NCBI GenBank assembly: GCA_963556145.1
Contig: OY744463.1
Span: 6,696,001-6,760,000 of the forward strand
DNA: 64,000 bases
Direction: 5' to 3'
DNA from: Hygrocybe punicea
Taxonomy: Eukaryota > Basidiomycota > Agaricomycetes > Agaricales > Hygrophoraceae
Of this stretch, positions 1 through 64,000 are shown piece after piece (the stretch's first letter is position 1; every line of letters begins with the position of its first letter). Position numbers and translations under genes: made by a program. Below the pieces are notes generated by a model that searched no databases, was not told the origin of the DNA, and was given only the letters and a program-made list of their open reading frames with translations.

Positions 1-650
1 GGTTGGTGGCTGAGGCATTCATATCTGGAATTATCTTATTGCCACAAAAAATGTATAGGACCATTTGGAGACACAAATAGAACATATTTTGTCTATATGT
101 TGAGTTCATACAAAGTGTTCCTCTGACAGAACAATTATTCTTTATGAAACACAGTGATATTCATATACAACCATACATACACTAAAATAAAATAGATTTT
201 TGTGAGAGGAATCTAGACATAAGTAGCTTAAACAGATTACTCTCTTACACCTTAAGGATATATGCAGTCTGTCAGGAGAAAGCACTGTTTTCATTCTCAC
301 ATTTTACTTTGGTGCTAATTTGGGGTCCAGAACAAACAGTGACAACCTTGGTGCCACCGCAGATTTTTTTCAAATGGGTTCCACACAAGGGGGAACTGGG
401 ATTTGAACCCAGCACCTGACATAGGGGGGGGGGTCCAGTCAGGTGGCTGTGGAGAAATTTGGAAGTGTAGAATTTTTGCCTTATTTAGACAGGTGGCACA
501 CCATTATAAGGCTGTGGAGGCAGCAAATATGACTTGTTGACTCGTTCTCTATCCCTTGACCTCAAAAATAACTCCAAACCCAGAAAATGCATCAAAAAAG
601 CGAAAGGGCATGTAAATAATTGATACAAATCTGTACATCTAATTGCCATA
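1..650. other. Gene-free left edge
   Basis: No convincing gene was seen. The stretch is AT-rich, with a run of about ten G at 425-435. A segment at roughly 388-420 resembles, on the minus strand, the T-arm and 3' acceptor side of a tRNA, but no matching 5' half was found, so no tRNA is called. The AG at about 664 looks like a splice acceptor leading into the next gene, so a 5' exon may lie here or outside the window. Confidence 0.5.
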
Positions 651-3324
651 TTGATACTGTTACAGGAAAAGTTCAATGCTGGCTCAAAGCTCAAGTGCCC
701 TGAATGCCATGAGTTGATCATGGTGGGGTATGGGGGTCATGCTAGCTTGGAGCAGCACCAAGGGCTTGCAGTTAGTGAAGAAAAATATGAAGAAAACCGG
801 ACATGCACTTTGTTTGATATGGGTATCTCAAAGCAGACAGCTGCACCCTTGGTGCAACACAATTCCACATCACATCTTGTCCAAGCCACATTAGACAGCC
901 AACCTCCGGCCCAGGCAGCTCCAGATAGTGTACCAACACCAAGCAGTCCTGAGGTTCCACACGAAGTGATTGATGTCGACTCCCTGGCTGATGTTCCTGG
1001 CAAGGAACCTGGACATGATGCTGCTGATGGTTCAGACAACATCACAATCCTGGGACAGGGACAAGTCAGTGCCAAACCATGCCATGGAACATACATACCT
1101 ATTCCCGCTAACATGACGCCCTACGGCATATCCATTCACCCTCCACAACCATTGCGCCTTACCTTGGAATGTATATATCAATCACGGCAAGCTGTACCTT
1201 CAATCAACAGAGTGTCAGTGCTCTCTTGTCGGTGATTGTCCAAGCTGTTTGAAATGCAAAGACTTACACAGTAATGGCCATCTGACTAGCATCCTCAACC
1301 AAATGGAGACAGGCATTCACGAGAGCACACCCTTTGTTTACCATCCGTTTGCAAACCTCAAGAAGATTCTTGATCAGAAAGCAACTGCAATCGATATCAT
1401 GAGAGTTGGCAAGATGAACGCAGCTCGAAGATTGAAAGGAAAACTTAGGGTGCTGGATGACCAGAAGAAGCTGATCATGGTGATTGGGCATGGAAACATG
1501 ATGCATTGCTGAGGGCAGGGCTGAACAACAAAGCTGGTGTAAAAGGAATCTTGAAGTTAGTTGATAGGGCAGTGCAAGGTTTGTATAAACCGAAGAACTT
1601 TACTGAGGAGGAGATGCTGCATAGTTTGCTGTTTCTCAAGCTTGGTGGTACACAAATAGCTGAGATTTCTCATCGATCCATAGGTAACCCAGGAGTGAGT
1701 ACTCTGAGGTGACATACCACGAATCATCTACTCCAAGCCAGTTCCTCATTCCCCACTGCCAAAGACATCCTCTCCAATCTGGATGCTTCATTCAAAGAAC
1801 CTGCCCAGGTTGACGCTACTGGTCATATCTTGATGTTTGATGAAATTGCAGTTGAACGTCGACCTTGCTGGGATGATCGTACAAATCACTTTGCAGGTAT
1901 CTGTTTGGAACACGGCCAAAGTCTGGGTCTCAAGTTTTGTACACTAGAGGAGGTGGAAGTGCTCTGCAAGGCCATTGGAAAGAATGAAGTCCATCTTGCT
2001 TCAGAGGTATGTCCATTGGTGAGCTGGGGTTTTGCCATCTACTAACTGTCGACAGGCAACAATTGTGGCCATCAGATCATTATCAGGCAATACACGTGTA
2101 TATGGCTCATGACCCATTCTGATCTTGGGCACTTGCAAACGAGATAACTCAATTTGCCATGCCATGCTGATCGAGACAGTCATCGATGCTTGCAAAACTA
2201 GGGCAGACAAGATACCAGGCTCTCGTTTGATATCTCTGGCATCCGATGGCGAATCAAAACGTGGGGCCACCCTTGCTCAACTGACTCACAAGACGCTGCT
2301 TCCAGCGTCATCCAACATCTATCCAATGCTCGGTAATCTCAAGCTCTTCAACAAACTAGTAGGCGATGACGACCTCACAGTGGATAAAGACTACAAGCAC
2401 GTATTCAAGAGGCTTCGCAATCATTTGCTCTGTGATAAGGGAACCATGGTTCATGGCATCCACATCACCCCATCCCTTCTCAGCTGGCATCTATGATCCG
2501 ATGGTATGCCAATTCATAAGTCAATTACCTCCTCAACCCCACCAACAAACAAGATGTTGGTCTCATATTCATTCTCCTCCAGGCTATCTGATCACTGCAC
2601 CCGCCCCATGGAACCGATCACCCTGGTTTTTCAACAGCACGCCAAGCACTTAACACCCTAGGAACACTTCTTCAGTTTCTCTTACTTCCATATGTACAGG
2701 TTTCACTTTCCCTTCATACTCAGCTCTCATACCTCAGTGCCACTGCTCATCTTGCCATGTTTCTATACACAGCCCCTCTGGGCCACTCCCAATTCATGCC
2801 CAAAATTCTTTACACCAACATTCAGATCATGATCAAGAATGTCTTCTTTTGCGTCACCAAAACAAAAGCCGAGCATCCAGACAGCAAGTTCTAGATCATC
2901 TTACTCAGCACAAATTGTCTGGAGGTCTTGTTTGGCATTGGACCATGATCGGCAATGATGCCAATGTCGACATTCTGCAACTGTCCAATCGCATATCCAG
3001 CATCACAGAAGTTTCCAATATCCTGACAGAGCATCCAGAGTGGGACTGTGGTCCTCGGCGTTTAAAGCTTCCATCCTTTCAAGAAAATGACAGCATATCC
3101 ACCAAAGCCGATCACATTAATCCTGCTTTATGGACCGGCGACGTTCATGTGTCCCAGGTTCTCTCAATCACATCTTGGAATGAGGGACGCCAGTTGATTG
3201 AAGAGACCATGGTGACGCTGAATATTTGTGAGGTCTTTTCAACGCTACAAGAAAATAACATTGATGTCTTGTCCCCGCTTGGCATGAATCATCATGATGG
3301 CGAGTTAAATAATGAGGATGAGGA

Positions 3325-4892
3325 TAGGCAATGGCATGGATACAGGTAAATCCGTATCCATGGTGATCCGTACCCGTGCAGATATGGGTATGGATTGGTT
3401 AATTTGTCTCCATGGACCCACAGATACGGATACTGCCGGATATGGCAATAGTGACAAATAATTACTTTAGCAGAAACCACCACCAGATCGCGACAACAAT
3501 AGGACCCCCGATTATCTCTACCAAGGCCAGATCACAAAAACTTGAATTTTTATTTTCATGTCCAGATAAAAAATGGCCAATTTTGGCTGATTTTGTCCAG
3601 ACTTTGATCTGGCCTGCCAATTTCAGTAAATTTTGTCCGGATTAGCGATCTAGCCTACTAGGAAGGTGGAATTTCATACTTCTTGGATCCTTGGTGTAGA
3701 TCCATGAACAGCTTAGTGTTCTCCACCGAAAGCTCAATGTTACCTTTAGATAAAGATTTCACACCAGATTGGAGATTCAGTAGACAGAGGATTGAGATTG
3801 AGGGTAACAAAGCATAATGCTTCGTTTGCATGCGAGCTGTGACCTCCGGGATGGCTCGAAATTAATTATTAATCAATTAAAATTTCTTGCAATGTCCCCT
3901 TGTCCGGATTTCTAACTGGCCTCAGGTAGCTGGGGGTCTCCCTGTCCGGACTTTGGAACTGGCATTTTTGCCACCTGGAGCGGTTTTGTCTGGACTTTAC
4001 CCTGGCATTTTGTGCTAAAACCTCAAAATTTGTCCAGATTTTGATCTGGCCTTAGTAGAGATAATCGGGGGTCCTACAACAATGAGAATGCAACAACAAC
4101 ATCAACGCAACAGAAGGAGAATGGCCAGGAGGGTGGTGCGCCCACTGAACAGCCCAGGTACGTGCCCCCAACCCAGCCTCTACGACTTTGGCTAACCCTC
4201 CCAACTACCACACCTCCCAATGACGACGCCTCGCAACAACCATGCCTTGCAACAACCATGCCTCGTGGACATGCATCAATGCATGTTCGCAAGGTCTCCA
4301 GCACAGAATACACAGGGACAGAAGAATACACAACAACCTCGCAAACATGCGCAGATGCATTGACTGATGCGTAGGGCTCACGCAGCGCCCCCACCGCTCA
4401 CAAACAAGGTTAACCCTGAGTGTGAAGCCCACCAGAGACCCCCCCATCTACCTCGCAAGGGTGACATGCATCTGGCCTGCGAGAGGTGTAGGGACCAGTG
4501 GGAGGACACATTCCAGGATGGCGATGTGTTGACAACAACAACAACAACAACACGGCAACACTGGCAACGTGTCAACAACGGCAGTGACGCGTCGACAACG
4601 GCGATGGCGCGACATATTGACTTGGACACGGTGGGATGTTCGTGAGAACAACACTGGGCTGGCAACTGCCCAATGTAATTGTAGTATATACTGTATATTT
4701 AGTAGAAAAATAATATCTAGATATAATGATAATAGTCATGGTACCCATACTCGTACCCATGGATAATCTGTATCCATAGGTAAAGTATCTGTGGGAAAAA
4801 TCCATGGCTGACGGATACACAGGTATGGATTTTCATGGATATGGATACGGATCAGAAAATTTGTATCCATGGAGTATCCGTGCCATTGCCTA
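3325..4892. mobile_element. Non-autonomous hAT-type element, 1568 bp
   Basis: The terminal inverted repeats are TAGGCAATGGCATGGATAC on the left and, on the reverse strand, TAGGCAATGGCACGGATAC on the right (one mismatch in 19). The 8-bp GATGAGGA lies directly outside both ends (3317-3324 and 4893-4900), the target duplication length of hAT elements. Subterminal GGTACCCATACCCAT-like repeats occur at both ends. No transposase is visible. The interior holds an (ACA)n tract near 4535-4555, a hairpin at 4261-4294 and a nested 575-bp MITE. It sits in a coding segment of the transposase-like gene, whose frame is restored if one duplication and the element are removed. Confidence 0.9.
3501..4075. mobile_element. 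Nested 575-bp MITE with 8-bp target duplication
   Basis: The ends are inverted repeats beginning AGGACCCCCGATTATCTCTA. They extend for over 30 bp through an AAGGCCAGATCA segment, with about one mismatch. The 8-bp ACAACAAT lies on both sides (3493-3500 and 4076-4083). No coding potential was seen; the interior is AT-rich and repeats TGTCCGGA/TGTCCAGA motifs. It inserted into the hAT-type element at 3325-4892, so it is the youngest of three nested layers here. Confidence 0.88.
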
Positions 4893-5344
4893 GATGAGGA
4901 TGCTGATAATGAGGACATCACTCTTGCTCCACCTGCATTGCCCAGTGTCGACGATGGTCTTGACCTTGAGGATCAAGTCGCCATTGAAGAGACTATGGTG
5001 AACACAATCCCTTTCAAGCCATTTGTAGAAGCCAATGGCAAGCTGGTGTATAAAGCATGTATCCTTTGAGAATACTTCAAGTACAAGACCAATCCAGGGT
5101 GAACTGATCACCTCAAACATGTTGCTGGTCTCTCTCAATTTGTTGTTACATCTACCACATCTCCCAATATTATGATATCGACTCAGTCTTTGGTGGACTG
5201 AACCTCTTTATCAATGAGCCCGCGGCCACTCTGCTCAAATGTGACCATCAAGTTTTCCTTGCAATCATTCAAGTGACCGAGATCTCTCTTGACTCACAAT
5301 CGGTACCTCATATCTCACCAGAGCTTTTAGCAGAGAAAAGCGTA

Positions 5345-6530
5345 TCCTACGTTAGGCGGATTGTGCATGGATCAATTTTGTAAACTTTTATGGTAGAAGC
5401 CGATGGAATTTCTTGGTTTTATGTAATGTTGTCTAGCATAAAATGGTACTAGTGTGATAACTGTATGTACACAGGTGTATCTAAAGTACGACAGGGAGGT
5501 GGTTGGAGACAGTAATATAAAACAATGTGGTAACTACATGTACAGTGTATCTAAGGTACAACAGGGAGGGGAATGCGATAGAATGAGCCAGCGAGCAGGT
5601 GGGAAACTGGAGTACAGATGGCGAGGTAAGGCTAGGTGGGGGCTACAGGAGAAGGGGCAGCAGTTAGAGCAGGCTGGGTAGCATGGACAATTGGGCGGGC
5701 AGGTAGGCAGGTGGGAGAGCAAGGTGGGGGGGTGAGCTGGTAGGGTGGTAGTGGAGCACAGGCCATTGGCAGGCCGGTAGTGGAGAGGTGCATAGCAGAG
5801 TAGCCGAGCAGGTGGGTAGCTGAGCAGGCAGGCTGGTAGCGGAGAGGTGTGTAGCAGAGTAGCCGAGCAGGTGGGTAGCCGAGCAGGCAGGCTGGTAGCG
5901 GAGAGGTGTGTAGCAGAGTAGCCAAGCAGGTGGGTAGCCAAGCAGGCAGAGTTGGCAGGTGCATAGCAGAGTATGCAGCATGTGCCAGTGCAGAGTGGCC
6001 AGTAGCTAGGGTGGGTAGGTGGCAGAGTGGTCAATGGCACGGTGGATGGGAAAGTGGAAGGGCACACAGGGAAGAGAGGTAACACTTATGATTGCCCCTC
6101 TGAGTCACTCCTAGCTCTTAGTTTACTTCCTAAGCCCATTGATGTTAGCTTAAGATTAACTTTTGAAGAGCATCATGGGCACTTAGCAAGGGTCTTCCGA
6201 GTTTGAGGTAATAGAACTTACTTCATTAGCATAATTATTAGAGATGGAGACGTAAGGTGGGAGTCTCCAAAATGTGCAGTGAGCTTTGATGCAGCTATAC
6301 AGAAGTGTGGTGAAGATATTGAGTTCTGCGAACAGTAGGAAAGCGTCAAACTTGGGTGACATGTATTTGTCAGTAAAGAAAGCAAACAACCCAAAACTCG
6401 TACCATCATATCGTACCTGCACGGCCATGTCTTAAGATCGTATGCCCAATCCTATTGGTAGAAACAAGTATGGGGAAAAACACTGTAGGCATTTCTTGGA
6501 AAGCAAAAGGCCTTTAACACTGACATACTG
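5345..6530. other. Intergenic stretch between decayed mobile genes, with minisatellite
   Basis: After the tail of the transposase-like gene nothing gene-like is convincing. A degenerate direct repeat is visible: about 5455-5500 resembles about 5525-5572 (GTGTATCTAARGTACRACAGGGAGG). A 59-bp minisatellite follows at 5775-5975. The long reverse-strand open frames here are products of the tandem repeat. Confidence 0.5.
5775..5975. repeat. 59-bp tandem repeat, about three copies
   Basis: The unit runs through GTAGCAGAGTAGCCGAGCAG, then a GTGGGTAGCCGAGCAGGCAG portion and GCTGGTAGCGGAGAGG. Full copies follow one another from about 5789, with substitutions mainly at CCGAG/CTGAG/CCAAG. The flanks to 5700 and 6060 carry looser versions of the same G-rich words, so the array is probably an expanded core of a longer degenerate repeat. 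Confidence 0.75.
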
Positions 6531-6824
6531 CAGATCCACCTGATAGTGAGCTCCACGCAGCTTTAGAACAGTATGGGTGAGAGAAGAATGGAAGCAGTCT
6601 TTCTGCTTCGGAGCAGCTTGTGAGACTCAATAACGATTTCCCTTAACTTGACATCAAGTTTGTCACACATCTAATTCTGTATACATGTTACCTCACTGGC
6701 ACTGACATCACAGAACATCGTCAGGAGAAGGAAATTATTCACGATCAGAAAGAGGCTGAATATCTCCAGTGTACGAAAAAACCTCTCAACACCCGAAGAG
6801 CGTGCCCAGGCACTGCTCAATATC

Positions 6825-8241
6825 TAGTGTTGCTGAAGTTCGGTTCGGTCCGGTTTTTCGACTTTTTTGGAAAACCAGAACCGAAACCGTTGGTTCGGTT
6901 CAGCCAAATGCCGAACTGGAACCAGAACCGCGTCGAACGGTTTCAATGCGTTCGGTCTGCGTTCGAACGCGGTTCGAACCACGAACCAACCTCCAAATCT
7001 CCTCGTGAAGACCAGGCACACATCAATTGATGTGGCGCTGGGTTTCACGAGGGAAGCAGGAGGTGGGATGGGAGGTGGGGTGGTTGTAGCTTCAGGCTGG
7101 GGCATCTTCGGGCCCAGTACGGTGCATTGGTGGGTGGATGGAGGTGGGATGGTCGAAGGCGTGGACCGTGCCTGTCTGCGGTGGTGTGGAAAATTCGACA
7201 GCAAACGAAAAAAGACTTACCTGGCGACCGGGGTGGGTGCACCACTCTCCCGGCCAGTTCTCTCGCTTTCCGCGGCCAGTTCTCTCGCTTTCCGCGTTTT
7301 TTTTGTGCGTGGTTGTTGCCGTTGTTGGCCCTTTCCGTGTCCTTCTTCATCGTTGCCATGCCGAATTCCTCGCAAACGACGTCTGCGCGTCTGTTGACGC
7401 GTCAGCCTGGGTTTGCGAGGTGTGTGGTTAGCAAGTTGTCGACGGGTTAAAGCTAGCGTACGTACCTGGGCTGGTAGGTGGGCGCACCACCCTACCAGCC
7501 TTCAACCTCCCTGTCGTCGTCGTCGTCGTTGTCGTCGTCGTGTTGGTGTTGGTGTTGTAGGCAGCAGTGGTCACGATCATCCGCGTTTGAGGCGGCAGGT
7601 TGCTGCTGCCGCTGGTGTTGCTCTGCTGCTGCTGCCGGCGTTGCTGTTGCTGCTGCTGCCACTGCTGTTGCGGTTGCTGTCGCTGGGGATCATTTGGCCG
7701 TCGTCGTCGTCGGGGTGGTGGCATTGGTGGTGTTGCCACTGCTGTTGCTGCTGCTGCCGCTGCTGCCATCGATTCACTCCAACTCGCATTGGAACGCGAG
7801 GGAGGTTGTTGGGTGAAGTCGACCGCGGGCGCCTTATTTATGTGGTCAAGGTGGGCCCTGTGGGGCTGTTCTATGTAAAAAAATGTCAGTAAAATATGAA
7901 ATAAAGTCATTACTCACCGTGGTTGTTGAGTAACGTTAGTGTTGAGTCGAACTTGAAGTTGTGCGCGAGTATGTTTAAGGTCACATGACCTAAGTTCACG
8001 CGACTGCATAGAAAAAAATGTGAAGGATTAAGTAAATGAGTATCTACGTAGGTAACTATACATTACGGTTCGCGGTTTGAACCGCATTTGAACGCAGTTT
8101 GAACCGCATGTCAGTGCCAGAACCACAAACTTAACCAGCGGTTCGGTTCAGCCAAATGGCTGAACCAGAACCGAACTTCCGGTTCGGTTCGCGGTTCAAA
8201 CCGGGTTCGGATCGGTTCCAAACCGAACTTCGGCATCACTA
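6825..8241. mobile_element. GC-rich non-autonomous hAT-type element A, 1417 bp
   Basis: The ends are TAGTGTTGCTGAAGTTCGGT on the left and, inverted, TAGTGATGCCGAAGTTCGGT on the right. The 8-bp TCAATATC flanks both (6817-6824 and 8242-8249). Subterminal regions are packed with GGTTCGGTTC / GAACCGAAC words in both orientations. The core is GC-rich and dominated by GCN/CTG trinucleotides (7500-7790). Long overlapping open frames there encode homopolymers and are not taken as genes. A hairpin lies at 7001-7053. The reverse strand carries good splice-donor-like words (CAGGTAAGT and CAGGTACGT). Confidence 0.9.
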
Positions 8242-8883
8242 TCAATATCAAAGTGCACGATCGTGTGGGGAAGTGGGGAGTGGCTCAGGTGTGTCAGCAG
8301 TTGGCCAACCAAGGAGTGTTCATTTCTTGGTAGCATTTTCATTTGCTTTCTGCCCCGCTTACTGGCGCTGAGGTTCAATTCAGGGATGAGATGCGGCTCC
8401 ACCTACATGACCACTTTGATGCCAAGTTTGACAAGCACTTTGTTGGGTCGAAGGACAGCATTGACCGTGTACCGTTAGATTGCCTCGGACCTTGGCATCA
8501 ATTACATTGGGATGGGCATGAGAAACTTGGCACACAAGCTCTAGATATGGGTGGTCTTGCCCTTCCAATATACGCTGGCAAGGATCAATTCTCAAGTTTT
8601 GTGCCTGTTATGCAGGTTATTCCCAATGTGCATCTCGCAAATACCATCAGCCACTTCTTCCTGGATGTAGTGGAGGAATACAGTTGTGCGTACCCCCAAT
8701 TTCAAAGGCTAGCTAGGTAACCATTCATTGAATAGGCATTTCACTTCAATCAACCACAGACAAAGGCTCCGAGATTGGGGAGATGATTAGAATGCACGTA
8801 AAACTAAGGTAGATTCAATTTATCTCCATTTACTTTTTAATAAAGAGAGATCAGGCTGGAAGCGGCTCCTGAATTCACTGTTG

Positions 8884-10174
8884 TAGTGTGGCCGTAGTTC
8901 GGTTCCAAACCTAGCCGAACCCGGTTCAAACCCCGAACCGAACCCTAGGTTCAGTCTAAGTTCAGCCAAGTGCTGAACCGGACCACGGGTTCAGTTCCAG
9001 GTTTCGAGGCCTGCCGGATTTCCTGAACGGCTCCAAACCGCGTCCAAACCACGAACGCGGATATTTTTAAGGTATTTATTTCATTTATTTTTCGCATTCC
9101 TTTACTTACTTTTTCGTGTTAAATGGTATCATGTGACCGTTACAGGTAGCTTTCTTCACCAACACGCAACAACGCAAGGCCAATGAACGCGACACAATGT
9201 CGCGTTCATGAACACAGGTACGTATTTTACTTTCCTGAACTTTACTAATGTTGCCTGCTACAGGAAGCTCGACCACGACCGCAGTGTGACCACACCCACG
9301 GCCGCGAGATGACTACCCAATGCCAACCCAATGCCAACGGACGCGCGACAGCTGCAACACCACCACCACCACCACCACCAGCGGCGGCAACAACAACGGC
9401 AACGACAACCACGATGGCCAGCAGCAGCAGCAGCAATGCCGGCAGCAGCAGCAGTGGCAACGGCAACGGCAACGGCAGCGGCAGCAGCAATGGCCACGAC
9501 AGCAGTGGCAGCAGTGGCAGCAGCAACGGCGACGGCAGCAGGAGCAGCACCGGCAGCGGCAGCAACGACAGCAGCAACGGCGGCAACAGCAGCAGCAACG
9601 GCGGCAACAGCAGCAGCAGCAGCAGCAACAGCGGCAGCGGCAACGGCGACAGCAGCAGCAGCGGCGGCAGCAACGGCGACGGCAGCAGGAGCAGCGGCAG
9701 CAACGACGGCAGCAACGACGGCAGCAGCAGTATCAGCAGCAATGGCGGCAACAGCAGCAACGGCGGCAGCAGCAGCAGCTGTGGCAGCAACACCACCACA
9801 ACCATACCACCGCCCCGACGAGGACAATGGTTGGCAGCAGCAGCGCCGGCAATGCCACGCAGGGACCACGGGACAAGACCCCCCGTCCCTCCACATCCCT
9901 TGGGGACACCGGAGGGCTCCCCCGCACCCATCTACCTCGTGAAGTGCAGCGCCGTATCTATTGATACGCGCCTGCCATTCGCGAGGAGAACGGATGGGGT
10001 GAGCCCACCTCGTTCTGGGTTTCAGACCGCGTCTGAACCCAGACCGAACGCGAAGAGACGGTTCGACGCCGTCTGGGTCCGGGTTTGGCCATGCGCCAAA
10101 CCAGACCCGAAGTTCAGTTCGCGGTTCCGCCAAAAAGGGTTGGAACCGGACCGAACTGAACTTCGGCAACACTA
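8884..10174. mobile_element. GC-rich non-autonomous hAT-type element B1, 1291 bp
   Basis: The ends are TAGTGTGGCCGTAGTTCGGT on the left and, inverted, TAGTGTTGCCGAAGTTCAGT on the right. The 8-bp CACTGTTG flanks both (8876-8883 and 10,175-10,182). The core at 9350-9800 is a long imperfect CAG/GGC/AAC tract that is open in all frames and would encode poly-Ser/Gln/Ala. A hairpin lies at 9935-9986. It is near-identical in layout and length, in opposite orientation, to the element at 55,166-56,457. It lies inside the integrase gene, at the Val-Glu-Glu-Trp junction between the second D and the catalytic E. Confidence 0.9.
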
Positions 10175-11075
10175 CACTGTTGAGGAATGGCCCCCAGACG
10201 TTCAGGTGCAGAGCAAGCATAATACGCCAATCGAAGGTTTCTGGCAGTGGAAACGCCAAGGTGAAGGGCACAGTATTCGAGATGCGATAATGGTTGGCAA
10301 AACAGATGGCTTTTTCAACTTGAACAACGAGCTCCACATGTATGTTCGGATGAAAATCTCTATACATATCTAACACTTTACAACAGGAATGTTTTCCGCT
10401 GGCTATGGCCACCTCTCGTTCAAGAGCGACTGGATGAGTTTCGTGAGTATTGGAATAACCACCGCCTTTCTTCACAGAAACACAAGGTCCTACCTACGGG
10501 GACTTCTCCTCATCATATGTGGCTTGTTCCTGATGCTGTGCGTGCAACGGCTCGCAATTGCTCTGTTTTTGTCAACATGAATACTGTCCATCAATTACGA
10601 GAGGAGTTGGGTGGAGTTGAGGCACGAGAACAGGCAATGCGTTTTGTGGATCCTGAATTTGAGGCTCAGGCAAATGAAGCATATGGGGAGCTGAAGTATC
10701 CTGCAATAACACTCGCAAGTGCATGGGATATATTTGTTGCCGTAGTTGACATTCTTTCAGGAGATTATGTGTAGACGACTCAAAAGACTTTGGTACTGGA
10801 TATGCCTAGTGGTGTCGAGAAGAGTAAATTTGTAACAGACTTGAGTACATGACGCTACACAGCTATGGTACAACCAATTGCCCTCCCAATTGCCTTCCTC
10901 CGTGCACCAAGTTGCCCTATATTACTAAAGCCATAGCCAGCTGCATAGTCAGCAACTTGAGCAGCAGTTAGCGATTGAACTGCTACAACATTGGTGAGAG
11001 CCGGGAGGTTATGCTGCTTTGAATTGTATCAGCGATATTTAAAAGTAACTATGGACTCACAGGGTCGTCAGTAGG

Positions 11076-12332
11076 TAGTGAAATGCAGGGGTTTACCCCC
11101 CATGTATAATGCATTTGATTTGGTATTTTTATTACATTATGAATACTTGGAAAAGTGCTGATGTTTTTACATAATGAGGTGAATATAATACATACCTACA
11201 AGTTTGATTATCCAGGGGTACAAAAATTCTCAATGTAATCATATCTAATTCTGCTTTTAAAGCCCAGTGGTACAAAATACCCCTCAAACTCCAAATGGTC
11301 CGAGTTTTCAGGGGTATTTTGTACCCCTGGGATTTACAGCTGTTTGCATGTATCATGACAGTTTTGGGAAATTTTTGAATTGATTGAACAATATGGACTT
11401 AGACAAAATTACTGTACTCAATCTTGTATCTCATGAAATACTGCATGGATTGAGATGGTTGTAGAGGGAAAGTTGTACTATTTTCTAACGGCTATCAGCT
11501 CCTATAATTACATTTGAACAATATTTAGTGTATGATGAGTTGTGGATGAAGTAAGAGGTGACCCAGTGTTTTTTAACACCCAGAATGATATTGTTAAATT
11601 ATGGCATCAAATGAGCTCCTACAAACAAGATTGTAGAGAGAAAGTTGTTCATTTTTTCAAGGGCTAGAAGTACATATACCGTGTTTTTCTTTATTTTTGT
11701 TCTTTGAGCCAACATTACAGCTGGACTACATTTGTTTGCATTGGGATCAAAATATCACAAGAATCATATATGTTGGCTCAAAGAACAAAAATAAAGAAAA
11801 ACACGGTATATGCACTTCTAGCCCTTGAAAAAATGAACAACTTTCTCTCTACAATCTTGTTTGTAGGAGCTCATTTGATGCCATAATTTAACAATATCAT
11901 TCTGGGTGTTAAAAAACACTGGGTCACCTCTTACTTCATCCACAACTCATCATACACTAAATATTGTTCAAATGTAATTATAGGAGCTGATAGCCGTTAG
12001 AAAATAGTACAACTTTCCCTCTACAACCATCTCAATCCATGCAGTATTTCATGAGATACAAGATTGAGTACAGTAATTTTGTCTAAGTCCATATTGTTCA
12101 ATCAATTCAAAAATTTCCCAAAACTGTCATGATACATGCAAACAGCTGTAAAAGCAGAATTAGATATGATTGCATTGAGAATTTTTGTACCCCTGGATAA
12201 TCAAACTTGTTGGTATGTATTATATCCACCTTGCTGTGTAAAAACATCAGCACTTTTCCAAGAATTCATAATGTAATAAAAATACCAAATCAAATGCATT
12301 ATACATGGGGGGTAGACCCCTGCATTTCACTA
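11076..12332. repeat. Long near-perfect palindrome (foldback element), arms about 600 bp
   Basis: The sequence from 11,076 (TAGTGAAATGCAGGGGT) is repeated inverted up to 12,332. The central loop is only about 50-60 bp, near 11,715-11,770. Arms match over almost their whole length with scattered substitutions. The left arm carries an extra 73-bp insert. No coding gene is inside. A transcript through it would fold into a very long hairpin. The TAGTG start resembles the hAT-type ends nearby, but no 8-bp flanking duplication was found. Confidence 0.88.
11260..11332. mobile_element. 73-bp micro-MITE in one palindrome arm
   Basis: The left arm contains a 73-bp segment that the right arm lacks (near 12,150 the right arm reads straight through). 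Its ends are imperfect inverted repeats, GCCCAGTGGTACAAAATACC against CCCAGGGGTACAAAATACCC. TTTA lies on both sides (11,256-11,259 and 11,333-11,336) where the empty arm has one copy. It therefore arrived after the two arms were formed. Confidence 0.75.
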
Positions 12333-12719
12333 CATTGCAGCATAAATCTGGGGAATATTGTGCCTGCTCCGATGTTCACACGATCTTGGAATGCTCTGGC
12401 TGTGATGACATCAGACAGGATCGGAGGATCGGCAGGGACAGGAGGTAAAGCGACCCCAGCAGGCTTGGGGGGGAGCAGGATTGGCATGTTGTGTGTTATG
12501 TAATATACACTCGTCCCTCCGAATGAACATCAGATGCCAGCAGGCTCAGCAACACAGGGTTCCTTGCCCAATAAATCTTTCACCAGCGTGAGTTGGGTGT
12601 ATATTTCTAGCTCTGACTTACAACCTCAGTACTGTTGCATAGGCTGGCTCCCAGCCCAGCAATCGATAATTCCAGAACACTTTCAAAAATTGTCGGATCA
12701 CTTTTGTTGTTTGGTTTCT

Positions 12720-12894
12720 TTTCCCTGACGTGGCACGTATCCTCCTTCATCTTCTCTTCCATTTTCAAAACTTCTCATTCACTATCATTTCCTCTCTCAC
12801 ATTCCTTTACTAGAAATTTCTCCTTCACTTTATCGCTTCCTCTCTCTTTGTTCTTTTTCCATCACTTTATCATTTCCTCCCACATCTGTCCCTC
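12720..12894 (+). promoter_or_regulatory. Pyrimidine-rich leader upstream of alpha-kinase-like gene
   Basis: The 170 bp before the ATG at 12,895 is almost entirely C and T on the coding strand (repeated CTTCATTTCCTCTCTC-type words). This is a composition common just upstream of fungal transcription starts. No TATA box was identified. Confidence 0.4.
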
Positions 12895-15330
12895 ATGAAC
12901 GCTGAACCGGATGAACTTGATTGTGCTCCCTGTGGAGGTTTTGAGAACAAGAATGATGGATGCGGTGTTACCTTTCCCCGAATGGCCACTCATGTTTTGC
13001 ATTGTGCATTATGCAAGAAACTGAAGGCTCGGCTGCGCAGCAAGCAACAATCAAGGCATGTGCCGCTTGACTTTCTATTGACTGTTACTGATTTGTTGGG
13101 TTAGGAGATGCTCACACAATGTTCCGGGTGTGGACTTTGTGGTACGACGCTGAGTGATCCTTGCGGGACTTGCAAGCACAAAGGTGAACTACATTCAGTC
13201 TTTCCAGGATGCTGCTGCCACTCACTCTGTTACAATATGAAGCCCATATTGAAAATGGCACCGTTGACGCAGAATCTCTCACTAGTCAGAACCTGCGTCG
13301 GCATCAGATGGACCAGTGTCTTTTCTGTACAGAGCCTCCTGGTAATACAGCCGGATCCACTACCCCTGTTGCCAAACTTGCAAACCTCCGAGCAAATGTC
13401 AGGAAAGCCAGCAGCTTCACAATCTTTGTTGAAGTCCACCGCAGCACTGCTGCCACATCTGTTGACAAAATTCTTGGTAAAACTTGTGTTCCATATCCAG
13501 AGACTACAGCCTTTCATGGTGAGCTCTCGCATTGCATGCTATGTGTTAAAACATGTACTGATCAATGGCTTGAGGATAGCTTTGAAACAATTTGTGATTG
13601 ACAATATTAATCCACGATGGACGCAAACACACACCTCTGACCTACAGCTGTATGTGGCTGTTTTCATCAATATGGCAGGTACTAATCCATCATCAGGGAT
13701 GAGGTTGAGCTTCGGGGATGGAATAATATCGCCCTGCCACCAGACATAGACTTTCTCACATTGCGGCAATGGTACAACTCACACAATGTTGCAGGTGCCA
13801 AAGAAGTTTTCTTGAAAACTCCTCCTGGTATCAAAAATGCCAAAGGCTCAGCATTCTGTCTCGAACTGTTCATCCATGAAGACAAGGTAAGCTGCAGCTG
13901 CCGACTTCATTTATATTCTAACTGTTTGTTCTAGTACTATGATCGAACTGGTGAGAACAATGTTGACTCTGAGGTTGAAAATTCTGGCGACGAGGTGGCA
14001 TTCGACAACATTACCAACAAAAAGAGAAAGCTGAAGAGCAAGCGTGGGGGCAACAAACATGGAAATTCTAAGCGTGCACAAGGTGAGTCTTTCAAGTTTC
14101 AGTGTTGCTGTTGTTTATTTTGGTTCTCAGGTGATGGTGCCAGCAAACTGCAAAGTGGTTTTGTGCCAGATACTGAGCCCAGCACTGCAGGTCTCAAGGT
14201 CTCATCAGCAAAACACATCATATTCCACCGAACCGTTTGTACAGTTAATGCCGAGACCGGTGCTTACTCACTTGCAGAAAGCGGTGAACCTGAAGAGGGA
14301 CTTCTGAACAAGGATACCTTATTCCTCTTGGCAGCTGAGTGAGGAAAGACAAAAGATGTTTACGGAGTAAGTAATAAAATTCACTCCTTGTCAACATGTG
14401 ATGACCTGAATAACGTCAGATGGTTATCGGAGGTCAAGAATATGTGGCAAAAAAGTTGGTTGATGCTGGTCGTGGTCGGGGTAATTTAACTTTGGATGAA
14501 GAGGCACAGTTGCTATCAGCCGATCTTATCCGACTGAAGCAAATGGAATATTTTGCCAAGGCTTTTGTTGCTCACGCAATGGAAGGGTCAGCCAAGATAA
14601 CTTGTAAGGTTAATGATCAACGCGTCTGAATGCTCTGCTGATGAAATCTATCAGCGTTCCAAATTTCTCATGGGTTTCTGATAAAAGTTTATATGAATGA
14701 TGTTGCACCAACTGCAGAAGATGTCGACCCCACAGATCTACTAGCCACTCATGTGCTTGTCTCTGTGTACCTTGTTGAGCCCTGACGTGCATCGTCTGCT
14801 GTCTTGAAATTTTCTGGAACTTTGGGCATGCACAATTGTACCGAGAAGCACTCTGTGACAATCATGGCATTCAGTCACTTCGTTGTCGAAAATTCAGCAT
14901 GTCACTATATGTTTACAGATATTCAAGGTGAGTCTGAACTCTGGCCATCCTGGTGCAAATTGGTTTGTTGATGAATTTGCAGGCTCTATGGATCGGAATT
15001 CTATTGTGCCGAAGGAGTCGATTTTGACACTCTTTGATCCTATGACCCACACTCTGCCAGGGTAAGTGATCAATATCTCTCTGGTAACTGTTGCCACCAT
15101 CCCTAACTGCACCCCATAGCAAATCTGGCCTCAGTGACCATGGTGTGGATGGTATAACTGACTTCGTCAAGTGTCACAAGTGCACTAACATTTGCGTGGC
15201 GATGAAATTATGCTGGATGTCTGTTCTGAAACAGACATTGCAGGATATTGTGAACAAAGACTCTGCGCTGCCCGAAGCCGTCAATGGGGAGCAGCCTGAA
15301 GCCACTGATGAAGAGTTGGCAGAAGAGTAG
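12895..15330 (+). pseudogene. Alpha-kinase-like gene with premature stop
   Basis: The gene starts at the ATG at 12,895 with CxxC-rich segments (DCAPCGG; then CSGCGLCGTT and CGTCKHK). A linker region follows to about 14,340. The kinase part is recognised from YVAKKLVDAG (near 14,440), VLKFSGTLG (near 14,800), a DIQ/G motif split by an intron at about 14,930-14,981 and ILTLFDPMTH (near 15,020). After another intron (about 15,061-15,120) comes GLSDHGVDGITDF, then FVKCHKCTNIC, matching the C-terminal Cys/His zinc site of alpha-kinases (PF02816 type). One TGA follows VEP near 14,780, where an Arg (CGA) is plausible, and the frame also changes near 13,210. It is therefore called a decayed copy, although an unusual intron cannot be excluded. 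Confidence 0.6.
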
Positions 15331-15978
15331 ATTACAAGTCTCAGTTTTCATTTTACTACTATATCTTAGAATAGCTTGGCTGAGTATGTCTCATCATAAT
15401 AGTTTGGTTGTTTACTGTTCAATGCATTTGATTTAAAGTTACCCTAAAGAGTTGCCTTATTGTGAGTGGGATTGCAAGTGCACGCCATTCAATACAATAG
15501 ATCCTGCGCTGGTCACCCCTCGGTACTTTTCCCAAACTAAACCCAGTCGAAACCTTATGGTTTATCAAAATTGATCCATGCACTATCCGCCATTCGTAGT
15601 ATCCATCACATTCCAGGTTCTATGACTCATTGAGGTTGAGTCATCATCCAATTCAGCTGGGGCTGATTGGATGTGGACACAAAAGCTGATGTCAATTCAC
15701 AAGACATCCAGTCATTTTATTGAAGTCATCAACCCTACTTTGTCTACTCAGGACCCAGAGAATCCAACCTATCTGTTCTCAAGCAATGAGTTGTGGTTGC
15801 TGGCAGCAACACTCTATGGTTGAATTGCACCATCTGACTATACTTCTCTCCTGGTGATCCCTCAATCAGATGAGTTCCCTTATAGGGCTGCAGGTGCACC
15901 ATATCTGCCTTTTCTAATCTGTGACCATCGTTGAACTTGTGATTTGAATTAGGATGGGCTGCCTTTCTCTGCGAGTCA
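15331..15978. other. Decayed repeat between two mobile-type genes
   Basis: No intact gene is visible. On the minus strand about 15,530-15,600 resembles plus-strand 5,340-5,410 (both contain GTGCATGGATCAATTTTG). It is therefore an inverted fragment of the same repeat family that carries the transposase-like gene at 651-5340. Confidence 0.5.
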
Positions 15979-17312
15979 GATGTCACTGATAGACAACTCA
16001 ATGATTTGGATGCTTGTCCAAAGTGCTGACCGACATACCAGTGGGACAGAAAACAAGGTCAACGTGTCTTGGAACACATTGGCACACATATACTCTTCAA
16101 TCCGACTGTCAGTCACATCACTGAGATCTGTGGTTTCTGCTTACGGTCCAACTCAACTTGTATATTTTATTTGCGCAAAGGCAAGGGATCAGGTGGTGGA
16201 CTCCAAGTGGACTTGGTTCGGTCTCATTGTCCCAATCTAGTCAAATTTTCCTACCAGTCTGCTTCGACATCATCCGACTCAGCTCCTTGCAGCAATGTGC
16301 TGGTGCTCTGCCCACTCTGCCCCTCAAAGGATGCTGCTGTCTGGAAATACAACATGAAAATTCATTTTCAGAATAAGCATCCAATGATGGCATGGGCATC
16401 ATATGAACAACCGTTGGACTAGTGGATTGTGGCCACTAGTCCAGTGATCACGTGACCTTCCCACGGTTCAAGCCAGTAGATAACCCTGTTTGGTAGTCAG
16501 TAGAGATTCCAGTCTTAGTCTTAGCCTCCGAGCCAGCGATTAGCTCAAGGACACTCTCCGTGTCCACCATTCAAGATATCTGCTGCAGAGAAGGCCTCCA
16601 TGGAAACTTTATGGAAGAAGCCAAGGATGAAGAAAAAGAAATGGTCTTGCCCAGCACCTCTGCCCATATCTGAGGCACATAGCTCATGGTTAATTATAAG
16701 GCAAGTCCCTATTCTAAGCATGTCCCTACTCCCAAATGCAGTGACAAGCCTGCTGATAACGCAGCATTTGCAGCCACCAACATCCCTCTTGATGACACAG
16801 CAGAGACTCTAGAAGAAGATTGCGAGGCAGAGGTGTCTGATCAAGATGGCGAGGATGATGAGGATTATCAACTGAATGATTGCACTACTTTTCCCAAAGA
16901 GGTCGATGAGCCAGATCGTCAAAATTATCAACCAAATAACCCCACTACTTTGCCCAAAGACATCAACAAGCCAGATTATCAAGGTCTGATTGCCACAGCC
17001 CAATTGGACTTTACCATCACTGCAAGGCCAACTCATTCAGGGTGCTCTCGAAAAATGCGTGACATGACCGAGGTGCATGCATGTATTTGTGGGATCCCAG
17101 TGAGTCAGGAGGATATTGAGGGCGGCAGAGCCGGAATGTGTGCTCAACAGGGCTGTGAAACTCAATGGGTGAGTAAATGTCTGCACAAGCGGAGTCTTAC
17201 TAATACCTTGTCATAGTTCCACCTTGAATGCCTCAATTTTGAGTACACACCATGGAACTGGAAGTGTGATGTACATGCACACATGAGGCCAGCGAAACAA
17301 GCACAGAAGTGA
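15979..17312 (+). pseudogene. Zinc-finger / PHD-like gene, decayed
   Basis: The first part has CPKC, LEHIGTHILF and CxxC...H pairs (CPLCPSK...HFQNKHP, to about 16,420), a C2H2-like arrangement. An acidic linker with short repeats (PKEVDEPD / PKDINKPD) follows. The C-terminal half has CICGIPVSQEDIEGG...CAQQGCETQW. After an intron at about 17,168-17,217 comes FHLECLNFEY...WKCD. Together these give the Cys4-His-Cys3 order of a PHD finger. An in-frame TGA directly follows CPKC near 16,028, and the part between about 16,420 and 16,690 lacks a single open frame. It probably belongs to a mobile gene family; the function is unknown. Confidence 0.45.
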
Positions 17313-17319
17313 TGATAAA

Positions 17320-18450
17320 GGCTTCCCTTTCTGGGATATTATAGAATATACAATTACCATATATAGAAATACAGGGTGGGGTCCCTATCATCACCCAAAA
17401 AAATTTACCAACCCATGTTCAGTTTTTTTGAATCCCGGTTCCTTGGTTCCACATCATTATGAAACGCGCTGTAAAAATGAATGTTTTAAAAATCAAAGAA
17501 CCCAGGTAAAAATGATAACTGGTCAAATACTTTACCAATTGACATAGTTTCAGAGGGAAAGCTTGTCTGCCTTCAAAGGGCTATGTTTCTCTGTATTCAC
17601 ATTTTTTAAATATTTCATCTATAGAGAGTTATAGGCAAATTGTTCATTTCAGTTACTCCAACTTGTACAATGAATATCTCCACAACCAATGCTTGGATTT
17701 ACATGGTTGTGGAGAGAAACTTGTTCTATTTGTCAAGGACTACAAGTACTCCACACCAGACCTTTCTGTATCTCAAAATTATGAAGGATAATTGTATAAA
17801 AATGACTTGTATATAAATAATGTTACAATCATGGTAAAGTCAAAAGCATAGCAAACACAGTCATGGTTGCATGTAGTCCTTGAAAAATAGAACAAGTTTC
17901 TCTCCAAACCATGTAAATCCAAGCATTGGTTGTGGAGATATTCACTGTACAAGTTGGAGTAACTGAAATGAGCAATTCACCTATAACTCTCTATAGATAA
18001 AATATTTTTTAAATGTAAATACAGAGAAACATAGCCCTTTAAAGGCAGACAGCCCTTTGACTTTAAAATGTTTATTTTTAAATATCGAGGCACTCTCACA
18101 GACTCTCATTGGCACGGTCAGGTGAAAGGTGAATTGTTGTAGCAAATGAGAAAAACATTGCGTGCAACAAGCAGTATGAGTCCAACCTTCGAAATCGTCA
18201 TTGGATATCACAACGGAAAGTGGTAAATTTACAAATTGTCTGTCTACGGTTTGGGAAAGCAGTCATCTAATACAGATAAACATTGTCCGTGAGGGAAAGC
18301 GGAATATAATCTGATAGCTACTTGATAGCGTCAGACCGTATTTGAAAAGAGGAGTAAGAACACAGAAGCTTACAGTATTTCAATGGTCAACATCAAGATA
18401 CCCTATCTTGACGTTATAAGCAATCGTGGAAAAGCGAATGTAGCCATCAG
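17320..18450. other. Gene-free AT-rich stretch holding a palindrome
   Basis: No gene was seen. It contains the palindrome at 17,565-18,050 and forms the border between the transposon-rich part and the host gene island. Confidence 0.6.
17565..18050. repeat. Second long palindrome, arms about 185 bp
   Basis: The sequence at about 17,565-17,750 recurs inverted at about 17,868-18,050 (for example CTCCACAACCAATGCTTGGA against its complement, and TATAGAGAGTTATAG against CTATAACTCTCTATA). About 115 bp of AT-rich spacer separates them. It is a foldback type like 11,076-12,332 but of different sequence. No target duplication was found. Confidence 0.8.
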
Positions 18451-18452
18451 AC

Positions 18453-19274
18453 TCAGAGTGCCGTCGCTGCTCGGGTCGGCATCCTCTCCGGGCGGAACTT
18501 CTGCACAAACTCAAACTGTGGGCCAGTCTCTGGGCTGTGGGGGAACCGGGTACACTTCTCCACGGTCTTCCACTCTCGCGCAATGGTCCGGAGCGCCTCG
18601 TCCCCGTTTCTAGCAATGCCACTCTCTACCAACCAGCACCCGACGACCATGCCGGTCCGCCCGATCCCGCCTCGGCAGTGCACAGCACTGATGCGGCCAC
18701 GGCGCTCGTTATCGCGTAGCACGTGCAGCACACGGTACATATAGTCAACGGACTGGGGGAGCGAGCGGTCGCGGATAGGAAAGCGGTGGTACTCTATGGA
18801 GTGGGATTCAGCGCCGAGGAGGACGGCGCGGGTGGATAGGTGCGGAGCGTAGGGAGAGAGCTCGCCGCATTCTGTGAGGTCGATGAAGGTGCGGACGCCA
18901 GCATCCAATAGGGCATCGAGTTTCTTTGGACAGGAGGGGGCCCAGGGGTACTCGCAAGCAATAAGATGGTCGGTGGCCCAATAGGAGTTTGGGATTGGAC
19001 GGGGATTTATGACGGGTTGTCGCACTAGGCGACGGGGAGAAGTTGTGGATTGGGCGGGAAGAGTGAGGGCGTGTAGGTCTAGTATTGCACTGGTGAGGCG
19101 AGGTTTGGAGAGGGGTATGAGGGTAGCGTTGAGAAGGTACTGGCAAATTGATGAAATGTAGAAAGCAATCAAGTCTGCAACGACAAACATATTCGTAAAA
19201 TGAAGGTGGAGCCTGTACCAACAAAACGCTTGCAAGGTTATAGATTTAAAGGTAAAGAGCCTTCCGTGTGGCAT
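18453..19274 (-). CDS. Protein tyrosine/dual-specificity phosphatase family protein
   Basis: The 273-residue frame contains the signature HCRGGIGRTG at about residues 199-208, which is HCx5R of cysteine-based phosphatases: nucleophilic Cys and phosphate-binding Arg. Before it lies IDLTECGELSPY, typical of the substrate-side loops, and SVDYMYRVLHVL. After it come the helices of a compact PTP domain. The first 80 residues look unlike the family, and the sequence near 19,150 offers an acceptor-like TTGCCAG. The true start may therefore be in an upstream exon, or close to the NPRPIPNSYW segment. The substrate (phosphoprotein, lipid or RNA cap) cannot be told. Confidence 0.8.
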   Translation of the reverse strand: MPHGRLFTFKSITLQAFCWYRLHLHFTNMFVVADLIAFYISSICQYLLNATLIPLSKPRLTSAILDLHALTLPAQSTTSPRRLVRQPVINPRPIPNSYWATDHLIACEYPWAPSCPKKLDALLDAGVRTFIDLTECGELSPYAPHLSTRAVLLGAESHSIEYHRFPIRDRSLPQSVDYMYRVLHVLRDNERRGRISAVHCRGGIGRTGMVVGCWLVESGIARNGDEALRTIAREWKTVEKCTRFPHSPETGPQFEFVQKFRPERMPTRAATAL

Positions 19275-20136
19275 TGTCGTGGGGAGTAGTCACGTGGTCA
19301 ACGGTCCGACTCCGTCCGTTCACTCCCAGCAGCATCAATGCTGCATCATAGGAACAGCATCAAGCCACTGACAGCATCAAGCCACTGACGGTCTATCGCA
19401 ATGCTGGCAAGTCCATTGTCAACGGACCTTAACCTACGTCGGCTGTGAATGTCAAGTGCTATCGCGGGCTGCATGTCATCAGCGTGCTCGACTTCCAGGA
19501 ATGTCGTCGCACGGCGTCTTGTCAAGACAAGTCACTAGTGCACAAAGATGGCCCAACATCTGGCCTTCCTCTCCCATTCCGAAAAACAAAATTGGCAAGC
19601 CTTTTTTTTGCCTTCCGGCTGACCTTCCAACCGGGCTTACACATGCTGTGATCCTTATCCTCATCGCTAGCATGAGATACTTCGGTAGATAGTGATCGAC
19701 GACCCCCCCAGTCGAGGTCACCATCACGGAGTATCATGATCTTGGTCTGTTGTGTAAAGCTAATCGATGAACTGCTACCCATTTCGCCTAATCAGCTGGG
19801 CGGATACATGGTATAAACAATACCCAAGAAAAAATCGTAAACCAACATTTCATCTTTTTCTTTTTCCCCCATCATGATCGGAGTCAAACCTAGTCATTTA
19901 TCCCTATATACAATACCCGTTGATTCTCAACCATGGATGAAGCAGGATCGAGTGAGTCTTTGCAGCGGCGAAAGCAGGCGAGAGATGGAGTTCCATGCAT
20001 TATCGATGGAACCCCGTTGCCACACTTCTAACGAACCCTGCACCCTTCGGATCGGTTGGGAACTAAATCCTTTCCAACGCCAACCCGGTATAATTTCTTT
20101 TACACCACAAAAAAAAAAAAAAACATCCCGCGATAA
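19275..20136. other. Intergenic, no gene recognised
   Basis: No gene was recognised. A 17-bp word (AGCATCAAGCCACTGAC) is directly repeated near 19,355-19,390, and a 15-bp poly-A tract lies near 20,107. Short open frames on both strands lack family features. Confidence 0.5.
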
Positions 20137-23100
20137 TCAAGTTCGCAGACCGCCCATCGCAATAACCGCACCCGATAGTTCTTCGTCGTCCGTAGAATCG
20201 TTATCATCCACGATGGAACGTGGTCGAGGTGCATTTGCATTAGACAGCGGCGGCCTGACCGGTCGGCTGGAGGCCGCACTGTCTGACGTCGCAGGCGCCG
20301 GCGCCGGTGCATCATCCTCCACTATGATAGAACGCCGCCGGAGCAGTCTGACAAGGCGCCGACTCGGTCTGAAGGATTGGGCAGGCGGGTTACGTGGAGG
20401 GCATGCGTAGAACCATTGCGCATACGCAGACACCTCTTCCACCGTCGGCCGGTCCAGCGGGTTCTCCGCCCAGCACCGTTCCATGAACTCCCAATGGTCA
20501 TCCTCCACTACAACCTCGTTCTCATCGGGACGTTGGGGCCGGAGAAGAACGGCCTGTTTCATGAGAGACACCAGCATTGGTGTCTTCCATTCCGAGAATG
20601 GAATTTTCGACGTCAGTATCTGGGCCGGGCGGCGGAAGGGGGCAACATGTTAGTCCGGACAGAGCTGAATATGGACAGGAAGCGGAGCACCTGTAGCATG
20701 AGACTCCCAAATGCGTATATATCACTGTGTTTTGTAATGGAAACGCTGCTTCCGTTGAAGAGCCAAAGAGTAGGATCGGCCCACCGAACAGCTTCGCCGC
20801 ACCAGGAAGTGAAAGGCGCCGTTTGAAATTCAGCCATGATGGGTATCAGCCCAAAATCGCTTAAATAGGCGTTACCCTCATTGATGAATATGTTCCACTG
20901 GAAAATTCCGTTTTAAACGACCGGCGAAATTTCGAATTTAAGTCATTGATGTTTTAAAGACATACCCCTGAAAGTCCGCCATGAATTACAGACATCGAGT
21001 GAACTGTTTTAGGTTTGGGCGTGTGTAGGTGGATGACGTGGTATCTAGCAAGATTCACGTACGATAACACAGGCCAGCGGAAATCTCGTACAACTAGGCG
21101 TTCGAAGATGTCAGTATTCCAACATTGTACCAGAGAATGCACAAAGGAAGAAGTAGCTCACGAGGATAAATCTCCCAGGCAGAGAAAGCTCATCTCCGAA
21201 ATGATTGAGATATCGTTGCAGGTTCATGTCGCCGACATCAGGTACGACCATTGCAATGAGTGGTCCAAAGTCGGATACTACACCGTAAAGTGGGAGCACA
21301 TTCTTGTGCTCGAGGCCTTGCCACACTCGAAGATCTCGCCGCAAACGCTAGATCACAGCAGCTGAACACAACAAAGCAAGCTCAATAAAAACTTGGTCTT
21401 CACCCTGATCTCTTTCATTCTGGATTCGTCAAAGTCCGTCTGCGGTCGGAGAATTTTGACAGCAACCTTGGGAGTTGAATTAACTAACCACAACAACAAC
21501 AAAAATTGGCAGTAAGATTCGCGGACCTTTCTCGTGGTAGAATCCGTAAACCAAACACCTTCCCACACATGCACAAATTCAAACGGAATATACCCTTCCC
21601 CGAACACTCGTTCGACCTGTCCCGTAATATCACGTAGCGGGTTGGTCTTTGCAAGCTGAAAATCGTATTCTTCTTCAATGTATTCGAGAACGTGTTCCAC
21701 GATGGGGCGATCGTGCGGACGCAGAGCCCAGCACTGTTTAACGAAGTACCAGTATGTATCGGTAATGAAGTGGGTAGAAGGCCTGGGAGGATGCTTCCCC
21801 TTGGAAAGCTCGATGAGAACCTGTGAAATTTTCGACCTTAGTCTCCACATCTCTCAACGTTGAAGATAACACCAGAATCCAAGTCGGTCACCTGCGGATC
21901 GCGACGGATAGTGTAGTATGGTATACGCCCAGATAACGTCTGCGCAGACATAATTTTTTTTTAAATGTTCAGTTGCTAGTGGAGAGCCGATCTTCCCACT
22001 CACTTGAAGCACGACACTGCCAAACGAATATATGTCACTTTGTTCACTGAGAGTATCTGAGTATACCCCGTCATCTTCCAATGTGTCCGGTACGTAGTAC
22101 AGCTCCGGCGCTGCCCACCGCACTGCTCCGCCAATCGACGAAGTAAAATAAGAACTTCCTTGAAACTCTGCTTGGATTGTTGATAATCCAAAATCACTTA
22201 GATTAGCCTCGCCAGTAGCATCGATGAGTACGTTCGACTAGAAAGAAAAGAAAAGAAAAGATCAGAATCGAGAAGCGATGGCAATCAATTAACATACTCC
22301 CGTCAAATCCCCATGAACCACGGAATACGAGTGAACTATATTCCACGACCGAGGTAAACATACATCGATGTTAACTACTCAATTCGGAACTCACGGTATG
22401 ATAACCCAGCAGCAACCCCACGAAGCTGTTCGATTGTTATGGACATAAAGGTGAGAGATCATCAGTTGGACGCTCACTATTCGGAACCGATTCACGAGGG
22501 TAAGCGTAGAACCACGATGTTCCAGATATTTGTTCAGATTCCCATTTTGTAGCCAAGGACACACCATAGAGTTGTAAGGTCCAAAGTCGGAGCATGTACC
22601 CAGCAGGGGGAGAACATTCTCGTGCACCAGCCCCCTCCATACACGAAGTTCTCGACGCAGACGCTAAACCAGCAGATGAATGCAAGGTCAGGCTGGGGGG
22701 ACAATTACGATAAGAACAACCTTGTTCAATTTCTCCGCGTCGTCGCCACTGTGTGATCGAAGGACTTTGATGGCGACCTACACCCAAAGGGTGGTCAATA
22801 ACAACAACAACAAAAATGACTTTGCCGTTTACGCTCACCTTGACTTTTACAGATCCCTTATCCCAAACACCTATCCAGACATCCGCAAACCCTCCATGAG
22901 CAGAAGGGAATTTGTGTTCCCGAGTGATCTTCCCAGTAAGATCCAAGAGCTGGACGTCACGCTTCCGCATGGGCGGCGAGGACGGACGAGCGTTGGTAGA
23001 CACTGCGGCGCTCGCGTTAGGACCACCCGATGAGGACTCCAGGCCGGGATCGTCTTCTTCTGCTGAATTCGAGGTGTGCTCAGAGTATTCGGATTCAATT

Positions 23101-23177
23101 TCTTCGACCTCAAATGAGAATCGGACCGCCTTCCTGGGCCCAGCATGGGGAGCGCCAGTGGAGATCGCAGATGACAT
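20137..23177 (-). CDS. Tandem TKL-type kinase: active domain followed by pseudokinase
   Basis: About 14 exons can be joined through GT..AG introns: 23,177-22,839; 22,777-22,721; 22,663-22,478; 22,425-22,394; 22,335-22,298; 22,237-22,004; 21,939-21,892; 21,820-21,527; 21,466-21,404; 21,347-21,162; 21,093-21,063; 21,003-20,966; 20,897-20,691; 20,619-20,137. An acidic, Ser-rich N-terminus precedes kinase domain 1. That domain has the glycine loop HGGFADVW, VAIKVL lysine, VHGDLTGSNVLI catalytic loop, LSDFG and WAAPEL. Domain 2 follows directly. It keeps VAVKIL and LSDFG, but its glycine loop is degenerate (GEGYIPFEFVHVW), its catalytic loop reads VIHGGLSG without the Asp, and APE reads ADP. A Ser/Pro/Arg-rich tail ends at the TGA at 20,137. 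Matching exon borders show an internal duplication. HGD in place of HRD is usual for basidiomycete TKL kinases. The partner and pathway are unknown. Confidence 0.85.
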
Positions 23178-23538
23178 GATTCCCTACAAGGCTACAACGG
23201 CTAATAGACGGGCTGATGCAAGAAATGGTAGACGTCCACCTAGATGATTCGGTCACCCAACATGGCTGCACGGCAGGCTGGCTTACTGACTCGTTGCAAG
23301 TAGCGATAAAAGTTCAAGTTTTCAGCAAAGACGAAGGGAGGGCACACGCTTTTCAACATGAGGCGTTTTGCCAAGGGCTAGCCATTTCTGCGTGGCAGGC
23401 CTAGGTTGGGCGCCAGATCAAATCGATCAAATTTCGCAGTAGGGTGGATAAATAAGGTCAATGATCAAAATATAGTCAGTTCAACCTATGTTTATGTATG
23501 CCCTTGAAATTACTAATGGTCCAAGAATGCCAGTGAAT

Positions 23539-25363
23539 TTACTCAAGCAATGGAGGGTTAATATATATGTAAACGAAGCCAACGAACATGGAGGCGCATC
23601 CCGAGGCAAGCACCACCCCACCAATCCACGCCTTCCTCATTATGGAAACATCGATGGGGGAGGGGTCTATGACGTCGAACGCCTTGGAACCAAGACCAAG
23701 GACACTGCTATCGCAGTAACATCGGTCAAAAAAATTGCTGAACTGGAACAGACAGGCCACAATGATCCACATCGCGTTGCAGGTTGCTAGAACGTTCCCA
23801 AAACGCCGAAAAAAAACTGAGAGGAGTTCAGCGACTTTGCAATTCCAACGATGACCAGCACGACGTTGCAGAGTGGCGTAATGTGTTAAGATGCTCGAAA
23901 TAACAAGCAGGATCCACACGATAGTAGAAAATGCCGCGTAAAGCACGTAGCCTAGAACCTGAACGGCACCCAAGACCTATATGAAATGGTTGTCTTTATT
24001 GAATGTCTGAGACACAGGGCAGTGAAAAAAATACCTACCCCTCGTTGGCGTGTACCACAAGACTATTATCGCGGCACCCGCTGTACCCCATTGCAAGCCA
24101 AGGGCGATCATCGAGGCTACCACGAACCTCGAAATAACGTCAGGTCCCCACTGACTCCGTCGAACATCCTGTTGAGGCATACAATACGCCTCGACCTGGA
24201 CCGCCGACCCCGTTCTGTTGATTGATATATTTGCCGCTAGCACCCGTCCATTTGATGTTGGGATTAACAGGTACATGAGCGCTGGCATTCCTCGATGCGT
24301 TATAGAACGCCGACCGCACATCTTCTACTACTTGAACCCATGAGAGGAAGCGTGCGTACTTGAATACCGGCGGACTACATTCCAGTGCGTGGAAAACTGA
24401 TCCTTGATGGTGTTCTTGTAACGAAATGGCATGTTTCTCAGATAGATCGCCTGCTCCAACGATGCCATCGCGTGTTGCTACAAACGCAAGGTGATTGGCG
24501 CACTCGATGGCGTGGCTAACGCGATCGTAATCGCATTTCGGCTAGATCTGTAGCCATCCCGTGACTATGGGTAACAACCAGAGCCATGCCGAACCGACAC
24601 CCTGTCCGTTTGAATTAATTTGAGAAGTGATGTTGGTGAAAGAATCGATGACGGTGAAAACGTAGGCTATAATGACCCAAGTAATGGAAGTCGCAGAAGA
24701 GAGTGACCATTTATAGGTGTAATCCAACCTTTCCGAAAGTTCTCTCCACCATTTGTCATTCTCAGGGAGAATGACCAGTGATCCAAGCAATGATCCCTCT
24801 GTCACAACATTGAGAGGAACTTGTTGCAGACTCTTGAGGACATGAACAGCATAATCCTTGTTGGGATATTTGAAACCCCCAAATCGTCGAGTAACCCACT
24901 GTTCATTTAGCACCGTGAGGGCCAAAGAGTAGGCAGCCAATGTTGGAGACCCGACAGTGAGGAGCATGGATGTGAAGTTGTCCGGGCGAAGCTTTGCACC
25001 GAACGGCAACTGCGACACGAGAGCGAGCCATGGCAACAACCATGCGCTAAACTGTTGAGAAAATGTGGACCACTGAAATGACTGGGGTCCCGCTCCACAA
25101 GCCTTAACACACAGATCGTACGTGATTGCTGTGGCTGACGACATATTCTGGATTTGATTTCCGTTATTGTCTGTGGCTCCAACGGATCCCCATTGTCCGT
25201 TCCGAATCTCCTTTATGCATTGCTCAAAATCCTTTGCAGTGACAGATAAAATCAGCGAGTTGGCGAATACCACATAAAGCAGTACGAATAGTACGGCTGT
25301 TAGAACAAGGTGAGAATTAGATGGAATCTCAACAAGTGAGATGGCACCTACGCGATGGTGCAT
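23539..25363 (-). pseudogene. Multi-pass membrane protein, lineage-specific family, disrupted
   Basis: Hydrophobic segments are clear near the N-terminus (VLFVLLYVVFANSLILSV), in WLLPWLALVSQLPFG, in LTVGSPTLAAYSLALTVL, around ITWVIIAYVFTVI and in LWLLPIVTGWLQI. After an intron near 23,977-24,028 two more follow (VLYAAFSTIVWILLVISSIL). Large families of this type occur in Agaricomycetes, with unknown role. A TAG interrupts the frame at about 24,541, directly after GWLQI and before PKCDYDRV. A frame change lies near 24,195, since the conserved reading moves from GPGRGVLYAS to VEAYCMPQQ. The first exon is uncertain because a 55-nt intron (about 25,297-25,351) lies right behind the ATG at 25,363. 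Likely nonfunctional. Confidence 0.6.
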
Positions 25364-26391
25364 TCAGGAATATGTTCTGGGGTAGTCTCGGATGTTCGCC
25401 TTGAAATGTTCGATACAATATATAAAGGAGCCTATGCCAGTATAAGCTTATCTCACGATACATTAAGCAAATGGTGAGACTCACAAAACGGCGAAATCTT
25501 TCAGAGACATGACCTTCTGCTTCGGTCTACTGCCTCGGTCTTCATTCACGGGTGGTGGAGATATGCATATCTCCGGATGCATATTTTTGGGGGAAGTCGA
25601 CCTTGGAACTTTGAGCACGCAGCTCCGAACCCCACGCAAAAGAAAGGTGCGACTAGGAATGTTCAAATGGCATTCCGCGTCCGCTTTTGTAGCTTTACCG
25701 GTCGGGCACTCGGGCACGTCACGTATAGTTTGATCTATGGCCCTGTTAGAGCTTTACTGCGGAAGGAGAAATGACTCAGACCATGTTATCCCATTCGTAG
25801 TCACTGGGCGCAACGAATAATTGACGGAAAGCAATGCAACATGAGTTGATTGCGCAGCTCATGGAAAGATTAGTCGGTGAGGGCAAGGAGAGTCCGAGAG
25901 TGCTTACTCAAACTTCACTTGGGATGGTTCAGTTCCTCTCGTGGTTTATCGATTTAGGTTGGGATTGATAGTTCCTTCGATCTTCCTCAAGGCAGTGTGC
26001 CGCACACTGTAGGGTGACGAAAATTCCGGATATGACAAGGTTGTAATACAGAATGGATTGCCTGTGCCATGTTGTACACGTTATGTAGCGACAGTCAAAT
26101 AATAGAGGCATCCGAATCAGTGTATTCGGCGCCCAAGGGGCACAAACCCCTGCAATGACGAATCCCTAGGTACCAGAGTCATTTTTTGAAAAAATCCCGG
26201 CTCGAATTCGGGTCAAGGCTGGTACATAATTTGTGATATGGTACACCTTTCCGGATTTTATTCGAAAAACGGAAGGACATCTGAAACGGTCGACGAGGTT
26301 ATAGCAGAGGAAACTCGTCTTCCCTTTGTTGTGAAACTCTTCACAATCAGACCGGCAAGGAACTAGACCATATAATAATCTCACCGTTACT
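25364..26391. other. Intergenic, no gene recognised
   Basis: No gene was recognised. Open frames at 25,481-25,774 overlap on opposite strands and lack family features. A possible upstream exon of the membrane gene could lie here, but I could not define it. Confidence 0.45.
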
Positions 26392-26664
26392 CTACTGGTT
26401 GGACTGTGCTTCGGCCTTGACCACCAACTTCCAAGGTATAACGACCTGCCCAACATATCGACCATCCGGGTTCTCGTCAGGACCAATCCTAAACTCGTCT
26501 GCATTGATGAGAAGGATGTTGAGCGGTTGATCAGTCCCAACAAACGACCCGACGAATATTCTTCCATCAATGACAGTGATTCGTAGGACCTGTCTCAAGA
26601 GACCTTTGAGAACAACTATGGCTGTCGGGGGACGGCGCTGGGTAGACCTCCCAGTGGTGGACAT
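26392..26664 (-). CDS. NatC auxiliary subunit, LSm-fold (NAA38/LSMD1-like)
   Basis: This is a single 90-residue frame. The Sm1 part is visible as LLRQVLRITVIDGRIFVGSFVG followed by TDQPLNILLINADEF. The Sm2-like part is RYVGQVVIPWKLVVKAE, where VVIPWKLV replaces the VMIRG-type motif of true Sm proteins. This pattern and the length match the LSMD1/NAA38 (Mak31) family, the small subunit of the N-terminal acetyltransferase NatC. It reads away from DPM1, with 97 bp between the start codons. Another LSm-domain protein remains possible. Confidence 0.75.
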   Translation of the reverse strand: MSTTGRSTQRRPPTAIVVLKGLLRQVLRITVIDGRIFVGSFVGTDQPLNILLINADEFRIGPDENPDGRYVGQVVIPWKLVVKAEAQSNQ

Positions 26665-26761
26665 GGTTGGGCTGTGCCCGCTACGTGTAAATGTGCATGT
26701 GACTAGTCAGTCACTGGTAGCGGTTTTGATGAATCCATTTCAGAGCAATATTGCCTTCAAC
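26665..26761. promoter_or_regulatory. 97-bp divergent promoter between NAA38-like gene and DPM1
   Basis: The two start codons face away from each other across 97 bp, so both core promoters must lie here or overlap the genes. No individual element was recognised. Confidence 0.5.
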
Positions 26762-27852
<1,091 letters not shown>

Positions 27853-28012
27853 GTATTACATAATTGCATTATAATGATCACGTGTTCGCACACTTATGTA
27901 ATCAAGCATAACAAAAAAATTACAGTTTGGCGATTGTAAACTTAAAACCAAGGTATTGTAAACTTAAAAACCAAGGTATACTACACGACACTGTCGACAG
28001 TGCATTCCTTCC

Positions 28013-28913
28013 ATGAGTCTGCTGCACGACGTTCTGTGTTCTCACTCTGATCCTCTGGATCGAACGTTCAGCGGTAGTCATCGGCGTACTCCTTCATACA
28101 GCACAGAAGGCAATGATTCTGATGATGATCTAATCAACGTTGTAAGTGCCCGAACCCTGTCGTGTACATCCATGTTCAAATTATTGTAGGTATCATTTCC
28201 TGGGTCTCCTTCTCGCTCGCAACTGCAAACTCGCGCGCCTTCACCAACGCGTGGGGCATCTGCACGCCAAATACCTGGACCACTGGGTCTGCCTGGGTCA
28301 CGACTGCTGGAGAAGGACCCCCTTAAAGCACTTCCCACAGAGCCATCGCAACGCGTGTTCAGCTACTTGACTGTGCTGGAGTTAGCAACATGTGCCCTTG
28401 TCTGCAAGAAGTGGAACAGGAGCCAGACAATCAACTATGGTCTGTTCGTCGAGCAGTCAGCAAACAATTAACAATAATCCTTGGTTCAGTTTGGTTTCAA
28501 CATTATCGGAAGGAGAATTTTTACGACCATGATTTACCGTCAGGAAAGTGGACAAAAAGAGAATCGAGACAGAATTGGGTTCGTTTGGCTTGTGCTGAGA
28601 TTCCAGAGCTGTGATGGTTGACTGCCTTTGGTAGCGGCTACTCTACCTGCAACCTAGCCGTTGCCGTTCTCCTCATTTGGGGTCTTTGCGGGGATCTGGG
28701 CGCTCTTCGCCTTCCGCTTCTGGTCATCAGACACCTAAGGAATTGAACGAGGAGAGATGGCGATTAGAAGCTGCGGCAGCGCAAAAGCCAAGTCGAGTTG
28801 AAATGCGAGGAATTTACAAGGAATTGGGTGGCAGGAAGGCTAAAGCTAAGATGAAACTTGGAAGCGCTGGTAGCAGAGACAAAGGGGGTTGGGGTAGTAG
28901 TTTGGTGGAATAA
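28013..28913 (+). CDS. F-box protein
   Basis: Four exons: 28,013-28,141; 28,190-28,439; 28,490-28,578; 28,635-28,913. A Ser/Arg-rich N-terminus is followed by an F-box: DPLKALPTEPSQRVFSYLTV, then LELATCALVCKKWNR. F-boxes bind Skp1 in SCF ubiquitin ligases. The segment after it (WFQHYRKENFYDHDLPSGKW) continues into a Ser-rich stretch and a basic, helical C-terminus (KPSRVEMRGIYKELGGRKAK). No WD40 or LRR substrate domain is visible, so its target cannot be named. It lies co-directional with DPM1, 160 bp downstream of it. Confidence 0.8.
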
Positions 28914-29084
28914 ACGAGAGAGAAGAAATATATGTCTTATTTACAAGGAACACTTGAACACCACGCACTCACCGTGTGTGCCTCGCTCGTAAGGCCAAGT
29001 TGCCCCTTGCCTTCAGTGTTCAGGTAGTAACAGCTCATTTGCTCGGAATCGCGAAATTGATCTTCATACTTGGCCACAGAAACC

Positions 29085-30547
29085 ATGCCGCTTTCCAATC
29101 CTCTCTTGCCCGCGGAATATATCCGCAAGGTCCTATCCGACGACGCAATGCAAGGCTTCAAGTCTTCTGTTTATGACAAGGGGGCCCACCAGATTCGTGT
29201 TGGGGCAAGGCATTGGATCAAACCCTTGTCACCAAATTGCATGTGGCAAGCTGGACGAACGTACCTCCACTATTATGCCAAGGAAGGAGATGTTCTGGCA
29301 TTGTCAGAGCTCATTGGGCTTGGAGCGAATCCCAACCACGCTGACAACGACGGCAACACTCCATTACACCTCGTTTTTTCGGAGATGATGATGGTCAAGA
29401 ATCCACTTGTTACAGTAGTCCGGGCAGATGGATCTGGGCTGACTGACAAAAAGAGGTTATACGCCCGGCTCTCGTGGGTTGTGCGTATTCTTGTCGAGCA
29501 ACATGCAAATATCAACCTTGTGATTGGGTCGGATTCAAGTTCCCCATTGGATCTTTCATGCACATGGAATGATTGGGATCTCATTACCCTACTACTGAAA
29601 CATGGTGCCAATCCTTCGCCAACATCCCTATCTCGTTTTACATCGTCGGCTGACAAGAATCGTTTTTCGGACCTCATCAAATCGGCTGGTCCTCGCCCAC
29701 CTCGAGTCTGTCCCTGCTGGTCAGGAAAGATTGTTCCTGATTGTCACGGGAAACAGAGCCTCCCATACCCGCTTGGGTATATGTGCGTTTGTGGATCCAT
29801 GAAGAATTATCAAAAGTGTTGCCACGAGCGAGGCAGATTTGTGTCGGAAAAATGGGACCACGCGTCTCAGAGGAATTTGTTGAGCTACGACGGTGTCATA
29901 CCAGTACCTACTCATGCGCAGCACAAACTCGCAGCCGGCTTATTATCGAAAGGTCTAATTGACCCTGCTTTTGGCTATGCCATGAGCAGAACCGAATTTC
30001 TCCCCATGTATGTGCATGGTTTTGCACCCATTATTCAAGCTAACCTCCCTGGATTGTAGGCCTGATGGTCGTACGTCTAGCCGTAGCCTTCGCGAGGATA
30101 TTCAAACCGTGTGGAATCAGCATATTGATGACTACATCGCTCTGGGTAATGACCCACGCTCGAAAGAGGAAATAGAGCGAAATGCGAAGATAGGAAGTGG
30201 GAATGGTGCTTTATTTCGAGTGTGTGAGGGAAGCGGTTGTCAGAAAGTTGAAAATAGTGCTGAGAAGTTCAGCCGTTGTGGGCATTGTAAATGTGTAAGT
30301 CCTTCGATTTTCACACCATTAATACACAGTCATGATAATAATGGAGCAGTCGGTCTATTGCTCAAAAGCTTGCCAAAAGGCCTCATGGCCAACACATCGA
30401 GCTATTTGCAATTCAGGAGATGCACGCGAGCAGTTGTTGCCTTCACAGAAACGCATTGAGGGTTTCCGTAAGGACGCGCAGGAAATCATGGCCCAGGTTG
30501 ATCCCTCGGTTCTCTCTCGACTAGCCCGAGACCTATCATCCCAGTAA
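29085..30547 (+). CDS. Ankyrin-repeat protein with SEC-C-like and MYND zinc fingers
   Basis: Exons: 29,085-30,007; 30,060-30,294; 30,350-30,547. The ATG at 29,085 has a good context (AACCATGC); an upstream in-frame TTG is not used. Ankyrin-type repeats are seen in YLHYYAKEGDVLALSELIGL, then GANPNHADNDGNTPLHL, and in SPLDLSCTWNDWDLITLLLK, then HGANPS. A SEC-C-like cysteine motif (CVCGSMKNYQKCC) follows near residue 235, preceded by CPCW. The C-terminus is a MYND finger (CEGSGCQKVE...CGHCKCSVYCSKACQKASW...HRAIC). MYND fingers bind proline-rich peptides. The precise role is unknown. Confidence 0.85.
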
Positions 30548-30908
30548 CCTTGATGTATGAACAATATACAACATAACTTTCTACCCGGCAAACTGGCAAC
30601 CAAAATCGTCAGAATTACTCTGCAGTAGGGAACACCGATTCCTTGACCTGAGACGTTGTATAGCTCCACTAAACTTGAATGTCACTGGGAATTTATATCC
30701 GTGGAGAAATCTAGTAAGTGGTTGACTACTATCCAGTGAAATCACTAGAACAATCCTTTGAGCACTGAAGGGCTCATTCTAGCCCGCTAAAAACTAGGGA
30801 ATGAACACTGGATTTCCAATGCACTTTTCAACGGCATACTTGGGACAGCTTTGCGGCAATTTTTATCTATCAATAATTCAAGTTCTAGTCTGTGTTAACT
30901 TACCACAA

Positions 30909-32401
<1,493 letters not shown>

Positions 32402-32484
32402 TTGCGGTTTACCTTTCCGTTGAAGGTGTAATATGTAGCTGCCATGTCACCTTGTGATTGTTTACTATCTTGTCCGGCCTTTCC
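32402..32484. promoter_or_regulatory. Short divergent promoter between MET2 and an SDR gene
   Basis: Only 83 bp separate the chosen start codons of MET2 (minus) and the SDR (plus). The segment includes an upstream ATG on the MET2 side at 32,445 that could open a uORF of about 60 codons or a short first exon. Confidence 0.45.
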
Positions 32485-33608
32485 ATGCCGCCCTCAGACT
32501 GGCAGTCCACCTCAGTTGTCCTAGCAGTAATACTACTCCTTTTTGCCCTCAATGGTATTGTTAATCGTCCAGGCCGCTCATTCAAGGTCCCTAACACCAA
32601 GGAAAGGGTGCTTATCTTGGGTGCTTCCAGCGGGATCGGTCGGGCCATTGCTCTTCTCTACGCCGCGCGAGGAGCCAACGTGTGCCTTGTGGGACGCAGG
32701 AAGACGAATTTGGACCAAGTCGTGGAGGAATGCAGGATAGAAGCAGGTTTGGGGGATGTGGGTAGTCAAGAGAGGGTGTTGCGGAAGGTCTTGAGTGTCG
32801 TTGCAGATTTCACCAACGTGGAAGATATGGTGCGTGTTCGGACAGCTGTAGAGATGGGTATGTTGGGCCTGCCCTTTGCTCCACTTTCCCTGCGATGAGA
32901 CAACTTTTCTGAAAATTTTATTTGGCTACAGAATGGCAAGGTCTTGACACGGTGATTGTTGCTGCTGGTGTCTCAGCCTTACAGCCGCTCATGGCCGTAG
33001 CTGGTGTAGAGGTCGATGGGAAAGCTTTCAAGCCTGAAAAAGCGACCACTGAAGGTATCCAGCGGATGGTCGACGTTGCTGGCGCCGCAACCGCGGGGAA
33101 CTTCGTCGGTCCACTCGTAGCTGCAGTCACATTCGTATGTATTCCCTTCCTCCCAAACGTGTACCTACGGATTTCTTTCCCCCGACATCAGATTCCGATG
33201 CTATCCAGCACCTCCCCGTCGCCGTCCATCCTCCTACTGTCTTCCCTCGCAGCCGTCATCCCAGCCCCGACCCGGGCGCTATACGCAGCCACCAAATCTG
33301 CTTCACTCCTGCTCTACCAAGCGCTCTCCATCGAACACCCGCAAATTTCCTTCTCTTTCGTTCTTCCTTCGACGGTCGAGGGCGACTTTCGGGCTTCCGC
33401 CGTTGATGGCGGGCCGGTGCGCGAAGCAGACCCAAATAAGACAGGTTTGAAGAGGGAAGTGGTAGCGAGGAGGTGTGTGCGGGCTGCTGATCAACGGGAG
33501 AAGGCTGTGTTCATCCCTCAATACGTGACGTATGGGCACTTTCTGTATTGGATTTGGCCCGGATTTGTAGAGTGGATGGCTAGAAAAAAGTACAAATTCG
33601 GTGCATGA
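32485..33608 (+). CDS. Short-chain dehydrogenase/reductase with N-terminal membrane anchor
   Basis: Exons: 32,485-32,857; 32,932-33,134; 33,192-33,608. The ATG at 32,485 is preferred over an in-frame TTG upstream. A hydrophobic helix (STSVVLAVILLLFALNGI) is followed by the Rossmann signature LILGASSGIGRAIA. The mid-domain VIVAAGVSA, the catalytic Ser region LLLSSLAA and YAATKSASL (YxxxK) follow. The C-terminus (FLYWIWPGFVEWMARKKY) is amphipathic. The layout recalls ER-anchored SDRs acting on sterol or sphingoid substrates (11-beta-HSD or ketosphinganine reductase types). The substrate cannot be decided from sequence. Confidence 0.85.
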
Positions 33609-33917
33609 TTTGAGACCTAACTTATAAGGTTAAGCAATACAGGTATTGTAGACAGTCTAGACCATACACTCCCCATAGTTCAGAATTGGATTCCTTTAGG
33701 TGGCAAAAAAATGTAAGCTTTGGTTGTTGGCAATGTAGATAAGGAGGTTAACACCACCCTCGCTGGCATCTCGAATCTCTCGCAAGAAGCGACTCCTGCA
33801 CTCTACTTTAACTCAAATAGACCAGTCACAGTGGGCTTCAGCTAAAGAAATTTGACCTTGTTCTTGAGAAGTAGATAAGCGAACCAATAGGGAGGCTTAC
33901 CCATTCACAAACAAGCA
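33609..33917. other. Convergent 3' intergenic region
   Basis: About 300 bp between the stop codons of two convergent genes. No gene or terminator motif was recognised. Confidence 0.5.
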
Positions 33918-35036
33918 TCAAAATCTCGCGCAAGGGCCCACGATGTCTCTGCTCAGACGGCGCATTGCCGATTCATAGTATGTTAATGTGTCGTTTTCCA
34001 ACTTCAAAATGAAGAAAAGCCATGTCTGCCCATCGGATAGACAGAAACGGACCTCGGGAAGGCTGGAATGCAATGCTCAGACGACGAAGTAAAGCAGGCA
34101 GTGCTGATGTACTTAGTGGACTTCAGCAATGCAATCGCCTGACTAACAGCTTCCGGGATATAGGCGATCAGGCTCTGTTCGAGACTCTGGCGTTTGGCTT
34201 CAACTAGGAACAGGCGACCGTTTGCAATCTCGAAAGCGTCCTCTCTGGACCCACCAGGGCCAAGCAAGCGGTCTGAGAAGGCCGTGAAATAATTCGTGGA
34301 CACGACGGTGTTTGATATTGTGACTCACCCTTGTAACAATGTTGTCCATCACTTTCTCATACTCAATAACCGCATAGTCGACATTACCGCTCAACCACAA
34401 TTCATATCCCGAATCGGTGTTCGAGATTTGGACCGCATCACCTGGGGCAATCCTCATCTCAGGAAGAATGGCAATGTCTCTTTGTTGAGTTGAAGGCAAT
34501 CTCCGTCAACGCGAGAAGTATTGCGTCAAGAATCATGCGTGATCCTGGTTCGAAAGTAGTGATTTTGACGACCGAACGCAAAAGTGATTAACACAAGACG
34601 CACGTCCATGTTAACGCGTGCATAGATCTTCTTGATTCTGGAGTGTAGATCTTTAATTTCAGCCTCAACTTCCGCTGTCAACCCGTTCGTTAAGTCGGCT
34701 ATTTTCTCGGGCACAAAAACGAGACGTTTTCTCTTGACACCAGCCTTCTTGAGGTCTTCTGATGTAACGGTTGAGAAAGTCAATCTCTGGAGCATCATTA
34801 TTAATAATAATAGTATATAAATGGAATATGCAACATGCTGGTTTCTTGGCACCTTTGAGTATGTTCTCGAGCGCAGACAAATGCTCTGAGATAATTGGCA
34901 AATCCTCCTCCGTTTCTTCAATCCCATCCAGCTCTTCCTTGAGGGCTTCGAGACTATTTAGCGCCATCCTCATATTGGAAAGGTCGACAGTTGAGTCCTG
35001 CAGACTGCGCTTGCGCTTGTGAGTGCGTTCCGACAT
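33918..35036 (-). CDS. Unknown Agaricomycete protein, possibly PD-(D/E)XK-like, perhaps frame-broken
   Basis: The gene starts MSERTHKRKRSLQDST with a basic stretch and a leucine-rich helical region (LEALKEELDGIEETEEDLP). After an intron with an AT-rich interior, a segment KRKRLVFVPEKIADLTNGL follows. The distal part reads LPEMRIAPGDAVQISN, NVDYAVIEYEKVMDN, REDAFEIANGRLFLVEAKRQ and IPEAVSQAIALLKST. After an intron comes LPEVRFCLSDGQTWLFFILK, ending at the TGA at 33,918. The D...E-x-K spacing with a preceding beta-strand recalls restriction-endonuclease-like folds; that is inference. I could not find introns joining the frames near 34,290 and 34,505. One or two indels, or unusual introns, are present. 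Confidence 0.5.
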
Positions 35037-35408
35037 GTGTAGGGGAGTGGGTGAGATACACTGTCAGCTTGCTTGAGTAACCCCACGTGGTGTGACATCA
35101 CAGCTAGTTTACAAACGTTCGGCTGCAGATTCAGTGCAGAACAAGTTTGACGGCTCCGTGGAGCTGATATATCGATACGCTGAGCCCTAGGGCGGGGTGG
35201 ATTACTTGGGCCCCAAAAATACAATGGTGGGCTATTCCGTTTCATGTTTATTCTCTTTCGTCTTTTCGAGTTTCTAAACACTGGCCAGATTCTCGGTCTT
35301 CTGTCGCAAGCTGTACTGTGTGCCGCAGGTGCAGGTATACGATAGCGAGCGCGGGGTGGCATATTAACCATTTTGTAAACAGACAAAAACAAATCAGCTA
35401 CAACTTGA

Positions 35409-36532
35409 ATGCCACCACTGACTCGAGTTGAAGAACTTGGTCAAAGACTCGCCCGCTACTTGATCCTAGTGGATCAAAGCTCCGAGCAGTTGCAAAAATC
35501 TCTGCCGTCTTGGCGAGTAGAAGAATATTATCGCCAGATGGAGCAAGAGCCTTGGGTTGTTGGGGAAAATGACAATGAAGGCTGGGAAACGCCTCCAGGA
35601 GAGCGAGAAGTTTACCTTGACGAAATGGATCAAACCATTGAGACTACTCCTTTAACAAGCCCTGAAAAGTATGTGTGTGTGTACTGATTCATGCATTGTC
35701 TTCTGATAAATAGGGGGATTCACGCATGCCTCAACTCGTGCCTCAACTCGGCCCCAACTCAGCCCCAACTCGACGAGTTGCGGAGTCCCGTTTGGGCAAT
35801 TCCGCGCAAGTTGGGGTCGAAGTTGGGAGAGTCGAAGTTGGGGTTTGTCCCGACCACGATCTCAAACCCCAACTTCGTGCCTCAACTTCAACCCCAACTT
35901 GACAAAAAGTGCCCAAAAAGGGCACCAAGTTGGGGTCGAAGTTGGGTCCGAAGTTGGGGCCGAGTTGGGATGTGTGAATCCCCCTAATGCTTCTAGTTAT
36001 ATGAAAGTCCTTTTCGCTGCGCACGCAGCGTCCGCTTGCATCATCACGTGTATCTTACCCGACGAACCGGATAAAATTCGAAAGCATGTCTTACCGAGAG
36101 CCACACAGCTTCAGTGCGTCGCGGCGTTCCGCTTACTGCCTAAGCATTGAATAGATGTTTTATCACCTTTCTGTCTGTAGTCAAGAGTATATGGACAAGA
36201 CCAGACCCGATTCCTCGGACGACGATTCTGATTGGGAGCCAGAAGATGAGCCATTTACGACCTCCGCCATCGCTACTGGAGCCCAAACTCGACCAGTTTC
36301 TGAAGTTGAGTGGCAGGGATTGTCGGCAAACCCGGATAGCATGGTTGGAAAGGCATTTCACCTCTCAAACGAGAGTAGTGGCGATGAGGATGTGGTTTAT
36401 GAGATCAGTGGCTATCGGTTCAGGAAAGGTCAGGGGAGAACTTATGAGGTCCATTTCACCGGCTGCGTTGATTCGATGGACATGGGCGAACAAGAGTTAG
36501 CACAAATGATTCGAAGTAGCTACGCAATCTAA
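35409..36532 (+). CDS. Unknown acidic protein with MITE-inflated intron
   Basis: Exon 1 (35,409-35,668) encodes a helical segment (RVEELGQRLARYLILVDQSS) and an acidic stretch. Exon 2 (36,181-36,532) continues in frame through QEYMDKTRPDSSDDDSDWEP to a C-terminal part that could be a chromo-like beta fold (DVVYEISGYRFRKGQGRTYE, then VHFTG), ending at the TAA at 36,530. The 512-nt intron has proper GTATGT..TAG borders and holds a 272-bp MITE. Other introns here are around 50-60 nt. Family not recognised. Confidence 0.65.
35713..35984. mobile_element. 272-bp Tc1/mariner-like MITE in an intron
   Basis: The inverted ends are GGGGGATTCACGCATGCC and, on the other strand, GGGGGATTCACACATCCC. Each is flanked by TA, the mariner target duplication. 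The interior is built from repeats of CCCAACTCG / CAAGTTGGGGT words in both orientations, so most of the element can fold. No coding capacity. Confidence 0.8.
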
Positions 36533-36800
36533 GCCTGACGCATCAGTTTCATCCTCCTTGACCATTGCAGAGTTCAGAGTATTACAGATACTACGAGAGA
36601 ATATTTGAATGTATTTACTTTCAATCTGGTTTACTCCTGCAATGGGGTGAAGGTTGTCTTTCCAGTCCGGGCCTATAATTGTAATATACGATGAACTGTC
36701 GGAAAACTGATGCCAGTTGCTTGACGTGGGGAGAGTGTCAGACATGCGAACGTTAAGATCACTACAAACGGCTGTCAAATCACCCAACACCAGCGGATTA

Positions 36801-37439
36801 CTATTTCGCAGGGCGTGATACCGTGTCCTGGACTGTCAAGAGATTTGCCGCAATCGCAGCGGCTTCTTGGATGCATTTCAGCCGCTCATACTGCGCCTGC
36901 ACAGCACGCGTGGTATCCGCGATCATTTGTTGCTCTGTCGGGATGGTTTGCGGTGCCGCCGATCCTACGCCTGGCAGGAGCGGCAGGGCATCTACACCCG
37001 TGTGGCGCATCATGTCACACAATAGTTGGAATGCTTGTTTCAACGACGCGATATCTGCTGCGAGGATACACAGCGTGCAAGAAATTTCACATTAATCTCA
37101 ACCGTCAGAGAGAATATTAGAGGAAGACATACATACCTTCAGTTTGGGTCGGGTTGCTTCCGGGGTGGTATGCATGTAGTCTGTGGATTTTGTCTTCGTT
37201 GAGTTAAGCTGTAGCATTCACACTATATGGCCTGACATTCCCACCAGTGCACCTCTTGCTAGAGTTTGAACTCGTTCAACTTGTGACCGTACATGCTGGA
37301 TGTTTTGCTTGAAGAGTTCTGGGGAGTTGGGATCGGGTCCCTGGTGAAGAGCCTGGTCCTGGATTGGTGGAGGCTGGGTTTGGGATGGCGAAACTTGTGG
37401 AAAGTTGGGTGGCAGGGCGTGTATGAAGCCCCCAAGCAT
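36801..37439 (-). CDS. Small unknown helical protein
   Basis: Exons: 37,439-37,253; 37,193-37,137; 37,057-36,801. A Pro/Gln-rich N-terminus (NFPQVSPSQTQPPPIQDQ) precedes two predicted helices (ELFKQNIQHVRSQVERVQTL; DIASLKQAFQLLCDMMRHTG). A third lies in EQQMIADTTRAVQAQYERLK, followed by CIQEAAAIAANLL. The exon 1/2 junction is my best choice and keeps the frame (AYHPGSNPTQTEA). Size and helical content would suit a subunit of a complex such as Mediator, but I do not recognise a specific family. Confidence 0.6.
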
Positions 37440-37584
37440 ATTCAAGCTTCAAGCTGGCGTTCAAGTTCGTAGGATTGACGTTTGTTTACTAATGTTTGCA
37501 CAGACCCGCAAGTACAGCAAAATTGAAATTTATTGATAATTAGTCGAGGAAGGATACAGCCCCATATCAACCTAACAATCCAAC

Positions 37585-38720
37585 TCAAGCGTACTAAAAC
37601 AAGGCGAGTCAGGATTAATTTAGCAAATAAAATAGATATGCCTACCCGGGTAAAAGTTCCCATCGTCATGAATGTCTCCTTTCTTTTAGGCTCGTTCCCG
37701 TTGGTGTATAATGATTTCACTGCTACGCTCATCTCTGCCTTCCGTTTCGCCTCCTCCATCGCCAAGCTACTCACCACGGCCCGGCTCGCCGCGGCGATGC
37801 TCGGATTTGTACTAGGTAATGCGGGCGATGGCTTCTTCTTTGTTGGTAGCCCACCATCAGCATTCCCTGCCGCTTTCCGCTTCTTGGATTTCTTCACGGG
37901 TTCGAGGAGGCGATGGCGTTCCATGGTGTCGTACAAGCGTACCTCCTCTTCGGGAGCGGGGTTTAGCGGAATCACCTCCTCCGCCTGGTCATATTTAGAG
38001 GCGCATTGTGGGCAGACGTCAAGCTGCTTGCTAGTGCCATCAACCAGATTCTCTGTTTGCCGATACTTCCCCTTTTCGTCCTTGGGGGAAGGTGTCGACG
38101 AGATGCTTGAGACAGTCTTGAACCCAGCGAGGGAGAAGACACACCCGCAAGATGCGATATACACAAACGGCTGCACGCCATTCATCTCCTTGAGCGTGAG
38201 CGGGCAAACGAACTGGGGGCGATCTGTGGGAGCCTGCGTTGACGCCATGGTAGACGGGGCTGGGTTAGCAGTGAGTGTGAGGGTTTTGACGTCCTAGCAT
38301 TCGAGACCTTAGTAGGCCTACGTGAAAATAGAAGAGAGATATGCGGACCTTCAAGGAGCGAATGTGGCCACAAATCTTCTCGCCATCCCCATACGCTCCC
38401 CGGTCGAGCAGGTACTCCAGTATCGCGTCTTTGTTATATAGTTTCCCCAAATGGCAGGAGACGATGGGTTCTTGGAGTGGGCGCTACGTTACGACAAAAT
38501 CAGCCTAAAATACAATCCAAGAACCTTTAGATGACAGAAATGGACCTTGGAAAGCGCACAGAAGAACCATTTGGCGCGGGTTTGGTTTGCCTTGTCGGCT
38601 TGCTCAGCCTAGATTGCTGTAAGCTCATCATACCAGGGAAGGTGGATGTTATGGGCGGACCTTGGGTTTGTTTCGAACCAAATCCCTGCGGTCGGGGATA
38701 CTGCCTCCATCATTACCCAT
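37585..38720 (-). CDS. RTF2: Replication termination factor 2
   Basis: Rtf2 acts at paused replication forks and in splicing through a degenerate RING-like domain. Exons: 38,720-38,661; 38,608-38,546; 38,483-38,349; 38,293-37,646; 37,593-37,585. The start MGNDGGSIPDRRDLV is the family N-terminus. It is followed by WFFCALSK, LQEPIVSCHLGKLYNKDAIL, then EYLLDRG and HIRSLKDVKTL. The second half of the domain has FVCPLTLKEMNG and FVYIASCGCVFS; CPQC supplies the last metal ligands. A long Lys-rich region leads to the conserved ending FMTMGTFTRYA, in which YA and the stop come from a 9-nt terminal exon. Confidence 0.92.
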
Positions 38721-38821
38721 GGTGAGCTAGAGGCTAGTACACTGCGTAACTTCAAGTTGGTGAGTAACTTGGTGAGCGTGAAGGCGTGAGAAGGCAATAA
38801 CTATTATTTATGTAATTATTT

Positions 38822-40908
38822 ATGCATAGTATACGCTTAACCTTAACGTTGATGATATTCCCCAGAAATGTCTTCGTCACAGGCAACCACTGTCTCTACG
38901 TCGCCTCTCGCGTCGTCACCGCTTCCGCTACCGTGTCTGCAACTTCCTCTGTGGCTCAGTGTTGGGTGCGACGCACCAATCACACCACGGCCATCGTACG
39001 CTCGGTAAGGAATGGGGGGTTCGAGAGATCATATGCGACCCAAGCCAATACCCCTGGTGATGACTCGAGCTCAGGCATTCCACTTTATCGTCAGTGTTTG
39101 TCACCAGAATTCATTGGCGGAAGAGCATCAATTTATTCAATTTGTTGTTCAGGAAAACTCATCGATGCGTGGAATGGGACTCCAACAAAATGGTACCCCA
39201 TTCCAATAGCTGTCGGCGCACTCCTGCTTGTCGCCATTCGATACCGAAAGAGGGCCGTCAGGACAGAAAAGGAGGTGCAATTGGATCAGGATGGCAAGGA
39301 AGTCATCAAGCTCAGAGGACCTTGGCAGGTGCGTTAACTTTCAGTTTCCTTCGAGCTTCCACGCCATTATGGTTGTCTCCGGCGCTCATCCATGAATGAC
39401 TTCCAACTCAAATTCTTCTCCAGGTCCACGTATTGGGCGCGCTCCCTCTCCGCAATATGTCCCGTCTCTGGGGCTACCTCAACTCGCTCGAGCTCCCAAT
39501 CTGGTTCCGCCCGTTCGGCTTCCGCTTCTATGCCCTTATATTCGGGTGTAACCTCAATGAGATTGAACCAGCAGATCTAACCCAGTACGCGAGCCTTGGC
39601 GAGTTCTTCTATCGCAAGCTAAAGGACGGAGCGCGGCCCGTGGATGACGCTTCCCTGGTGCGTCTGCGACATTACTTTTCCTCAACCTTCTGTCTGCCCC
39701 TGAAGTATACTGAGATAGTCGCTTCCTTTTTGGTATTCAGGTCAGTCCTGCGGATGGGAAGGTTCTCCACTTTGGCACGATCAAGGGCCTGCGCGTTGAG
39801 CAAGTAAAAGGCATCACCTACTCGCTTGACGCGCTCCTCGGTGTTGATCAGGATCCTGGCACAATGACTGTTGTCGACGACCACGAGTTCGCCAACGTAA
39901 ATGGGATTGAGTACAGCCTCGACCGGCTGCTAGGGGTATCGCCTGCATCGACCCCGGGTAGTGCAACGCCGTCCTCATCCGACATACCCCACGTGCGCCT
40001 GGAGGCAGAGCCGCACGCCACTGGCCCTACGCCGCCGACGAAACACGGCGAGCAGGTGGACGCATCCGTAGTAGACCCCGAGCGTGATCTCAAGGAGACG
40101 CTCGTGCGAGACGCATCGGTGGCGCTCGAGATTGGGGTGAAGGCCGCCGTGGCAGGCATCGAGATAGGTAGGAAGAGCAAGGGTGGGGGAAGAAGCGTCG
40201 GGAATGGCAACTCGCTGTTTTTCACGGTGATATACCTTGCGCCGGGCGACTACCACCGATTTCACAGCCCGACAGCGTGGGTTGTGGAGAAGCGGCGGCA
40301 TTTTGTAGGTGCGTTGTCTTTCGGCTAGGTCATCTATCGCTGAGTTGGGCCAACGATGTGGATTTTTTTTTTGTTTGGCCTTTCGTGTTTGCATTTTCAA
40401 GGCGAATTATTCTCGGTGTCGCCATACATGGCGAAACGACTGGAAAACCTGTTTGTACTCAATGAGCGCGTTGCTCTTCTGGGAAGATGGAAGCACGGAT
40501 TCTTCGGGATGGTCCCTGTCGGCGCAACCAATGTTGGAAGCATCAAAATAAACTTTGATCAGGTCAGGGCAAATCCACTACTCTCCCTCCCATCCACCAC
40601 ACGTCTCACGTACCCTCTCCACTTTTCCACCTCTCCATCTACAGGCCCTCCGCACGAATGTCCGTGTCCGTGGGCGCCCACCACCACCGGGGACGTACTC
40701 GGAAGCCACCTATGCTGGTGCTTCATCCATCTTGCAAGGGCAACTGCTTACTCCTGCACAGGAGATGGGTGGGTTCTGTCTGGGGAGTACTATTGTGCTT
40801 GTGTTCGAAGCACCGATGACGTTTGAGTTTGCTGTACGCGCGGGTGAGCAGGTGAGGGTGGGACAGCGGCTGGGAGATGTGCCTGTGAAAAAAGAGAAAG
40901 TGGAGTAG
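38822..40908 (+). CDS. PSD1: Mitochondrial phosphatidylserine decarboxylase
   Basis: Makes phosphatidylethanolamine from phosphatidylserine in the inner mitochondrial membrane. The first exon (ATG 38,822, or 38,852 in the same frame) gives an Arg/Ser-rich presequence. After an intron the single membrane helix [15 protein letters not shown] follows. Catalytic exons include [60 protein letters not shown] and [14 protein letters not shown]. The self-cleavage motif is [15 protein letters not shown], where LGST yields the pyruvoyl Ser. An acidic low-complexity insertion of about 90 residues lies before [12 protein letters not shown]. Introns are at about 39,092-39,151, 39,330-39,423, 39,655-39,741, 40,308-40,400 and 40,562-40,645. 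Confidence 0.95.
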
Positions 40909-41341
40909 GGTATGTGGGCATAGGATGATGGAAATGGGGATTCTTTGGCTCAATCTGCCTGAAGTCAGCGGGTGGATCTAGAAAGCCGCTCGGGGCGGTG
41001 GGATCCTACAGATTACGCAGCTTCTTGCACCAAGGTACCACCTTCGTGCTTGGACAAGCTGTCCCACGTCTCTCACTCCCATGACACTCGTTTCTGCAAT
41101 CGTTGGAACTATGCCTCAGATTAGACAGCGTTTCGGTGCATCAGACCAGAGTCCAAATAATTCGCTTCACGGGGAGAAAGGGAAGACTGGCCTGAGGTAG
41201 TACGCGAACTTGAATATGGAGTCCTCGTCATATGAAGCAGTGCTACCAGGCATTTCTCGTAATGATATGTGGACTTTCCGCCTTTTATGCACAAGTGATT
41301 GTATTGAACATTATTCGACTAGTCAGAACGAAAACTGTGGC
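40909..41341. other. Convergent intergenic region
   Basis: About 430 bp between convergent PSD1 and the E2 gene. No gene was recognised. Confidence 0.55.
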
Positions 41342-43095
41342 CTAGATACTATCCGCAATCAGCCTCTCAGGCGTCTCCACGTAACCTCTCCAGCATTCCA
41401 CGAAAGCCGCGAGTTCCGCACCCTCCACAACCCGGTGGTCTGCACTCCAGCTCACACCGATCTTCAGCCGTCGCTCGCCCACCCCGTCCGCACGTTCCAC
41501 ATCCCACACCCACCGTGCACGCCCAACGGCGACGATGGCGACGCCTCCACCGGGCACAAGCACGGGCGCGGCGAAGTCGCCCTTGCCGATCGCACCGACG
41601 TTTGACAACGTGAGAGTCCCGCCGCGCCGTGGCATGTCTGCTGGGGACAGCGCACACGGCGTCTGCCGCCCGAGGTGTGCGAGACGAGTGAGCCGTGCGG
41701 CGAGCGCGTATATGGAGTGAGTGTCTGTGTGGTTGATGGTGGGTGTGTAGAGCCCAGTGGGAGTCGAGAGGGCTATATTGATGTCGGCATGTGGGCGGAT
41801 GGTGAGTGTGGGTTTGGGGGCAGAGGTGGATGACTCAGAGGTAGGAATTGGGACTGGAGTGGGAGTGGGAGTGGGAGTGGGAGTGATTGAGGAGCGGAAG
41901 AGGGGCCATTCGAGCATTGCTCTTGAGAGAGTTTTGAGGAGAATGGGAAGGTATGTGAGTCGAGTGAAGTGCCCAAAGTCGGGTACAGCAGGAGGCTGGG
42001 GTACAGGGTGGAGAGCTGACGGTGAGACAGACGCTGGTGGGGCGGGCGAGGCGGGTGGAGGACGGAAGTGAATGGGGATGTGGGCGTTGAGTGTTGGGAG
42101 TAAGTTGTGGATGGCTGTTAGGTCAAGCGTAGTGGAGTAGCTGCGAGTTAGAGGTCAGGGAAGACGTGCAGCGTGGAAAGTAAGATGTCAACTTACCCGA
42201 AGAGTGGGATTTCTAGGCTCTGCATGTATGAGATGTGAGAATTGCATCTTCGGTTCGAATGATAGACGACTACGGCACCTTGGTCATAGATTTCCACATC
42301 CCATATCTCGTCCTTCCCAGCTCGACAATCACGTCAGCATCTACCTGTGTCTCCTGCGCTGCTGCACTGTTGCTCAAGAAAGCTTCGATGTCGCTCTTCT
42401 CCACCCGTCCGTCCTTCCCACTGCCTGGAACCAACTGAGCCAAATCCACCCCCGTTTGGCGCGCCAAATGCCTGACCGAAGGCATCGCGAGGACATTTGG
42501 TGCGTTGGGGCGGGCAGCATCCGAACCATAGACAGTGTCTAGGCTCTGTTTCCGCACTAGCTGCTCCAGTGAAGGACCCAACTTCGTCTCGTACGGTGGT
42601 GCCTGGGATGTGGTCGTTGGCTGCGCAGCCTGTCCAGAAGAGCTCGCAGGTTCTACCGTCGTGGAGTCCGTAGAGTCTAGTGCTTCTTCGTCGACTTCGA
42701 TGAGGCAGAGGCCAGCACCAACTTTCACAACTTCGCCCTCCTGGGCCAGGAGCTCCCGCACGACGCCGTCGAACGGGCTCGTGATCTCCACGCTTGCCTT
42801 GTCACTCTGAACCTCACAAAGCGGGTCAAACTCCCGCACGCTGGACGTTGGCTTCACGCTCCTGCTCTCTCGGCGTTCAGTTTCTTGTTTGTTTGTTTTT
42901 TGCTGAAAGAAAAAAGGACGGGCGGAACTTTGAGACGCACCACTTGATGACCTCGCATTCTGTTATTCCTTCGCCAATATCTGCGAGCTTGAACTTCTGC
43001 AGGACCTTCCTGGATGCCCAGTGAGCAGGGGTGGTGTGAAAGCGGGATACCGCAAAAGGACGTCCAAGGATGGGTCTGTAAGCTCTGAAGTGCAT
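41342..43095 (-). CDS. Branched-chain 2-oxoacid dehydrogenase E2 (dihydrolipoyl transacylase)
   Basis: Core subunit of the mitochondrial complex that degrades Val, Leu and Ile. A basic presequence ([20 protein letters not shown]) is followed by the lipoyl domain [18 protein letters not shown]. After an intron comes [17 protein letters not shown]; the Lys of DKAS is lipoylated. The subunit-binding domain reads [20 protein letters not shown] and [18 protein letters not shown]. The catalytic domain ends with [20 protein letters not shown] (HRVxxG active site). GEG in the lipoyl domain and the overall order favour BCKDH E2 over pyruvate E2. A TP-repeat (about 41,855-41,885) and Pro/Ser-rich linkers are present. 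Introns lie near 42,850-42,940, 42,218-42,290 and 42,140-42,197. Confidence 0.9.
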
Positions 43096-43279
43096 GGTTG
43101 GTCCGACATCAGCAAAACACGGAATTCACGATTTGCCTTTGTGGTGTTTGGCCGTGATATGTAAGCGGTTAACCTCAGCACGTAGCCTTAGTAAATAAAA
43201 CCTCTGGTACAACTGTACTCAATCGCCTGGGACTGGTCTTAGCACACCATTTCAACAATGAGGTTGAAACATTATCCCA

Positions 43280-45387
43280 TCAAGTATCCACGAGGCGAAG
43301 GACTGCAACTGATTCGACATGCGCTGTCTGAGGGAAAAGATCCAGCCCTCTCAAGCTCTCTAGCCCGTAGTAACCCGGCCTGCTCGCCCCGTCTGTCCTT
43401 TTCAGAATGATCCCTACATCCCTGGCCTGCGTATGAACATTACAGCTCACATAAACCACAGTCCGACATCTGAATGCCAACAACTGTTCAATAAAATTGT
43501 CGTCGCAACCCTTTCGTGGCGGATCGATAATGAGTACGGTGCGGTCTGGAGGGAAATCCGCTACGGTTGAAAAGATATCGGCAGCATCTCCGGCTCGGAA
43601 CGTGCATTTCCCATCAGAAATATTATTGAGTTGAGCGTTGCGTCTGGCAAATTTGATGGAGTCGGAGGAGAGCTCAATGCCAGCAATTGTTGTAAATTGC
43701 GGGGAAAGTGCAATGGCGAAGAGGCCACTGCCACAATAGGCATCTACGAGATGTGTTGGGGGTGGAGTGGAAACTAGGGTTGACGGAGAGAATATTGCAT
43801 CCCGCACATAATCTGTCAGCGGAACAAGAACGGAATTGTTGTTTTGAAAAAACGAGCCACCCGGGTATTCGAACAACATATCGCCCACTTTTTCACGTAC
43901 GGTTGCTCGGTGGTCCGTAACGCAAATGTGCTTCACCGAAGTGCCGGCGTTTTCAGGACTCGTAGCATTGGACTCGCGGTCGTTGCTTCGTTGTTCGCCT
44001 TCTGGCGCTTCAAGGGAGTCCCGGAGAAGTAGGGAGACACCTCTCTTGTACGTGAATATATTTCTGCGAATTTGTTTCAGCCATGGAGTTGGTTTGAGGA
44101 GAAAAATTTTACTGGATGATATCAGCACGCATGGGACGATAAGCATCGTTCAGAACAGGTGTTGCGATGGGACATTCCTAAACATATGTTTCAACGCTTG
44201 TTCGGAGAAAATTGAACATAAGAACAGACCTCGATGTCCATTACATGTCGCGTGCCGATACGATTGAAGCCAATCTTCAACCACTCTGGCTTCCCCGCAT
44301 TTGAAGCTTCACTATTATGAAATTTCTTTGGCGGAGCCTCAAAGTGGGGAGTAATTTTTGTTCGGTATCCATATTGCAAAGGCGATGGGATAGTAGACTG
44401 AATGGGTGGCATTGACGACTCGGGTATACCTGACGATGTAAATCCTCACCAATACAAAGAAAAATCACTCACCAGCAAAATTTTGATATGCTTTCACCAC
44501 GACATTCCGTTTGAGATCCAATTGTACCGGATAGGAGAGCATCTTCCTTGGACAGAAATAGTGATTGATAAATCACCAGAAGATCAATCACCAGAAGGGT
44601 CGGGCTCTTGCTCACTTGATACTGACACCCAGCACAAGACCCAAAATACTTGCACTGGATTCTACTCGAATCTCTGAGCTCGTCATTTGGGGTGAGGACT
44701 TCGATTAGATCGGCGAAGGAGTGTAAGCGTGAATTACGGTATATACGCGCTAGGATTTGTTCGCCCGGTAAGGCAAATGGAACAACGACAACCCAAGGCT
44801 TTTGGGGTGACGGGGCTATGGCCAAAGCCTCTCCTGAAAATATGGAAAAGTTAGGGGAGCGATCAAATATTACGGGCATGCAAATAGACTGCTGTATAGG
44901 GCCTCAACGCTCCATCAGCAAAAGAAACCGTTGGTTTCAAAGCGTTCGATGCAGCAACTGCGGCCAACAGAGCTATCAATCAAAAAAACTTACCGCTGGA
45001 CGACAGATTAGAAACAGTGATTTCGACCTCGGCCTTGAAGTCGAATGGTGAATCCCACTCCGTTCCATCTTCAAGAGCCCTGTCCACTCTTTCCGTCCCT
45101 AATAAAGATATCACGTCCCGCCAGAGAACATCGTCGTTAGAACAGGGTTCAGGCAGGCTGTGGTTCAACTTCTTTTGACGTTTACGAAATCCCTTGGCTT
45201 GAGGCTTCTTCTCTGAGGTTATCTTTTGCATAGCGCGGTCCAGGGCTGTATCAAGCGTAACACCAGCCTGAGCGACTCGATCGGAAGAAACTTCGAGTTT
45301 CTGTTTCTTGTCTGCAGGCTGCAACGAATCATCGCCAGAATCAGGTTTGGACCTCGTTTGGCGTGCAGCTCGAATAGGCTCAGACAT
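43280..45387 (-). CDS. TRM2: tRNA (uracil-5-)-methyltransferase
   Basis: Methylates U54 of tRNA using SAM. The ATG at 45,387 starts a basic N-terminus (MSEPIRAARQTRSKPD) and a nuclear-type KKQK stretch. A TRAM-like segment (GEALAIAPSPQKPWVVVVPF, then ALPGEQILARI) and a Cys cluster (CKYFGSCAGCQYQ) follow. The middle has YGYRTKITPHFEAPP and GTRHVMDIE. The RumA/TrmA-type catalytic domain reads FEYPGGSFFQNNN, VDAYCGSGLFAIAL (SAM loop), AGIELSSDSIKFAR, LIIDPPRKGCD, VYVSCN (nucleophilic Cys) and DLFPQTAHVESVA. Introns include about 44,905-44,990, 44,513-44,600, 44,435-44,470 and 44,170-44,230. The order and all motifs are complete. Confidence 0.92.
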
Positions 45388-45609
45388 TTTGTTGGGGTGA
45401 ATTGGTTGGGGCGACAAGTGATAATGGAATTTCCAAGTACGAATTGCTGGGCGCAGACGAAACATGCAACGTTGACTGCTGTCGAGGGTGCGAAGGTGGC
45501 CGACGCAGCCAAGCCATCATCGGTCCATCATCGATGCTTCATCTTCCGAGTATTTCCAAATGTAAAGTATTAGAGGCTTGCTCTTGCAGTACGTTGCACT
45601 ACCTCCACC

Positions 45610-47803
45610 ATGACCACCCTGGTTTCTGCGCTATGTTTTGGAATTGCCTATGCACGCCTTGCCACCAGTAGCTGTGATATAAAAGTTGACGCGATGAAAA
45701 AAGAACCCCATCCTCCTGGTACCCCGGAGTTCTGGACGAAGCTCATTATTAGTTGCTTTCTCGTACTAGCTGGGGGTGTCTTCGCTGGGTAAGTGGCTCT
45801 TTTGATATGGAAATGAGAGAAATTTTACTTTCTGCTTTTGCAGACTAACCTTGGGGCTTATGGGTCTCGACGAACTTCATCTGCGCGTCTTATCGACCTC
45901 TTCAGAGAACCCGAAAGAAAGGAGGAATGCCCAAAAAGGTATCGGTATCCTACAATTAATGCGTCTTTCTGAACCAGAAGACAGTATTGAAGCTCATGCA
46001 AAGAGGTCGCCACTGGGTACTTGTCGTACGTGACCTCACTTTTGGATTGGAGTCTCGTACTTATGACGTTCTGAAATTGAATAGGTACTCCTCCTTGGAA
46101 ATGTGGTAGGTGCAGGCGTCCTCTGTGATGGTCGTGATATCTCAAGATGCACCTTCAGATCATCAACGAAAGTTTACCCATCTTCCTGGATAGTGTCGTA
46201 CGTTTTCTTTTTGACAATTCTATTTACCATTTTGACCTGTCTTGGCATTCCATCGAATCAGATTGGTGGAGGGATTATGGCTGTGGTTATCAGCACTGTC
46301 GCTATCGGCAAGCGGATTCCTATATTGGTATTTCTTTTACTGACATTCCCAAAGTTATTTTCGGGTATGTGCCACGATAACAACTTGGACAGAAAGGCAT
46401 TTACGCTTCGATTCATTGCGTTTCTAGCGAGTAAGTACTGATTATACGTCTTGTCTGATACCTTTGTCTGACTTCAGACAGAATTATTCCGCAGGCCGTG
46501 AGTGTCAGGCATGGCCTTTCCATTGGTGCGAGATGTGCACCTCTGGTACTCGTTCTCATGTGGTTCTTCGGTATGTCATCCTTTGCTTCTTAAATTCTGA
46601 TTTTTTCAAATTTTCTATGCGAAGCCCCGATCGCATGGCCTATTGCCAAGATTCTCGATTATGTTCTTGGATGCCATGAAACGCACACATACAAGAAGGC
46701 TGAACTCAAGTCCTTCCTACAATTCCACCGCCACGGAGAAGAACCCCTTCGGGATGACGAAATAAGTATCCTCAACGGCGTCCTGGAGCTAAACACGAAG
46801 AATGTGGAAGAGATCATGACTCCCATGCACGTCAGTTACGACTCTACGGGACTTATCAATTTACCTATAGCGTGTTTCGGCGTCTTCAGGATGTTGTTAC
46901 CCTGGGCTCTGATTCGATTTTAGATTATAAAGTTGTTGATTATATGTCAGTCCATATTTAACTCCTCATTCATCAAACCGATCTAACAACTCTACCAGCC
47001 TACTTAGCGGCTACTCTCGTATTCCTGTGCACGAGCCTGGTCATCCACTTTCCTTCATTGGACTCTTGCTTATCAAAACGGTACCTCTACCACGTGTTAT
47101 CATCAACGCTGACTGATCCTATGATGTTATTGAAGCTTCTGCAGTATGATCCCTCCAAAGCACTTCCAGTTTCCAGTTTCCCTCTCTCCATTTTACCAGA
47201 GGCCCACCCTTCCATCAATTGCTTCCAGGCATTAGATTACTTGTGCGTTTTCTATTCTGTGAAATATCCTCGTTTCTTGGCAAGACACATACTTTTTGCC
47301 AACCGCATAGCCAAACTGGTCGCGCCCATCTGCTGCTAATTAGTCGGACTCCTGGACATGCAGGTGGTGCAATCGGCGTAATAACCCTTGAAGGTCAACT
47401 CATTTGTATGTTTCTACGTTCGAGACTGCTGAATTTCCACAGATATTATCGAGGTTAGTAACCCATTATCTGGTTGGTAATACACACCCATCCATCAATG
47501 AAGCAATGAAACGCAGGAAATCATCTCGGAGGAAATTGTCGACGAGACGGACCGATACGAAGATAATCAAAGCAAAAAGCGGGCAAAAAGGTTGACAACA
47601 TCAGCTGTTATGCGAGGGTATGTCTGCCCTACAGGATCCAAAACATTTACGAAGTCCCCAATTTGACAAAAAAAAATAGAATTGTTGAGCGCGAAAGGCG
47701 TAATCAATCTGCGTCGCGCGAACGCGGACCTCTGATTGACAGCTCACGGTCAGATGCGGGATGTTCCCCTGGCTTATATGGCGCCACCACGCAATCAGTA
47801 TAA
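45610..47803 (+). CDS. CNNM/Mam3-type membrane protein (DUF21 + CBS)
   Basis: The gene starts at the ATG at 45,610 with a hydrophobic leader. Membrane segments follow (KLIISCFLVLAGGVFAGLTL), then the DUF21 signature GLMGLDELHLRVL, VLLLGNV, GGIMAVVISTVAI and, after an intron, IIPQAVSVRHGLSIGA. The cytosolic part reads ELKSFLQFHRHGEEPLRDDE and VEEIMTPMHDVVTLG. CBS halves include GYSRIPVHEPGHPLSFIGLL and GGAIGVITLED, with IIEEII/EEIVDETDRY at the end. A Ser-rich tail ends at the TAA at 47,801. There are at least ten small introns. Yeast Mam3 affects metal and vacuolar homeostasis; CNNM proteins act in Mg2+ transport. The divergent neighbour TRM2 starts 222 bp away. Confidence 0.88.
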
Positions 47804-47892
47804 GAATCATTCTAAAATGATGTCATATTACTGTAAATCCAATTGCACTGTTCTATTGAAATTCTATTGTAGTGGGAACCTCACCCTAAGGT

Positions 47893-47897
47893 GATAC
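47893..47897. repeat. 5-bp target duplication, left copy
   Basis: GATAC here is repeated at 58,716-58,720 directly outside the other LTR, the 5-bp duplication usual for copia integration. Confidence 0.9.
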
Positions 47898-48212
47898 TGT
47901 AGAACTAAATAAAGACAATACTATCTCAGTGCGAGAACGATACGCAGCTAATATATTCAATGTTACCTAAATAAAGACAATACTATCTAGTTGAAGTCAA
48001 TAAAAGGTAAAAGAAAGTAAGGGAACAAGTGGCTGACCTCAGTGCAAGAACGATACACAGCTGAGGTCTCTACGCTACGAAAACTATCTTATATACCTTA
48101 ACAAAGGGTAAAGTAAGAAAGGGAGCTAAAAAAGGGAAATCTAATCTAATCTTATATAGCGGTTATCTAATCGTTGTTGATTCGGTACTTATAGCCGGTT
48201 TGTCATTCAACA
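47898..48212 (-). repeat. 3' LTR of copia element, 315 bp
   Basis: It matches 58,401-58,715 over its full length with three differences that I could see by eye. It carries an internal direct repeat of CTAAATAAAGACAATACTAT about 65 bp apart. Confidence 0.93.
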
Positions 48213-48376
48213 CTCCCCCTCAAACCGCGCAAAGTCCGAGTTCCGACGCGAAATGCTTCACTTTGGCTGAGGGTAATGCTTTGGTGTATGACGTTGCACA
48301 TGCACATTTATTATCTCCACAGTTCCCGCAGTTTCCGCATGTCATCGCGCAGGTTTTTGTCTACTACACAAGCTGA

Positions 48377-49359
48377 TTACGCCACGTCAGAGTCATTATC
48401 AAGTTCTTCGATACCCAGCTCCACCATGAGCCTCACCCCAATGTCATGTATAAAAGCCTCTTCATACTTAGCTGGTGCTCCTTCGGTAACATACTTCAAC
48501 ATCTCCCTTTTACATCCAGGATTCATCTCGCCAAACTCCATGTCCTTGAAAAGGGCAAGTGCTTCTTGCCATGTTTGTGGATTCTGGCCATCGAGGAGGA
48601 ATCGGCTGATTCCATTCCACCAGGTGGCTTCCCAATCCTCGCTGCACAACTCCTTGTCTTCACAGTCTGCAGTATGATATGGTGGGGGCGGCTCACAGGT
48701 GATGATTCGCCAATGTTTGTCAATAGATTCCCTTGCCCTCACAAGGGCAATGAAGGCGATTGATGGGATTGTGTTGATGTGGTCGGAGGTCAATTCATGA
48801 AGTGGTGTCTTGACGAGTTTGTGGAATGCTTGTTCAAAAAAAACCGGAACACTGAACTTTTTAGATAGCTCAATAAGTTTGGCTGGATGGAATGCGAAAT
48901 GATGTCATTTATGTGGTGAACGGCGAAGTCCTGGATGGAGCGTGATTCGTAAAGTTGGCTGAGCTCAAGGAGTCCAATGAGGACCTCATTTAGGTATGGA
49001 GGTGGTTTCCACCTGGTCTTTAAGATTAGGAAGAATTACCGGGGAAGTGGATACAACAAACCTTCCATAGGCGATCCCTAGAAACATATCAAAGACCGGC
49101 TCTTTCACCTGAGGCAGTACAATAGGGTTCTCCATTGTTCCATCCAACTCGGGCTCATTTAGTTGTCGACATGCAAACATGTTCCGAAAAGTGAGTGATA
49201 TCCCAGCAAGCAAGGTGTTATGTAGTTTGTACAATGTATTCTCGACCTGCAAAGAATTTTCATGGTTAACAGAGGATAATTACTGGTAAATGTGCATACA
49301 AGGAAAATATGACTTCCATCTTGCAGGAAGAACTTTGGATGTTTCTTCAGTGGTGTCAT
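48377..49359 (-). pseudogene. BTB/POZ domain gene carried by the TIR element
   Basis: Exon 1 (49,300-49,359) gives MTPLKKHPKFFLQDGSHIFL. After an intron of 53 nt, exon 2 (from 49,246) continues VENTLYKLHNTLLAGISLTF, then RNMF, PELDGTMENPIVLPQVKEPV and FDMFLGIAYGRF. This is the BTB fold as seen in many Agaricomycete proteins. The C-terminal helical part ends LMVELGIEELDNDSDVA at 48,377. Frame changes are needed near 49,015 and 48,900 to keep the family-like reading (PPYLNEVLIGLLELSQLYES; HPAKLIELSKKFSVPVFF), so this copy looks broken. BTB domains mediate protein-protein contacts; its role in a transposon is unknown. Confidence 0.65.
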
Positions 49360-49434
49360 GGCGACAGTCACAGGACGTAACTGCAATTTGAACAAGCGGT
49401 GTGACCTATCTGTGTTCAGGAATTTGAACATATC

Positions 49435-51452
49435 ATGACTACCACACACACATTAGATCTACCAATCAATTTTCCACCACTCCCTCTTTCACAGTCTGGA
49501 GAGAGATGGCCAACGAAGCACATTGCTGCCCACAAGATCATCAGTGACATCTATAGTCATGCAATCCAAGTGCTTCAGCAAGACGACTGTGAGACGTTGC
49601 GAATTGGATACTATATCAATGCAATCTCATCAGATGCTATGCCGCTTTTAGAGGCATTAGAAAACGAAGGAGGATCCACTGGAGATCGCCTACCAGATGA
49701 ATGGCTTCATAGCTGTGCATTAACCCTCGGATGGATGGTGTTTAGTCTGCAATTGTACAGGGAGGTAGCTTGACAAAGGTATGTATCCACCATCAGCTTG
49801 TGAACAGCATAGCAAATCACTGAATATACTTACTAGCAAGGACACCAAAACAGCAATCCCACAGCCTGTGACAACTGAATCAACAGGACATGCAGGGCGA
49901 CCACGAAAACACATTGACCCTGCATATCTTCGAGAAGCCACGGTGAATCATCGTCAGATCAAGCTGAGAGAGCTTGCACAAATACTGGGCATCCATCGTA
50001 ATACGCTGTATAACCATATGAAGATGCATGGAGTGGTGTGACAATACTCAGCATTAAGCAATCAAGATCTTGACAACCTTGTCAAAGTCTTCAAACACCG
50101 TCAACCAGACTCTGGGCTGCGCTACCTGATTGGCTTTCTTTGTGCACATGGCTATCGAGTTCAGCATCGTCAAGTACTCCACTCTTTGAGGCGGGTAGAT
50201 GGGCTAGGCAATCGTTTGAGAGAACGAAAGGCTATAAAGAGGAAGAAATACCAAGTAGAGCGACCAAATTCACTCTGGCATGTTGATGGTCATCACAAAC
50301 TTATCCGGTGGGGAATTGTCATACATGGGATGGTTGATGGCTATGATAGAATGGTTCGCATACTGGTTCCAAACCTGATCAAGCAACTAACAATGCTGAT
50401 GCGCTTGGTAGATTACAGGACTCCAGGCCAGTAATAACAATCGGGCTGAGACTGTCTTAAAGCTCTTTCAGGAAGCTGTTAACGAGTATGGAATGCCATC
50501 TTGTATGCGTGGTGATCGTGGTGGAGAAAATATTGAGCTAGCAATCTACATGATCATGCACAAGGGCCCAAAACGTGCATCATTTATGTGGGGCTCGTAA
50601 GCATTCGGTCTTGAAATGTATGGTAGCTTGGCTCACCTCTTGCAGATCCACCCAAAATACACGCATTGAGCGGCTCTGGGTTGAGGTCGGAACACAATTC
50701 GCTCGACCATGGAGAGCCTTTTTCACTCGTTTGGAACGGCTTCACCATTTTGATGTCAGCGATCCAAGCCATCTATGGCTGTTACATACCCTATTTCTTG
50801 ATCTGATCAACAATGACTGCAAGCAGTTCCAGACTGAATGGAATTCCCATCCAATTTCGGGGCCCTGTACCAATGACAAGAGCCCAAATGTGCGTATCGT
50901 TCCATTCTAAATATCTTATCTGCTCACAAATAACTCCAGGATCTTCGTTTTCTTGGTCAGACAAAGCTCGGAATCTATCGTGATGAATGTGAGAATGTTC
51001 ACCCAGATACAATTAACGAATATTACAGTGTACATGGAAAGACTCAGAAGACTCGGCCTGGTAACACAGGTGCTGATGACGACTGGGAGAGTGATGAAGA
51101 AGAATCCCTGTTTGTACCTGAAGATCTTGCAGGGCATATTGCAGATCATCAGCAAGCCAACGTTCAACATGATGCAATTGATCCCCCATCTCATAGAAGT
51201 CCATTTTTAGATGACAACCAGGAGGAACTCTTCTATCGCGTTCTTTCCCAAGTTGTCAGTCAAGATATCATTCCTGCTGGTTATGGTGTACTTCCATTTG
51301 AGCAGGAGGGCGATGATGATTCATTTGAGGTACTTAAAACTGGCAGGGGGGGTAAAAACGAGATACGGATTGATTTATCTGGTTCTGTGTGGCAACAACG
51401 GGCGAAGCTCTGGGTTCAAGCATTAGATGTTGCCCTTCACTTCAAATTGTAG
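49435..51452 (+). pseudogene. DDE integrase-type transposase of the TIR element
   Basis: The N-terminal region from the ATG at 49,435 (THTLDLPINFPPLPLSQSGE) leads to a basic linker and a helix-turn-helix (IKLRELAQILGIHRNTLYNH). A TGA follows HGVV at 50,039-50,041, then QYSALSNQDLDNLVK and YRVQHRQVLHSLRRVD. The catalytic core has HVDGHHKLIRWGIVIHGMVD (first D near 50,284), EYGMPSCMRGDRGGEN (second D near 50,517) and TQNTRIERLWVEVG (Glu near 50,666). RPWRAFFTRLERLHHFD follows. After an intron an acidic tail ends DVALHFKL at 51,452. It belongs to the integrase-core proteins widespread in basidiomycetes and some animals (Pfam-style rve-like). The stop and frame changes make this copy defective. 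Confidence 0.7.
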
Positions 51453-51538
51453 TACTGAAATATATTTGTAAATAAATGTGATATGTGACGAGTGGAAATT
51501 TGGACTTGCTACATCATTCTTGAGCTGCCCACCCATCC

Positions 51539-53142
51539 ATGCCTACCTCCTGTCGTGGAACGACTGAGGGAAAACCATGCGAATGCGAGGAGTACTCACC
51601 TCCAACAAACCCTGACCCCTCACAACCAGTACGCTGTGAAGAGTGTCACCATGGCAAGAGCAGGCATCCAAAACCTGTGGGTCTGACTGCTCCAACAAAA
51701 GCGGGGACGATTCGTGACATTTTCACAAAGCTTACTTGTGATACACCAAAGTCGACCCTTGCTGAGGCTCGTTCTGAAACCTTGGAGAGTTTTCGAAAAA
51801 CATTGGGTTCGAGCTCTAAAAGCGTGTCAGCATCGAAGGTAAAATCACAGAGCCAACATTACTTCATAACAACCAATAGGATTTCAGGGAAAGGAAAGCA
51901 CGGCTAAGATGTCAAAGGGAACCGGCAAGTTGATTCAAGTGGGTTCTGTCGCAGTACTTGTTTGTGGCCTCAGTGTACGTACTCCGGGATGTGACATACA
52001 ATGAACTCACAACATATTCAGGCCGCCAGTGAATTGAAACGAAGCAAGGCTCCGGGTAAGATTGACTTGTCGAGGATGGAAGCCCAGGGATGTGCCAAGG
52101 TTTCTGGTGACTATGACGAGGATATCAAGTTCGATCCTAGCTGGACACATGAGGATGTTGATGCATTCCTTCGCAAGCTCCTGCCAATCCCATTTCGATA
52201 TGTTGATGGCTTGCCAAGCACTACTCGACCTCAGGGGCCTAAATCGCTCTGGGTACTGCTATTCAAGGAAAACAAGAAACTTTCAGTTGTTGCTAAGAAG
52301 GCTTCAGGAAAAGAGCTGTTGCAATACAAAGGGAGGGACAAGTGTGGAGTTGAGGATTCTCACATATTCATCAGTAAGGTGCTACATCATTTAAGTCCAA
52401 AAACAATCAGATTTAGTATTTAACATCATAGCACTACGAGAAAATGTACCTCAAGAAGTGTACAACTCTTGGGCAGAAGGATCTGACACCAGTGAGATGG
52501 ATACGGATGAAAAGGAAGAATCTGACGATGAGCCTGAGGACGATTTTCACAAAAAAGGAAAAGGGGGTATGCAAGCGTCACATGGTTCTTCTGCATGCTC
52601 ATAACTTTTTCCATCCAAGTTCGAACGTCCATAAAGCGACAATGTGATGCTTCCGATTCCGAGGCTGGAGAGCCTGTCCACATTAAGAAGAAGAAGTTCA
52701 AGACAGGTTAGTTGCATCTGTTTTATCGTTCATAGCTGGCACTAACTATATCTATTCACAGGCTTTGAAGCGACAGTCACAAGGACCAATAATGGTGTAG
52801 GGACCTCTTCCACCAGCGCATGTGAGTCTTCTCTCAGTGTCCTTGGACATTATTGATTGGTATTTGCCAGTATTCATTACTTCTGACTCTGAGGTTGATG
52901 CAAAGCCCAAGATTCAACGAATGGCACCAGTCTCCCAAGCTGCAGTTCAAGGATCTGCGGCAACCACAGTCAATCAGAAATCCCGCCGCCTTGTTTCCCA
53001 TACCCCACAATCAGTCCCTTACAGCGAAACAGCTTCCCTACGAATGGGCAATGCCCACTATCGTAACTTGTTTTCTGACTCCCTGGATCCCGTAGTCAAC
53101 CCCTGGTCATCGGAATATACTCTCCGGCAGATCTCTGTCTGA
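51539..53142 (+). pseudogene. Third gene of the TIR element, function unknown
   Basis: The gene starts MPTSCRGTTEGKPCECEEYS, followed by CEECHHGKSRHP, a Cys/His cluster that could bind zinc. A Ser-rich region follows. After introns comes a conserved-looking block: KVSGDYDEDIKFDPSWTHED, then VDAFLRKLLPIPFRYVDG, then PKSLWVLLFKENKKLSVV. Acidic and basic low-complexity exons run to about 53,142. The frame changes several times and a stop lies near 51,933. Proteins of this make-up are common hypotheticals in Agaricomycetes. Its steady position beside the transposase suggests an accessory role, which is inference. Confidence 0.5.
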
Positions 53143-53520
53143 TATGGTTGGCCTAGAAACAAAACAAAACATTCGTTTAATTTGACATCTTGCTAGATTT
53201 TCAATAATGCGACACTCCTTTTTTCATTGCTAGACGTAGCGCTAGACCCTCATATGGACACACACTTTCATTTATAGGACTCCCTTTTCAATTACGGACG
53301 CTCCTTTTTCAACCACAGATGTTCACTTCTGGACATTATTATCACCTTCATTTTTAACGATGATTTCAAGTTTGCCGACCTTATACTAGTATTACAGATT
53401 TAAATAATGGTTTGATTGATGCCTATTTTTGTAAGGCTAAGCACTAACATTACTACTGCTGCGCAAATCGCGCCGACTGCGGGAAATGTGGAATAATAAA
53501 TGTGCATGTGCAATGTCATA

Positions 53521-55165
53521 TTGGTGAGTGTGTCCGCCACCATGTCGTCAGTTGGGCAATACATGAGGCATAGTTTACCTTCTTCGATTACCCATTGGAT
53601 GAAGTGTAAACGTACATTAATGTGTTTTGTGCGCGTGTGATACTGATGTTCCTTCGATAGGGCGATCACGGATTGATTGTTGGAAAAGAGTGTCGTTGGG
53701 GAAGTAATGGCTCCGAAGACTTGGGATATGAGTGAGCGCAGCCAAAGCGCCTCCTTGGCCGTGTGTGTAGCTGCTATGTATTCGCTTTCTGTCGTCAATA
53801 ACGTGACTATATCTTGCTTTTTACAGCTCCAGGATACGGCCCCCCCATTTAAGATAAATGCATAGCCATTGATTGTACACCAATCCTCCACCATACTTCC
53901 ATCAGCATCAGCATAGCCTATCAGACCGTTTTTGGTGTTACCGTAGGACAGCCAAAGGTGAGTGGTTCCAGTGAGATACCAGAGAACATGCTTAGCAGCC
54001 TCCCAATGCGCTGGGCCAGGGTTCTTGGAGAATCTGGATAGCATCGTCACGGCGAAAGTGATATCTGGGCATGTACCGAGACATGCCCACATCAAGGATC
54101 CGATGGCTTCAAGGTACGGGACATCGCGCATGATGGCAAACTCATGTGTGGTTGAGGGCAACTGAGACGAGGTAAGTTTTACCTGAGTGTCCATTGGTGT
54201 GGATATAGGCTTACAGTCTTCAAGATTGAATCAGCATATTATCGAATCAATGTATGATCGTTGTGAGAGGTGAATGGTCCTCGCATCCCTGTCTCGATGG
54301 ATTTCGATCCCCAGGAGCCAATGTAATTCCCCCAAATCGGAAATTTCAATGAATCTATGTATACCGGCCTTCACGTTGTCGATGAGCTGAATGGAGTTCC
54401 CCGCGATGGTGCAATCATCCACATGGATGGCTATTATTGTGAGTTCGTTGTTAACTCTGAATATGAACACGGCTTGATCGACTTTGCAGCGTTTGAATCC
54501 AAGGTTATCAACTAGGATACAAACAAGCTTCTGGTACCAATGGCGGCCACTCTGCTTCAGTCCATACAACATTTTGTTCAGGCGACAGACTTTTCCAACA
54601 GAGTTGAGCGTGTGGTACCCTGGTGGTTGTTTCATATATATGATTTTGTCATTACTGAGCACTCCATTGAGATACACCCCCTTGATGTCGATTTGATGCA
54701 TTTCCAGGTCTAATTGGGCATCTATGGCTAGTATTGTGCGAACAGAGGCGAGCTTGGCAATGGGTGCATAAGTATTGAAATAATCTACCCCGGGGACTTG
54801 CAAAAAACCTTGAGCGACCAAGCGGGCTTTGTGTCTAACCATAAGTCCTTTTTTGCATGACAGACCCACTTTGACCCAACAATGTTTGCTCCTTCAGGTT
54901 TGTCCACTAAATCCCAGGTTCCCGCTTTCTGAAGCGTCTCAAGCTCCTCGTGTATCCCCTTCTCCCAGAGCAACCAATCTGGTCAGCGTTTAGCCTCGCT
55001 CAAAGTATGCAGTTCGATTGCCTCAGTGTCGCTGGTTTCCAACACTAGTGAATACTCCTCGGGGCAATCATCCATGGCCATCAGCGTCCATTCATCGTCT
55101 GTATTACCTTCATCGATTTCTAGCTCTTAATCTACATTCGGTAGTTGCACACCGGTGGTTATCAG
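53521..55165 (-). pseudogene. copia reverse transcriptase and RNase H
   Basis: The RT starts in an acidic linker and shows WLLWEKGIHEELETLQKAGT, WDLVDKPEGANIVGSKWV, then RLVAQGFLQVPGVDYFNTYA, MHQIDIKGVYLNG and KMLYGLKQSGRHWYQKL. The catalytic loop reads IAIHVDDCTIAG, HVDD in place of the commoner YVDD. A frame change lies at about 54,785-54,869 between GSKWV and KGLMVRHKARLV, and another break at about 54,195-54,231. RNase H follows (GYADADGSMVEDW, TESEYIAATHTAKEALWL) up to ADTLT, where the 5.23 kb TIR element cuts it. Its last codons lie at about 48,222-48,286. Confidence 0.85.
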
Positions 55166-55633
55166 TAGTGTTGCCAAAGTTCAGTTCAGTTCGGTCCGGT
55201 TCCGACCCTTTTTGGCGGAACCGCGAACTGAACTTCGGGTCCGGTTTGGCGCATGGCCAAACCCGGACCCAGACGGCATCGAACCGTCTCTTCGCGTTCG
55301 GTCTGGGTTCAGACGCGGTCTGAAACCCAGACCGAGGTGGGCTCACCCTGTCCATTCTCCTCGCGAATGGCAGGCACATATCAATAGATACGGCGCTGCA
55401 CTTCGCGAGGTAGATGGGTGCAGGGGAGCCCTCCAGTGTCCCCAAGGGATGTGGAGGGACGGGGGGTCTTGTCCCGTGGTCCCTGCGTGGCATTGCCGGC
55501 ACTGCTGCTGCCAAGTCCTCGTCAGGGTGGTGGTATGGTTGTGGTGGTGTTGCTGCCACGGCTGCTGCTGCTGCTGCTGCTGCTGTCGCCGTTGCTGCTG
55601 CCGCTGCTGCTGTTGTCGCCATCGCCGCTGCCG

Positions 55634-55670
<37 letters not shown>

Positions 55671-56457
55671 CCGTCGCCGTCATCGTTGCCTTGCCGCCGC
55701 TGGTGGTGGTGGTGTTGCGGCTGTCCTGTGTCCGTTGGCATTGGATGGCTTGGTGCAGCAGCAGCAGCAGCTGCTGCTGCCGGCACTGCTGCTGTTGTCC
55801 TCTTTGGGTGGTGGTATGGTCGCGGTGGTGTTGCTGCCATGGCTGCTGCTGCTGGCGTTGCTGCTGTTGCCGGCGTTGCTGCTGCTGTTGCAGGTGCTTC
55901 TGCTGCTGCCGGCGCTGCTGATGGCCGTTGCTGTCATCGTTGATGCCGTTGCCGTTGCCACTGCTGGTGGTGGTGGTGGTGTTGTGGCCGTCCTGCATCC
56001 GTTGGCATTGCGTTGGCGTTGGGATCCATGTTGTGCCGGGTCGTGTGCTCGCGATGTGGTCACAGTCAAGTTGCCTGTGGCAGATAATATTAGTAAAGTT
56101 AAGAAATTTTATGAGACTTACCTGTGTTCATGAACACGACATTGTGTCGCGTTCATTGGCCTTGCGTTGTTGCGGTGTTGGTGAGGAAAACCTACGTGTA
56201 ATGGTCACATGATACTGTTTACCACGAAAAAGTAAGTAAAGAAATATGAAAGACAAATGAAATAAATACCTTGAAAATATCCGCGTTCGCGGTTTGGACG
56301 CGGTTTGGAGCCGTTCAGGAAATCCGGCAGGCCTCGAAACCCGGAACTGAACCTGCGGTCCAGTTCAGCACTTGGCTGAACTTAGACTGAACCTAGGGTT
56401 CGGTTCGGGGTTTGAACCGGGTTCGGCTAGGTTGGGAACCGAACTACGGCAACACTA
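55166..56457. mobile_element. GC-rich non-autonomous hAT-type element B2, 1292 bp
   Basis: The ends are TAGTGTTGCCAAAGTTCAGT and, inverted, TAGTGTTGCCGTAGTTCGGT. It is the same family as 8884-10,174 but in opposite orientation, with the same CTG/GCC core (55,550-55,960) and the hairpin at 55,359-55,410. The 8 bp outside the ends differ (GTTATCAG versus CCTTCCCT), so there is no target duplication. It occupies the place of the missing copia integrase. Confidence 0.88.
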
Positions 56458-57401
56458 CCTTCCCTCAGCTTAGGAACCGGTTTCCACGTGGCCTCCACGT
56501 AAATGCAAGACTCGCAGAAGGTGGGGGAATCAGCGGATTTGTCAAGCCGCACGCCGGTGATGAAGCCCTTGCTGACCATGCGTTTAGCAGTATCGGGGGC
56601 AATGTGTCTCATGCAGCAGTGGAGTTGATCAAGGGTGATGGTTTCCAGTGTGTTCGCCACTTCATCCTCGCTGACAATGCGATAAAGGCCACTAGCATCC
56701 TTTGGAATGCAGCCGACAATATTTCCATCCAGCGCTCTGATCATACAGGCACCATATGCAAAACGCATGTCGAAACCCAAGTCATCAAGTTTGCCGATTG
56801 ATACAAGAGTGTACCCAACTTCGGGCGAGTACAGGACCTCATGGAGTTCGAGTTTCGATGGGTTGGCTCCATTTGGCAGGGGAATTGTAAGCTCACCCGC
56901 TTTGGCCGCGCTGAACTTCTGCTTGTTGGCAGCTCGGAAAGTCTTGGGAGGGATTATCGTTAGGTTTGCAAGAGCATCTCGATATGGTGAGATGTGTTTC
57001 GTGCAGCCAGAGTCTAACAGGCTGACTCTTGGTTCATGTGTGCCTCCATCGTCAGCAGTGGCGGTAGTCTCGCTTAATGGTCTCGCATCCAAAAAGGCTC
57101 TTACTTGGCTCCAATCTACATCCCCAGCCGCATCAGTGTTGCGCGCATCGTTACTGGTATCAACGAAAAGATCGTCAACCCAAATGTTTTCTAGAGGGTC
57201 AGTCAGGTCACAGCTTGCATCCGAATTGCTAACGGAGTGCAGGTCCACCTGGCTGCCACCGTTGTCACCATCGCTGGAGTTGCTGACACTTATGAGGTCC
57301 GGCAGGCTGTTGTCATCAGGACTCGTGTTACAGGGGGATGCAAGGGACTGTTCCGGTTTGTCCCATGATGAATCAAAGTGGGCGCACGCAGAGCTAGCAT
57401 C
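56458..57401 (-). pseudogene. copia protease and GAG-pre-integrase region
   Basis: The same frame as gag continues past the TAA. The aspartic protease is marked by LLDSGCTKHIS near 57,030 (DSG catalytic triplet). A GAG-pre-integrase His/Cys motif (LHCCMRHIAPDTAKRMV; FCESCIYVEATWK) follows. The frame then runs directly into the hAT-type element at 56,457. The DDE integrase core that should come next is absent from the window. Confidence 0.8.
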
Positions 57402-58346
57402 TTAGTCGTCCCCCGAATCTGAGGCAACACTCATGCCAAAAGCTCCATCACATTCCTTGATGGGTGCGGATAAAGGCGCATCATTCAACTTGACCATCTC
57501 ATCAGTCTTCCCACCTGTCCTGGCCTTCCTTGGCTTTGGGCAGAATCTGCTGATGTGACCTTGTTCTCTGCAGTTGTAACAGTTTTTGTCAGCATAGTGG
57601 TTGACCTTCCCCTTTTTGTCCGGTGTTGCAGCCATCACATTATCATCGTCGTTGGCCAACACTTTCGCTGGTACTTGTTTGGTTCTTAACTGCTGGGACC
57701 TATAATGGTCCCACTCGTCCACAATTATCTGGATGAAGAGATCGGGCTTGATTGTCTTTAATGAGCTGTATAGTTTGGCTGTGGTGAGCTGTGTCGAGGC
57801 GAAGTTCGCGAGGTGAGCAGGTAGCGATGAAATGATAGTAGAACGGTAATCTTTGTCATCAATGTCTACGTCTAGCGAGGCTAAATCCTCACGTTTAGCT
57901 TGCAGCTCATCTAAGAATTTTTGCACATCTCCTTTGTCAGGGCACCTGGACTCAAGGAAGGTGGCTTGCAGTTCCGTTTGAGCAAAAACACTTTGACAGG
58001 TGTACTCTTCAATTATCGAGGCCCAAGCAAGGGCAACAGTGGCATGCCAGTGAATCTTCATGGCCACGGAGTTGGGGATCTTCTGTAAGAGCATGTTCTT
58101 TGCCGTGGCTTCATCTTTTTCCCACTTTTCTCCAGTAGGGTCTGGAGCTGGTGTCCCATCATCCAGAGCGGCGGGAGGAGAAGGCCTGAAGTCCTTCCCT
58201 TCAAAGTGGCCCCAGCGTCCCTTGGCTCAGATAGCGGCTGAGAAGCGTAGCTCGAAGATCGCCCAATTGAGACCGTTGGAAGCAAGCTTGGGAATGTTGG
58301 AAGGGAGGGAGTCGGAGATGGCCTGAAGGGTGCTAGCAGTAGACAT
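57402..58346 (-). pseudogene. copia gag
   Basis: The ATG at 58,346 opens MSTASTLQAISDSLPSNIPK. A TGA at 58,227-58,229 interrupts it after RFSAAI, where Arg CGA is plausible. Reading continues in the same frame to a zinc knuckle CYNCREQGHISRFC (CX2CX4HX4C) and ends at a TAA at 57,402. The stop could be a natural gag/pol boundary, because reading continues in the same frame into the protease region. Confidence 0.8.
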
Positions 58347-58400
58347 AACAATGAAGTGGACACAAAGGAGTATGCAGTGGATGCGCAGGGCACAATAACC

Positions 58401-58715
58401 TGTAGAACTAAATAAAGACAATACTATCTCAGTGCGAGAACGATATGCAGCTAATATATTCAATGTTACCTAAATAAAGACAATACTATCTAGTTGAAGT
58501 CAATAAAAGGTAAAAGAAAGTAAGGGAACAAGTGGCTGACCTCAGTGCAAGAACGATACACAGCTGAGGTCTCTATGCTACGAAAACTATCTTATATACC
58601 TTAACAAAGGGTAAAGTAAGAAAGGGAGCTAAAAAAGGGAAATCTAATCTAATCTTATATAGCGGTTATCTAATCGTTGTTGATTCGGTACTTATAGTCG
58701 GTTTGTCATTCAACA
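58401..58715 (-). repeat. 5' LTR of copia element, 315 bp
   Basis: It differs from the other LTR at GATATGCAG versus GATACGCAG, CTATGCTAC versus CTACGCTAC and TAGTCGG versus TAGCCGG. The sequence immediately internal (GGTTATTGTGCCCTG on the minus strand) is the expected primer-binding position, but I could not match it to a specific tRNA. Confidence 0.93.
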
Positions 58716-59817
58716 GATACCTCTTTGGCGAAGAGATTCCTCTGCAGCCTTGAGAGCTAATATCACTTGTGAACAACATTCAACTAGCAGATGAGTGGTA
58801 TGTTCTCACCATGGATCCTGAAGCTACACACTGGCCTTGGCATTCCAGAAATCCCTAGGCCATTAAGATTGGCCCAATCTTGTGAGTCATGGAGCTTGGG
58901 TTGCTGGGGAGATGCTTTGATGGGATGTTGGGGGAGTGTAAATTGTATGCAATATTCTTGGCGAAAGGTTTTCAAGTATGATAGTGGGAGATCGTGGGCA
59001 GGTCCTGCATCTACTTTCATGTATGCTTAAACATATTGTGAGTGAAGGAAGCTGTCAGGACACAATTATGGAAATTTACCAATGTTTCGGATATTGTCAA
59101 ATCCAATGATGCCACCCTGACTCTGGACTTCAATGAAATCTCCTGCCTCCCTGATATTACCTCCCCAGGCAACTCTCAGGTCCCTGAGAGTGTGCTTCTT
59201 CATGTTCTCTTGAAAGAGGTTGGGGAATGTGATTTGAGATTGCAACATTGGAATGTTTGTCTTCTTGAAAGGTCCCACTTGCTGTGATGTGAGAGTAAGG
59301 TACATCCTACTTGTATTTAAAAGTTACATACCTGTGCGATCAGCCAGTGTGCAAGCTCATGGTTCACTGTGGCCTTTAGAATGGCTTCAAGTGCAAGTTG
59401 GAGGTAGCTGTCAGTTATAGCAGCAGACCATGCCTCCACATAGTGCTTTGTGATGCAAATGAAATTGCCCATCCCCAGGGTATGAAGATGGAAGCCAAAC
59501 CCTTTGGGGATGTCTTCGTCAACCACCACAAAAGTAGGGGAATGACAGCTGAGGAGCTTGCGGATTGCCCTTCGCTGAATGACAATGTTTCTTGAGGAGG
59601 ACTTGGAATGCCACAAAGCATCCCTTCTGTAAACAGACATGAGTGCATCTATGACACCATCATATTTGCCAGTTGTGGCAAGTGAGTGAAGGTGGCCTTG
59701 CACCAAGGGGCGGAATGGATGGTTCTGGGGGAGTAGGGTTGTTGGGGTGACACCAGAGTTCAAGTCCTTGATGCAGGATTTGTAAACCTCCCCATTAGCA
59801 GAGGTGGTGGTGGTCAT
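58716..59817 (-). CDS. HExxH (zincin-like) unknown protein; 3' end hit by copia
   Basis: The ATG at 59,817 (ACAATGACC) starts MTTTTSANGEVYKSC. The first exon ends with ILKATVNHELAHWLIAQ, an HExxH motif as in zinc metallopeptidases, near residue 160. After a 50-nt intron (about 59,283-59,333) comes QVGPFKKTNIPMLQSQ and VAWGGNIREAGDFIEVQ. After another intron (about 59,034-59,089), HDLPLSYLKTFRQEYC and SQDWANLNGLGISGMPRPVC follow. An in-frame TAG comes after ENIPLIC near 58,790. If a 26-nt GT..AG segment is removed, reading continues through LVECCSQVILALKAAEESLR into the LTR. There it would stop after two changed codons; before copia it would have ended about three codons later. The family role is unknown. 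Confidence 0.6.
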
Positions 59818-60121
59818 TGTAAGAGTAGATAAATTAGGGGTCAAGCCAAGTCAGTTATTTATAGTGTGTCACATGCAATGTCTCATTTGATAATAATAAG
59901 CGAACTTGCGTGGATTTTGCAGTCTGTGAGCGGGATGGGCTGTTGGTGTTGGTGTTGCGATGGTAGCATGAGAAAGTGCTCCTCAATCGTGGAAGAGGAA
60001 TGCAAGGTTGAGTTGCATATTTGCAGCTCGTTATGTCTATTTATGGTAATGTTGTCTTCCCACTATAGTACTACCTCTGCATACTGCGGAAATAATAAAA
60101 ATACTACACCGGAACGCGATA

Positions 60122-61295
60122 ATGTCCTCCCTGACAGAGCCCCAGCGCCGCATGTATGCGTCAGAGACAACACAGAACTTCCGCTCAGTCTCAAAGCTCT
60201 TTGCGAGACCATCCCCCTACGTCCTGACCTCCAAAGATCTATCCGCCGTCGACCTGCAGGAAGAGTTGGCCGACATTGCGCAATTTGCAGAACTTGCGCA
60301 CGGGAAGCTCTCGCCTGGGATCCTGTGGGCCCATCTCGAACACCTTTTGCAGCCTGGTTTTCCACTTCACGACTACCGTGCTTTGGAAGGCTCGGTTCTT
60401 GTCTGTGCCTTCCGAGGCAATGTCGCAGACTTGCAAGGTTACATTGCCTATCGTGCGCAAAGCGCACAGCTCGTAGTCGCCTTCTCGGGTACCTCCTGCG
60501 TCAACCAATCACTCCGCAACCTTGACGTACGGTTGGCCACTTATCCGGGTGGGGATAGGTGTGCTGTGCACTCTGGGTTCTGGAAGATGTATCAAGGTGT
60601 CCAATCTCAGGCGCTGGAAGAGCTCTCTCGAGCCTGGTCTAGCCGTGCAGTCGATGAGGTCGTGTTCACTGGACATAGTTTAGGTGCTGTCATGTGTCAT
60701 TTGTTCATGCTCGACATCATGGGGGCGGGTGGCAGCACGTCCCGGATTCAGTTGCCCCCTACTTGTCGCTTGAAATTTGTCGGCTTCGGCAGTCCGAGAG
60801 TGGGAAACCTCGCGCTCGCACAGCATTGGCGAGCTGTCGTCGCAGATAGCAGTACTCGTGGTATCTCAGTCAAGGAATACTCGGTCAAAGGCTACAATGA
60901 CGGTGAGAAGGGGGGAGGGGGTTCTCCACATCTCGTCGACTCTAACGCTCTTCTTTACTATAGGAGTGCCTTCCATCCCACCTTATTATCTCGGCTATCG
61001 GCATTTTGCCCAAACACCTTTATATTACGCCCAAGGCCGACTCTACCACATTCCGGCATCCGAGTCCGAGTGGTCATGCTTCACAATTCAGCCATCTGAC
61101 GACTCGAGGGAACGCTTTCAGGATCACCCACTCGGCGGCCACAACTATTATAACAGACGGGACATGGAGAAGTTGCTTCGGAGGCTGAAGTGGCTCGATT
61201 CCGAATCTTCAAAGGACTTGGACTGGGAACGGTACCGGGAGTGGCTGCGTAATGAATGTGAGCGCGAAATGGGCGTCAAGACAAATGTATCATAA
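60122..61295 (+). CDS. Class-3 lipase family protein
   Basis: Two exons, 60,122-60,902 and 60,964-61,295. The nucleophile elbow VVFTGHSLGAVM is at about residues 184-188. The oxyanion region is VVAFSGTSCVNQSLRNLDVR. VHSGFWKMYQGV and KFVGFGSPRVGN (acid region) are characteristic of the class-3 (Rhizomucor-type) fold, and a late His lies in GGHNYYNRRDME. There is no signal peptide (MSSLTEPQRRMYASE), so it is probably cytosolic, unlike secreted class-3 lipases. It shares a divergent 300-bp intergenic region with the HExxH gene. Confidence 0.9.
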
Positions 61296-61483
61296 GCTGG
61301 TGTTTTTTTATCGATCTGCGCGAACACTGTTTAAAAATACTCATGATTCATCCACGTACGAAGGGGCCGGGGATATCTACAAAAAAAAAGTATTGCGATG
61401 TACACATTCGAAAGTAAGTAACGACCAAATGAATATGGACATTCCTGTCCTGCGCCGAGCATAGAATGACAATAATAACTGCA

Positions 61484-62529
61484 CTACCTCACATATCGTC
61501 CACAAGTCAAGAACCCCATGAACTTGTCATGCCCTTCCTTGGTCGACAGGATGCCGATCATAGTAACGATTGCGACCAAGACGACACTCCCCGTTAGCCC
61601 ATATGTCGCCATTTGGACAGGCCGTGATCCAAAGATGACCAACGATTGGCTGAGTAGATACATCCCGGCCGCCTGGAACCCAAGAGATACCCAAGCGAAT
61701 ACACCCACACCGATTCTCACCAAGCGCTGCGCCAAACCGTTCAACTTCCGCATATCAGCAGTGATGATCTTCACGATGACGATTTCCGTGTACAAAAGCT
61801 GAGGAGCGACGATAAAACCCAGCGAGACGACGAAGCAAGCTGACGACCAGCTGAGCAGGGTGGCTGATTGCTTGATCTTCGTCAATGAGGCATCCGACGT
61901 GTCACCGAATGACGACGTGACCCCAACCAATGAGAAAGCGCTGGCAACTGAGGTTGCGAGACAGATGGAAGCAAGAAAACTGAGGACGGTTTGAAAATCC
62001 TTGAACGGTGGTGCCTTTTTGTGCCCGCCCACCCCATACGGTCAAGAGCGAACCATGCATTGGAAAAGTAAGAAAATTCACTCACTTCGTTCTGATCGGG
62101 TTTGTTCGGCCAAGGCTCGGGTGAGTTGGACTCACATTCGTCCTTCTAGGTGATTTTTTTTGACAATGTAAAAGGCAATTCAAATGTGTATTACGCTCGG
62201 GCGCTCACCTGGGTACTGGAGTGTTTTGTGCCGCCTTGGGACGCGGTGTACTTGTGTAAAGTTGGGCTGCGAAAATGATGGTTAGAAAATCCCGTCACCG
62301 TGACCGCATGTCACACGAATTCGACTGGCGAGGTGCGAAACCACCAACGGCGCAGGCGAATGACTGTGGGCAAGCGGGACCACAAAGAAACCAACCACCC
62401 GAAAGGTTGGGATAAGCTGAATGATGCGTTGCCCGGCTGGGATTGGGAGAATTCCCACCCATTGTGGTAACGTGTTCTGGGAGGCAAAACCACTCACCGA
62501 GCGACCACTGTTGTCTTGGGTTCATCCAT
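61484..62529 (-). CDS. Multi-pass membrane protein, unknown
   Basis: The main exon (about 62,005-61,484) encodes four hydrophobic segments: TVLSFLASICLATSVASAFS, SSACFVVSLGFIVAP, VGVFAWVSLGFQAAGMYLLS and GLTGSVVLVAIVTMIGIL. It ends GFLTCGRYVR at 61,484. Upstream exons are less certain. The ATG at 62,529 (MDEPKTTVVAR) with a GTGAGT donor, a segment KDECESNSPEPWPNKPDQNE near 62,100-62,160 and the main exon could be joined. Family not recognised; similar small tetraspan proteins occur in tandem in Agaricomycetes. Confidence 0.6.
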
Positions 62530-62780
62530 TGATGATATGGAAACAAAGCGCTGTGATGTGTGGGTAAGAAGAAATAACGGCTTTCTATTTCTAGCGCTGC
62601 CGTTTCAAGTTTTAGGTTGTGCCAAACGGCCGTGAGCCTTGCGCCTTGTCCTGGGATCATCGATCATCCATTGATAACACCGTTGATAACAAAGCTCCGT
62701 GATGGGAACGGCTCACAGGTGGGTGAGAAATAACGGCTTCCTAATATTTCTAGCGATGCCATTTGTAGGTCCCAGGGACG
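62530..62780. repeat. Duplicated segment of about 90 bp
   Basis: About 62,524-62,607 and about 62,668-62,760 share CATCCATTGAT...ACAAAGC.C.GTGATG..., GAAATAACGGCTT and ATTTCTAGCG. The first copy is the 5' flank of the membrane gene. The second faces the LRAT-like gene, so the duplication may have moved promoter sequence between divergent genes. Confidence 0.6.
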
Positions 62781-62963
62781 CCATGCTGGCAAACGGGCGG
62801 TGAAGCCTTACATGCTTTAATTCTTTACACCGTGAAGTTACCAACCGAAAGTCAAACGCAGGACCGATCTAATTCGCCTTTCCAATTTGAAAACCCTCGC
62901 AGGCCATCCTCGTCTCTTCTGGCTTCCTCCCACTTCATAACCAATTGGGTTTAGCATTGCTTG

Positions 62964-63963
62964 ATGGCTTGGAAACTCTTCGGGCGGCGAAAGCACCAGA
63001 AGAAACAGCTGCGAGTTGTGTACCTCGTAATGCGGCCAATCGAGCAGGTTAATATGGTCGTTGAAGCTGCGTCGAAGGTCGGCGACATGGGCGAAAAGGT
63101 GTACGGTGCGGTGGTGGAGAAGTTGATTACCGGTTCTGGAGACGGAGCAACCGAACTCCGAGATTCGCTGAAGGAATGCATTACGCTCATTCGGGAGTTT
63201 TGTGCGGGCGCCATTTCCTTCAACGTCCTTTGGATCAAACTCCTTGCTCAACACTGGGGTATTGTGGTTGGGGAACGATACTATCACCTGAAAAGGATGG
63301 CGGAGGACAACGACAACCTTGCTCTTGATCTTACCCCATTCAAAGAGAGTCAGGTGTTTCTGAAGATACCTCTCTGGAAGACCAATTACTCCCATGAAGA
63401 CTTGGCAGGCATTGGTTAGTGGTTACCACCACCACCGACCTGATTTGCTTCCCGTCTGACACGAAAACCCGCAAATAGCCATTGGCATTCTTGCAGTCAT
63501 GAGCAACAGAAAGCGAGGAGCCATCGCAGTCGTTGATGGCGACAACCGCATTTCCCAGAAAGAATTCCGCTTCGTCAAATATCGGCGCTATATTCCTGTT
63601 CCGACAATTCCACGTGTGCCCATCGGTTCTATCAAGTATAACCCCTTGCTCAACAACTGCCAACATTTCGGCACCGCTCTTCTTAACCAACTGTCCATCC
63701 CACGGGTTACTGGGCTTCCCAAAACGCTACGAATCATGAACGAAATGATGGTACTGTGGTTTCCCGACAAGAACAATATCAAGGCGACGACTTTGGAGAT
63801 AACGCAAGCACTGAAAGCCCGAACGCTAACTGTAAGTTTCTCTCTTCGCATCCTATAATAATAATATTATTGTTATTATTTCACTAATTTGTTTCTCGAG
63901 ATCGAGTTCATTCTTGAACGTGTCATGAAAGCTTCCACAAAATTCTTACAGGAGAAGGAGTGA
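62964..63963 (+). CDS. LRAT/NlpC-P60-like protein
   Basis: Exons: 62,964-63,414; 63,479-63,831; 63,901-63,963. The ATG at 62,964 gives MAWKLFGRRKHQKKQLRVVY. A helical N-terminal part is followed by HWGIVVGERYYHLKR, the conserved His strand of LRAT/PPPDE-type thiol folds, and later KYNPLLNNCQHFGTALLNQL, where NCxHF is the active-site Cys helix. The permuted order (His before Cys) is that of LRAT and related acyltransferases/proteases. The last exon is 21 codons (IEFILERVMKASTKFLQEKE). The substrate is unknown. Confidence 0.75.
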
Positions 63964-64000
63964 GATTTTTTTCTGCTTCGTCGGGGTGTTCATATGGATC

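What the first reader, a model, noticed from the sequence alone, without database searches (positions are those of the whole stretch)
48287..53520. TIR transposon with integrase-type DDE transposase, 6-bp target duplication and a BTB gene
Seen: about 46-bp inverted ends starting TATGAC, TTGGTG on both sides, and an interrupted RNase H frame that is restored when the element is removed. Inside are three genes: an HTH plus D,D,E integrase-core protein, a Cys/His-cluster protein, and a BTB/POZ protein facing outward. Integrase-core hypotheticals are common in basidiomycete genomes but are often listed as orphan genes. Here exact borders show such a gene inside a TIR transposon. I know no named superfamily that joins these ends, a 6-bp duplication and this gene set.
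Basis: partly seen in the sequence, partly recalled or inferred. Interest (0 to 1): 0.85.

Follow-up and report, generated by a model that had tools for sequence, protein, structure and literature searches.

The report
Mushroom transposon carrying a BTB gene
This is a real DNA transposon in a mushroom-type fungus that fits a known superfamily (IS3EU), and its lineage carries two extra conserved genes, one of them a BTB protein, that look like helper genes and also occur as a pair elsewhere in the same genome.

Summary
The element is 48287-53520, with ~46-bp inverted ends (TATGAC..GTCATA), inside a Ty1/copia retrotransposon. In 11 of 11 uninterrupted copia copies examined the flanks overlap by exactly TTGGTG, so the 6-bp duplication is shown. 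The transposase is an integrase-fold DD34E enzyme (Pfam PF24764).

The claim that no named superfamily fits is not supported: TA..TA ends, 6-bp duplications and an integrase-like transposase without HHCC are the published description of IS3EU/GingerRoot (PMC10045372). Comparison with Repbase proteins was impossible.

The gene set is the new part. The window family and two further families with exact borders (L066/L067, L068) hold transposase, BTB and Cys/His genes inside their ends. All 10 tree rows with a BTB relative nearby lie in one 16-row clade; 23 of 24 rows without lie outside. In Favolaschia the closest transposase and a BTB of this family have consecutive tags. Both extra genes show purifying selection.

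Unexpectedly, the BTB-Cys/His pair occurs 14 more times, divergent 14 of 14, without this transposase; at the one such flank read, a CxC6 transposon-type gene lies alongside. The pair may be a module shared between transposon types.

The parts
48281..48286 (.). Target site duplication TTGGTG, left
   Evidence: 11 of 11 uninterrupted copia sites have it once
48287..48332 (+). Left terminal inverted repeat, TATGACGTTGCACATGCACATTTATTAT..
48377..49359 (-). BTB-type gene facing the left end; frame shifted in this copy. Exon limits from the sister copy and by eye
   Evidence: (PF00651 16.1 bits, below the 20.5 cut-off); family confirmed as BTB through relatives
49435..51452 (+). Transposase gene, exons 49435-49778, 49837-50365, 50427-50596, 50646-50889, 50940-51452; two in-frame TGA codons in this copy. 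HTH near 49950-50030; catalytic D 50285-50287, D 50514-50516, E 50668-50670
   Evidence: exon limits by comparison with the sister copy and splice signals, catalytic coordinates counted by hand
51539..53142 (+). Third gene: N-terminal Cys/His cluster (C..CxC..CxxCxHGxSxH) and a conserved core exon within 51995-52423; 3' exons not fully resolved
53476..53520 (-). Right terminal inverted repeat, ends GTCATA
53521..53526 (.). Target site duplication TTGGTG, right
53527..54893 (-). Ty1/copia reverse transcriptase / RNase H region interrupted by the element (continues left of 48281)
   Evidence: named by its sequence (my reading)

Best explanation
It is a DNA transposon that fits the IS3EU/GingerRoot superfamily and belongs to an Agaricomycete lineage of it that carries two further genes of its own, a BTB protein and a Cys/His protein. 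Shown: exact ends, 6-bp duplication, invariant DD34E triad on an integrase-like fold, the same three genes inside the ends of other families, selection on all three. Inferred: the HTH binds the TATGRC ends, the core cuts them and joins them to target strands 6 bp apart. Also inferred: the BTB protein, which looks like BTB(-BACK) adaptors of CUL3 ubiquitin ligases, acts together with the Cys/His protein on a host silencing or transposition factor or on the transposase itself, in favour of the element.
Against: No Repbase IS3EU or GingerRoot protein could be compared. L066 has a 7-bp repeat (TCGGGTA) and L074 (a non-BTB relative) has imperfect ends. Empty sites for L067 and L068 were not found. 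Rust IS3EU ends are TAYGG..CCRTA; the window has TATGA..TCATA, though L067 and L068 have TATGG..CCATA. BTB absence in other lineages rests on a query from this lineage, so distant BTBs there could be missed; L030 lies in the clade with no BTB found. Synonymous sites are near saturation in the dN/dS values. The BTB fold match is weak in E-value (best 1.0e-3). 14 pairs without rva_4 show that the extra genes are not tied to this transposase alone. CUL3 binding and any effect on silencing are untested.
Confidence: 0.82

Rival explanations
1. The BTB-Cys/His pair is a two-gene accessory module that moves between unrelated fungal DNA transposons, as TET/JBP genes do, and the IS3EU lineage is one of its carriers. 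(It can be true together with the best explanation.)
For: Of 37 BTB relatives, 14 have a third-gene relative within 8 kb and no rva_4, divergent in 14 of 14, 13 of them 1.36-1.68 kb apart. At the one such flank read, a CxC6 gene (PF18721, 4.7e-18) lies about 2 kb on. TET/JBP genes are known to pass between transposon superfamilies.
Against: Only 1 of 14 flanks was read, on one side and for 2.5 kb; no ends or duplications were seen there; transposon genes are frequent in such genomes, so one neighbour can be chance; the 14 may be relics of IS3EU copies or host genes.
Confidence: 0.3
2. The element is a superfamily of its own, related to but distinct from IS3EU/GingerRoot.
For: No named IS3EU protein could be compared; the gene set is unreported in the searches made.
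Against: Ends, duplication length, lack of HHCC and position of the first D all fit the published IS3EU description.
Confidence: 0.07
3. BTB and Cys/His genes are host genes caught by chance and carried along without a function.
For: Both copies of the window's family have a damaged BTB gene; BTB genes are common in fungi (recalled).
Against: Recurrence inside the ends of three families, one clade, a second species and dN/dS well under 1.
Confidence: 0.08

Closest known systems
IS3EU / GingerRoot superfamily (PMC10045372: abstract, passages, section 3.3)
   Same: TA..TA ends, 6-bp TSD, integrase-like transposase without HHCC, first catalytic D within 100-300 residues of the N-terminus
   Different: BTB and Cys/His genes are not mentioned in what I read; no direct sequence comparison was possible
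Rust IS3EU families with TET/JBP and alpha-kinase (PMC12730594: outline, passages, sections 3.2 and 4.1)
   Same: 6-bp TSD, TIRs over 30 bp, TA ends, extra genes besides the transposase; L067 and L068 have their TAYGG..CCRTA ends
   Different: Other extra genes; in this genome 0 of 96 TET/JBP and 0 of 27 alpha-kinase matches lie within 8 kb of rva_4
CxC5/CxC6 mobile insert of Pleurotus ostreatus (PMC7641404: abstract and passages)
   Same: A CxC6-type gene lies beside one BTB-Cys/His pair that has no rva_4 (L076)
   Different: That paper's main text has no BTB; no borders seen at L076
KBTBD, SPOP, NPR1 and viral A55 BTB proteins
   Same: BTB fold with helices after it
   Different: No Kelch, MATH, zinc-finger or other Pfam domain found in P0121 or P0163

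Membership tests
IS3EU/GingerRoot | TA..TA termini | tested here: met
   TATGAC..GTCATA in the window; TATGGC ends in L067 and L068; TATGAC ends in L063, L064. L074 has one TTTGGC end
IS3EU/GingerRoot | Usually 6-bp target site duplication | tested here: met
   11 of 11 empty sites; 6-bp repeats at L063, L064, L067, L068; L066 has 7 bp
IS3EU/GingerRoot | Integrase-like DDE core, no HHCC, first D 100-300 residues from the N-terminus | tested here: met
IS3EU/GingerRoot | Groups with named IS3EU/GingerRoot transposases on a tree | not testable with these tools
   Repbase sequences not on hand
Ginger1 and Ginger2 | 4-5 bp TSD; HHCC in Ginger1 | tested here: not met
   6 bp; no conserved HHCC; published values
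IS481EU | TSDs of about 4, 15 or 25 bp | tested here: not met
   6 bp; published values
Dada | No terminal inverted repeats, insertion in small RNA genes | tested here: not met
   46-bp TIRs, inserted in copia; published description (passages)
KDZ (Kyakuja-Dileera-Zisupton) | 7-8 bp TSD | tested here: not met
   6 bp; published values
BTB proteins | BTB/POZ domain | tested here: met
   For relatives: P0129 1.1e-10, profile to KBTBD4 3e-5, P0121 model, 50 of 50 listed matches being BTB proteins with best E 1.0e-3. The window's own exon is below the Pfam cut-off
CUL3 adaptor | Binds CUL3 and a substrate | not testable with these tools
   Needs a binding assay

The most novel reading that the evidence does not exclude
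A BTB plus Cys/His gene pair is a transferable accessory module of fungal DNA transposons, carried by IS3EU and by at least one unrelated (CxC5/CxC6-type) element, and acts as a ubiquitin-ligase adaptor against host silencing: a protein-degradation counterpart of the transposon-borne TET/JBP demethylases.
Probability: 0.25. Interest if true: 0.8.

Novelty: new variant of a known kind. Interest (0 to 1): 0.56.

Why it matters
It ties a large set of 'integrase core' hypothetical proteins of mushrooms to a transposon type with exact borders, and shows a conserved, selected pair of helper genes that the searched literature does not link to transposons. If the pair recurs on other transposon types, it would be a second class of transferable transposon accessory genes in fungi beside TET/JBP, with a testable target: recruitment of a ubiquitin ligase.

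Tried and rejected
Ginger, IS481EU, Dada and KDZ were rejected on duplication length, ends or HHCC (membership rows). P, Kolobok and hAT were considered from recall only and not tested. A viral-contig scan with part of the transposase found no relative. TET/JBP and alpha-kinase as cargo in this genome: 0 of 96 and 0 of 27 near rva_4. Joined-flank searches for empty sites of L067 and L068 gave no match spanning the join among the 40 rows listed for each; L067's right flank is a repeat that many matches enter exactly at the border, so its ACCGTT repeat rests on the flanks alone. The first third-gene search used a wrong reading frame, as did the 'third' row; replace them. The BTB protein search gave 1 hit with one sequence and 49, the query included, with an alignment; 1 of those 49 could be tied to a listed transposase by tag and contig length, most of the BTB species not being among the 120 of 170 transposases listed. 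The tree used 102 of 136 qualifying rows, 34 of them from this genome (of 76 merged rva_4 loci); four near-duplicates (L022, L026, L033, L036) and rows with under 190 columns, L041, L042, L043, L046 and L047 among them, were dropped first. Only 10 of the 15 rva_4 loci with a BTB nearby were in hand for it. Complete borders were not found in the stretches held for L069-L073 and L075.
Full report
WHAT IS THERE. The window lies in an unnamed 92.2-Mb genome of 42 contigs; that it is an Agaricomycete is inferred from its protein relatives. Element 48287-53520 starts TATGAC and ends GTCATA, with inverted repeats of about 46 bp, between two TTGGTG. It interrupts a Ty1/copia retrotransposon. The right flank matches 29 places; 12 loci were fetched, one of them the window itself, and in the other 11 of 11 the left and right flanks are contiguous and overlap by exactly TTGGTG. 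Border and 6-bp duplication are therefore shown. No second such pair of ends exists in the window, and 5 shuffles gave none.

COPIES. A sister copy (L062, contig C39) is 97.8% identical over 48287-52880 and then lacks the right end. Of 96 mismatches, 66 are CpG against TpG or CpA, as expected of decay at methylated cytosine. The window's transposase has two in-frame TGA codons where the sister reads arginine; the first is CGA in the sister. The sister's transposase reads 599 aa over five exons without a stop.

SUPERFAMILY. Kojima and Bao (PMC10045372; abstract, passages and section 3.3) describe IS3EU as always TA..TA with TSDs usually 6 bp, without HHCC and with the first D 100-300 residues from the N-terminus, in one lineage with GingerRoot. 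Kojima 2025 (PMC12730594; outline, passages and two sections) reports rust IS3EU with 6-bp TSDs, ends TAYGG..CCRTA and TET/JBP plus alpha-kinase genes. The testable features are met here (membership rows). The tree against named IS3EU proteins could not be made. IS3EU also appears in transposon tables of Ganoderma and Phlebopus (passages).

RELATED ELEMENTS IN THE SAME GENOME. PF24764 gave 159 matches, not all listed, which I merged by hand into 76 loci. Borders: L067 (C33, 5264 bp, ACCGTT), L066 (C36, 99.7% identical to L067, 7-bp TCGGGTA), L068 (C7, 6063 bp, TGTTTT), and two shorter elements with the window's ends, L063 (898 bp, TTGCAC) and L064 (1957 bp, CATGCA). L074, with no BTB found nearby, has imperfect ends and a repeat CCTGGG. 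L066, L067 and L068 hold transposase, BTB and third gene inside their ends (positions). In L067 the BTB and transposase are divergent as in the window; in L068 they lie on one strand.

THE EXTRA GENES. Of 37 BTB relatives in the genome, 12 of the 15 with E up to 1e-20 and 3 of the 22 weaker lie within 8 kb of an rva_4 locus, against 1.3% expected per locus. Controls: TET/JBP 0 of the 96 over cut-off (122 in all), alpha-kinase 0 of 27, generic PF00651 1 of 17. That the protein is a BTB rests on relatives: P0129 1.1e-10, profile to KBTBD4 3e-5, and the Mycena P0121 model (mean pLDDT 91.7), whose 50 listed matches are all BTB proteins at best E 1.0e-3. P0121 and P0163 themselves have no Pfam match. 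The third gene has an N-terminal C..CxC..CxxCxHGxSxH cluster, seen in whole or part in the window, L067, L068 and L070, and a conserved core; no Pfam family above cut-off. Selection between families: BTB dN/dS 0.15, transposase exon 0.12, third-gene core 0.054, Cys/His exon 0.35, with synonymous sites near saturation in all but the last; between close copies of L068 pN/pS for BTB is 0.18 and 0.41.

LINEAGE. In a 102-row tree (SH-aLRT only), the 10 rows with a BTB nearby and Favolaschia P0001 lie in one 16-row clade (support 95) with L030 (no BTB found), P0002, P0003, P0004 and P0007 (not known); the other 23 own-genome rows without a BTB nearby lie outside. In Favolaschia the closest transposase (tag 3317322) and a BTB of this family (3317323) have consecutive tags and the same longest-contig length, so the association is not private to one genome. 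Caveat: BTBs were sought with a query from this lineage.

A PAIR WITHOUT THE TRANSPOSASE. In its right frame the third gene has 35 relatives. Of 37 BTB relatives, 14 have both third gene and rva_4 within 8 kb, 1 has rva_4 alone, 14 the third gene alone, 8 neither; the 14 are divergent in 14 of 14, 13 of them 1.36-1.68 kb apart. One such flank was read (L076, 2.5 kb): a CxC6 gene (PF18721, 4.7e-18) lies about 2 kb on, on the other strand. In Pleurotus, CxC5/CxC6 genes sit on a mobile insert and no KDZ transposon was found near them (PMC7641404, abstract and passages).

MECHANISM. Shown: insertion with a 6-bp duplication, conserved ends, invariant triad, selection on the three genes. Inferred: HTH binding to the ends, cut and strand transfer, and the BTB protein as a ubiquitin-ligase adaptor aimed at a silencing factor or at the transposase. 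The CpG decay suggests that the host methylates such elements, which would give helper genes something to act against; no link is shown.

LITERATURE. IS3EU with BTB: one unrelated buffalo paper. BTB with DNA transposon, Agaricomycet- and terminal inverted repeats: none. BTB with transposase, basidiomycet- and captur-: three papers, seen as listings only. The library holds open-licence PMC papers only.

Noticed in passing
L064 353-2309 (C39): A 1957-bp element with the window's ends (TATGAC) and duplication CATGCA has inserted into a remnant of the right end of the window's family (53231-53509, 98.9% identical at L064 2309-2587).
   Followed up: partly
48287-52880 against L062: 66 of 96 mismatches between the two copies are CpG against TpG/CpA, which suggests cytosine methylation of these elements.
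   Followed up: partly
L076 (C8:4737900-4740400): A CxC6-type gene (PF18721) lies beside a BTB-Cys/His pair that has no rva_4 transposase nearby; 13 similar pairs remain unread.
   Followed up: partly
L066 7712-8362 (C36): A short palindromic element with TATGACG ends lies directly beside the right end of L066, so that the L066 insertion fell at its edge, which may explain the 7-bp repeat.
   Followed up: no
Own genome, PF12851: The genome holds at least 96 TET/JBP matches over the Pfam cut-off, none within 8 kb of an rva_4 locus.
   Followed up: partly
L062, beyond the point matching 52880: The sister copy's right part is replaced by sequence that reads like a helix-turn-helix of another transposase (by eye, not tested).
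   Followed up: no
P0067: A close relative is filed under the willow Salix suchowensis; a fungal contaminant seems likely (my inference).
   Followed up: no
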